Assembly: GCA_009692425.1 (NCBI GenBank)
Contig: SHZF01000034.1
Coordinates: 1 to 47,945, forward strand
Direction: 5' to 3'
DNA length: 47,945 nt
Origin: Myxococcales bacterium
GTDB lineage: Bacteria > Myxococcota_A > UBA9042
Position numbers and translations under genes: made by a program
The notes under the pieces: generated by a model
Told to the model about the DNA's origin: nothing
The model's input: only the letters and a program-made list of their open reading frames with translations
The model's database searches: none
In this document: piece by piece, positions 1 through 47,945 of the stretch
Layout: every line of letters begins with the position of its first letter
Position numbering within the stretch: the first letter of the stretch is position 1

Positions 1-321
1 AACGCGGACTGCGGCTCGAACGACAACATGTACTGCGACCTGGAGCACCAGTGGATTTCGCGCGACGATGTGAAGAAGGCAGGCATCGTGCCGATCTGCA
101 AGAAGAAGAAGGCGTGCTTGCCGTGCGATTGGCACAACGACTGCGCCGGTGGCTTCCAGTGCACGAACCTCGGCGGCGCTGGCGTGGCGTTCAACGGACG
201 CTGTGCGGCGTCGTGCAAGGGCGACGAAGACTGCGCCGGCGGCAGCAAGTGCGTCGGTATGAAGAACTGGAAGGGCGCCGAGACAGGCGACCAGAAGGTG
301 TGCGAGCCCGGCTGCAAGTAG
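1..321 (+). CDS. C-terminal end of a Cys-rich secreted protein (5' truncated)
   Basis: The reading frame is open from the first base of the window and ends at TAG 319-321, so only the last 106 residues of a longer protein are seen. The segment holds about 16 cysteines, many in CxxC or short Cx(4-6)C spacings, with repeated 'DCAGG' motifs (near residues 52-56 and 77-81). The same kind of Cys module occurs in the N-terminal heads of the large repeat lipoproteins at 4871-10864 and 42344-45112, which suggests a related extracellular protein stabilised by disulfides. No catalytic motif is visible. An internal ATG at 28 is not a convincing start because the Cys pattern continues upstream of it. A strong hairpin plus T-run follows 30 bp downstream. 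Exact function unknown. Confidence 0.75.
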   Translation, partial: NADCGSNDNMYCDLEHQWISRDDVKKAGIVPICKKKKACLPCDWHNDCAGGFQCTNLGGAGVAFNGRCAASCKGDEDCAGGSKCVGMKNWKGAETGDQKVCEPGCK

Positions 322-350
322 CCGATCGCCACCGTCCTGCACGGTTCGTT

Positions 351-397
351 GCCACCCCGGCCAGGTTCCCCCACCTGCGCCGGGGTGGCGCGTTTTT
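351..397 (+). terminator. Rho-independent terminator
   Basis: A perfect 10-bp inverted repeat (GCCACCCCGG at 351-360 and its complement at 380-389) with a 19-nt loop is followed by GCG and a run of five T (393-397). It lies 30 bp after the stop of the Cys-rich gene and points in its direction. It also separates that gene from the convergent TonB-like gene. Confidence 0.8.
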
Positions 398-427
398 GGG
401 CCTGCGCTTGGCACTCCGGCTGCGCGG

Positions 428-1264
428 TCAGTCCAGGCGGAAGCGCACCGGGATCGTGAACTCGACCGTGCCGCGGCGCGCACCCGGGGGCGGCGCAGGC
501 CACGACGGCAGTGCAGGCCACGACGGCAGTGCAGGCCACGACGGCAGTGCAGGCCACGGCGCAGAGGCCTGGACGGCAACCACAGCGGCGGCATCGAGCG
601 CGGCGTGCCCGGAACTGCTCTCCACGCGGGCTGCGGCCAGGGAGCCATCCGCGCGCAAGGTGGCGAGCACGACGACGAGCCCTTCGATGCCCTGGCGTTC
701 GGCGCCGGCCGGATAGGCGAGGTGGTCGGCGACCGAGGCACGCAGGGCGGCCGCGTAGGCGTCCAGGTCGGCGAACGCGGTGGGCCCGCGGGGGCCATCG
801 GCCGGCAGAGCGGATACCGGCGCCAAAGGGGACCCGGCGGCGGGCGCGACGCCTAAAGCGGCGGGCGTGCCGGGTGCGGACGCCGCGTTGCCGGCAGGTT
901 CGGCGGCGATGGGGAGGGAGCCGGGGCCGTCGGGCGCGACTCCACGGGGCAGCGGCGCGGCCGACGCTGGCGCGCTCGGGGCCGCGGCGCGAGGCACCGA
1001 GGATCTGCGGACCTGGCGAGCGGGCACTCCGGTGAGGGCTGCAACTGCGGCAGCGGCGACGGGCTGGGGCGCGGTGACAGCGGCGGCTGCGGGCACGGCC
1101 ACAACCGACACCGTGCGCCATGCCACGGCCTCGACGACCACCGCGACGGGTCGGACGCGGGCCAGCTTCGGCTGGACGCGGTCCGCGGCCGAGCGCGCGC
1201 GCAGCGCCCACTGCAGCACGCCGAGGTGGAGGCCCGCTGACGCGACGAGCGCCAGCACCGCCAT
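428..1264 (-). CDS. TonB C-terminal-domain energy transducer
   Basis: 278 residues from ATG 1264. One hydrophobic N-terminal membrane segment (about residues 2-20) is followed by an Ala/Pro-rich periplasmic linker (30-165). A C-terminal TonB-type domain (about 180-278) includes '[13 protein letters not shown]', '[15 protein letters not shown]' and the final strand '[13 protein letters not shown]'. Proteins with this layout anchor in the inner membrane and contact outer-membrane receptors or other envelope partners. The open frame extends to 1666, but that part is antisense to the mutase gene and has no protein-like character, so the start before the membrane segment was chosen. A six-residue WPALPS repeat (residues about 237-254) sits inside the C-terminal domain, in the loop before the last strand. 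No exbB/exbD or receptor gene is nearby, so the partner is unknown. Confidence 0.75.
495..558. repeat. 18-bp tandem repeat inside the TonB-domain gene
   Basis: The unit GCAGGCCACGACGGCAGT occurs three times without change at 495-512, 513-530 and 531-548, followed by a partial fourth copy. The unit is a multiple of three, so frame is kept and the protein gains WPALPS repeats. Confidence 0.9.
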
Positions 1265-1476
1265 GTGCCAGGATGCCAGCGCCCGCCACGCCGATGCCGG
1301 GTCGCGCGCGATTCGGGGGTCCGTGTCACACCTCCGCCAAGCAGTCGCTCGCTGTGAGCGAGCGTGGCGCTCGCAGTGCGGCACTGTCAATCGTTTGTTC
1401 GCGCTGCTTGCACCGCCGCCAGTGCTGGGCGATCGTGGACACCCCGCGCGGCCCGCGCCCACCGAAAGCTGCCACC
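1265..1476. promoter_or_regulatory. Divergent intergenic region with a perfect hairpin
   Basis: The 212 bp between the divergent TonB-domain and mutase genes must hold both promoters. It contains a perfect 8-bp inverted repeat, CGCTCGCT-gtg-AGCGAGCG (1346-1364), which could be an operator or an mRNA hairpin. No clear -35/-10 pair could be assigned by eye. Confidence 0.3.
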
Positions 1477-3180
1477 ATGCCTGCCGACCCACCCGCCGCC
1501 CCCGACGATCTCGCTGCCCCCGACGACCTGGTCGCCGCGCACGCCCAATGGGAACGCACGTTGCTCGTGCCCGCCCAGAAGAAGGCGTTGCGGCGCGAGG
1601 TGTTCCGTCGTTCGACCGGGGCCGCCATCGACCCGCTGTACCGGCCCCGTGCCGACGACGACGCAAGGCGCGCGGCCGATCGGGTCGGGTTTCCCGGCCA
1701 ATTCCCTTTCACCCGCGGCGTTCAACCGACGATGTACCGCGGCCGGTTGTGGACGATGCGTCAGTACGCCGGCTTCGGGACGGCCGCCGAGTCGAACGCG
1801 CGCTACCGCTACTTGCTTGGCCAAGGCCAGACGGGCCTGTCGGTGGCCTTCGACTTGCCCACCCAGATGGGCTACGACCCCGACGACGCGATGGCGGCGG
1901 GCGAGGTCGGCAAGGTCGGTGTCAGCATCGCCAGCATCGACGACATGCACCTGCTGATGGAAGCGATCCCGCTCGATCAGGTCAGTGTATCGATGACGAT
2001 CAACTCCACGGCGTCTACCCTGCTCTGCCTGCTCGTCGCGGTCGCCGAGGAGCGCGGCATCGACCCCAAGGCCCTGCGCGGCACGGTGCAGAACGACATC
2101 CTCAAGGAATACATGGCGCGCGGCACCTGGATCTACCCGCCCCGCCCGTCGATGCGGCTCATCACCGACCTTTTCGCCTGGTGTGCCGCGTGTGTGCCGA
2201 AATGGAACACGATCTCGGTCAGCGGCTACCACGTGCGCGAGGCCGGGTGCGACGCCGCGCAAGAGATCGCGTTCACGTTGGGCGACGGCATCGCGTACGT
2301 GCAGGCGGCGGTCGATGCGGGCCTCGACGTGGACCAGTTCGCCGACCGGATCGCGTTCTTCTTCAATGCGCACAACAACTTCCTCGAAGAAGTGGCGAAG
2401 TTCCGGGCGGCGCGGCGCCTGTGGGCCACGATCCTGCGCGAGCGGTTCGGCGCCCGACGCGACGAGTCGTGCAAGCTGCGCTTTCACACGCAGACCGGCG
2501 GCTCGACGCTGACGGCACAGCAACCGGACAACAACGTCGTGCGCGTGACGCTGCAGGCACTCGCCGCCGTGCTCGGCGGAACGCAGTCGCTGCACACGAA
2601 CAGCCGCGACGAGGCGCTCGGGCTGCCGACTGCGGATGCCGCCAAGCTGGCCCTGCGCACCCAGCAGGTCATCGCGCTCGAATCGGGCGTGGCCGACGTG
2701 GTCGATCCGCTCGCAGGCAGCTACCTCATCGAAGCGTGGACTGACGAACTGGAGCTGCGGGCGCGGGCCTACCTCGATCGCATCGACACGCTCGGCGGCA
2801 TGGTGGCCGCAATCGAGAAGGGCTACCCGCAACGGGAAATCCAGGACAGCGCGTGGCGCTTCCAACAGGCGGTCGAAAGGGGCGAGCAGGGCATCGTCGG
2901 CGTCAACCAGTTCGTCGATGCCGAGGCGGTCGCGCCGCCGGTGCTGACCGTCGATGCCCGGGTCGAGCAGGATCAGGTAGAACGGGTCCGCGCACTGCGG
3001 CAGCGGCGCGACGGCGAGCGCACCGCCGCGGCGCTGACCGAACTCGAAGAAGCGGCGCGCAGTACGTCGAACGTGATGCCGCGCATCCTCGAAGCCGTGC
3101 GGTCGCGCGCAACGCTGGGCGAGATCAGCGGCACGTTGCGCCGGGTGTTCGGGCGCCACGAAGAAGTGCTGGTGACGTAG
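1477..3180 (+). CDS. Methylmalonyl-CoA mutase large (catalytic) subunit without B12 domain
   Basis: 567 residues from ATG 1477, the length of two-subunit-type acyl-CoA mutase catalytic chains. It ends at '[16 protein letters not shown]', so the roughly 130-residue cobalamin-binding domain found at the C-terminus of single-chain mutases is absent. The TIM-barrel signatures are intact: '[13 protein letters not shown]' with Tyr97, '[14 protein letters not shown]', '[14 protein letters not shown]' with Arg215, and 'SGYHVREAG'. By counted spacing, Tyr97 and Arg215 match Tyr89 and Arg207 of the Propionibacterium enzyme, which favours methylmalonyl-CoA over isobutyryl-CoA as substrate. Function: adenosylcobalamin-dependent interconversion of (R)-methylmalonyl-CoA and succinyl-CoA in propionate metabolism. 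A separate B12-binding subunit must be encoded elsewhere. The frame is open back to 1120, but that part lacks homology-like sequence. A hairpin with a T-run follows. Confidence 0.92.
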
Positions 3181-3225
3181 CGGCGCGCGGCTCTCGCTGG
3201 CCACCAGCGCGCCGTATGGTTTTCT
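3181..3225 (+). terminator. Probable terminator after the mutase gene
   Basis: CGGCGCGC (3181-3188) pairs perfectly with GCGCGCCG (3207-3214), followed by TATGGTTTTCT. A competing inner hairpin, CGCTGG-cca-CCAGCG (3195-3209), overlaps the right arm. The T-run is short, so the call is probable rather than certain. Confidence 0.5.
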
Positions 3226-3256
3226 CGTCGGCAATCAGGTTACACTGCGCGTCCTT

Positions 3257-3868
3257 ATGCTGTGCCACGCCGCCGCCCGCCTTTGTCTTGTCGCCCTGCT
3301 GGCCTTCAGTGCGGGCGCGTGCAGTCGGGCGCGGCCGGCGACTGGAACGTTGGCGTCGCAGACTGGCACGTTGGCGTCGCAGACTGGCACGTTGGCGTCG
3401 CAGACTGGCACGTTGGCGTCGCAGACTGGCGTGGCTGCACCGGCCGCTGCCGCGCCAGCGCATCCGCTCGAGATGGCCGCCACCTCGCCCGATCGCGCGG
3501 TCGCCATGGCCGCCATCCTCCAACTCTTTCCGCCCGACATGGACCCCGCCGATGCGCCGCGCCAACGCCGGTTGCTGGCCGCCATTGCGGCGTTTCGCGA
3601 GGGGTCGGGCAAGCTCGAACTGCTGTTGAACCGCGCGGCCGACAATGCGCCGGCGAGCCACCTGCCCGACTACGACGACTGGGTGTTGGCACTCATCGAA
3701 GACCCGACCAACGGCGACGAAATCCGCGCGACGGCCGTTTCGATCCTGGCGCGCCGCAAGGCCCGGCCGCAGTTGTTGCGGGTCCAGACGATGTTGGCGC
3801 GCGGCCCGCTGGTCAAGTTCCACGGCGAGTTCTTGACGTTGCAGGTGACGGACGGGCTCAAGCCGTAG
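3257..3868 (+). CDS. Small lipoprotein with GTLASQT repeats
   Basis: 203 residues from ATG 3257. A hydrophobic signal of about 20 residues ends in 'SAGAC' with Cys22 as the likely lipidated residue; this lipobox is not canonical. Four tandem GTLASQT heptads (about residues 29-56) follow, encoded by a 21-bp repeat, and then an Ala/Pro linker. The remaining 130 residues are helical-looking ('AVAMAAILQLFPPDMD', 'TNGDEIRATAVSILARRK') and could be a HEAT- or Armadillo-like fold, but no family was recognised. The next gene, a cyclophilin-type lipoprotein, starts 32 bp downstream on the same strand, so the two are probably co-transcribed. Confidence 0.75.
   Translation: MLCHAAARLCLVALLAFSAGACSRARPATGTLASQTGTLASQTGTLASQTGTLASQTGVAAPAAAAPAHPLEMAATSPDRAVAMAAILQLFPPDMDPADAPRQRRLLAAIAAFREGSGKLELLLNRAADNAPASHLPDYDDWVLALIEDPTNGDEIRATAVSILARRKARPQLLRVQTMLARGPLVKFHGEFLTLQVTDGLKP
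3341..3424. repeat. 21-bp tandem repeat inside the small lipoprotein gene
   Basis: Four consecutive 21-bp units (ACTGGMACGTTGGCGTCGCA plus a final G) cover 3341-3361, 3362-3382, 3383-3403 and 3404-3424. The first differs from the others at one base (A for C). A partial fifth unit follows. The unit keeps frame and encodes the GTLASQT heptads directly after the lipid-anchor region. Confidence 0.9.
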
Positions 3869-3900
3869 CCGACCCACCGCCCGCACCGGAGGCCCTTGGA

Positions 3901-4866
3901 ATGACCTGGATGTTGTCGGCTCTTGCGCCCGCAGGATTGGCCCTCGTGCTGACCCCAGTGCTCGCCACCGCGCTGCTGGGCTGTCAGGGGCAAGTGGTGG
4001 CGCCTGCGTTGCCGGTGCCAGCGCACACGACGGCCGAAGTCCTTGCGGCGGCGGCGCCCGACGACTTTCGCCCGCTGGACCCTGACGACGTGCTGGTGCT
4101 CGATTTCGCGGTCGGGCGCGTGGTCCTGGCGCTGACGCCGAAGTTTGCGCCGCGCCATGTGGCGAACCTCAAGGCCTTGGTGCGCCAGGGCTATTTCGAT
4201 GGCCTCGCGGTCGTGCGTGTCCAGGACAACTACGTCGTGCAGTGGGGCGACCCGACCGAGAAGAAGGATCTCGGCGCCGTGCCGCGCAACCTGCCGCCGG
4301 AGTACGAGCGCCCGCTCGCCAGCCTCCCGTTTGAGCCGCTGCCCGACGGCGACGTGTACGCGCCCGAAGTGGGCTGGTCCGACGGGTTCGCGACCGGGCG
4401 CGATCTCTCCACCGGCATGGCGTGGCCGCTGCACTGCTACGGTGTCGTGGGCGTCGGCCGCGACGAGCCACCCAGCACGGGCGATGCGAATGAACTGTAT
4501 GCCGTCTCCGGCCACGCGCCCCGTCACCTCGATCGCAACCTCGCGCTGGTGGGCCGCGTGATCCAAGGGTTCGATCAACTGACGGCACTGCCGCGCGGCA
4601 CCGAGGCGCTCGGGTTCTACGCCAGACCGGAACAGCGCGTGCCGCTGGTGCGCGCCCGCCTTGCCGCCGACATGGCCGAGCACGAGCGGCCCCGCTACTT
4701 GCTGATGCGCACCGACACGCCGACGTGGCGCGCGTTCGTGGCGTCGCGTCGGACCCGCCGGGAGCCGTTTTTTGCGGCGCCGACGGGGCGGGTCGAGGTG
4801 TGCAACGTGGCCGTGCCGGTGCGTGCCGAGGGCCCGGTCGTCGCGGCGCCGGCGCCATCCAGATAG
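3901..4866 (+). CDS. Cyclophilin-type peptidyl-prolyl isomerase lipoprotein
   Basis: 321 residues from ATG 3901, preceded by GGAGG at 3888-3892. The signal peptide ends in a good lipobox, 'LLGC' (Cys28), so it is probably tethered in the envelope facing the periplasm. A divergent cyclophilin domain begins near residue 60: 'VLDFAVGRVVLALTPKFAPR' and 'HVANLKALVRQGYFDG' match the start of the fold, and 'VVRVQDNYVVQWGDPT' corresponds to the usual 'FHRVIPNFVVQGGDP' with the catalytic Arg kept and the Phe-His replaced. An insertion follows. A later part, 'NLALVGRVIQGFDQLTALPRG', matches the end of the domain. It would catalyse proline isomerisation of exported proteins. It lies 32 bp after the small lipoprotein gene and converges almost end to end with the giant repeat gene. 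Confidence 0.82.
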   Translation: MTWMLSALAPAGLALVLTPVLATALLGCQGQVVAPALPVPAHTTAEVLAAAAPDDFRPLDPDDVLVLDFAVGRVVLALTPKFAPRHVANLKALVRQGYFDGLAVVRVQDNYVVQWGDPTEKKDLGAVPRNLPPEYERPLASLPFEPLPDGDVYAPEVGWSDGFATGRDLSTGMAWPLHCYGVVGVGRDEPPSTGDANELYAVSGHAPRHLDRNLALVGRVIQGFDQLTALPRGTEALGFYARPEQRVPLVRARLAADMAEHERPRYLLMRTDTPTWRAFVASRRTRREPFFAAPTGRVEVCNVAVPVRAEGPVVAAPAPSR

Positions 4867-4870
4867 GCCG

Positions 4871-10864
<5,994 letters not shown>

Positions 10865-10937
10865 GGCGGGGGCCGACTCTTGCTCCGCGGAAGCGGGGTT
10901 GCGGAGAGGCACAGGGTAGCCGCGGCGGGCGCGGGCT

Positions 10938-11183
10938 TCAACCTCTGGCCGTGAATCCGCCCACGGGTTCCCCCTCACCGCGATCCTGAGCGGCAGACCC
11001 GCGGCCCCAACGGAACCCATCTGAGGTCCCCGACACGGCGACGCCCGCGAAACCTCCGGCGAACCACCCGACCCTGCCCGCGACCGTGCCGCCCACCTCG
11101 GCGTCGACCAGCAGCCACCAGGCGCCGCGCCCGAGCGTCAGGTTGGCGTCTTGGACGGCCTGTTGCTTCAGTTCATTGGTCAC
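10938..11183 (-). CDS. Possible small ORF downstream of the barrel gene
   Basis: 81 residues from GTG 11183 to TGA 10938-10940, in the 352-bp gap between the barrel remnant and the giant repeat gene. The first 45 residues have codon use like the neighbouring genes and include 'ELKQQAVQDANLTLGRGAWW'; the last 30 are Gly-rich and unconvincing. The frame continues directly from the barrel gene after its TAG stop (11217-11219), so this could be decayed 3' sequence of that gene rather than a gene of its own. No good ribosome-binding site was seen. Apart from this the gap holds nothing recognisable. Confidence 0.25.
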   Translation of the reverse strand: MTNELKQQAVQDANLTLGRGAWWLLVDAEVGGTVAGRVGWFAGGFAGVAVSGTSDGFRWGRGSAAQDRGEGEPVGGFTARG

Positions 11184-11216
11184 GTACGCGCCGGGAAGCT
11201 GTTGAAAGTTGATGAC

Positions 11217-12350
11217 CTATCCGTCGGTGCCGTCGAGTAGACGGTGGATGGGCTTGGCAGGTGCCAAGCGGGTCGTCGATGGCGAACGCGGGGTGCCCGC
11301 GCGCCCGGGATCATCACTCTGTGGATGCACAGCGAACAGGTCGAACGCCCACGTGACGCCCACCATGCCCAACAACGGCACCTCGATCTGCTCGCCCGTG
11401 CTCCAGGTGTGGACGGGCACCTTGACGAACGCGTTCAGCGTCCACGCCGGCGCCGGCACCCACACCACGCCGCCGGTTGCGATGGCGTCGGTGCGCCCCG
11501 AGCCCTCGGCGCGGTCGTTGCCCCAGGCCGACGCCTGCTCGTGGTAGACCTCGGGCCGCGCCAGCAACCGCCACGCTTCGCCTACGCCGACGTCGACGCC
11601 GATGCCGCCGCCCGCACGCGCGCCTTGCTTGTAGCCATGGCCGTTGGCGTAGAGCGACGCGCGACCGAATGCGAATGCGTTCAGCCGCCAGCCGCCGAAC
11701 TCGACCTCGGTGTCGAGCGCGAGCGTCGGATCAACCGTGCCGCTGCCGAAGAACACATGCTCGTGCGCCTTGCCCGCCCGGCCGAGTTCGTCGGGGTTGG
11801 GCTCGGTGCCGCCAGTGGGCAGCGTGAATCCAGGCCGGGCGTCGATCCTCCATCGCCGCTCAGGACCGCTCTCGACGAGCCGCCAGCGCGCGCCCAGGCC
11901 GATGTCGCCAAGGCCGACCTTCGTGCCTTGCCGGTGGTGGATGCTCTCGAAGCCGGCAAGAACTGCACCGGTGGCGCCATGAAACTCCGTCTGCTGGCGC
12001 ACGGCCCGCAGCGGCAAGGACAACCTTGGTGCCAGCCACTTCGTCAGCGGCAGTTCGGCGTCGAGCGTCAGGTCGCCGAACGCCATCGTGGTGCTGTGGC
12101 TGGCGGCCTGCTTGGCGGGTTCGACGCCCGGTTCGAACTGGTCCGGCGGCACGTCGTGGCCCGTGTCCAAGCCCGTGCCGGCCAACTGGAGTCCCAACCG
12201 CAGCCGCCCCACCGTCATCTCGCCCGTTCTTGTCGCGCCTCCACCCGGGAGGTTGGGATTTCCTCACGCCAGTCACTGGCCGTGCGCGGCGCGCGCTCCC
12301 AGGACGGTGGTGGCAAGTGCCCCGGCGACGACGACAGCAATCCAGCGCAT
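11217..12350 (-). pseudogene. Outer-membrane beta-barrel protein, split by two in-frame TGA codons
   Basis: Codons 1-25 from ATG 12350 encode a textbook Sec signal peptide ('MRWIAVVVAGALATTVLG...AAHGQ'). They are followed in the same frame by TGA (12273-12275), two codons, and a second TGA (12264-12266). The same frame then stays open to TAG 11217-11219. From an internal ATG at 12218 it encodes 333 residues of alternating short beta-strand segments with Gly and aromatic residues ('GLGDIGLGARWRLVESG', 'FVKVPVHTWSTGEQIEVP', 'MVGVTWAFDLF'), typical of phenol-degradation 'MetA-like' or transporter outer-membrane barrels. Restarting at ATG 12218 would give a protein without a signal peptide, which could not reach the outer membrane. 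It is either a recent nonsense pseudogene or contains a sequence error. A 40-codon ORF upstream overlaps its start. Confidence 0.65.
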
Positions 12351-12472
12351 CACAGGCTCCGGGCGCGCTGAATGGTAGCGCGCAAGCTGGGCAGGTCGAG
12401 ACCGGCGATGGCGGCAACTCGGGTGCCGCCCCTGCCGTAGACCCGCGCAACGGTAAAATAAACACGCATCAT
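12350..12472 (-). CDS. Small 40-codon ORF overlapping the barrel gene start
   Basis: Begins at ATG 12472 (or the adjacent ATG 12469) with a strong Shine-Dalgarno sequence, GGAGGG, seven bases upstream, and encodes 'MMRVYFTVARVYGRGG' and a further 24 residues. Its TGA shares an A with the ATG of the barrel signal peptide (TGATG, 12348-12352), the arrangement of translational coupling. The product is basic and resembles no family known to me. It may be a real small protein or a leader that couples translation of the barrel gene. Confidence 0.4.
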   Translation of the reverse strand: MMRVYFTVARVYGRGGTRVAAIAGLDLPSLRATIQRARSL

Positions 12473-12721
12473 GGCAACCCTCCACCACCCGGCAGTTGCA
12501 ACTGCCCAAGGCGCAACCGCGCCAGTCGGGAACCCCGGGCGCCGCAAGACAGCGGAACGCCACGACCAGACGGCTAGATCAAGAGGACGGCAAACTGGGG
12601 GTAGAGCGGGGTGCGCGCGCAACCGTGACATCACCAAGCCGTGCGTGGCCGCAGCAACGCTTCTCTCGTCGCCCCCGCATGGGGGAAGCACACCCACGCT
12701 AGCACGGCCGTTGGCGCGAAG

Positions 12722-12746
12722 CGACCCTGCCCTCGGCAGTGGGTCG
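12722..12746 (-). terminator. Hairpin downstream of the methyltransferase gene
   Basis: CGACCC-TGCC (12722-12731) pairs with GGCA-gt-GGGTCG (12735-12746), giving a ten-pair stem with a two-base bulge and a three-base loop. It lies six bases past the stop of the minus-strand gene. No T-run follows, so intrinsic termination is uncertain. The rest of the 12473-12721 gap shows no other feature. Confidence 0.35.
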
Positions 12747-12751
12747 GCAAC

Positions 12752-14287
12752 TCACGTTTCCCGCAGTTCGGACAATTCGCGCCCATCGAGCCGCGCTCCG
12801 GTACGCAGCGCCCGAACGCGCCACTGGTTCGAGCCGCCCGGCCTGACGGCATGGCAGTCCTGCACGGCGAACGCACCGGGTGCCCAGCGCGCCAGGGCCG
12901 CAGCAAAATCGGGCGCGTCGTCGTTGCGGAAGTGTTCGAACGGCGTCTGCGCGACGGAGACGGCATGGGCGCGCCGCAGTTGTTCCGGTGTGCGCAACAG
13001 GCCGAATGCAACGTTGTCCACGGCGAGCACCACGGCGCCCGGCCGGCACACCCGGGCCAGTTCACGCACGGCAGCCGCCGGGTCGCGCACGTGGTTCCAG
13101 GATCGCAACAGCACAACGGCATCGGCCACCGCCGGGCGTAGGGGCAGGCACTCCGCGCGGCCTTGCAGGGTCGCCGCGCCCGGCAGCGCGGCAGCGAGGG
13201 TCCGCAAGGCGGTGGCGTCGGGTTCCACCGCGACGTAGCGCAGCCGCCCGGACGCGATGGCCGGCCGCAGCACGTCGAGGTAGCGCACCGGCCCGGCGCC
13301 GACATCGACGACCGTGCCCATCAGTTCGACCAACTCGGCGCGCAGGGCGGCCTCTTCGGCGCCAAAGGGCTCGGCAGCACGCACGCGCCACACGCCGGCA
13401 CAACTGCGGCCGTCGGGCAGGGCGTGCGGCGCGTGGACCGCGTCGAGCGCCTGCAACTGCGCCGCAAAATCGTCCAAGCGCTCCTGGCTGGAAACGTCGC
13501 AGTAGAGTTGTCCGCGCGCGAACGCCAGCGCGAGGTCGGCGGTCCCGATCGCGGCCCCGGACGGCGCCCACAGGGTTGGCGGCAGCGCCGGATCGGCGTC
13601 CAGCAGCACAATGGCATCGCAGTGGTCGCCGGGCCACGCCGTCGCCGGGACTTCTCCCGCTTGGGCCACGCGCACGACATCGAACTGGTTGCTCACCGTA
13701 GCGAGCACCGGTTGGACGGTGTCGCGGTCGTCTTGGGGCCCGGCGCAGGTCGCCCGCACGGCGCAGGGGGCGCAGCGGGCATCGGGCGAACCTGCGGGGC
13801 CGGCCCGCCCCACGGCATTGGGCCGCAACACGACATCGGGCACCCAGTCTGCGGTCTGGCATGGCGGCCAGGTTGGGGCGGCAAAGCGCAGGTTCGGCAG
13901 GTCGAGGCGCGCCAACCGGCGTTGCAGGCCCGCGAATGCAGGCAGCGCGGCGCCTGTCGACGGGGGCGTGGCGGCGATGTCTTTCCGATCGCGCTCCACG
14001 ATCACGAGCACGCGCAGCCCCGCCTGGTGGGCCAGCCGCTGCCATGCGGTCAGCACCGCTTCTGTGAGGTCGGCCGCCGCCACCCAGATCGCCGGCTGCA
14101 GCGCCGCCGCCGCAGTGTCGCGCATCCACGCAGGGTCGCCGGCGCGCGCGCTCCCTGACGGCACCGCCCAGACGCGCACGCCCGCACGGGCCAGCGCCCG
14201 CCGCTCTGCTGCGCCCGGGGCCGCGGCCATGGCGACCCGCACCCAGGCCGCGGGGCCGCCGGAGGCAAGGGCGAAATCGTTTGACAC
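12752..14287 (-). CDS. SAM-dependent methyltransferase with an unusual N-terminal half
   Basis: 511 residues from GTG 14287, chosen because GAGGA lies five bases upstream; the frame continues to 14635 but overlaps the divergent Tat gene. The C-terminal part (about 320-440) is a class I methyltransferase: motif I 'VVDVGAGPVRYLDVL' (326-340), acidic end of strand 2 'YVAVEPD', 'GRAECLPL' and 'VVLLRSWNHVRDP'. The N-terminal 300 residues are not a known methyltransferase module. They contain 'RCAPCAVRATCAGPQ' (Cys172, 175, 181), which resembles the C-terminal Cys cluster of many radical SAM proteins, but no CxxxCxxC core is seen. The domain may be a degenerate radical SAM relative. The substrate cannot be told. 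It is transcribed divergently from the Tat-signal gene with only 52 bp between them. Confidence 0.7.
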   Translation of the reverse strand: MSNDFALASGGPAAWVRVAMAAAPGAAERRALARAGVRVWAVPSGSARAGDPAWMRDTAAAALQPAIWVAAADLTEAVLTAWQRLAHQAGLRVLVIVERDRKDIAATPPSTGAALPAFAGLQRRLARLDLPNLRFAAPTWPPCQTADWVPDVVLRPNAVGRAGPAGSPDARCAPCAVRATCAGPQDDRDTVQPVLATVSNQFDVVRVAQAGEVPATAWPGDHCDAIVLLDADPALPPTLWAPSGAAIGTADLALAFARGQLYCDVSSQERLDDFAAQLQALDAVHAPHALPDGRSCAGVWRVRAAEPFGAEEAALRAELVELMGTVVDVGAGPVRYLDVLRPAIASGRLRYVAVEPDATALRTLAAALPGAATLQGRAECLPLRPAVADAVVLLRSWNHVRDPAAAVRELARVCRPGAVVLAVDNVAFGLLRTPEQLRRAHAVSVAQTPFEHFRNDDAPDFAAALARWAPGAFAVQDCHAVRPGGSNQWRVRALRTGARLDGRELSELRET

Positions 14288-14339
14288 GGCCGTCCTCGCG
14301 CCCCTAGACTGTAGATGGTTTTCCCTCGGGGGGTGCTTC

Positions 14340-14810
14340 ATGTCCGTTTCTCGTCGTGACTTTCTTGGTCTGGTCGGTGTGTCGGTGGTGGGTGTTGCCG
14401 CCCTCGGCGTCGCCGGTTCGGTCTCTTCGCGGGCGCAAGCCCGTCGTCCCGCTCGGCGCCGTGACTGGATCGTACAGTCGGTCGGCGCCGTGCAGAAGGG
14501 CGCCGTGCCGATCGTGCTCCACGATCGCGCATCCGGCGAACTTCTCACCGTCGAAGCGTGCCGCAGCGCCGCAACCGGAGGCGCCGACCGCGTCGCCGTG
14601 GCGAAGAGCGCGCAGTTCGACCTCTTCCTCGTCAACGACGGCGCCGGCCGTGCGCCGACGGCGGTCGATCACGTCGCCGCGGTGCGGGCACTCGCCGAGC
14701 ACCTCGATCGCGCCGGCGTCGGCGTGCCCGCGACGGTGTTGACCCAGGACGCGCGGCTCCAGCAGCACCGCGGCCTGCGCGACACGAACGACGACTTCGC
14801 ACGCGCGTAG
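14340..14810 (+). CDS. Tat-exported small protein of unknown function
   Basis: 156 residues from ATG 14340, with a G-rich ribosome-binding stretch (CGGGGGGTG) just upstream. The N-terminus, 'MSVSRRDFLGLVGVSVVGVA', is a typical twin-arginine signal (SRRDFLG), so the protein is exported folded by the Tat system. The mature part (about 40-156) is mixed alpha/beta with segments such as 'GAVPIVLHDRASGELLTVEA' and 'FDLFLVNDGAGRAPTAVDHV'. No cofactor motif or family was recognised; there are few cysteines and no metal-binding signature. The short divergent spacing to the methyltransferase gene suggests a shared control region. Confidence 0.7.
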   Translation: MSVSRRDFLGLVGVSVVGVAALGVAGSVSSRAQARRPARRRDWIVQSVGAVQKGAVPIVLHDRASGELLTVEACRSAATGGADRVAVAKSAQFDLFLVNDGAGRAPTAVDHVAAVRALAEHLDRAGVGVPATVLTQDARLQQHRGLRDTNDDFARA

Positions 14811-14906
14811 CCGTCTTGTAGCAGCTTCAAGTCGGCGGCCGATCCCCCCTCGGTCGCTGAATTGAACTGTGCGAGACGTACTGCTCTGCGAGCTAGGTTT
14901 TTGACG

Positions 14907-14961
14907 TTGCCCAGCTTGACTTGGCTTGCCCAGCTTGACTTGGCTTGCCCAGCATGATCTG
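14907..14961. repeat. 19-bp intergenic tandem repeat
   Basis: TTGCCCAGCTTGACTTGGC occurs at 14907-14925 and 14926-14944, with a degenerate third copy to about 14961. It lies between the convergent Tat-signal gene and mreB. The unit is not a multiple of three, unlike the coding repeats in this window. Confidence 0.85.
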
Positions 14962-15003
14962 AGCCGCGGCGGGTTTTCTTGGCGCCGCACGCTGGTTTTC
15001 CAG

Positions 15004-16041
15004 CTACCGAATCGCCACATGCCGCAGCAGGTTCGGGTCGTCGAGCGCCGCGCCCGCACCCTTGACGACGCAACTGACGGGATCGTCGGCGATCAGCACC
15101 GGCAGGCCGGTTTCCTCGCGCAGCAGTTGATCGATGCCGCGCAACAGCGCACCGCCGCCTGCCAGCACAATGCCTTTGTCGACGATGTCCGCCGAGAGTT
15201 CTGGCGGCGTCTGCTCCAACGCCCTGCGCGCGGCCCGCACGATCTCGCCCAATGGCTCAGACAGGGCCTCGCGAATCTCGTCCGCGCCGACCATGACCGC
15301 TCGTGGCACCCCGTGGGCCGCATCGCGCCCGCGCACCTCCATGGGCTCGATGCCGACTTGCGGCCAAGCACTGCCGATCTGGAGCTTGATCTGCTCGGCG
15401 GTGCGCTCGCCCACCAGCAGGCTGTACTTGCGCCGCAGGTGGTCCGTGATCGCGGCGTCCATTCGATCGCCGCCGACTTTCAGCGAATGGCTATAGACCA
15501 TGCCGGCGAGGCTGATCACGGCTACGTCCGTCGTGCCGCCGCCGATGTCGACGATCAAGTTGCCCGCCGGCTCCGAGATCGGCAGCCCGGCACCGATCGC
15601 CGCCGCCATCGGCTCCTCGATCAGGTAGGTCTCGCGCGCGCCGGTCGACTCCACGGTCTCGCGCACCGTGCGCTTCTGCACGTCGGTGATGCCTGACGGC
15701 ACGCACACGATCACGCGTGGCCGCACGAGTTGGCGGCCCGGCTGCGCCTTCTGCAGAAAGTAGCGCAGCATCGCCTCGGTAACCTCGAATTCCGCAATCA
15801 CGCCGTCGCGCAGAGGGCGGATGGCCTCGATGCCGGTGGGCGTGCGGCCCAGCATCTCCTTGGCGTCCTTGCCGACCGCGAGCACGTGGCGCTCGCCTTT
15901 GCGGTCGATCTGGACGGCCACGACCGACGGCTCGCGGCTCACGATGCCGCGGCCCTTGATATAGATGAGGGTCGTCGCCGTACCGAGGTCGATGGCGATG
16001 TCGTTCGCGATCAAAGAACTGAAAAGACCAGCCACGGACAC
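15004..16041 (-). CDS. mreB: Rod shape-determining protein MreB
   Basis: 345 residues from GTG 16041; a second GTG two codons later is also possible. It is a bacterial actin that polymerises under the inner membrane and positions the cell-wall elongation machinery. The actin-superfamily ATP-binding motifs are intact: phosphate 1 'IAIDLGTATTLIYIKG' (about 15-30), phosphate 2 'NLIVDIGGGTTDVAVIS', and adenosine 'GIVLAGGGALLRGID'. The conserved 'LIEEPMAAAIGAGLPI' and 'LKVGGDRMDAAI' segments are present and the length is normal. The usual mreC, mreD, pbp2 and rodA genes do not follow; the next gene downstream converges. A divergent lipoprotein gene starts 226 bp from its start. Confidence 0.97.
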   Translation of the reverse strand: MSVAGLFSSLIANDIAIDLGTATTLIYIKGRGIVSREPSVVAVQIDRKGERHVLAVGKDAKEMLGRTPTGIEAIRPLRDGVIAEFEVTEAMLRYFLQKAQPGRQLVRPRVIVCVPSGITDVQKRTVRETVESTGARETYLIEEPMAAAIGAGLPISEPAGNLIVDIGGGTTDVAVISLAGMVYSHSLKVGGDRMDAAITDHLRRKYSLLVGERTAEQIKLQIGSAWPQVGIEPMEVRGRDAAHGVPRAVMVGADEIREALSEPLGEIVRAARRALEQTPPELSADIVDKGIVLAGGGALLRGIDQLLREETGLPVLIADDPVSCVVKGAGAALDDPNLLRHVAIR

Positions 16042-16267
16042 CTGACACCCTGCAGAGTCGGGCGGCCAGCCTACCAGCGGGTCCGGGCGGTGAGAAGGCG
16101 ATCGGCGCGATCGGTTTCACTTTTGTCGGCGAAGAGTGTTCAATGCCGCAGTTTCGGGAACGCGGGCACGCAGGAGACGACTGCTCCGCACGGGCGGCCA
16201 CCAGAAGGCAGTGCCGCCGCTGGACCTGAGCGGAATCTGCCGCCCACGCGGCACACCAAGGAGCCTC

Positions 16268-17362
16268 ATGCACAAGTACATTGCCGTATTCGCCGCGCTT
16301 GCGGTCATGGCCGGAGCGTGCGCGGCCGAGAAGGAGCCGACCACCCAGGCTGCGGGCGCCAGCACCGTCACGGCAGAAGACGTCGTCGAAGTTGACGATC
16401 TGGTGGGCCAGGACGCCGACGAAGCCGGCGCGGCCAAGCTCGGCGAGCCCGCGATCTGGCGGGGGTACGCAGCCGAAGTGGCGAAGAGTGCCCACATGCA
16501 CGTGAAATCGGCGCTCCAGCACGTCAAGGACCTCGCCGTGGGCGAGCCGACGCGCAAGGGGACGACGAAGGTCGGCAGCTTGGAATGGGCCGTGTGGGAG
16601 AAAAAGACGGGCGAGGTGACCGTCAAGCTCGTCGTGATCAAGGTGACCGACAAGCGCCGCCGCTACATCCTGTTCGGCAAGAAGGGCACCGACACGGCGA
16701 AGGTGCTGCTGACGGGCGTGTTCGTGAAGGCGGGCAAGAAGACGGGCGGGGGCCGCTTCCACATCAATCTGGGCAACGTGACGGCGATATCGGGTGCGAC
16801 GCCGGCACTCGAAGGCTCCATCCACTTCTGGTTCTCCAACAAGCGCGCGGCCTTCCATGCACGGCGCATCGTGTACCGTGGCGTCAAGGCTTCGGCCGAC
16901 AAGACCGCGGTGGCGAACAACGCGGGCATGGACTACGTGCGGCTCGCCGGCAAGGGGGGTCGGTTCCGCGCGGTCGCGGTCGGCCCGAAGGTGCTGCCCC
17001 GCGATGGCGTCGAGGCGATGGCGCTGCGCATGGTGTGGGCCACCGGCAAGGGTGGCCGCCTCGACGGCGTGATCGCGGCCGTCACCCCCGTGCCCGTCCG
17101 GCTGGCCGAGGTGCACGAGTGCTGGAACGCGAAGGGTCTGCGCGAGGCGTACAAGGACGACGTCAAGGGTGCCGAGAAGACCGAGGCCGACGCCGGCGAC
17201 GTGACGAAGTGCGGCGACTTTGCCCCCGAAAAGATTGACGAGAAGCTCGCCAACGAAAACGGCCAGGACAAGGACGACGAGGCCGACGCCGAGTTCAAGG
17301 ATGCGGGCGCTTCCGACATCGACGAGGCGACGGCCGGCGAGGCGCTGGACCCCGAAGCGTAG
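16268..17362 (+). CDS. Lipoprotein with basic centre and acidic tail, function unknown
   Basis: 364 residues from ATG 16268. The signal ends 'VMAGAC' with Cys18 as the likely lipidated residue. A Thr/Ala/Asp linker (20-60) is followed by a central region of strands rich in Lys/Arg ('VWEKKTGEVTVKLVVIKVTD', 'KKTGGGRFHINLGNVTAISG'). The last 60 residues are dominated by Asp, Glu and Ala ('GQDKDDEADAEFKD'). Only two cysteines lie in the mature part (around 'EVHECWN' and 'VTKCGDF') and could pair. No family recognised. The metalloprotease gene follows after 26 bp on the same strand, which suggests an operon and possibly a substrate or partner relationship. Confidence 0.72.
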   Translation: MHKYIAVFAALAVMAGACAAEKEPTTQAAGASTVTAEDVVEVDDLVGQDADEAGAAKLGEPAIWRGYAAEVAKSAHMHVKSALQHVKDLAVGEPTRKGTTKVGSLEWAVWEKKTGEVTVKLVVIKVTDKRRRYILFGKKGTDTAKVLLTGVFVKAGKKTGGGRFHINLGNVTAISGATPALEGSIHFWFSNKRAAFHARRIVYRGVKASADKTAVANNAGMDYVRLAGKGGRFRAVAVGPKVLPRDGVEAMALRMVWATGKGGRLDGVIAAVTPVPVRLAEVHECWNAKGLREAYKDDVKGAEKTEADAGDVTKCGDFAPEKIDEKLANENGQDKDDEADAEFKDAGASDIDEATAGEALDPEA

Positions 17363-17388
17363 GGCGCGACCAGATCAGGAATCCTCGC

Positions 17389-18135
17389 GTGCGGCCCGGA
17401 CGGCAGGCCCTGCATCCGGGCCGCGCGTCGTTTTGCCGCAAAGTCATGGCCGCGAGCGCTGGTCTCGCGCTGGGGAGCCTGGTCGGCAGTCCCGCGCGCG
17501 CATGGGAGCAGGAGCGCAGTGACGTCGGCGCCCCGCATCACTGGGAGCGGCGCGAGCTGACGTGGCGGGTCGCCGTGCCGATCCCAGGTCTTCCAGGCGG
17601 TGGCACCCGCGAAGTTGCCACGGCACTGCGCACCTGGACCCAACCAGCCTGCACGACGCTACAGGTGCGTGCGAGTGCCGCGGCCCAGGCGGACATCGAA
17701 CTGGTGGCCGTGACGACCGCCTGGCAACACGAGAGCGGCGACGGGGCGTTCACCGTCGTCGATGTGGACCGGTGGTCGGGTGCCGTGGAAGGCGCGCGCA
17801 TCGAAGTGAACGTGGCGGCACTCGCCGGCATCGATCTCGAGTCGCTGCTGCTGCACGAAGTCGGGCACGCGTTGGGTCTGGGGCACGTGCGGTCGCGCGA
17901 CGCGGTCATGTTTCTTGGCGTAGCGCCCGCCACGCAACGGCGCACGCTGACGCCGGACGACCTGGCCGGCGTCTGCGCGCTCTATCCAAGGCCTGTGGGG
18001 GCCGCCGCGTCGCTGCGGGCGCTGCCTGGCGCGCAAGTCGAGGCGCCGGCAGGGCCGGCCTGGTGGGTACCGCTCGCTGGCATCGCGGCGGCGGCGGCCT
18101 GGGCAGCGTGGGTCTGGTGGCGGCGCCGGAAGTAG
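17389..18135 (+). CDS. Matrixin-like zinc metalloprotease with a C-terminal membrane anchor
   Basis: 248 residues from GTG 17389 (AGGA eight bases upstream); ATG 17446 is an alternative start. The N-terminus has a signal peptide ending near 'GSPARAWEQ'. The metzincin zinc site 'HEVGHALGLGH' is at residues 156-166, followed by a Met-turn-like 'DAVMF' (171-175) and a short C-terminal part of the domain ending 'DDLAGVCALYP'. The last 25 residues form a Trp/Ala-rich membrane segment and an Arg/Lys tail ('WAAWVWWRRRK'). No Cys-switch propeptide is seen, so zymogen control by that route is unlikely. It should hydrolyse peptides at the cell surface or in the periplasm. It sits 26 bp after a lipoprotein gene and ends directly against an inverted-repeat element. 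Confidence 0.85.
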   Translation: MRPGRQALHPGRASFCRKVMAASAGLALGSLVGSPARAWEQERSDVGAPHHWERRELTWRVAVPIPGLPGGGTREVATALRTWTQPACTTLQVRASAAAQADIELVAVTTAWQHESGDGAFTVVDVDRWSGAVEGARIEVNVAALAGIDLESLLLHEVGHALGLGHVRSRDAVMFLGVAPATQRRTLTPDDLAGVCALYPRPVGAAASLRALPGAQVEAPAGPAWWVPLAGIAAAAAWAAWVWWRRRK

Positions 18136-18266
18136 TACCAAATCCCTTGAATTCGGCTCGGTGCTCGCTTTCCCGCGACGGCTACGGCTGCGTTGCTCAG
18201 GCTCGAAATCCTCCTACTATTCCTTCTCCTTCGCGAGCCCTCGATCCGATTCGGCGGGCTTTGGTA
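18136..18266. repeat. 131-bp imperfect inverted-repeat (MITE- or REP-like) element
   Basis: The left end, TACCAAATCCCTTGAATTCG (18136-18155, continuing to 18160), and the reverse complement of the right end, TACCAAAGCCCGCCGAATCG (from 18266, continuing to 18242), match at 18 of 25 positions, including a perfect TACCAAA terminus. The element starts on the base after the protease stop codon and has no ORF of note. Its AT content is higher than that of the flanking genes. No target-site duplication could be identified with confidence. Confidence 0.5.
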
Positions 18267-18270
18267 TCAG

Positions 18271-18298
18271 CGGCCCGCGCGGGCTTCGAATCGGGCCG
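18271..18298 (-). terminator. Hairpin between the element and the TPR gene
   Basis: CGGCCCG (18271-18277) is complementary to CGGGCCG (18292-18298), and a 12-bp palindrome GCCCGCGCGGGC (18273-18284) overlaps it. It lies just past the stop of the minus-strand TPR protein gene. Without a T-run its role as a terminator is uncertain. Confidence 0.3.
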
Positions 18299-18304
18299 AC
18301 GCGG

Positions 18305-19192
18305 CTAGAACCGCCATGCCAGCGCGATGTGGTTCGGACCCACCACAGGCACCACGGCCGCGCGCGCCGGCACCGTCGCCAGCAGCCAGACGCCCACGCT
18401 GACGAGCGCGGCACCCGTGCTGCCGAGCACCCAACCGCGCACGATGCGCTGGTTCGTTTCCGTTTCGATCTGCTGTGCTTCGTCGAAGGCGATGCCCGTG
18501 ATCTTGCCTTTTCCGTCGACGATCGCTTTCTTGCGGTCGAGTTCCGCCTGGTCGGCCGAAGCGCCGGAAAGCAGGACGGCAGCGGCCACGATCGCGACGC
18601 CACCTAGCCCGGTCGCCCCCCAGCCCAAGGGCATGCGCAAGGTGGACTCGGGCGGCGCGGGCTGCGCCACCGTTGCGAGTGCAGGCGCAGGCGATGGTGC
18701 GACTGGGGCCCGAGGCTTGGGCTCCGGGTCTGGTGGCTTCGGATCTGGTGGCTTCGGATCTGGCCGAGGCGCGACGGGCGGGGGCGCGGTCGCACGGTCG
18801 GCCAGGAGCTTGCGCGCCTTTTCGAGCCAGCTCTGCGTCTTGAGATACAGCGCGTCGCCTTCTGACAGAAACGTGATGGCCTTCTCGTACATCGTACACG
18901 CCGACTCGAGGCGGCCAAGTTCGTGGTCGGCGCGGCCCTGGCCGTACGCGTACTCGGCCTTGGGGTCGAGAGCGAACGACTTCTGGTAGAGTTCGGATGC
19001 GAGTTCGTGCTTGCCCTTGAGGTAGAACTCCAGGGCTTGCTTCGACATCAGCAGGGCCTCGTCGGCCTTCGTGGCGCGCAGGGTCGCCTTGGGTGCGGCG
19101 ATGGCCGGCACGGCGACCGCAGCGACGAGCATGCTGGCGAGGAATCGAGCACTTGCGTGCGGTCGCCGCTCAATCCGGAATGTACGGAGCAT
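18305..19192 (-). CDS. TPR-containing exported membrane protein
   Basis: 295 residues from ATG 19192, which lies inside the end of the kinase gene (23-bp overlap) and so is likely translated by coupling. Signal sequence about 15-33 ('MLVAAVAVPAIAA'). Residues 43-130 look like two to three tetratricopeptide helical pairs ('ALEFYLKGKHELASELYQKS', 'EYAYGQGRADHELGRLESAC', 'MYEKAITFL'). A proline-rich spacer of PDPKP repeats (about 144-160) is encoded by a 15-bp DNA repeat. Two hydrophobic segments follow (190-210 and 252-272) around a charged loop ('DRKKAIVDGKGKITG'). Such proteins often act as scaffolds. The fused reading with the kinase gene suggests that the two act together. An alternative start is the ATG at residue 21. 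Confidence 0.7.
   Translation of the reverse strand: MLRTFRIERRPHASARFLASMLVAAVAVPAIAAPKATLRATKADEALLMSKQALEFYLKGKHELASELYQKSFALDPKAEYAYGQGRADHELGRLESACTMYEKAITFLSEGDALYLKTQSWLEKARKLLADRATAPPPVAPRPDPKPPDPKPPDPEPKPRAPVAPSPAPALATVAQPAPPESTLRMPLGWGATGLGGVAIVAAAVLLSGASADQAELDRKKAIVDGKGKITGIAFDEAQQIETETNQRIVRGWVLGSTGAALVSVGVWLLATVPARAAVVPVVGPNHIALAWRF
18729..18763. repeat. 15-bp tandem repeat in the TPR protein gene
   Basis: TCTGGTGGCTTCGGA at 18729-18743 and 18744-18758, then a partial third copy. On the minus strand it encodes the KPPDP repeats of the proline-rich spacer. Confidence 0.75.
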
Positions 19193-21041
19193 CGTTCGCA
19201 GCCTTTGCCGGCGTCGCTTTGCGAACGGCGGCCTCCTTGCGCTCACCGCGGGGTTTTCGATCGGCTTTCGCGGCAGGTTTGGCCGTGTCCCCGGTCGGCA
19301 CTCCGACGGCTGGCGCGGACTCTGTGTTGGCTGGCCCGGAGCCAAGGTCGCCGATGGGGGCGGTGGGCGGAACGGCGGCGGGCAACGCGGGCAACGCGGG
19401 CAACGCGGGCAACGCGGGCAGCGCGGGCAACGCGGCGGCCGCAGCCGTCGCAGGGCCCCCCGGAGCCGGGACCGGGCCATTCAGCGCCGACAACGGCGCG
19501 GTCGGTGCAGGAGGGGGCGCGGCGGGAACGACGGCCGCGGTCGTCTGACCATCGGCAGTCGGCTGTGGCGCAGGGGTCCGGACCGCGAGCAGGGCCGCCG
19601 CGATGCCAAACGCCACCGCGACCGCCGCGGCGGCCATCCACAAGCGGCCCTTGGCCGGGCGAACCGGTCCAGTAGCGACTGCAGAAACACCCGGCAACAT
19701 CGGCGCTGGCGCCGCGCCCGCAGCCGGCGGCAACCCAGGCTCCGGGGCGTCCGTCGCGACCGCCTTGACTCCGGCCGGCGGTGCCATGGGCACCGTATCG
19801 ATGGCTCCCGTCGCGTCGTTATCGCCCGCACCCGGGTCGACATTGACGACTTGCGTCTTCTTCGAGGGGTTGCCGGTCGGCACCGGCTCGGACGCTTGGC
19901 CGGCATCGGTCGGGACCAACGACATCATTGTGTCGCTGTCGACGTCGCTAGGTTCGCCGGGCGCGCGTTGAGTGCCCGTCACAACGCGCACGGACGAGGT
20001 CGGCTTGCCGGTCAGGTAGGAACTGGTCGCAGGCGCCGCCACCGCCGCCATCACCTTGCTGAGCGGTTCGCCGGCGGCCACGGCTTCGAGCGCCAACCGC
20101 ATCTCGCGCGCTGAGCCGAACCGTTCGTCGCGCTTCTTGGCGAGCGCCTTGCGTACGCATTCCGTCAGGCCCTCGGACACGGACGTCTTCGCGACTCCCT
20201 TGAGGTCTGCGGCCGGCGACGTCGTGTGGTGGAACATCACCGTCAGCGGATTGCGGTCGTTGAACGGCGGCGTCCCGCATACGCAGCGGTACAGGATGAC
20301 GCCGAGCGAATACAGGTCCGAACGCGCGTCGAGTTCGCCCCCCTGGCACTGCTCCGGGCTCATGTACGCCGGTGTCCCCAGCGCGGTGCCGGCACCAGTC
20401 AGCGAGCTGTCTTGGGCGCGCGCGATGCCGAAATCGAGCACTTTGACCGTCGGCTCGTCGTCGCCCATCTCAGCCAGCATGATGTTCGCGGGCTTGAGGT
20501 CGCGGTGCACGAGCTTGTTCGAATGCGCCTCGGCCAGGCTTTTCAGCGCCGGGATCACGATGCGGAGCGCCTCCGACTCCGTGAGCACCATGCCCTCTTT
20601 CCAGCGCTCGCGCAGCACGGCTTCGAGCGTCGGACCGTTGAGCAGCTCCATCGCGATGTAGAGCGCGCCGGCCTTGGTCTGGCCGACGTCGAACACGCGC
20701 ACGGTGTTCTGGTGGCGCAGGCTCGCGGTGACCTGGGCCTCGCGGTAGAAGCGGCGGATTTCGTGCTCGTCCACGCCGTCGCTCGACGTGAGCATCATCT
20801 TGAGCGCGACTTTTTGCTGCGTGCCCGTGTGCTCGGCCGAATAGACCGCACCAAAGCCGCCACGCCCGAGCACGCCTGTGACCCGGTAGCGGCCATCGAT
20901 CACGTCGCCTTCGCGCACGGCCGTCGCATCGACGTCGAGCTTCTTGCGCATCAGGGTCGGCACGCCGTCTGCCGGGCAGAATTCCGCTTCGGTGCGGGTG
21001 CCGCAGGACGGGCAGTAGCGGTTTTCCTCGACGGACGACAT
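19170..21041 (-). CDS. Eukaryotic-type Ser/Thr protein kinase, membrane anchored
   Basis: 623 residues. The N-terminus carries a small Cys cluster (Cys10, 13, 22; 'RYCPSCGTRT'), a zinc-ribbon-like lead seen in many myxobacterial-type kinases. The kinase domain is at about 50-320: glycine loop 'GRGGFGAVY' (59-67), Lys81, 'HRDLKPANIML' (179-189), DFG (203-205) and 'GTPAYMSPEQ', all intact, so it should be active. A low-complexity juxtamembrane part is followed by a transmembrane segment (about 467-487) and an Ala/Pro extracytoplasmic tail with LPA repeats. It phosphorylates Ser/Thr of unknown substrates. It is 76 bp downstream of the hydrolase lipoprotein gene and overlaps the TPR gene by 23 bp on the same strand, so signalling may concern these envelope proteins. 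Confidence 0.93.
   Translation of the reverse strand: MSSVEENRYCPSCGTRTEAEFCPADGVPTLMRKKLDVDATAVREGDVIDGRYRVTGVLGRGGFGAVYSAEHTGTQQKVALKMMLTSSDGVDEHEIRRFYREAQVTASLRHQNTVRVFDVGQTKAGALYIAMELLNGPTLEAVLRERWKEGMVLTESEALRIVIPALKSLAEAHSNKLVHRDLKPANIMLAEMGDDEPTVKVLDFGIARAQDSSLTGAGTALGTPAYMSPEQCQGGELDARSDLYSLGVILYRCVCGTPPFNDRNPLTVMFHHTTSPAADLKGVAKTSVSEGLTECVRKALAKKRDERFGSAREMRLALEAVAAGEPLSKVMAAVAAPATSSYLTGKPTSSVRVVTGTQRAPGEPSDVDSDTMMSLVPTDAGQASEPVPTGNPSKKTQVVNVDPGAGDNDATGAIDTVPMAPPAGVKAVATDAPEPGLPPAAGAAPAPMLPGVSAVATGPVRPAKGRLWMAAAAVAVAFGIAAALLAVRTPAPQPTADGQTTAAVVPAAPPPAPTAPLSALNGPVPAPGGPATAAAAALPALPALPALPALPALPAAVPPTAPIGDLGSGPANTESAPAVGVPTGDTAKPAAKADRKPRGERKEAAVRKATPAKAANDAPYIPD
19381..19434. repeat. 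9-bp tandem repeat in the kinase tail
   Basis: Six units of GGCAACGCG (one with G for A) run from 19381 to 19434 and encode a string of LPA tripeptides in the extracytoplasmic tail of the kinase. Confidence 0.85.
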
Positions 21042-21117
21042 CAGTGCGAACCTAGCGGATCAACGGGTGGGCAACCAAACGAGCGTAGCGCGCACGGCAT
21101 GCAGGGGCAAGGCACCC

Positions 21118-24100
21118 CTACTTGCCGGCCGTCTCACCCAACGGCAGGTCCCATTCGGCGCGCAGCCCGCGCTCTTCGACGCACTTTGCGCTGCCCCAGC
21201 ACGGGTCCTGCGGCAACCGCCGGCCCAGGCTGTGGAAATAGGTCACGATGAGGTTGCGGTGGTAGTCCGTGTAGGTGCCCTGCGGGAAAGGCTTGCCGTC
21301 CTTGGCAAGCGCCGCCTGCGGCTCGACCGGCGCCGGACTCTTGCCGTCGGGATTCGCCAGGATCGGCGGAAACGAGTTCGGTGCGCGCGTCTGGGCGATG
21401 TATTCGTGGTGGCCGTGCACGTCGGCCAGGCACAGCGCCGACACCCCGGGATGGCCCGGGTTCGACGCCACGGTGCGGCACAGGCCAGGCCCGCCCTCGG
21501 GCTTGGTGGGGTCGAGCAACGGCACGGGCCCGTCCTTGCCGGCGACGAGGCCCGCCGCAATCGCCTTCTCGGTCCATTCGCGGTAGCCGGCGGTCGGCGC
21601 CTGCGGGTCGGCATCGCGCCCGAACAGCCCGACCGCCCGCGCCAGCGACACCCCCGACGCGAACGGCACCGTCTGATCGACTACACCCAGCAGCATGAGC
21701 ACGTTGGTCGCCGGGTGATCGGGCAGCGGCGCCGTGATCATGCGGTCGGCAACGGTGATCGCGTCGGCCCCTTCGAGGATGTTCGCGGCGAGCACGACGA
21801 AACGGCGAAACTCCGGCGTATTGCGCTGGCGCCCGAGCCCCTCGTAGGGTGTCTTGACCGTGACGATGGCCGTCGCCTTGCCCGAGGAGCCGAGGACTTC
21901 GACGCGGATCGTGTCGCCCTTGTCCGAGGCGACGGCTGCCCGGAAGCCGCCGCCCTTGCTGGCCCGCGCGGTCGTGATCAGGCCATTGCGCAGGTTGTAG
22001 ACGACGACGGTGGCGCCCTCGGGCACATCGACCTGGGCGAACGCCGTGGGCACCGCCAGGGCATTCTGGCCGCACTTGCCCGTTTCCGGGTCGCGCCAGA
22101 CGTTGCGCTTCGTCTTCGAGCAGTTGTCCGCATCGTCGTTCCACGATAGCCCGACCTTGCCGTCCTTGCCCGGGCAGCCGACCACGGCCACGCCGCCGAT
22201 CACGTGCATCAGCCGCTCGACGATGCTGTGCAATTTCGTGCGGATGAAGATGTCGGCCAGCCCCGCTCCCGGCACGACCGGTGCGGCGGCGACGATGTTG
22301 GGCTCCAGCGGCGTGGCCAGCGCCGTATGGATGCCGCCCAGCGACACCCCCAGCATGAAATACGGCACCTTGGGCCCGCCCACGTCGAGCACGCCGTCGA
22401 GGTCGAAGTCGCCGGCCACAAAACTCGGCATCAACTGCGCCTTGGTCGCCTGTTGGGGCACCGCCGGCGGCTTCGGCACCTTGGCCGGATCGAACGAGCG
22501 CAACACCTGAATCGCCCGGATGTTGTCGAGCGTGGTCTGGCGCATCGCGTCGCGCAGACGGAAGGCGTCGGGGGCGAAGTAGGCCTCGCCGCCCTTGATC
22601 TCACAGTCGCCGTCGTCATCGACCGCGCGACCTTTGACGGCCAACTGCTGCAAGAACCCGTGCTGGAGCAGCTTTTCGATGAAGACTTCATCGGGCATGT
22701 CCTCAGGAAAGCGCTTGTCGGCGTCGGCATAGAGCAGGTTCGGCAGCAGCCCGCGCAGCAGCGAGACCGCGCCGCCGGTGTCGGTCTTCAGCGCGTTGGC
22801 GAGGAATTTCAACGGGTCCGCCAGCACCGGGCCGTGACCGACGGCGTCGATTGCGAACGTGGCGATGCCGGCCTGGGCCAATTGGTCGCACAACAGCACA
22901 CCTTCGAGCCGCGACGAGCCGGTCGCGTGGGCGTGGATGGCGACCGGGAACGGCGGCTTGTGCGCGGCCGTCGTCTTGGGGACGACCAGCATCCACGGCA
23001 CTTTTTCGTGGAATTGCGCCGGGTCGACATCCACCGTGCCGGCCTTGACGTCGAGCTGCCACACGTTGTCGGGTGTGGCACGCAGGTTCGGCACCTCGAT
23101 CTCGCCGAACACGACGTGGCTGACGTTGGAGAAGGCGCCGCCCAGGCCCACGTCGGGTGCAAACCCGCCGATGAGGCCGAACATGTGCTTCATATAGGCG
23201 CCCTGCAGCACATAGCGGTGGTCCCACGCCACGATCGGAAAGGGCTTGGCGCCCGGCGGCGTGTACGAGCCGTCGCCGTCGAACGTGACATCGGTGTCGT
23301 AGACGTCGGTCAGGCGCGGCGGAAACTCCTTGAGCAGCCAGCCAAACGCGCCCTTGCCGTAGAGTCCGTCGCGCAGCGCCCGGAAGGTGCGCGAAAGGTC
23401 GCCCGTGGTCAGGGTCCAGGCAAACGCGACGTCGTCGGCCTTGACGTTGCGCTTGGCCAGCACGGGCAGCGCGCGCAGCAGGGCCTCGGTCTGGGCGGCG
23501 TGGTTCACGAACGCAAACGGCGAGCGCACCGGGCCGTACTTGCCGTCCTTCGTCCAGCCCTTGACCTTCCGGGTGATGACGATGGCGTAGCGCGCGCCGG
23601 CTTCCAACGGCAGGATCGGCCGCACGTCGAGCGTTTTGGTGGCGGTCTCGTAGTGGTAGACCCACTTGTCGGGTTTGCCGTCGCCATCGCTGTCGATCAG
23701 GTTGTCGGGCGGCAGCACGTAGCTGTTGAAGTCCTTGTACGGGTCGTGCGGAAAGTAGGCGTGGGGCTGCGCGTCGTGGGGAAACCAGCCACGGCCCAGG
23801 TCGAGCGCCGCGACTTCGCCCGACCGCCGGCTGCCGGGTTGTATGTTGACGACGAAGACGCTGTCGTCGGTCACGGTGGCGAGATCGAGCGGGCCCTCAA
23901 AGCTGACCGTGATCGGCGTCAGGCCCGAAAAGCCTTCGACCTCGTTGGTGTGGCGGCGCTGGCGCTGCTCGGCTTCGGTGGGTGCTTGCGTCGACAGGTT
24001 CAGCCGCGTCGTGCCGTCGGCGCGCAGGTGGAGCGCGGCGTCGTTGGGGAACGGCAGTTCGGGGTCCGGTTGGTGCAGCGGCTCCCACACGACGAGCGGG

Positions 24101-24234
24101 CCGGGCGCCTGGCCAGGCAGCACGGCGACCGCGATGCCGAGCGCGGTGTCGTCTGTGCACGCCGGGGCCAACAAGGACACGGCCACCAGGAGCACGGCCA
24201 ACCGGGGCGGCACCGGGCGCAGCGGGCGGTTCAT
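21118..24234 (-). CDS. Large alpha/beta-hydrolase-like lipoprotein
   Basis: 1038 residues from ATG 24234, with a strong AAAGGAGG ribosome-binding site and a TGATG overlap with the gene before it. The lipobox is 'LLAPAC' (Cys26). The N-terminal third resembles the N-terminal domain of bacterial 'virulence-factor lipase' proteins ('PNDAALHLRADGTTRLNLST', 'DSDGDGKPDKWVYHYE', 'LPLEAGARYAIVITRKVKG'). The later part is an alpha/beta-hydrolase: strand and turn 'PFPVAIHAHATGSSRLEGVL', nucleophile elbow 'MLGVSLGGIH' with Ser631, a possible acid in 'GVVDQTVPFASG', and a possible His in 'DVHGHHEY'. A lipase or esterase acting at the cell surface is likely; the substrate is unknown. An inserted Cys-bearing Ca-loop-like segment ('AVDDDGDCEIKGG') lies before the nucleophile. 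Confidence 0.78.
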   Translation of the reverse strand: MNRPLRPVPPRLAVLLVAVSLLAPACTDDTALGIAVAVLPGQAPGPLVVWEPLHQPDPELPFPNDAALHLRADGTTRLNLSTQAPTEAEQRQRRHTNEVEGFSGLTPITVSFEGPLDLATVTDDSVFVVNIQPGSRRSGEVAALDLGRGWFPHDAQPHAYFPHDPYKDFNSYVLPPDNLIDSDGDGKPDKWVYHYETATKTLDVRPILPLEAGARYAIVITRKVKGWTKDGKYGPVRSPFAFVNHAAQTEALLRALPVLAKRNVKADDVAFAWTLTTGDLSRTFRALRDGLYGKGAFGWLLKEFPPRLTDVYDTDVTFDGDGSYTPPGAKPFPIVAWDHRYVLQGAYMKHMFGLIGGFAPDVGLGGAFSNVSHVVFGEIEVPNLRATPDNVWQLDVKAGTVDVDPAQFHEKVPWMLVVPKTTAAHKPPFPVAIHAHATGSSRLEGVLLCDQLAQAGIATFAIDAVGHGPVLADPLKFLANALKTDTGGAVSLLRGLLPNLLYADADKRFPEDMPDEVFIEKLLQHGFLQQLAVKGRAVDDDGDCEIKGGEAYFAPDAFRLRDAMRQTTLDNIRAIQVLRSFDPAKVPKPPAVPQQATKAQLMPSFVAGDFDLDGVLDVGGPKVPYFMLGVSLGGIHTALATPLEPNIVAAAPVVPGAGLADIFIRTKLHSIVERLMHVIGGVAVVGCPGKDGKVGLSWNDDADNCSKTKRNVWRDPETGKCGQNALAVPTAFAQVDVPEGATVVVYNLRNGLITTARASKGGGFRAAVASDKGDTIRVEVLGSSGKATAIVTVKTPYEGLGRQRNTPEFRRFVVLAANILEGADAITVADRMITAPLPDHPATNVLMLLGVVDQTVPFASGVSLARAVGLFGRDADPQAPTAGYREWTEKAIAAGLVAGKDGPVPLLDPTKPEGGPGLCRTVASNPGHPGVSALCLADVHGHHEYIAQTRAPNSFPPILANPDGKSPAPVEPQAALAKDGKPFPQGTYTDYHRNLIVTYFHSLGRRLPQDPCWGSAKCVEERGLRAEWDLPLGETAGK

Positions 24235-26039
24235 CAGAACCTCCTTTCGAGACGACACTGGCCGAGCCAGCCGGTAACGGGGGTGGCCGCGCTGCCGTCG
24301 GCGGCGTCGAACGCGGTGCCGGGCTGGAGGTAGCCGCCGTCGAGCCGAAAGATCGCCCACACCTGCAAGGGCAGTGGCGCGCGCCCTTCGATCGCGGCGT
24401 CGAGTTCGAAGCCGAGGCCGGTCGCGTCCGCAGCGCCGCGCCACGCCACGGGCGCCCCTCCGACAAGCGAACTGCGAAAGGGGTCGACCACCGGCACCGC
24501 CGCGCGCGCCCACGTCGCCGCCACGAGCACGGCCAGGTAGGGCCACGGTTGCACGCGCACGGCCGGCGTGACGTACAGCGCGTTCGTAACGGCGCCGCGC
24601 GAATCGAGGTGTTCGAGACCGACGGGCGGCTGACCGGAGTAGCGCGGGTCTGTCACCGTGCGGATCGACTGCAGCGTCTGGGCCCGCACCGCGTCGGGGA
24701 AAAGCAGCAGGGTCGGCCGGTGGTCCGCGCTCATGCGGAACGGACGCAGCGCGCCGTCGAACGGCCGGTCATCGCCCGATGCCGCCCCGGCCTCGAGGCG
24801 GACGCGCAGGCCGCGTTTTTCGTCGAGCAGCGGCCGGCTCCAGTCGGCCCGCACCAGCGCGCCCCATTGCTCGACGTCGAGGGCATCCGTGTGCGCCGCC
24901 GAGCGCAGCCAGGTCGTCGTGCCCACGATGCCGACCGCTTCGGCCGCGAGCTCCAGTTCGCCGCCGCCGGCCCCGACGCGGGCGCGCACGTAGCCGTCCA
25001 GGATCCTGGCATCGAGCCCCAGGCCACGGTCGTCGCGGTGCTCGCGCAGAACGCCATACAGGCCGGCTTCGAAACTGCGCGAACGGTACAGCACGGCGAG
25101 CAAGGCGTTGCGCGCGCGATCGTCGTCGTCGAGGTCGGCGCTGTCGTCGCGCACTACACGGTCGAGCGCCAAGGCGACGAAAAGCGGCAGGGCGTTGGCG
25201 GCGTCGCTGGGCGCGGCGATCATCGCGGGCGCAATCGCGTACTGGACGCGGTCGACGATCGTGCCGCTGCGGCGCGCGCCGAACTGCATGGCGTCGTCTT
25301 CGCCGTCGTGCGCGATGAGCCCCAGGCCCCACGTCGAGAGCGTGCGCCCGGCGCCGAACAGGCCGACCGACGTGACGGCCTCGAGCCAGCCGCGGCGGAC
25401 GCGCGATTGCAATGCCGGGGCGAGCGGGTGGGTTACGTCGTCGATGCCGGTGTTGCCCGAGAAATCGTCGGCCAACAGGTCCAGTTCGAGTACGGCGGTC
25501 GATCTTTTCACGGCCGGGCCGCGACCCGCCTCGTTCCAGATGGCGCCCAGGCGCGTGCGCCCTTCCCATGGCCGGCGCGCAGTGGCCAGCGCTGTGGCCG
25601 GCGTTGTGGCCCCGGCGAGGACACCGACGTCGATCGGCGACACCCTGGGAACGAGCAGGCGCGCGACGGCCCAGGCGTGCAGGCCCATGCGCTCGTCGCG
25701 GGCGTCACGGCGCTCGGGGTCGGCGGGCGCGGTGACGGCAATCGCGGCGGCCGACGGGGCGCCAGGCCCGGTGGTGGAACCCGTCGTGGGCGTCGCCGGC
25801 TCGAATGGGGGAGTCGCCACGCTCGGCAGAGGTTCGACATCGCCGGGCACGTGTGTGGGCGATGCAGTGTTGCCCAGGTTGATGGGCGGCAGCGGATCGA
25901 GGGCTGGGAGTGGATCGCTGGGACGGGGCGGATCGACGGCAGGCGCCGGCCCGGCGCTCGCGGTGGGCGCAGGCTGTGCAGCTGCGTTCACCGCGAAGAA
26001 GGCCAGCGCACAAAACAGGCAGCGGGAGAGCAATCGCAT
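24234..26039 (-). CDS. Outer-membrane beta-barrel protein with a Pro-rich linker
   Basis: 601 residues from ATG 26039; the frame opens earlier, but this ATG directly precedes the signal peptide ('MRLLSRCLFCALAFFAVNAA', cleavage near AAAQ). A Pro/Ala/Thr-rich stretch (about 25-115) leads to a long region of beta-strand-like segments with conserved Arg and Gly ('GLHAWAVARLLVPRVSPIDV', 'RRSGTIVDRVQYAIAPAMI', 'ALVRADWSRPLLDEKRGLRV'). It ends in a terminal Phe ('CRLERRF'), as typical barrels do. The layout recalls deltaproteobacterial families such as TIGR04551, but I cannot confirm membership. Its TGA overlaps the ATG of the hydrolase lipoprotein, so the two products are made together and may form one outer-membrane unit. 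Confidence 0.72.
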   Translation of the reverse strand: MRLLSRCLFCALAFFAVNAAAQPAPTASAGPAPAVDPPRPSDPLPALDPLPPINLGNTASPTHVPGDVEPLPSVATPPFEPATPTTGSTTGPGAPSAAAIAVTAPADPERRDARDERMGLHAWAVARLLVPRVSPIDVGVLAGATTPATALATARRPWEGRTRLGAIWNEAGRGPAVKRSTAVLELDLLADDFSGNTGIDDVTHPLAPALQSRVRRGWLEAVTSVGLFGAGRTLSTWGLGLIAHDGEDDAMQFGARRSGTIVDRVQYAIAPAMIAAPSDAANALPLFVALALDRVVRDDSADLDDDDRARNALLAVLYRSRSFEAGLYGVLREHRDDRGLGLDARILDGYVRARVGAGGGELELAAEAVGIVGTTTWLRSAAHTDALDVEQWGALVRADWSRPLLDEKRGLRVRLEAGAASGDDRPFDGALRPFRMSADHRPTLLLFPDAVRAQTLQSIRTVTDPRYSGQPPVGLEHLDSRGAVTNALYVTPAVRVQPWPYLAVLVAATWARAAVPVVDPFRSSLVGGAPVAWRGAADATGLGFELDAAIEGRAPLPLQVWAIFRLDGGYLQPGTAFDAADGSAATPVTGWLGQCRLERRF

Positions 26040-26227
26040 CGGTAAACCCGCGCACCGGACGGCGGACGCGCATGGGGCCGAAAGCCTAGCAGAGCGGGAC
26101 TGTAAAGCCACGCCCATCCGGCTTGGCTGTGCACCCCGGCGTTGACGCGTCGCCACCCTAGCCGTAAAGTGCCGCGTTCCGCCGAACCTGACCCGCATGC
26201 TGCGGCCCAGGCCGGCCCGAGGTCGCC

Positions 26228-27127
26228 ATGGGTCGCACGTTCTCCCTCGTCTGTTTCCTCGCCGCCGCAGTCAGCGCGTGCGCCCAGACCGGCACGCCTG
26301 GCGGCGGGGTCGGTGCGGCGGACACCAAGACGGGCGCCACGGCCGACACCGGCGCCGGCGCAGCCGACACCGCGAAGACCGGCGATGTGGCCGCCACAAC
26401 CGCCGATGGCGCGACGCCGGCCGGCGATGGCGCTGGGGCACCGTTGGGCGGCGAAAAGACGATCGGCGACCTCCAGAAGCACGAGTCGTCGCTGAAGTGC
26501 CCGAATACAAAGGGAATATTCAACGTCGCATCGAGTAAGGGCACGATCCTGAAAGGCGCGGTCGTCGTGTCGCCGAAGCGGACGTCGGGCACGCTCGACA
26601 ACGTCTACGTGCAGGCGCCGGGCGGCGGCGCGTGGAACGGCATCCTCGTCGTCGCCAAGAAGGATACCGGGCTCAAGGACGTCAAGCAGGGCGACGTGCT
26701 CACGATCATCGGCGAGGTCAAGGAGTTCTACTGCCTGACCGAAATCGAGGCGCTCACGGTGACGGTCGAGTCGCAGGGCACCGGGCTGCCGAGTGCGACG
26801 ACCGTCGATGTCGATCTGATCGGCGACAAGGGCAAGGACGAGGACAAGGAGTCGTTCGAGTCCGTGCTCGTCCACCTCGAAGGGGTCGTGGTCGCCGAGC
26901 CGATGGCCGACAAGGGCACCGACGGCAAGTACCACGCCATCGCGGTCGGCAAGACCGAGGCTGACCAGACGCTGCTCATCGGTTCGGGCATGGGCGGCAT
27001 CTTCATGCAGGACAGTGGCAACAAGGCGCTATTCCAGAAGGGACAGAAGCTGAACATCAACGGATTCTTGGACTATTCATTCGAGAAATTCCGTATCGTG
27101 CCGATCAAGCTCGACGTCCAGAAGTAG
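26228..27127 (+). CDS. Lipoprotein with an OB-fold-like domain
   Basis: 299 residues from ATG 26228. Short signal ending 'AVSAC' (Cys18 lipidated). A Thr/Ala/Gly/Asp linker (20-75) contains imperfect 'ADTxxTGA' repeats. The mature domain (80-299) is strand-rich, with 'TILKGAVVVSPKRTSGTLDN', 'VKQGDVLTIIGEVKEFYCLT' and 'FQKGQKLNINGFLDYSFEKF'. The 'GDVLxIxGxVxEFxxxTEI' pattern is typical of surface OB-fold domains (nucleic-acid- or sugar-binding type) that occur in secreted nucleases and lipoproteins. No nuclease domain is present. The second half repeats the same theme, so it may contain two OB-like units. It is divergent from the barrel/hydrolase block with 188 bp between, and the DsbA-like gene follows on the same strand. 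Confidence 0.7.
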   Translation: MGRTFSLVCFLAAAVSACAQTGTPGGGVGAADTKTGATADTGAGAADTAKTGDVAATTADGATPAGDGAGAPLGGEKTIGDLQKHESSLKCPNTKGIFNVASSKGTILKGAVVVSPKRTSGTLDNVYVQAPGGGAWNGILVVAKKDTGLKDVKQGDVLTIIGEVKEFYCLTEIEALTVTVESQGTGLPSATTVDVDLIGDKGKDEDKESFESVLVHLEGVVVAEPMADKGTDGKYHAIAVGKTEADQTLLIGSGMGGIFMQDSGNKALFQKGQKLNINGFLDYSFEKFRIVPIKLDVQK

Positions 27128-27254
27128 CGTCTGCACGAGGCGCTCGCGGGAATCGACCGGACCACCGCCGGGTTCGCTCGCCCGATTCCGCCGGAGGAGC
27201 CGCTCTGTACGCCGCCGCCCGTCTGGCCCACACCCCTACCGCAACGGAAAACTC

Positions 27255-28202
27255 ATGGACAAGTCCAACGTCATCGCCCTGTCTGTCGCGCTCGCGTTCG
27301 CGGGTTTTCTCATTGGCCGCTGGGACGCGCGCCCGGCCACGGCAGCCACCGCGATCGCGCCGAGCGCGGCGGTAGAGCCTTCCGCGGTCACGTCGTCGGC
27401 CGCGCCCGCCCCCGCAGCGCCCGGCCCCGCACCGGAGGCCGTTGCCGCCATGCCCAGCCCGAGCCCCGCGGCCGAAGCGCCCAAAACGCCGTCCTTGCTC
27501 GACTCCCAATCCGACGAGGGCGCGGGCAAGGGCGTCGATGTCGCCAAGCTGGGCGTATCGCCGAAGTCGGGCTCGCCGTACCTCGGCCCGAAAGACGGCA
27601 TCGTGGTCGTCAACGTGTACTCGGACTTCCAGTGCCCGGTGTGCCGGCGCTCGGCCGACCCGATCAAGCAGTTGGCTGCCGATTTCCCGGGCAAGGTCAA
27701 GGTCTTCTTCCGCCACAACGCGCTCGAGATGCACGGCCGCGCGCTGCCGTCGGCGACTGCCTCTGCGGCCGCCCAGCGCCAAGGCAAGTTCTGGCAATAC
27801 CACGACAAGCTGTTCAAGGATCAGGCCCTCGACGACCAAAGCCTGCGCCAGTTTGCGCAAGACATCGGCCTCGACCTCGCGCAGTGGGACCGCGACCGCC
27901 AGGACCCGAAACTGATCGAGCGGGTCAAGGAAGAGGCGGCGTGGGCTGAGAAGATGGGCGCCACCGGCACGCCGGGCTTCTTCGTCAACGGGGTGCGCCA
28001 GGTCGGCTGGGGCAGCTACCTCGCGCTCAAGTCGGTCGTGCAGCGCGAACTCGACAAGGGCGAGGAGTTGGTCGCGGCAGGCTCAGCCAAGGGCCAGGCG
28101 GCGGGCAAGCGGGTCGCCGCGGTGGCCACGAGCAACACGCGCAACGAAGGCGAGGGCCCGATCGACGGCGGCGCGTGGGCCAAGATGCTCACGGCGGACT
28201 GA
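27255..28202 (+). CDS. DsbA-like thiol-disulfide oxidoreductase, membrane anchored
   Basis: 315 residues from ATG 27255. An N-terminal membrane anchor (about 6-22, 'VIALSVALAFAGFLIG') is followed by an Ala/Pro linker (25-80) and a thioredoxin-fold domain of the DsbA/Thioredoxin_4 type. Active site 'FQCPVCRR' (Cys127 and Cys130), 'VKVFFRHNALEMHGRA', the inserted helical part 'KFWQYHDKLF', and the cis-Pro loop 'GATGTPGFFVNG' (Pro240) are all present. It should oxidise or shuffle cysteines in exported proteins, which fits a window full of Cys-rich lipoproteins, although it is not in an operon with them. The last 45 residues are low-complexity. A weak ribosome-binding site precedes the start, and the gap to the lipoprotein gene is 127 bp. 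Confidence 0.9.
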   Translation: MDKSNVIALSVALAFAGFLIGRWDARPATAATAIAPSAAVEPSAVTSSAAPAPAAPGPAPEAVAAMPSPSPAAEAPKTPSLLDSQSDEGAGKGVDVAKLGVSPKSGSPYLGPKDGIVVVNVYSDFQCPVCRRSADPIKQLAADFPGKVKVFFRHNALEMHGRALPSATASAAAQRQGKFWQYHDKLFKDQALDDQSLRQFAQDIGLDLAQWDRDRQDPKLIERVKEEAAWAEKMGATGTPGFFVNGVRQVGWGSYLALKSVVQRELDKGEELVAAGSAKGQAAGKRVAAVATSNTRNEGEGPIDGGAWAKMLTAD

Positions 28203-28233
28203 TCGACGCTCGTTCCGCGCGGGGCGTCCGAGG

Positions 28234-28251
28234 TTGTGAACGGATTCACAA
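28234..28251. terminator. Hairpin between convergent genes
   Basis: A perfect 7-bp inverted repeat, TTGTGAA-cgga-TTCACAA, is placed between the stop of the DsbA-like gene (28202) and the stop of the amidohydrolase gene (28256). The position suggests a bidirectional terminator, but neither side has a good T-run. Confidence 0.4.
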
Positions 28252-28255
28252 GCGC

Positions 28256-30010
28256 TCAGCGCCCCAACCGCACCAGCTTACCCGGCCGTTGTCCGGTCAA
28301 CTGCCCGTTCTCGGCGATGGGCGTGCCGGCAACCAGCGTCGCCCGATAGCCAGTCGCCTCCTGCAGCAATCGCCGACCGCCGGCGGGCAGGTCCGCCACG
28401 AGGCGCGGCCGCTGCAAGCCGAGGGCGCCGTGATCGATCACGTTGATGTCGGCGCGCAGGCCCGGCCGCAGCACGCCGCGGTCGGCAAAGCCCATGTGGC
28501 GCGCCGTGTCGTGGCTCAGCATCTGCACTGCGCGCTCGATGGAGATGCGGCCGTGGGTCCGGTCGCGCGTCCACCACTGCAGCAGGAAAGTCGGAAAACT
28601 GGCATCGCAGATCGTGCCGACATGCGCCCCGCCGTCGCTCAGGCCCGGCAGTGCGAGCGGGTGGACGAGCATCTCGCGCACGCTGTCGAGCGAGAAGTCC
28701 TGATAGTTGTAGATCGGGAAGTACAGCAGCGCGCGCCCTTCCTGTTCGAGCATGGCATCGTAGATTTCGTCGAGCGCGCCGACCCCGCGCTGGCGGGCCT
28801 TGGCACCCAGCGAATCCGCCAACGTCGGCTCGTAGTTCGGCACCTCGCCCAGCCGGAACAGCTTGAACGCCAGCTTGTCGAGCACAGCGAGCATGCGGTC
28901 GGCCAGCGGCGGGATCGGGCTGCCGTCGCCGGCGAGCTTCTCGCTCTTTTCGGTCAGCAGTTGGGCGCGCACGGCCGGGTCACGCAGCCGTGCCACGCGC
29001 TCGGCCAAACCCAGGTGCGCGATCGCCTTGTAGCTCGGGAAGCCCATGAACGGGTGGAACGTCGTCTCCAACCCCAACAGCACGCCGATCGCGCGCGGCG
29101 CGACCTGGACCCGCATCGTGACGCCGCGCGCCGTCGCCGCTTCGGCGCGGACGAGAATGCGCCGCCATTGCGCTGGCTCGAGGTCGCGCTGCGACAAGGA
29201 CAGCGACGTCGCGTGGCCCGGCGCGGCGGCCGCCATTTGCTCCAGCACGTCGAACTCGGCGTCGAAGCGGTCGGGGCCGGCCTCCATGTCGAAATCGGAC
29301 ACAGCGCTCAGGACGCCGTGGCCGAGGCCCGTGAACGCCTGGGCCAGGCCGATCAGTTCTTCGACGGCGGCGGCGGCCGACGGGGTGGTCGCACCGCTCT
29401 TGGCGCGGTGGTTGTCCGTGCGACCGGTAGAAAACCCGACGGCGCCCGCTTGCAACGACTGGCGCAGGTGGTCGCGCATCGCGGAGATGTCGGCCGGCGT
29501 CGCAGGCTCTCCGGCAATGGCGCGCAGGCCCATGGCGTACACCCGCAGCGCGTCGTGCGGCACTTGGACGGCGATGTCGATCGTGCGCGGGGCGGCGGCA
29601 AGCGCGTCCATGTACTCGGGGAACGTCTCCCACTGCCAAGCGATCCCCTCGGCGAGCGCGCTGCCTGGGATGTCTTCGACGCCTTCCATCAACTCGATGA
29701 GGCGCTGGCGGTCAGCAGCGCGCACCGGCGCAAAGCCCACGCCGCAGTTGCCGAGCACGGCCGTCGTGACACCGTGGACGGACGACGGCATCAGGTCCGC
29801 GTCCCACGACACCTGGCCGTCATAGTGCGTGTGGATGTCGACGAAGCCCGGCGTCACGAGGCAGCCTTGCGCGTCGAGGTGGCGCCGGGCGGGGCCGAGG
29901 TCGGTGCCGATGGCGACGATGCAGCCGTCGGCAATCGCGACGTCGGCGGGTCTGGCGGGCGCGCCCGTGCCGTCGACGACGCGGCCGGCCTGGATGACAA
30001 GGTCGTGCAT
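28256..30010 (-). CDS. N-acyl-D-amino-acid deacylase-type amidohydrolase
   Basis: 584 residues from ATG 30010, chosen over the in-frame ATG at 30034 because CAGGAG lies just upstream and 'MHDLVIQAGRVVDGTG' is the usual family start. It is an amidohydrolase-superfamily enzyme of the D-aminoacylase group: 'GFVDIHTHYDGQ' (metal ligands His60 and His62), 'VLGNCGVGFAPV' with the family's Cys metal ligand (Cys89), 'MEGVEDIPGSALAEG', and 'LSDGGAHVGTICDASFPTF' near the C-terminus with the catalytic Asp. It should hydrolyse N-acyl-D-amino acids or related amides in the cytoplasm; no signal peptide is seen. It may recycle D-amino acids. It is divergent from dapF, a cell-wall/lysine gene, across a 365-bp gap. 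Confidence 0.9.
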   Translation of the reverse strand: MHDLVIQAGRVVDGTGAPARPADVAIADGCIVAIGTDLGPARRHLDAQGCLVTPGFVDIHTHYDGQVSWDADLMPSSVHGVTTAVLGNCGVGFAPVRAADRQRLIELMEGVEDIPGSALAEGIAWQWETFPEYMDALAAAPRTIDIAVQVPHDALRVYAMGLRAIAGEPATPADISAMRDHLRQSLQAGAVGFSTGRTDNHRAKSGATTPSAAAAVEELIGLAQAFTGLGHGVLSAVSDFDMEAGPDRFDAEFDVLEQMAAAAPGHATSLSLSQRDLEPAQWRRILVRAEAATARGVTMRVQVAPRAIGVLLGLETTFHPFMGFPSYKAIAHLGLAERVARLRDPAVRAQLLTEKSEKLAGDGSPIPPLADRMLAVLDKLAFKLFRLGEVPNYEPTLADSLGAKARQRGVGALDEIYDAMLEQEGRALLYFPIYNYQDFSLDSVREMLVHPLALPGLSDGGAHVGTICDASFPTFLLQWWTRDRTHGRISIERAVQMLSHDTARHMGFADRGVLRPGLRADINVIDHGALGLQRPRLVADLPAGGRRLLQEATGYRATLVAGTPIAENGQLTGQRPGKLVRLGR

Positions 30011-30375
30011 GGAACTCCTGCATAGGTTCGCCACGTGCGGGCGCTGGCGGGGGGGGGTGCTGGACGTCAGCCAACCGGCCCGCGACGTTCGGGGATGTGC
30101 GGCCGCGCGTCAACCCGATTCCGCCCCGAGCCGACCCCGCTCCGCCGCCTTCGGCGCAGTTCTGCGTTGTCGCTGCGGAATCGGCGTCCGAAGTGCCGGG
30201 TGTACGTCTTGACGGCGATTCCTTGCTCCGCCTTGATCTGCATCCAGATTTGGCGGCCGGGGATGGGAGTCGGTGGTGGATCGGGGCCGATCGAGCACCT
30301 TGAGCCGCAGCCGCCGGCCATGTACCGTCGCAGCCCCGCAGCCCAGTCTGCACGTGGGAGCCCCGGATCGACGCG
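30011..30375. promoter_or_regulatory. Divergent intergenic region with inverted repeat and poly-G tract
   Basis: This 365-bp gap separates the amidohydrolase and dapF and should hold both promoters. It contains a run of nine G (30049-30057), about 40 bases upstream of the amidohydrolase start. It also has a perfect 10-bp inverted repeat, CCGATTCCGC (30115-30124) with GCGGAATCGG (30175-30184). Between the arms lies a small GCCG-cctt-CGGC hairpin. No gene could be supported, although the minus strand has a short protein-like stretch around 30170-30260. Confidence 0.35.
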
Positions 30376-31275
30376 ATGCGCCTGCCCTTTCACAAGTACC
30401 ACGGCCTCGGCAACGACTTCGTCGTGCTCGATGCGCGTGAAGGGGTCGGCGACGCCGAGGGCCTCGAACTCGCGGGACCATTGGGACGCGCGCTGTGCGA
30501 CCGCCACTTCGGCATCGGCGCCGACGGCTTGCTGGTGTGGACGGGCAGCATCGACGCGCCGCGCATGACGGTCGTCAACGCCGACGGCTCGGTGCCGGAG
30601 ATGTGCGGCAACGGCCTGCGCTGCTTCGCCAAGCACCTGTTCGACCTCTACCTGGCCGGCGCTGCGGGCGTCACGGTCGATACGGACGCGGGCCGCCTGG
30701 CCTGTACCGCCGTGCGCGCAGGGTCGGGAGCCGTCGCGGCCGTTGCCGTCGCGATGGGCCGGCCGACCTTCGACCCGGCAGCGATCCCCACCACGACGGC
30801 CGCGCCCGTGATCGATGAGCGCATTTCGATCGGCGACATTTCGTTGCAGGTGACGGCGGTGGGCACCGGCAACCCGCATCTCGTGACGTTCGATGTGGTG
30901 GGCCCCGCCGTGCGCCTGGCGCTGGCCCCGCGACTCGCCGCGCTGCCGTGGCTGCCGCACTCGGCCAACATCGCGTTCGCAGCGGCGCTGGCGCCGGGGC
31001 CCGCGGGCGCACCGCAATGGCAGCTCGACGTATTCGAGCGCGGCTGTGGCTGGACGCTCGCTTGTGGCACCGGCGCGGTGGCGACCGTGGCGGCGGCCGT
31101 ACGGACGGGGCGCGCCGCCGCGAGCGCGCCGGTGCGGCTGCGGTTGCCGGGAGGCTGGCTCGACGTCGCGATCGAGGCCGACGGTATGGCAACCCTGACG
31201 GGGCCGGCGGTGGCCGTGTTTCGCGGGGCGTTCGACCTGGCGGCGACAGCTGGAGTAGGGTCTGGCGGGTCCTGA
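30376..31275 (+). CDS. dapF: Diaminopimelate epimerase
   Basis: 299 residues from ATG 30376. It converts LL- to meso-diaminopimelate in lysine and peptidoglycan synthesis, without a cofactor, using two cysteines. The whole signature is present: 'FHKYHGLGNDFVVLD' at the N-terminus, 'MCGNGLRC' with catalytic Cys77, 'VGTGNPHLVTF', and 'ERGCGWTLACGTGAVA' with catalytic Cys230. Length is slightly above the usual 275. No lysA, dapA or dapB lies nearby. The downstream 111-bp gap holds the promoter region and a strong AAGGAGG of the giant repeat gene. Confidence 0.96.
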   Translation: MRLPFHKYHGLGNDFVVLDAREGVGDAEGLELAGPLGRALCDRHFGIGADGLLVWTGSIDAPRMTVVNADGSVPEMCGNGLRCFAKHLFDLYLAGAAGVTVDTDAGRLACTAVRAGSGAVAAVAVAMGRPTFDPAAIPTTTAAPVIDERISIGDISLQVTAVGTGNPHLVTFDVVGPAVRLALAPRLAALPWLPHSANIAFAAALAPGPAGAPQWQLDVFERGCGWTLACGTGAVATVAAAVRTGRAAASAPVRLRLPGGWLDVAIEADGMATLTGPAVAVFRGAFDLAATAGVGSGGS

Positions 31276-31386
31276 CGAATTGCAGCGGGACCTGGAGACG
31301 CCGCGTTCTGACCGGCCCCTGTCCAGCCCCAAGCGCCGCGCGTATACTTCCCGCGCCCACGCCGTGTTTCGGCGAAGGAGGCTCGC

Positions 31387-34300
31387 ATGCTCCGCAGCGC
31401 CGCCGGCGCCCGCTCCCTACACGCCTGGACCGTCGCGACCGCGATCGCTACGGCGGCGTGTGCCACGGAGGTGGTGGATTGGGACACGCTGTACCTGTCG
31501 GTGACGGCAGAAGCGACCCCTGCTGGAACCGTGACGAAACTCGACATGGCGCTGCAGAGCCTCGAAGGGGCTGCTGTGCCCGTCAAGCTCCCCGAGAAGC
31601 CCAACGACCCGGCCTTCAACTTCGCCCTGCCGCAGGGCCACGCGCTGGTGTCGCGGCCGTTCCACATCAAGCTGGCGTCGAAGACGAAGCAGAAGTTGCA
31701 AGTGCGCGTGCGCGGCCTCGACGACAAGGGTGCCGTGCTGGCGTCGTGGGCCGGCGTGGTCGATACGGCGCAGACGGGCGAAGTGCTCGTCGTGCTGCGC
31801 GCCATCGACAAGCAGGCCGTGTGCGACGCCGACGGCGACGGCGTGCTAGATTGCGCCAAGGCGGGCTGCTGCAGGGACAAGAACGAGGCGACCGACTGCA
31901 ACGACGATCCGACGCCCGGCAAGGACGGAGCCAAGCGGGGAGCGACGGCGTCCCCGTTCGGCTTCGAAGACCCGTGCACCCAGTGCGGCAACGGCATCGA
32001 CGAGGACTGCAAGGGTGGCGACGAGGCCTGCAAGGACGAGGACAAGGATGGCGTGCCCGACTGCCAGGAGGCGGCGTGCGGCACGGGCGCCGACAAGGAC
32101 CCGGCCGTCAAGCCCGGCGGCATCGAGTTGTGCGACGGCAAGGACAACGATTGCAACGGCCAGATCGATGAATTGCCCTACAAAGGCTTCGACGGCAAGG
32201 AGCAGGCGGGGTTGAAGAAGGGCGACGCCTGCCCCGACGCGAAGGGCATCTGCAAGGACGACAACCCGGTCATCGAGTGTGCCCCGGCCGGCGCGAATGG
32301 CGCGTCGATTGCGCTGCGTTGTTCGACGTTTGTGAAGATGTTGCCCAAGGAAATCTGCGACAACAAGCTCGACGACGACTGCACGGGCGTGCCCGACGAC
32401 GGTTGTAGCCTGAAGTCGGCCGACCTCGACGGCGACAAGGTCGACAACGATGCCGAAGACAAGGCGTGCACGTTCTTCAACAAGTCTGGCAAGCATGCGA
32501 AGTTCCACGCAGAAGTCTTCCCGGGTGCGCCCGAGCCCTGCTGCAAGGCGGGCAAGATGCCCGAGGAGTGCGACTGGAATTGCGACGGCAAATCGAGCGC
32601 CTGCGATGCCAACGACAAGGACGGCGATGGCGTCAAGGCGCCTGCGGATTGTGACGATGCGAACGCGGCCAAATACCCGGGCGCGCCCGAGAAGTGCGGC
32701 GATGGCGTCGTGCAGGCGTGCGTCGGCAGCGATCCGGCATGCGCGACGGTGACCGACAAGGACGGCGACGGCTGGAGCCCGGGCTGCAAGTCTGGCCAGC
32801 AATGCGACTGCAACGACGACAACAAGGCCGTGCACCCTGAGGCGAAAGAGTTGTGCAACGCGATCGACGACGACTGCGACGGCATCGTCGACGACGGCGC
32901 ACCAGACGCCGACGACGCGGCGTGCGGCGACAAGGACGGCGAGTGCGGCAAGGGCGCAGACGCCAAGTACGGCCAGTTCACGGGCATCGCGGTGTGCAAG
33001 CACTTTCCCAAGGGCGAGGTGAGCGAGCCCGACCCGTTGGACTGCCTGATGAAGAAGTTCGACAAGGCGACCGCCATCTGCGTCGGCTGCCAGGGCGACA
33101 ACCGGCCGAAGAAGGACGAGTGCAACTACCTCGACGACAACTGTGACGGCAATACCGACGAGGATTTCAGCTACACCGACGAAAAGGGAAAGAAGCTCGG
33201 GGTCCTGCAGCAAGACGGCAAGCCTACGGCGTGCGATGGAGTGGGCGAGTGCGGCAAGGGCCAGATCGAGTGCCGGCCCGAAAAGGACAAGGCGGTCTGC
33301 TCCACCGATCCCAACGGCTCGAAGCACCAGGACAGCGCCGAGACCTGCAACAACAAGGACGACAACTGCTCCGGCGCCATCGACGAGCAGTTGCAGGCCG
33401 TGTCGGATTCAACCTGCAGCCAGGTCGGCGCGTGCAGCGGGCCGGGGCTGGGCGCAATCAAGACGGTATGCGTGACGGGCTACTGGGTGTGCGACTACGC
33501 CCTGGTGGCGGACATCGAGTTTCAGGCCAAGACCGCCTGCAAGCCGGGCGAGTCGGGGTGCCACTGCAGCGGGCTCGGCCAGACGTGCGCCAAGCTCATC
33601 GAGGCCTCGTGCGACGGCAAGGACAACGACTGCGACGGCAAGACCGACGACGACTTCACGCTGGCCGACTGGGACGACAAGCCACTGCCGATCGGCGCGA
33701 CCTGCGGCACCGGCGCGTGCAAGGACGGCAAGGTGGTGTGCGCGGCGCAGGACAAGACGAAGATGGCCTGCACGACGGCGCCGAAGTCGTTTGAAGAGTT
33801 GTGCAACGCCAGCGACGACGACTGCGACGGCAGCACCGACGAACTGGCCGACGCATCGATGAACGTCGTCGTGTCGGGTTGCCTGCTCAAGGGCGGCGTG
33901 TGCGTGGCGGCCAACGTCGTGCACATCTGCCCCAAGGGCAAGTGGGAGTGCGACTACAGCAAGGCCAAGGCCGACGGCTACGAGGCGGGCAAAGAACTGA
34001 CGTGCGATGCGAAGGACAACGACTGCGACGGCAAGGCGGACGAGGACTTCGACTTCATCGACTTCAACGCGGTGGCGAAGAAGATCGGCGAAGGGTGCGG
34101 CACCGGCGCGTGCAAGGGCGGCAAGGCGGTCTGCACGGCCGACAAGAAGGCGTTGACGTGCGACGCGCTACCGAAGAAGACCACAGACAGCACGGGCCTC
34201 AAGGAGCCAGCGTGCAATGCGTTCGACGACGACTGCGACGGCAAGACGGACGAGGACTGGCCGTACAAGGAGCAGTCGGGCAAGTCGGACGAGTGGGGCG

Positions 34301-37300
34301 AGGCGTGCGACGGCATCGGCGCGTGTGGGCTGGGCTTGAACAAGGGCAAGGGCAAGGTGGAGTGCGCGAAGTCCGACCAGTCGACGTGCTCGACGGACGC
34401 CAACGGCACGGCGTCCGCGGTCAAGCCGGAGAACGTGTGCGACGACCTCGACAACGACTGCAACCTGTCCGTCGACGAGAAGTGCGACGACGACACCGAC
34501 GGCTACTGCGACAAGGCCCTGACGACAGTCGGCACCCCCAAGGTGTGCCAGAACGGCGGCGGCGACTGCCAGAAGGGCAACAAGGAGGTCAACCCGGGCG
34601 CGCCGGAGCAGTGCGAGACGAATGCGGTGCTCGGCTTCGTCGGCATCGACAACGACTGCGATGGCAAGACCGACGAGGACTTCAAGTGGGAGCAGAAGCC
34701 GACCGGCGGCGTGGGCACGATGCTCGTCGTGAACGATACCTGCGGCCTGGGCGAGTGCGCGGGCGGCAAGGTCGTCTGCACGGTCGACAAGAAGCAGGCG
34801 ACGTGTTCGAGCCTCGACAAGAAGAAGGCCGAGACCTGCAATGACAAGGACGACAACTGCGATGGCGTGGTCGACGAGGGCTGCAACAAGGACGGCGACG
34901 ACTACTGCGACTTGGCCATGACCGTGGTCGGCACGCCGAAGGTGTGCGCCAAGGGCGGCGGCGACTGCAACGACAACGCCAAGGCCGTGTTCCCCGGCGC
35001 GCCCGAGCTGTGCAACGACATCGACGATGGCTGCTCCGACGGCATCGACGAGAAGTGCGACGACGACAAGGACGGCTTCTGCGACGTGAACATGACCGTC
35101 GTGCTGGTGGCCGGCAAGGCACCCAAGGTGTGCCCGAAAAACGCGGATCCGGCCGTCAAGGACTGCAACGACGGCGCGATCAAGGTGTTTCCGGGCGCGC
35201 TCGAGACGTGCAACGACATCGACGACAACTGCAAAGACGCGGTCGACGAGGGCTGCGACGACGACAAGGACAAGTTCTGCGATGCGAACATGACGGTCGA
35301 GTTCAACGCGGGCGGCGCCGCGCCGCAGGTGTGCCCGAAGACGACGCCGGGCGCGAAAGACTGCAACGACCTCGTCAACAGCATCAATCCGGACGTGGCC
35401 GAGGTGTGCGACGACATCGACCAGAACTGCGCGGGCGGCGCCGACGAGGGCTGCGACAAGGACGACGACGACTACTGCGACAGCAAGATCGCCTTCATCA
35501 AGTCGGCCACGTGCCCGAAATCGAAGACGGGCGCCGACCTCGACTGCAACGACGGCAACAACGCCGTCAGTCCGGGCGCGGCCGAGAAGTGCAACGACAT
35601 CGACGACAACTGCAAGCTGGCCGTCGACGAGGGCTGCGACGACGACGACGACGACTACTGCGACGCGGGGCTCACAGTGGTCGGCGCACCGAACACGTGC
35701 AAGTCCGGCGGCGGCGACTGCAACGACGACGTCAAGCAGGTCCACCCGCTGGTGACCGAGGTGTGCGACAACATCGACAACGACTGCAAGGGCGGCATCG
35801 ACGAAGGGTGCGACGACGACGTCGACGGCTTCTGCGACAAGAAAATGGTGGTCGTCGCCCAGCCGACGATCTGCCCGAATGGCGGCGGCGACTGCGATGA
35901 CGGCAAGAACTCCATCAATCCGAAGAAGGTCGAGGCGTGCGACACGATCGACAACAACTGCGACAACGACATCGATCCGCAGAATTCGCTCGGGTGCACC
36001 GCGTTCTTCAAGGACTTCGACAACGACAAGCACGGCACGGGAGCGTCGAAGTGCCTGTGCGAGCCCGACGCCGTCGGCAAGTTCACGTCGATCAAGGGCG
36101 GCGACTGCGACGATCTCGACAACCTGATCAACCCACTCGCGCTCGAAATCTGCAACGGCGGCGACGACAACTGCAAGGATGGCTCCGACGAAGGCTTCAC
36201 CTACGCCGAAGCGGGCAAGAACCTCGCGCCTGGGGCGTCGTGCGGACTGGGCGCGTGCTCGGGCGGCAAGGTCTTCTGCAAGACGACGGCGCTGGCAGCG
36301 TGCACATCGAGCGTCAACGCCGGCGCAGAGACGTGCAACAGCAAAGACGACAACTGCGACGGCGCGACCGATGAGCCGTTTTCGTACACCGAGAATGCCA
36401 AGCCGGTCGCCATGGGCGCCGTGTGCGGGCTAGGCGAGTGCAAGAACGGCAAGGTGGTCTGCAAGGACACCGCGTCGGCGACGTGCGACTCGCTCGGCAA
36501 GGGCGCGTCTGAGGCGTGCAATGGCAAGGACGACAACTGTGACGGAGCCACGGACGAGAACTTCACGTACCTCGAAAGCGGCAAGAACCTCGCACAGGGC
36601 GCCGCGTGCGGGTTCGGCATCTGCGCCAGCGGCAAGGTCGGGTGCAAGGACATCGCGACGGCCGTATGCGACACGCTTTTCAAGGCGGTCGGCGAGGCGT
36701 GCAACAACAAGGACGACGACTGCGACGGCGCGACGGACGAGGGCTTTACCTACAAGCAGGGGCAGACGGACCTCGTCGTTGGCGCCGCGTGTGGCGTCGG
36801 GCCGTGCGCCAACGGCAAGGTCATCTGCAAGGACGTCGAAAAGACCACATGCGACAGCTTGGGCAAGTCGGTGACGGAGGCGTGCAATGGCACCGACGAC
36901 GATTGCGACGGCTCTACCGATGAGGGGTTCACCTACACCGAAAGCGGCGCGCCGCTCGCGATCGGCGAGAAGTGTGGGCTCGGCGAATGCAAGAACGGCA
37001 GCGTGACGTGCGCGAACACGGCGACGGCAACGTGCAACTCCTTGAACAAGAAGACCAACGAGGTCTGCAACGCCAAGGACGACGACTGCAACGGCGCGAC
37101 CGACACCGGCATCCTGTACGCCAAGACGGGTTGCAAGCAGAAGGGCATATGCCTGGCGGAGAGCGGCAACGTCGTCTACACCTGCTCGGGCGGTCCACCG
37201 CCGGCGGAGACGTGCAATTACGCGGCGATTCCCTTGTACGTCGAGGGCACCGAAACCTGCGCAGACGGGGTAGACAACGACTGCGATGGTGCGGTGGACG

Positions 37301-37311
37301 AGGGCTGTTGA
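31387..37311 (+). CDS. Giant MopE-type Cys/Asp-repeat lipoprotein 2
   Basis: 1974 residues from ATG 31387, with AAGGAGG at 31375-31381. The signal ends 'ATAAC' (Cys25 likely lipidated). Residues 27-140 are a beta-type domain without cysteines ('LYLSVTAEATPAGTVTKLDM', 'RPFHIKLASKTKQKLQVRV'), unlike giant 1. The remainder holds about 26 repeats of the motif C-[ND]-x-x-D-[DN]-[DN]-C-x-x-x-x-D-E. In the middle (about 1050-1550) these alternate with 'CDDDKDGFCDVNMTV'-type Ca-loop-like units, and near the C-terminus with 'ACGVGPCANGKVIC' loops. It is therefore a long, probably Ca- or metal-rich, disulfide-bonded surface filament or adhesin; this is inferred from family features. The last base of its TGA is the first base of the pseudouridine synthase ATG. 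Confidence 0.92.
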   Translation: MLRSAAGARSLHAWTVATAIATAACATEVVDWDTLYLSVTAEATPAGTVTKLDMALQSLEGAAVPVKLPEKPNDPAFNFALPQGHALVSRPFHIKLASKTKQKLQVRVRGLDDKGAVLASWAGVVDTAQTGEVLVVLRAIDKQAVCDADGDGVLDCAKAGCCRDKNEATDCNDDPTPGKDGAKRGATASPFGFEDPCTQCGNGIDEDCKGGDEACKDEDKDGVPDCQEAACGTGADKDPAVKPGGIELCDGKDNDCNGQIDELPYKGFDGKEQAGLKKGDACPDAKGICKDDNPVIECAPAGANGASIALRCSTFVKMLPKEICDNKLDDDCTGVPDDGCSLKSADLDGDKVDNDAEDKACTFFNKSGKHAKFHAEVFPGAPEPCCKAGKMPEECDWNCDGKSSACDANDKDGDGVKAPADCDDANAAKYPGAPEKCGDGVVQACVGSDPACATVTDKDGDGWSPGCKSGQQCDCNDDNKAVHPEAKELCNAIDDDCDGIVDDGAPDADDAACGDKDGECGKGADAKYGQFTGIAVCKHFPKGEVSEPDPLDCLMKKFDKATAICVGCQGDNRPKKDECNYLDDNCDGNTDEDFSYTDEKGKKLGVLQQDGKPTACDGVGECGKGQIECRPEKDKAVCSTDPNGSKHQDSAETCNNKDDNCSGAIDEQLQAVSDSTCSQVGACSGPGLGAIKTVCVTGYWVCDYALVADIEFQAKTACKPGESGCHCSGLGQTCAKLIEASCDGKDNDCDGKTDDDFTLADWDDKPLPIGATCGTGACKDGKVVCAAQDKTKMACTTAPKSFEELCNASDDDCDGSTDELADASMNVVVSGCLLKGGVCVAANVVHICPKGKWECDYSKAKADGYEAGKELTCDAKDNDCDGKADEDFDFIDFNAVAKKIGEGCGTGACKGGKAVCTADKKALTCDALPKKTTDSTGLKEPACNAFDDDCDGKTDEDWPYKEQSGKSDEWGEACDGIGACGLGLNKGKGKVECAKSDQSTCSTDANGTASAVKPENVCDDLDNDCNLSVDEKCDDDTDGYCDKALTTVGTPKVCQNGGGDCQKGNKEVNPGAPEQCETNAVLGFVGIDNDCDGKTDEDFKWEQKPTGGVGTMLVVNDTCGLGECAGGKVVCTVDKKQATCSSLDKKKAETCNDKDDNCDGVVDEGCNKDGDDYCDLAMTVVGTPKVCAKGGGDCNDNAKAVFPGAPELCNDIDDGCSDGIDEKCDDDKDGFCDVNMTVVLVAGKAPKVCPKNADPAVKDCNDGAIKVFPGALETCNDIDDNCKDAVDEGCDDDKDKFCDANMTVEFNAGGAAPQVCPKTTPGAKDCNDLVNSINPDVAEVCDDIDQNCAGGADEGCDKDDDDYCDSKIAFIKSATCPKSKTGADLDCNDGNNAVSPGAAEKCNDIDDNCKLAVDEGCDDDDDDYCDAGLTVVGAPNTCKSGGGDCNDDVKQVHPLVTEVCDNIDNDCKGGIDEGCDDDVDGFCDKKMVVVAQPTICPNGGGDCDDGKNSINPKKVEACDTIDNNCDNDIDPQNSLGCTAFFKDFDNDKHGTGASKCLCEPDAVGKFTSIKGGDCDDLDNLINPLALEICNGGDDNCKDGSDEGFTYAEAGKNLAPGASCGLGACSGGKVFCKTTALAACTSSVNAGAETCNSKDDNCDGATDEPFSYTENAKPVAMGAVCGLGECKNGKVVCKDTASATCDSLGKGASEACNGKDDNCDGATDENFTYLESGKNLAQGAACGFGICASGKVGCKDIATAVCDTLFKAVGEACNNKDDDCDGATDEGFTYKQGQTDLVVGAACGVGPCANGKVICKDVEKTTCDSLGKSVTEACNGTDDDCDGSTDEGFTYTESGAPLAIGEKCGLGECKNGSVTCANTATATCNSLNKKTNEVCNAKDDDCNGATDTGILYAKTGCKQKGICLAESGNVVYTCSGGPPPAETCNYAAIPLYVEGTETCADGVDNDCDGAVDEGC

Positions 37312-38417
37312 TGCCGCCGCGCGATCGCACGCCACCGCCAGACGAGCCAACTCCGGCAACGGGCCGACGCCCTCCGAGCCGGCGCATCGTCGAGGCAGTC
37401 GCGCCGCCGGCACGCCCGCGGGGTCCGCGCGAGGTGTCGTCTCCACGGCCCGTCGCGCCACCGCCGCGCGCCAACGCTCCGGCGGCGCCGACCCGCAACG
37501 AACCGCCCAAGGCTGCACCCGCGCCGGCCAGGCGCCAGATCAAGTCCACCGACGCGAACCCCGCGCAGCGCGAACGACTGGTGCCGCGCCCGATCAAACC
37601 GACTCGGCCCGGCGGTACGCAACCGCGCAAGCCCAAGTCGCGGCGTTCGGGGCCTGAGCCCACGGTCGCGCCTTCGGACATCTGCGCGGTGCTGTTTGCC
37701 GACGACGCGATCGTCGTGGTCGACAAGCGCGCCGGGTTTCCGTGTGTGCCGGCGGGCAGCCACCAGCGCCGCTCGGTGTTGCTGACCCTGGCGGAATTGG
37801 GGTTCGGCACGCTGTTCCCGATCAGCCTGCTGGACGCCGAGGCGACGGGGCTCGTCATGTTTTCGCGGTCGGAAGATGCGGCCAAGGCGCTGCGTTGGAA
37901 CTGGCGCTCCAACCTGTGCAAGCGGCAGTACGTCGTGGTGGTGCACGGCGACATCCCCGGTGGGCGCGGACGCATCACGCTGCACATCGGCGCGCTGCGC
38001 ACCGCGACCGGTATGCGCCACGACGTGCTTGCCCCGGAAAACGGCGGGAGGCCAGCGGTCACGCAGTGGCGCCTGATCGCGCGCGGGCGCGGCCTGTCGC
38101 GGTTGCTCGTGACGATGGAGACGGCGCGCACGCACCAGATTCGGATCCATTTTGCGGCGGTCGGGCATCCAGTGGTAAACGACCGCCTGTACAGTCGCGC
38201 GATGACGGACGTGCCCTTGCACGCGCTTGTCGAACTGCCGGCCAAGTACCGCGATGCGACCGTGCTGCCGCCCAACCACATCGGCGTGCACTGTTCGCGG
38301 ATCGCGATGCCGCACCCTGTGACGAACGATCGCATCGAGTTTGCCGCGCCGGCGCCGCGAGTCCTGCTCGGCTTGATGCCGGGCGCGTGGATCGTGGATG
38401 AGTCCATCCAGACGTAG
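37311..38417 (+). CDS. RluA-type pseudouridine synthase, divergent active site
   Basis: 368 residues from ATG 37311, which overlaps the stop of the giant repeat gene by one base (TGATG). The first 122 residues are a Pro/Arg/Ala-rich, probably disordered extension. The catalytic domain follows: 'LFADDAIVVVDKRAGFPCVP', then the active-site segment 'FPISLLDAEATGLVMFSRS', where the family normally has HRLDxxTSG. Asp175 stands at the catalytic Asp position, but the His-Arg pair is replaced by Ser-Leu. Later motifs are good: 'KRQYVVVVHG' and 'ETARTHQIRIHFAAVGHPVV'. It may modify uridine in rRNA or tRNA, or have a changed role given the altered motif. Coupling to a secreted protein gene is unusual for this family. 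Confidence 0.82.
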   Translation: MPPRDRTPPPDEPTPATGRRPPSRRIVEAVAPPARPRGPREVSSPRPVAPPPRANAPAAPTRNEPPKAAPAPARRQIKSTDANPAQRERLVPRPIKPTRPGGTQPRKPKSRRSGPEPTVAPSDICAVLFADDAIVVVDKRAGFPCVPAGSHQRRSVLLTLAELGFGTLFPISLLDAEATGLVMFSRSEDAAKALRWNWRSNLCKRQYVVVVHGDIPGGRGRITLHIGALRTATGMRHDVLAPENGGRPAVTQWRLIARGRGLSRLLVTMETARTHQIRIHFAAVGHPVVNDRLYSRAMTDVPLHALVELPAKYRDATVLPPNHIGVHCSRIAMPHPVTNDRIEFAAPAPRVLLGLMPGAWIVDESIQT

Positions 38418-38510
38418 CGCGCGCCAGCCCACATGGACGAGCGCGGGCCACCGTGCGATGCTTGGGTCAGGCGATTTCCGGCGGCGCGACCGACGCCAGC
38501 GGCCGTGCAG

Positions 38511-38570
38511 CCCCAGTTTCGGATGTGCAGACCAGGTTCCGGACATGCAGACCAGGTTCCGGACATGCAG
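38511..38570. repeat. 20-bp intergenic tandem repeat upstream of nuoB
   Basis: ACCAGGTTCCGGACATGCAG occurs identically at 38531-38550 and 38551-38570, preceded by a degenerate copy (38511-38530). It lies 44 bp before the nuoB start, between the pseudouridine synthase and nuoB, and the unit is not a multiple of three. Confidence 0.88.
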
Positions 38571-38614
38571 AGCAACGCCGGATGTACTGAAAAGAACTGC
38601 GGAGTATACGACTC

Positions 38615-39139
38615 ATGGGCTTGATGTTCCGCCAGAGCGAGTTCGGCATCCTCAACAACGAGCACGCCGCCGACAAGGAGATGGCCGGCTCGGTGTTGAC
38701 GACGCGCATCGAAGAGGTCGTGAACTGGGGCCGCAAATTCAGCCTGTTCCAGTATCCTTTCGTGACGGCGTGTTGCGGCATGGAGTTCATGGCGGTCAAC
38801 TCGCCCCAGCACGACCTCGCGCGTTTTGGCTGCGAGGTGCCGCGCTTCACGCCGCGCCAGTCAGACCTGCTCATGGTCGTCGGGACCGTGACGCACAAGA
38901 ACGCGCCCGCGCTCAAGCGCATCTACGACCAGATGGCCGAGCCGAAGTGGGTGGTTGCGTTCGGGGCGTGCGCGTCGACGGGTGGGTTCTACGACAATTA
39001 CGCGACGGTGCCGGGCATCGACCACATCGTGCCGGTCGACGTCTACATTCCAGGCTGCCCGCCCCGGCCGGAGCAGGTCCAAGACGCCATCATGCTGCTG
39101 ATGGACAAGATTCGCGACGGTCGCGCCGAACTTCGCTAG
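38615..39139 (+). CDS. nuoB: NADH-quinone oxidoreductase subunit B
   Basis: 174 residues from ATG 38615, with GGAG about ten bases upstream. NuoB holds the terminal 4Fe-4S cluster N2 that passes electrons to quinone in respiratory complex I. The ligands are present: 'TACCGMEFMA' (Cys53, Cys54), 'AFGACASTGG' (Cys119) and 'YIPGCPPRPE' (Cys148). 'SPRQ'-like 'TPRQSDLLMVVGT' is also typical. The adjoining genes are a pseudouridine synthase and a glycosyltransferase, so the usual nuoA and nuoC neighbours are missing. Either the nuo genes are dispersed in this genome or this is an extra copy. An intergenic tandem repeat sits directly upstream. Confidence 0.95.
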   Translation: MGLMFRQSEFGILNNEHAADKEMAGSVLTTRIEEVVNWGRKFSLFQYPFVTACCGMEFMAVNSPQHDLARFGCEVPRFTPRQSDLLMVVGTVTHKNAPALKRIYDQMAEPKWVVAFGACASTGGFYDNYATVPGIDHIVPVDVYIPGCPPRPEQVQDAIMLLMDKIRDGRAELR

Positions 39140-39175
39140 CCTGATCAGCAGTTACGGCGTCGTGGCCCCAGACAC

Positions 39176-39198
39176 CGACGTGCAGCGCGTGCACGTCG
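39176..39198 (+). terminator. Perfect hairpin downstream of nuoB
   Basis: CGACGTGCA (39176-39184), loop GCGCG, then TGCACGTCG (39190-39198): nine perfect pairs. It is 37 bp after the nuoB stop. No T-run follows, so it may be a Rho-assisted stop, an mRNA-stabilising hairpin or a protein site. Confidence 0.4.
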
Positions 39199-39292
39199 AC
39201 CAGCACGGCAAACGTCGTCGCGACTGACTCCGGTCGACGGCGGGGCCGTAGCGTAGCCGGGCAGCGCTGTGCTTGGTAGCCTGCGCGGGCTC

Positions 39293-40297
39293 ATGACTGC
39301 CGCGCCCGCCGCCGATTTTGCCCTGCCTCCCGTCGCCCGGTTCGTCTGGCTCGGCCGCGCCTTGCCCGACCTCGCCTGGCTGGCACTGCGGCGCGCGCTC
39401 GATCGGGCCCAACTCGATGCGATCTGGCTGCACACGGACACGGCAGCGCTCGCAGAAGACCCGGCCGTGCGGGATCTGGTGGCCCGCGGGGTCCGTCTCG
39501 ATGTCTGGGCTCCGACCGAACTGCTGGCGACCGGCTTGGGGTCGGCGACCGACGCCTCGCTCGCGCGCCTGTGGGCCCGGCTGGAGCGACCCGCCGCCCG
39601 CGCCGACCTCGCCCGCCTTGCTCTGTTGTGGCGACACGGCGGCATCTACCTCGACACGGACCTGATCGTCGTCCGTTCGCTGCGCGTGCTGTGCGCGCCG
39701 GGCCGCCCGCCTGGTTTCGCCGGCCTCGAACAGGTCTGCCTGCCGGCCGCGGTCGTGCACAGCCTGAACCCCCTGCGCTGGGCCCGGGCGGCCGCGTTGC
39801 TGGCCGTGCGCGACTGGCTCAGCCGCTCACCAGCGGGCCCGCGCCGGTATGCGCGCGTGGCCCACCACTACGACCTTGCGTGCAACAACGCGGTGCTGGC
39901 GAGCCGCGCGGGCCACGACCTGATCGGCGAACTGCTCGACCGCGCCGCGCGCCTCCCGCTCGCGCGAGCCCTGCAACTGTACGAACTCGGGCCGCGCTTG
40001 CTCGAAGCCGCGACGTCGAACGTCGGCCGGGCGGATTTCGATCTGTTGGAGCCGGCGGCGTTCTACCCGCTGCCGCCGGAAATCTGCGCGGCCTATGTGC
40101 GCGACGACCCTCGCGAGCCGCTGGACGCCGACTTGAACGACGCGACGCATGGCGCCCACCTCTACGATTCCGTCCTGGCGCGTCGGCTGGGGCGTGCCCC
40201 TGATCTGGCGTGGTTGCGCGCCCACCGCGACGGCACCTGGTTGGGCCGCGTGGCTGCGCCCTACCTCGATGCCCTCATCGGCTTGCGTGCCCGCTGA
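39293..40297 (+). CDS. DXD-motif glycosyltransferase (capsular/OCH1-like)
   Basis: 334 residues from ATG 39293; GTG 39269 in the same frame is an alternative. No signal peptide. It belongs to the sugar-binding-DXD glycosyltransferase type: 'FVWLGRALP' at the N-terminus resembles the family's 'IHqiWfG.p' start, and 'LLWRHGGIYLDTDLIVVRSL' (111-130) carries the DTD triplet that binds the metal and nucleotide sugar. A later 'YDLACNNAVLASRAGHDLI' is also typical. It should transfer a sugar in polysaccharide or glycolipid synthesis in the cytoplasm; the acceptor is unknown. It stands alone, with no other polysaccharide genes, and is followed by a good terminator. Confidence 0.8.
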   Translation: MTAAPAADFALPPVARFVWLGRALPDLAWLALRRALDRAQLDAIWLHTDTAALAEDPAVRDLVARGVRLDVWAPTELLATGLGSATDASLARLWARLERPAARADLARLALLWRHGGIYLDTDLIVVRSLRVLCAPGRPPGFAGLEQVCLPAAVVHSLNPLRWARAAALLAVRDWLSRSPAGPRRYARVAHHYDLACNNAVLASRAGHDLIGELLDRAARLPLARALQLYELGPRLLEAATSNVGRADFDLLEPAAFYPLPPEICAAYVRDDPREPLDADLNDATHGAHLYDSVLARRLGRAPDLAWLRAHRDGTWLGRVAAPYLDALIGLRAR

Positions 40298-40339
40298 ACC
40301 ACCGCGAATGAACCGGCACCCTGTCGCGTTCCGCTTCCG

Positions 40340-40361
40340 CGCCCAGAGGGGCGACTTTTTT
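40340..40361 (+). terminator. Rho-independent terminator after the glycosyltransferase gene
   Basis: CGCCC (40340-40344), loop AGAG, GGGCG (40349-40353), then AC and a run of six T (40356-40361). The stem is short but G/C-only, and the T-run is the best in the window. It separates the glycosyltransferase from the next exported protein gene. Confidence 0.65.
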
Positions 40362-40393
40362 CAACCACCCGCGCCGCGCCCGGCGCTTGCCTG

Positions 40394-41479
40394 ATGGTCC
40401 CGATGTGCACAGTTGCCTCCCTTGGTCATTGCCCGCGTCGACTCGCCGCCGCCCTGTGGGTTGCCTGCCTGTCGACGCTACCGGCGCCTACGGCACACGC
40501 CGCGACAATTCCCGCCGCGCCGCTGCAATGGTCCAAGGCGGCCGTGCGGGAAGACTCGGACGCGGTCGAGCACCTCACCTTGCGCGCACGCTCGGCGGCG
40601 GGCCACGACTGCATGATGCGGTTCTCCCTGGCCAACGCCGCGTTCAAGAACGGAACCCTGTCCGTCCAGTTCCGTCAGGAATCGCCCCAGGGCACGCTGT
40701 ACGCCAGTTCAACCTTCGAGCGCGGCGCCTATTCGGTGATGACGGACCGGCTGGGCCTGCGCGCCGGCAAACACTTGCTCGAGGTGCGCGACGGTCAACT
40801 GCATGCGAGTCTCGACTTTGGCGGCCTGCAAGCCGACGTCCAAGTGCAGAGCCAGGCTGCCAGCCTGGCGCTGGTCGATCGCAGCGGCCCAGGCTTCATC
40901 TTGCGCGAACTGCTTGTTCCCGTGGGCCGGGTCACCGTCGTCGCCAAGGACTCCCAGCGCGCGGTCGATCTCGTCGCAACGGGGTTCGTGGTGCACGAGG
41001 CCTCGACCGCGGCGCCCCACCGCATCTACGAACGCTTGGTCCAGGTGCACCACCTCGCGGCTGGGGCGTCGATCGTAGCCGACTGGATCGTGCTGCCGCC
41101 CGAGCGCGGCAACCGCGTCTTCGGTTTCGCGGTGCTGCAGGCCGGTGGCCGCACGTTCGTGGGCGAGATCAGCAAAGAGGTGCGCAGTGCCGAAAAAGCC
41201 GACCCCGCGCTCGACTATCGGGTGCCCTGGCTCATCTCGGCGGTGGCGACGCGTGGGGCGACCCGGGCGGCGCTCAAGTTGGTGGCCGAGAAACAGGTGG
41301 CGCGCGAAGACGACCTTGCCGAGTTCAGCTTTCTGGTTCGCAAGGCGGTTGGCGCCCTGTTCCATCCGGTGACGTTCACGCTGAAGGCGACGGCGACGTT
41401 CGAAATCCAGTTTGCCGCCGCCGAACCTGCCGTAGTGGGGACGGCTCCGATTCGCTTCAAGTATGCCCAGGTGCGCTGA
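40394..41479 (+). CDS. Exported protein of unknown function, lipocalin-like strands
   Basis: 361 residues from ATG 40394; ATG 40403 is an alternative. Sec signal about 14-37 ending 'PTAHAATIPA'. The mature chain is almost entirely beta-strand-like, with regular alternation: 'FKNGTLSVQFRQESPQGTLY', 'LLEVRDGQLHASLDFGGLQA', 'DVQVQSQAASLALVDRSG', 'PHRIYERLVQVHHLAAGASI'. This suggests a lipocalin- or carotenoid-hydratase-like double barrel, which is only a structural guess. Two cysteines at most lie in the mature part. Its 3' end overlaps the convergent TrmH-type gene by 23 bp, which may limit independent evolution of both ends. Confidence 0.68.
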   Translation: MVPMCTVASLGHCPRRLAAALWVACLSTLPAPTAHAATIPAAPLQWSKAAVREDSDAVEHLTLRARSAAGHDCMMRFSLANAAFKNGTLSVQFRQESPQGTLYASSTFERGAYSVMTDRLGLRAGKHLLEVRDGQLHASLDFGGLQADVQVQSQAASLALVDRSGPGFILRELLVPVGRVTVVAKDSQRAVDLVATGFVVHEASTAAPHRIYERLVQVHHLAAGASIVADWIVLPPERGNRVFGFAVLQAGGRTFVGEISKEVRSAEKADPALDYRVPWLISAVATRGATRAALKLVAEKQVAREDDLAEFSFLVRKAVGALFHPVTFTLKATATFEIQFAAAEPAVVGTAPIRFKYAQVR

Positions 41480-42305
41480 TCGGCTCGCCGCGACCGCGCA
41501 ACGCGTACAGGGCCAGCGCCGTCGCTACGGCAACGTTGAGCGACTGCACGGCCTCGGTGCCTTCGATGCGGACGCGCGGCGCACACAACGCGAGCGTTGC
41601 CGGTGCCACTCCGTGCTCTTCGCTGCCGGCGACGAGCAGGCACGGTCGGCGCTGCGCCCAGCCCTCGACGTCGCCCAGATCGGCCGCACCCGCCACGTCG
41701 AGCGCGATCGTGACGCCGCCTGCCGCACCGAACGCCCGGATGCAGGCTTCTGCGGCATCGACTCGCCAGGCGGCCAGGCTCTCCATCGCCCCTTCTGCGG
41801 TACGGTAGACCGCGCCACTGCGCAGCGCCGCCGCCCCAGGCCCGACGACCGCGAAGTCGCGCACGCCGAGGAACGCTGCCGTGCGCGCCAAAGCTCCGAG
41901 ATTGTGCGGGTTCTCAACTCCGTCGAGCAGCAGCGCCAGGCCCGGCGCCCTGGCCCAGCCGCGCACGCTCTCCGCCGTCAGCACGGGGATGGGCGGCTCC
42001 TCCATCACGGCGACGAGTCCCTGATGCGCCCGGCTGCCGGCGATGCGGGCGAGTTCTTCCTCTCCGGCACCACGAAATGGCACACGGCGCTGGGCGAGCG
42101 CCCGCACCACGTCAGCCAGCGCGTGGCCGTGCGTGGGGGCGTAGAACAGGCGCACCACGCGCTCCGGTCGCGCCCGCAGCGCCGCCCACACGGCATGGAA
42201 ACCGCAAAGGGTCTGGAATCGGGCCGGTGCGCCGCCAGCATCCCCCGACCGCGCGCCGCCCGGGCGTACACGTTGACGGCCCCCGGTGGAACGTGCGGAG
42301 TCCAA
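41457..42305 (-). CDS. TrmH/SpoU-family RNA 2'-O-methyltransferase
   Basis: 282 residues from TTG 42305. No ATG or GTG is available between the upstream in-frame TAG and the domain start, so TTG is the best start, without a clear ribosome-binding site. Residues 33-105 are the substrate-binding domain ('LCGFHAVWAALRARPERV'). The SPOUT catalytic domain has all three motifs: 'DGVENPHNLGALAR' (128-141), 'AGSEEHGV' (226-233) and 'RIEGTEAVQSLNVAVA' (246-261), which form the SAM-binding knot. It should methylate a ribose in tRNA or rRNA. It is the last gene of a minus-strand run with surface protein genes, and its 3' end overlaps the convergent gene. Confidence 0.9.
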   Translation of the reverse strand: MDSARSTGGRQRVRPGGARSGDAGGAPARFQTLCGFHAVWAALRARPERVVRLFYAPTHGHALADVVRALAQRRVPFRGAGEEELARIAGSRAHQGLVAVMEEPPIPVLTAESVRGWARAPGLALLLDGVENPHNLGALARTAAFLGVRDFAVVGPGAAALRSGAVYRTAEGAMESLAAWRVDAAEACIRAFGAAGGVTIALDVAGAADLGDVEGWAQRRPCLLVAGSEEHGVAPATLALCAPRVRIEGTEAVQSLNVAVATALALYALRGRGEPISAPGHT

Positions 42306-42343
42306 GCGCTAGCGGCCGCTCGCTGGTGTCGGTATCACGGGTA

Positions 42344-45112
42344 CTAGAGACCCGCGACCTTCTTCAGCCACGCGTAGAACCCGAAGTACGCCGAGTACGT
42401 GCCACTGCCGTCGGCGGCGCCCGCCACGTTGCTCGCACCGGCGGAGACGCGGGCCGCGAACTTCGGCCCCGCGCCCGTCACGACGGCGTTCGAGAAGCGC
42501 ATGTGGAAGCCGGTCGGCGCGCAGCCCTCGTCCGTCGTGCCGTCGCACGTGTTGTCGATGCCGTCGCAGCCCTCTTTCGGGTCGGGCTTGACGTCGCCCG
42601 TGCAGGCGCCGAGCGTGCCCTGGGCGTCGCACTGCTGGGCGCCGCCCTTGCACACGCCCTTGTTCGCGGTCTTGGGGTCGCCGGTGTAGCACGCCACCTT
42701 GATCTTCGTGTCGATCGTGCTCTTGCAACCGGTCGCCAGCGCGCACGTGTCGAGCGTGCACGGGTTGTTGTCGTTGCAGTCCGGGCCCTTGCCGCCGAGG
42801 CACGTGTACTTGTTCAGCTTGACTTCGAGGCCGCACGCGTCGCCCTCCGTGCACGCATTGCCGTCGTCGCACGACTGCTGCACCTCCAAGTACTTGCACT
42901 CGGCAGTCTTCACGTTGCAGTCGTCCTTCGTGCAGGCCTCGCCGTCGTCGCACACCTTCTTCTTGCCGGCCGCGCACGATCCGGTGTCGCACTTGTCGGG
43001 CTGTGTGCACGCGTTGCCGTCCGCGTCGCAGGGGTCGGTGTTGTTCTTGTAGTCGCAGCCCTTCGTCGCGTCGCAGGTGTCGGTCGTGCAGGGATTGCTG
43101 TCGTCGCACTTCAGCAGCGTGCCGACCGTGCAGCCGCCGTCCGCACACTTGTCGTTCTGGGTGCACGCGCTCTTGTCGAAGTCGCACGGCAAGCCGTCGG
43201 GCAGTTTGGCCGCCAGGCACTTGCCCGTGCCCGGCACGCACTGGATCGCCGTGCACGACGTGCTGTCGGCGCACTTTACCACGCTCGCCTGGTCCAGTTC
43301 GCAGTTGTTCTTGATGCACTTCAGCACCCCGTTGCACAGGTTGCCGTCGTCATTGCACTGCGAGTCGTTCGTGCACGCACACGTGTTGGCACCGGCCGTG
43401 CATACGCCGTTCTTGCACGAGTCGCCCGCCGTACACACGTTGCCGTCTTCGCACGCGCCCGAATCGAGCACCGGGTTGACGCACTTCGCGTCGGCCTTGC
43501 ACTTGTCCTGGGTGCACGGATTGTCGTCATTGCACACTTTCGCGATGTCGATGCCCTTGCCCTTGCACGAACCGTCCAGGCACACGTCGTTCTCCGTGCA
43601 CGAGTCGTTGTCCGTGCACGCGCCGCCGATGTTTTGGTACGCGCAGCCGCCCTTGATGTTGTCGCACGAGTCCGACGTGCACGCGTTCTTGTCGTCGCAG
43701 TCCATCTTCGTGCCCGTACACGTCGCAGTCGATGCCGACTCCTTGACGCATTCGTCCTTGATTGAGCACGGCTTGCCGTCGTTGCACGGATCGCCGTCCT
43801 TGGCCTTGTACAAGCACTTGCCGTTGTCTGGGATGCACGAGCTCGCAATGCAGTCGTCGCCCGACTCGCACGCCTTCTTCCCGCCGGCCTTGCACACCCC
43901 GTCCTTGCAGGTGTCCTTGACCGTGCACTCGTTCTGGTCCGCATCACACGGTGCCGCGTTGTCGTCGTCGTAGACGCAGCCCTTCACCTTGTCGCACGAG
44001 TCCTTCGTACACGCGTTCTTGTCGTCGCACACCACGATGGTGCCGGCCGTGCACTTGCCATCCTGGCACTTGTCGTCCTTCGTGCACACTGAGCCGTCGT
44101 TGTCGCAGGGCGCGACCTTGTTCGTGTACTTGCAGCCGGCCTTGGGGTCGCACACGTCATCCGTACACACGTTCTTGTCGTCGCACGTCGCCTCGTCGAT
44201 GGCGCCGTCACAGTCGTCGTCGATGCCGTTGCACGACTCCGTCTTGGGGTCCTCGGCGACGCACGACGTCAAGCCGCCGTTCGACGGCGCACCGGGGTCG
44301 CCGGCTGGCAGACACGTGCGCTTGCCCTGGCACTTGCCGCCGGACGCGTCGGCCTTCGAGCACTTCGTCGAGTACTTCTGCTGCGTCGCGTACTCGCTGC
44401 ACGTGCACTGGCCGCCGGCCTTGACGACGCACTGCTTGCCCTCGGCGCCGGTCACGTCCTTGACGAGCTTGCACTCGTAGCCGGCGAGGCAGTCTTCGTT
44501 CGCCACGCAGGTCACGCCGCAGAACGAGCCGCTGTCGCCACCGTCGATGCACTTCGCATCGGAGTAGCCCGTACTCTGGCACGCTTGGTTCTCCGTGCAC
44601 GGATTGCACAGTTTCGGCGCCTTCGGCACGCAGATGTTCGTCGTGTCGGCGCCCGTGCCGAACGGAACCGGCTTTTCGTCGGACGAGCAGCCCTCGGTCG
44701 CCAGCTTCGCGCAGCGCGGACCCTTGGCCGTGTCGATGCAGGCCAGCGACGGCGTGCACTGCTCGTTCGCTGAGCATGGACACCCGGCTGGTCCGCCGCC
44801 GGACGCGGTGCAGTTGACCTTCGGTGCCGCATCGACGCTGTCCGCGCCAGTGTCACCGCCGGTCGGGGTCTCGGGCGTCGTCGCGCCATCGGCGGTCGGC
44901 GCCGTGTCACCGGCACCCGCATCGGCGCCGGGCGCAGTGTCCAGCGGGGCGGTGTCCTCCCCGGTCGCCACGCCGTCGAGGACTTGCGCCGTGTCCGCGC
45001 CGGCATTGGCCGAAGCGGTGCCCTCGGTCGGCACTTCTTCGGCGCAAGCGGAGGCCACGAGAACGAGCGCAGCCGCCAAAGCCGCGCGCTGCAGGTGCGT
45101 GAACAGGAACAT
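42344..45112 (-). CDS. Cys-rich repeat lipoprotein (CTDC-type repeats)
   Basis: 922 residues from ATG 45112, with GAGAGGG just upstream (a further ATG at 45127 is less likely). The signal ends 'LVASAC' (Cys23). Acidic Ala/Asp/Thr linker to about 110, then a Cys-rich head like that of giant 1 ('CNPCTENQACQSTGYSDAKC'). One MopE-type motif, 'CNGIDDDCDGAIDE', opens a long central array of about 20-residue units with the pattern CxDxNxCTxDxCDxxxGC ('CDDKNACTKDSCDKVKGC', 'CDDSNPCTTDTCDATKGC'). This is reminiscent of Dictyostelium extracellular-matrix CTDC repeats. A final MopE motif ('GCDGIDNTCDGTTDEGC') precedes a Cys-free C-terminal domain of about 60 residues. A surface-exposed, disulfide-rich stalk is likely; the ligand is unknown. 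It follows the P-domain genes on the same strand. Confidence 0.88.
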   Translation of the reverse strand: MFLFTHLQRAALAAALVLVASACAEEVPTEGTASANAGADTAQVLDGVATGEDTAPLDTAPGADAGAGDTAPTADGATTPETPTGGDTGADSVDAAPKVNCTASGGGPAGCPCSANEQCTPSLACIDTAKGPRCAKLATEGCSSDEKPVPFGTGADTTNICVPKAPKLCNPCTENQACQSTGYSDAKCIDGGDSGSFCGVTCVANEDCLAGYECKLVKDVTGAEGKQCVVKAGGQCTCSEYATQQKYSTKCSKADASGGKCQGKRTCLPAGDPGAPSNGGLTSCVAEDPKTESCNGIDDDCDGAIDEATCDDKNVCTDDVCDPKAGCKYTNKVAPCDNDGSVCTKDDKCQDGKCTAGTIVVCDDKNACTKDSCDKVKGCVYDDDNAAPCDADQNECTVKDTCKDGVCKAGGKKACESGDDCIASSCIPDNGKCLYKAKDGDPCNDGKPCSIKDECVKESASTATCTGTKMDCDDKNACTSDSCDNIKGGCAYQNIGGACTDNDSCTENDVCLDGSCKGKGIDIAKVCNDDNPCTQDKCKADAKCVNPVLDSGACEDGNVCTAGDSCKNGVCTAGANTCACTNDSQCNDDGNLCNGVLKCIKNNCELDQASVVKCADSTSCTAIQCVPGTGKCLAAKLPDGLPCDFDKSACTQNDKCADGGCTVGTLLKCDDSNPCTTDTCDATKGCDYKNNTDPCDADGNACTQPDKCDTGSCAAGKKKVCDDGEACTKDDCNVKTAECKYLEVQQSCDDGNACTEGDACGLEVKLNKYTCLGGKGPDCNDNNPCTLDTCALATGCKSTIDTKIKVACYTGDPKTANKGVCKGGAQQCDAQGTLGACTGDVKPDPKEGCDGIDNTCDGTTDEGCAPTGFHMRFSNAVVTGAGPKFAARVSAGASNVAGAADGSGTYSAYFGFYAWLKKVAGL

Positions 45113-45180
45113 GGTGCCCTCTCTCATCGGTATCGAAAGTCTCTCGTCGCTGTGGTCCGGTGCTCGCGCGTTGCGGTCTG

Positions 45181-47157
45181 CTACTTTTCGTAGCCGCCCG
45201 TCGCGATGTCAAGATCGTCGATGAACTGCAGCCCCGCCGGCAGGGCCAGCGAGTTGTTGTGGAATCCGAGCAGCGTCGCCCGCTCGTGGTGGTTGCTCAG
45301 GTACGTATACGGAGCCGTGCTGGTCGTCGTGAAGATGACCGTGCTGACCCGGTTGGCCGGAATGACCAGGCCCACCGAGGTATTGCTCGTGTTGCCAGCG
45401 GTCCAGATGTTGGAGCCGTTGACCGCAACCGAGGCCTGTTCGCTCCAACCGTCGAAGGCCGTGTAGTAGAAATGCGCTGTCCACGTGAGGTTGCCGGCTG
45501 TCAAGTTCCTGACCCGGAAGAGGGCCGCGCACACAAAACCGTTGGTCGAAGAGTGCATGTTGTAGAGTTCCGAGCAGACCAGCGCGTTCTTGCCAGCCCA
45601 GCGCTTCTCGGTGAACAGCGTGCGCTGCACTTCCTTGTCCGCCGAGATCGCGCCCGCATGGGCGTTGCCGTCCGTCCAGACAGATGGACTGATGCCGCCG
45701 TACATCGCGGAGTTGTTGCCCATGAACCAACTGGTTGCCGCATGCTGGTAGGTGTGGAACTGGGCTAGGCGGAACGTTGCCGGCCTGAGCAAATAGTCGC
45801 CGTTCACGGTGAGTGTACCGTTGACCACCAGGTTGCCGGACATCGTGGTGTTGTTGTCAACGTACAGGTCACCGGCTATGCGGATTTTCTTGTTCGATAG
45901 CGTCTGGATGCTGATCGTCCACTTGTTGAGCTGGCCGTCGATGCCGTTGTCCTTGAAGCCGGCGTCGAACACGATCAGCTTCCACTTGCCCTGGGGATTC
46001 TGGCCAAACCACTTCGTCAGATCGCCTGACACGGTCTTGTCGGGGTCGGGGTAGACCTTGATGATCTTGCCGCCCTGGCCGCCGCTGCCATCGCCCTTCC
46101 ACAGTTCAAACTTGCCGCCCTTCGGATCGACCAGCGTCACGGCCACCGTCGAGACGTCCGAGTTGGCGACGTCGATCGCGACCGACAGCTTCTGCGACAC
46201 GCCGATGTCCGGGAAATCGATCTCGTCCGTCACGCCGGTCGGGAAGTTGTCCTTGATCGGGACATTCGTCTTGCCATCGAACGAATCGACGAACTGGTTG
46301 AAGATCAGCTTGTTCGAAATCTCGTCGATGCCGTCCGCCGGGAGCGCGGCCAAGTCCATGTTCGCTACGCAGTCGTACGAGCCGTCGGCCTTGATGCCCT
46401 GCATGACCAGCGCCGTGCCGCATGCCTGGCCGAGCTCGGCAAACTTCGGGATCGCGGTGAGGTCGGGGAACTTGCCGGTCTGCGCGACTGCCGGCAGGTC
46501 CGCGAACTTCTTGTAGGCAGACAGGTCCGGGCCACCGGTCAGGTCCTTGTATTCACCCGTTGTGGCCACCGGCTTGAGGTCGGTCTTCTTCGGATACGCG
46601 CTCAGGTCGGGCGCAGGCGGCGACCCCTTGAGATCCTTGTAGTCGCCCGACATCGCCACCAGGGCGAGCTGGTCGAGCTTGGCGTACTTGGCGAGCAGGT
46701 TCGCGTCGATCTGCTTGTCGCCGATGCAACCGGAGCACTCGAGGGCCTCGGCCACGCTCGCGCGCACCGCGTAGGCCACCGCGTGCAGCGGGCGCCGCGC
46801 CAGTTCGGCGTCCTGCTCGACCTTGAGCGCGAGCCAGCCGCCGCCGAGCGCACCCAGCAGGCCCGGCTCCAGCTTCGTCTTGGAGCCCAGCGCATACGAA
46901 AACACGCCGTTCTTGACGCCGATCGTCACCGGGCCCTCGGTAAAGGCCGGGCTGCCGCCCGTTTCGTCCTTGTAGAGCGAGAACAGGATCGAATACGAGC
47001 CATCCGCGGCCGGCCCGCCGCCCACCGACGTCAGCACGCCCTCGACGAGCGTGGTGGCGGGCACGACGGCTGCGGCGGGAGCGGGCGCAAGGAGTGTCGT
47101 GAACATGGCCACGCCCGTCGCAACCAGAGCGCGCCACCGAAGAGAGATTCGAATCAT
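45181..47157 (-). CDS. P-domain surface protein with fibre-like N-terminal segment
   Basis: 658 residues from ATG 47157. Sec signal to about residue 30 ('TTLLAPAPAAA'). Residues 33-140 are a module seen in secreted fibre or adhesin proteins ('LVEGVLTSVGGGPAADGSYS', 'ELARRPLHAVAYAVRASVAE'). Residues 170-240 carry three [ST]G[DEK][YF]xDL segments ('SGDYKDLKGSP', 'TGEYKDLTGGP', 'TGKFPDLTAIP'), similar to phage tail-fibre spacers. Residues about 305-420 are a proprotein-convertase P domain ('SQKLSVAIDVANSDVSTVAV', 'WKLIVFDAGFKDN', 'NKWTISIQTLSNKKI'). The C-terminal 220 residues are strand-rich and unrecognised. No protease domain is present, so the P domain is probably a structural or binding unit. 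The protein is likely exposed on the surface. Confidence 0.8.
   Translation of the reverse strand: MIRISLRWRALVATGVAMFTTLLAPAPAAAVVPATTLVEGVLTSVGGGPAADGSYSILFSLYKDETGGSPAFTEGPVTIGVKNGVFSYALGSKTKLEPGLLGALGGGWLALKVEQDAELARRPLHAVAYAVRASVAEALECSGCIGDKQIDANLLAKYAKLDQLALVAMSGDYKDLKGSPPAPDLSAYPKKTDLKPVATTGEYKDLTGGPDLSAYKKFADLPAVAQTGKFPDLTAIPKFAELGQACGTALVMQGIKADGSYDCVANMDLAALPADGIDEISNKLIFNQFVDSFDGKTNVPIKDNFPTGVTDEIDFPDIGVSQKLSVAIDVANSDVSTVAVTLVDPKGGKFELWKGDGSGGQGGKIIKVYPDPDKTVSGDLTKWFGQNPQGKWKLIVFDAGFKDNGIDGQLNKWTISIQTLSNKKIRIAGDLYVDNNTTMSGNLVVNGTLTVNGDYLLRPATFRLAQFHTYQHAATSWFMGNNSAMYGGISPSVWTDGNAHAGAISADKEVQRTLFTEKRWAGKNALVCSELYNMHSSTNGFVCAALFRVRNLTAGNLTWTAHFYYTAFDGWSEQASVAVNGSNIWTAGNTSNTSVGLVIPANRVSTVIFTTTSTAPYTYLSNHHERATLLGFHNNSLALPAGLQFIDDLDIATGGYEK
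45865..45977. repeat. 113-bp duplicated module, copy 1 (P-domain end)
   Basis: Aligns without gaps to 47833-47945 with about 13 mismatches by eye. It encodes the end of the P domain through 'NKWTISIQTLSNKKI' and the following 'IAGDL' strand. The second copy reaches the window edge, so the duplication may be longer. Confidence 0.85.
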
Positions 47158-47196
47158 GACTGCATCCTTGCGGAGCCTGCGGACCCGCAGCCTGAG

Positions 47197-47945
47197 CTAG
47201 AACGTGAGCGTGGAGTTTTCGGCCCAGCGGCCGACGAATTCGACCTGCAGGCGGCTGTGCGCGGTGCCGAGGTCCCAATGGTGCCAGCGGTGCGCGTTGC
47301 AGCCGTTCGCATGCGCGTCGATGTAGATCGTGTCGCCCTTGCGCAACGGCCACGTCAGGTCGGCGTACTGGGTCGACCACGCCCCGGCATTGTCGGTGTC
47401 GTTGTTGTGAAAGTAGGCGCGCTGCACGCCGTTCAGTTTCACGCTGAGGTGCTTCGAGCCGCAGCCGTGGGCCATGTTGTAGTGGTTGATGCGGTAGAAC
47501 CCGGCGATCTTGATCGTGATCACGCCGTCGCTCGGGCTGATGTCGAAGTAGTCCTGCGCCGTGTTGAAGTCCGTGCCGTCCAGGCAATAGCGCGCCCACC
47601 CGTCTTGGCCCGCCGGATGGTACTTGCAGCCGCCCGAGAACATCGGCTTGCGCGGCAAGGCAGCCACCCACACGTACACGGCGACGCCCTTGTTGTCGTA
47701 CTGCAGGTCGCACGTCTGCAGGCCCCAGGTCGGCTCGAAGCGCAGCGTGCCGACCTTGTCCTTCGCGCACGCCGTGGCGTCCATGTTCACCTTGAGGCCG
47801 CCCGAGCCGGTGCTCAACTGGCCCGACACGATCAGGTCGCCCGCGATCGCGATCTTCTTGTTCGACAGCGTCTGGATGCTGATCGTCCACTTGTTGATCT
47901 GCCCGTCGTTGGCGTTGTCCTTGAAGCCGGTGTCGAACACGATCA
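47197..47945 (-). CDS. Second P-domain surface protein, 5' part missing
   Basis: The last 249 codons of a gene that begins outside the window; the GTG at 47940 is internal, since 'IVFDTGFKDN' continues the P-domain motif seen in the neighbour. After the shared P-domain end come a short linker and a C-terminal domain of about 200 residues that differs from the neighbour's. It includes 'AKDKVGTLRFEPTWGLQTCD', paired cysteines ('SGGCKYHPAGQDGWARYC') and a strand-rich, His/Asn-rich end ('HHWDLGTAHSRLQVEFVGRW') resembling C1q/TNF-like or other jelly-roll binding domains; this is tentative. The gap to the next gene is 39 bp on the same strand, so both are probably in one operon. Confidence 0.75.
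   Translation of the reverse strand, partial: IVFDTGFKDNANDGQINKWTISIQTLSNKKIAIAGDLIVSGQLSTGSGGLKVNMDATACAKDKVGTLRFEPTWGLQTCDLQYDNKGVAVYVWVAALPRKPMFSGGCKYHPAGQDGWARYCLDGTDFNTAQDYFDISPSDGVITIKIAGFYRINHYNMAHGCGSKHLSVKLNGVQRAYFHNNDTDNAGAWSTQYADLTWPLRKGDTIYIDAHANGCNAHRWHHWDLGTAHSRLQVEFVGRWAENSTLTF
47833..47945. repeat. 113-bp duplicated module, copy 2 (P-domain end)
   Basis: The partner of 45865-45977, about 88% identical by eye with no gaps. It is cut by the window end. Confidence 0.85.

Follow-up and report, generated by a model that had tools for sequence, protein, structure and literature searches.

The closest described counterparts of the genes studied here are the mosaic adhesive trimer (MAT) fibres of Bdellovibrio bacteriovorus. 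In the passages of the paper that describe them, a conserved domain of ~130 aa follows the signal peptide, trimeric stalks carry unrelated tips, including TNF/C1q-like and C-type lectin folds, and many members are present per genome (Caulton et al. 2024, PMC10769870). The authors of that study speculated that independent folding of the tips 'may aid tip swapping', and the passages of the paper on this subject contain no sequence data on how such swapping happens (PMC10769870). A constant N-terminal part with an exchangeable C-terminal part is also known from polymorphic toxins and phage tail fibres. These systems are similar to the present family in that an invariant part, used for delivery or docking, is joined to ends that change. 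However, the Pfam-matched tips of the present family are lectin- or receptor-like and not toxins, and it is the conserved part, not the end, that appears to be homogenised within genomes. A further likeness is to the Bab/Hom outer-membrane adhesins of Helicobacter, which are paralogous surface proteins reported to undergo gene conversion and concerted evolution. The Bab/Hom adhesins comprise few paralogues, not dozens, and we know of no exchange of unrelated fold families among them.

The family described here is similar to the MAT fibres, as these are portrayed in the passages mentioned, in having a leader, a conserved domain right after it, a stalk, unrelated C-terminal tips and many members per genome. 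It differs in that a P domain ends the base (the MAT paper, PMC10769870, never uses the term 'P-domain'), in that the tips, apart from those of the gene pair with which we begin, are mostly fibrinogen-like, with no S74 domain among the families listed as matches of 57 tips (Pfam, E <= 0.01), and in that bases of one genome are alike at the DNA level in several pairs. The N domain matched the NCBIfam model NF053851 (Bdello_MAT_N, cut-off 60 bits) weakly, with 14 of 53 bases at E <= 1 and a best value of 2.3e-4. In the genome of origin 12 matches to NF053851 were obtained at E <= 10, all below the cut-off and all at places of the fibre family. As this match is weak, we say that the family would work like MAT fibres, by analogy, and leave membership aside. 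P-domain bases, the scale of the family and the contrast between base and tip are what is new here with respect to MAT fibres, and the titles and abstracts of the open-access journal papers searched contained no account of this family. With moderate confidence we read the sequences as an exported fibre repertoire in which the base would be docked and kept alike by gene conversion, while the tips would be independent and re-paired with bases over time.

Results

Two neighbouring genes with a shared P-domain end

The window, i.e. the whole stretch of DNA that was analysed (47,945 nt), carries two neighbouring fibre-like genes at its end, both on the minus strand and in the same direction. C61a (45181-47157) is a complete fibre-like gene of 658 aa. 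It consists of a signal-peptide-like leader ending in ...APAPAAAVVPAT (47065-47157, assigned by eye), an N domain of about residues 25-165 (46663-47085), which in whole or in part is common to most of 47 family frames, DLTGxPDLSxYAK-type repeats with a CGxGLVxxG neck (46204-46662), a P domain (45910-46191; PF01483, protein score 28.3 bits against a cut-off of 21) and a predicted beta-sandwich tip (45184-45858; AlphaFold2 mean pLDDT 90.2). The second gene, C61b (47197-47943), lacks its 5' part because contig C61, and with it the window, ends there; its base is therefore short, being present for ~39 codons. A profile and an AlphaFold2 model suggest a C1q/TNF-like fold for its tip (47200-47826). 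All of these features are encoded on the minus strand.

The end of the P domain of C61a (45860-45977) and the corresponding stretch of C61b (47828-47945), both on the minus strand, are 87% identical over 118 nt without gaps. In blastn the same stretch gave 113 nt at 88% identity with an E-value of 1.4e-35, which excludes chance and makes it a case of real homology. The two sequences part after ...SNKKI-x-IAGDL, just past the P domain, and are unrelated from there on, the tips having different predicted folds. The earlier note had described near-identical DNA at the end of the P domain followed by complete divergence, and this description was confirmed. The same note had taken the high identity as a sign of recent duplication or gene conversion. 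Within the shared stretch, the same codon was used at 25 of 31 degenerate codons for identical residues, where 20.5 were expected (P = 0.045). The excess of DNA identity over protein identity and codon bias is thus marginal in this pair, most of the DNA identity following from protein identity and the codon bias of a GC-rich genome, and the word 'recent' therefore rests on other pairs, described below, in which the codon excess is strong.

The tips might also have been joined to the wrong bases at repeats during short-read metagenome assembly. Contigs do break inside family genes; C61 ends inside a P domain, and two further contig ends of the genome of origin, C60:1-149 and C8:20882-21030 (loci L027 and L025), have 149 nt in common that fall within a fibre base. 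Elsewhere in the assembly, the 5' parts that the genes on C60 and C8 lack were not found. Such misjoining is nevertheless highly improbable in our view, given that a single contig carries the ends of both C61a and C61b next to each other, that discordant pairs from different genera share too little to be misjoined (bases 44-60% identical, at the protein level) and that orthologous loci agree between independent assemblies.

Size, distribution and architecture of the family

The genome of origin (G000) is an assembly of 4.94 Mb in 137 contigs and is 96% complete. A search of this genome for further P-domain genes with the same module, proposed in the earlier note, yielded 16 places over the Pfam cut-off for PF01483, which together with C61b make 17 P-domain genes. 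With the base of C61a as query, 64 matches were obtained, located in 47 open frames of the fetched stretches, of which 17 contain a P domain and 30 do not. At E <= 1e-30 the base was found in 27 of the 52 genomes of the class that were searched, i.e. in 21 of 22 genomes of the same family but in 6 of the 30 genomes from elsewhere in the class, and one relative (G004) showed 55 base matches at E <= 1e-20. A contig search with one protein as query returned no relatives; with an alignment as query, relatives were recovered. The named relatives are all metagenome assemblies, labelled Myxococcales, Deltaproteobacteria or Proteobacteria (including Loc090721-8m bin-517). According to their record names several are derived from lakes and one from groundwater, and the family is mostly freshwater.

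An alignment of the 17 P-domain proteins of the genome of origin, 3 of which are without their 5' part, showed a leader ending near AAA-VP and an N domain with an LDCSGC motif, followed by DLTGxPDLSxYAK repeats, neck, P domain, the border SNKK(I/V)xxxG and the tip. A hydrophobic leader with an A-x-A-type end was recognised by eye in the 14 P-domain genes having a complete 5' end. Every complete member combines a leader with a conserved N domain, a stalk of repeats, a P domain and a tip. The repeats of the base resemble those of tail fibres. C61a and C61b belong to a large repertoire of exported, probably surface-displayed fibre proteins. That these proteins are fibre-shaped, form trimers, are displayed at the surface, bind prey or glycans and dock through the N domain is inferred from the sequences.

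One fibre gene of G004 (contig C25, L152) is split by one TGA within the P domain and might be a pseudogene or an assembly error.

Tip families

The tips of 57 genes (17 of the genome of origin and 40 of G004) were compared with Pfam at E <= 0.01. COLFI was matched by 28 tips, Fibrinogen_C by 27 and DUF4215 by 20; the ALK/LTK glycine-rich domain and C1q were rarer, with 2 tips each, and FGE-sulfatase, CBM26, GON and Xlink were matched by 1 tip each. By similarity the 57 tips fell into nine groups, the largest with 37 members; C61a belongs to a group of 10 and C61b to a group of 2. The C61b tip scored 17.8 bits against Pfam C1q (PF00386), below the cut-off of 23.7. A profile of 13 tips of the C61b type matched solved C1q domains in the PDB, the best being C1q-related factor (E 2.7e-5), and the AlphaFold2 model of the C61b tip (pLDDT 83) matched C1QL3 (E 6.6e-9, TM by target length 0.81). 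By profile and model, the predicted fold of the C61b tip is that of C1q/TNF. The well-predicted beta-sandwich of C61a gave middling sandwich matches with Foldseek and VIA-align 2, none of them a confident solved relative. The assignments set aside were the RetS sensor domain as the best (VIA Z 8.1), the PA14 and GH2 sandwich domains with lower values, and CBM35 in Foldseek.

Two other tips of the same genome may be mentioned. That of C99 (L030:3263-4471) showed a strong match to the ALK/LTK glycine-rich domain (PF12810, E 2.1e-26), a domain familiar from animal receptors. That of C48m (L020:4633-5193) was without a Pfam match, and its sequence may resemble sponge short-chain collagen C4-like domains. 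Diversification by a diversity-generating retroelement was rejected, as no match to the reverse transcriptase family PF00078 was found in the 96% complete assembly.

Alike bases with unlike tips

The comparison set comprised 136 genes; 83 of these were added from six species belonging to a single genus, for which 81 of the 85 places listed were fetched. Genes were sampled by similarity to the C61a base, and the pairs are statistically non-independent. Bases were at least 75% identical in 38 gene pairs. In 21 of these the tips were unrelated, aligned over less than 80% of their length or less than 50% identical, and all 21 pairs lie within one genome. The remaining 17 pairs have alike tips, and 2 of them lie within one genome. 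In the genome of origin the closest base pair, C60a/C8, shares 783 nt at 94.6% identity up to the same border as the window pair and then diverges; over 258 codons its bases are 94.7% identical at the nucleotide level, and its tips are unrelated. A pair of a relative shares 1206 nt at 90.4% up to the border, and the closest base pair of G004, C117/C125 (89.8% over 400 codons), likewise has unrelated tips. Codons were alike at 219 of 238 positions in C60a/C8, where 139.2 were expected, and at 287 of 358 in C117/C125, where 196.5 were expected. Identity at the protein level alone in other copies, which the earlier note had named as evidence against its reading, was thus not what these copies showed.

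The opposite comparison gave a different distribution. Tips were at least 65% identical over at least 80% of their length in 70 pairs, 33 of which have bases at least 12 points lower, all 33 between genomes. Three of the 70 pairs lie within one genome and none of these is discordant, i.e. no within-genome pair with alike tips (>=65%) on clearly less alike bases was found in this set. For one gene of the genome of origin (C38), four genomes from a different genus contain tips that are 68-71% identical to its own, on bases that are 44-48% identical to its base; flanking proteins gave no clear support for synteny between C38 and these relatives. Like tips also occur on bases without a P domain (54% identity over 338 aa and 56% over 321 aa). 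As this discordance shows, bases and tips have been exchanged as modules.

Whole genes might simply have duplicated within lineages, their tips diverging beyond recognition under selection and without recombination. Some tandem pairs are indeed alike in both modules, such as the C28 pair of G004 (base 87%, tip 71%), and conversion patches inside bases were not found (see below). However, tips without detectable similarity on bases that are 90-95% alike would be hard to obtain by divergence alone, as would orthologous tips between genera on unlike bases, and we regard this course of events as improbable.

Own-genome clustering of bases

The nearest base was found in the same genome for 69 of 136 genes, where 20.7 were expected by chance, and the nearest tip for 14 of 110, where 15.6 were expected. 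Among the same 110 genes, 36 had their nearest base in their own genome and their nearest tip elsewhere, and 1 showed the reverse (exact P 5.5e-10, the genes not being independent). Nearest bases thus lie in their own genome far more often than nearest tips, which points to a base homogenised within genomes. The effect is unevenly distributed: G004 alone supplies 26 of the genes with their nearest base in their own genome, and the effect is absent in G014 (1/11), G017 (0/13) and G021 (0/10). At several columns codon choice was alike among paralogues and specific to the lineage. One Ala column has GCG in G000 and G004 and GCC in six genomes of one genus, and one Ser column has AGC or TCG depending on the lineage.

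The two closest species pairs contain 15 reciprocal best pairs of tips. All 15 were also the best base match in the other genome, and in 14 the base was nearer to its orthologue than to any sampled paralogue of its own genome. The other genome pairs contain 77 tip pairs; in 60 of these at least one of the two bases was nearer to a paralogue of its own genome, and in 44 both were. Where loci match between close species, a base keeps its tip and the two diverge jointly, indicating that exchange is slow.

The module exchange proposed in the earlier note is supported in that a constant base occurs on unrelated tips in many genes and the modules have been exchanged. Its further suggestion, that the tip had been replaced on a constant base, did not prove to be the better reading, as all 21 discordant pairs with alike bases lie within one genome. 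According to that suggestion, duplication of a gene would be followed by exchange of its tip, the join lying where the P domain ends. The sharp border after the P domain would agree with this, as would tandem genes with alike bases and unlike tips, e.g. C5_142/C5_2210 of G004 (base 93%, tip 25% over 102 aa), and the like tips on bases without a P domain. Recently copied tips on different bases would then be expected within genomes, but 0 of the 3 within-genome pairs among the 70 were discordant, and the joint divergence of base and tip in close species also argues against it. We therefore consider tip swapping unlikely, and homogenisation of the base within each genome fits the sequences better than recent tip replacement. 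Against conversion of the base it can be held that lineage-specific duplication of bases followed by later capture of tips would leave a similar pattern, that patches inside the base are absent, and that three genomes are without the own-genome effect.

Border and tract analysis

The tract of similar DNA ended 4-53 nt past the P domain in 17 of the 21 discordant pairs and 119-393 nt past it in the other four. In 12 concordant control pairs (10 between species and 2 within G004) it ran on through the tip. Upstream of the C117/C125 tract similarity is lost (local score 18, as against a mean of 20 and a maximum of 28 for shuffled sequences), and this 5' edge was considered as a recombination edge. 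It was rejected as not diagnostic, since in most orthologous controls, too, the similarity of the DNA begins close to the mature N terminus. A recombination site at the border was likewise rejected; the Ser of the TLS motif showed the strongest codon conservation of 159 columns, but most nearby columns were unremarkable.

Conversion tracts inside the bases, for which the earlier note had advised looking, did not exceed chance. In a longest-run test on synonymous codons, 55 of 900 within-genome pairs reached p <= 0.05, 11 reached p <= 0.01 and none reached p <= 0.001, and short conversion tracts are therefore not claimed. The simplest reading of the tracts would be recombination over the whole homologous block, stopping where homology ends.

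Proposed mechanism

For the fibre repertoire with homogenised bases the following course of events is proposed. The base would dock on a cell-surface component of the species, and recombination between paralogues, presumably as gene conversion, would keep the bases alike. Conversion would end just after the P domain because homology ends there, and the tips would escape homogenisation because they share no homology. They could then diverge as recognition modules in their own right, directed at glycans, prey or partner cells, and over longer times bases and tips would be re-paired. C61a and C61b would be one tandem instance of this repertoire. A more specific version is put forward tentatively, its chances falling, in our judgement, slightly short of even: genomes would hold recognition repertoires of as many as about 55 fibre genes each, in which a P-domain base bears a head of the C1q, fibrinogen-like or ALK/LTK type, ectopic gene conversion would fit the bases to one lineage-specific docking partner, the tips would remain independent and be re-paired, and the base, not the tip, would be overwritten.

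If this is true, the 'tip swapping' guess for MAT fibres would become a measured process with its direction reversed, the base being the part that is overwritten. Since many related genomes each carry dozens of these genes, the family lends itself to measuring how base and tip are exchanged, and to dating and polarising that exchange. Should the bases be homogenised lineage by lineage, their docking partner should co-vary with them, which would open a route to that partner. The tips further provide bacterial domains of the C1q, fibrinogen and ALK/LTK types, and the family shows how a repertoire of recognition fibres may evolve.

Variable loci and neighbouring genes

At four loci (L294 in G007 C182, L308 in G010 C12, L321 in G014 C12 and L341 in G019 C193) one flank matched between more distant species while the number of fibre genes and their tips differed. 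These loci are possibly hot spots of turnover.

Directly downstream of C61a, on the minus strand of the window (42344-45127), lies a gene for a protein of 927 aa whose leader, judged by eye, is lipoprotein-like and which contains cysteine-rich repeats of the Dicty_CTDC type (PF00526, E 3.8e-17). Genes with such repeats were considered as a fixed partner or anchor of the fibres and rejected, since in a motif scan they adjoined only 6 of the 47 family frames, many of the 47 having short flanks. The genome contains at least 150 Dicty_CTDC repeat matches (150 of 1621 candidates were scored), distributed over many long frames.
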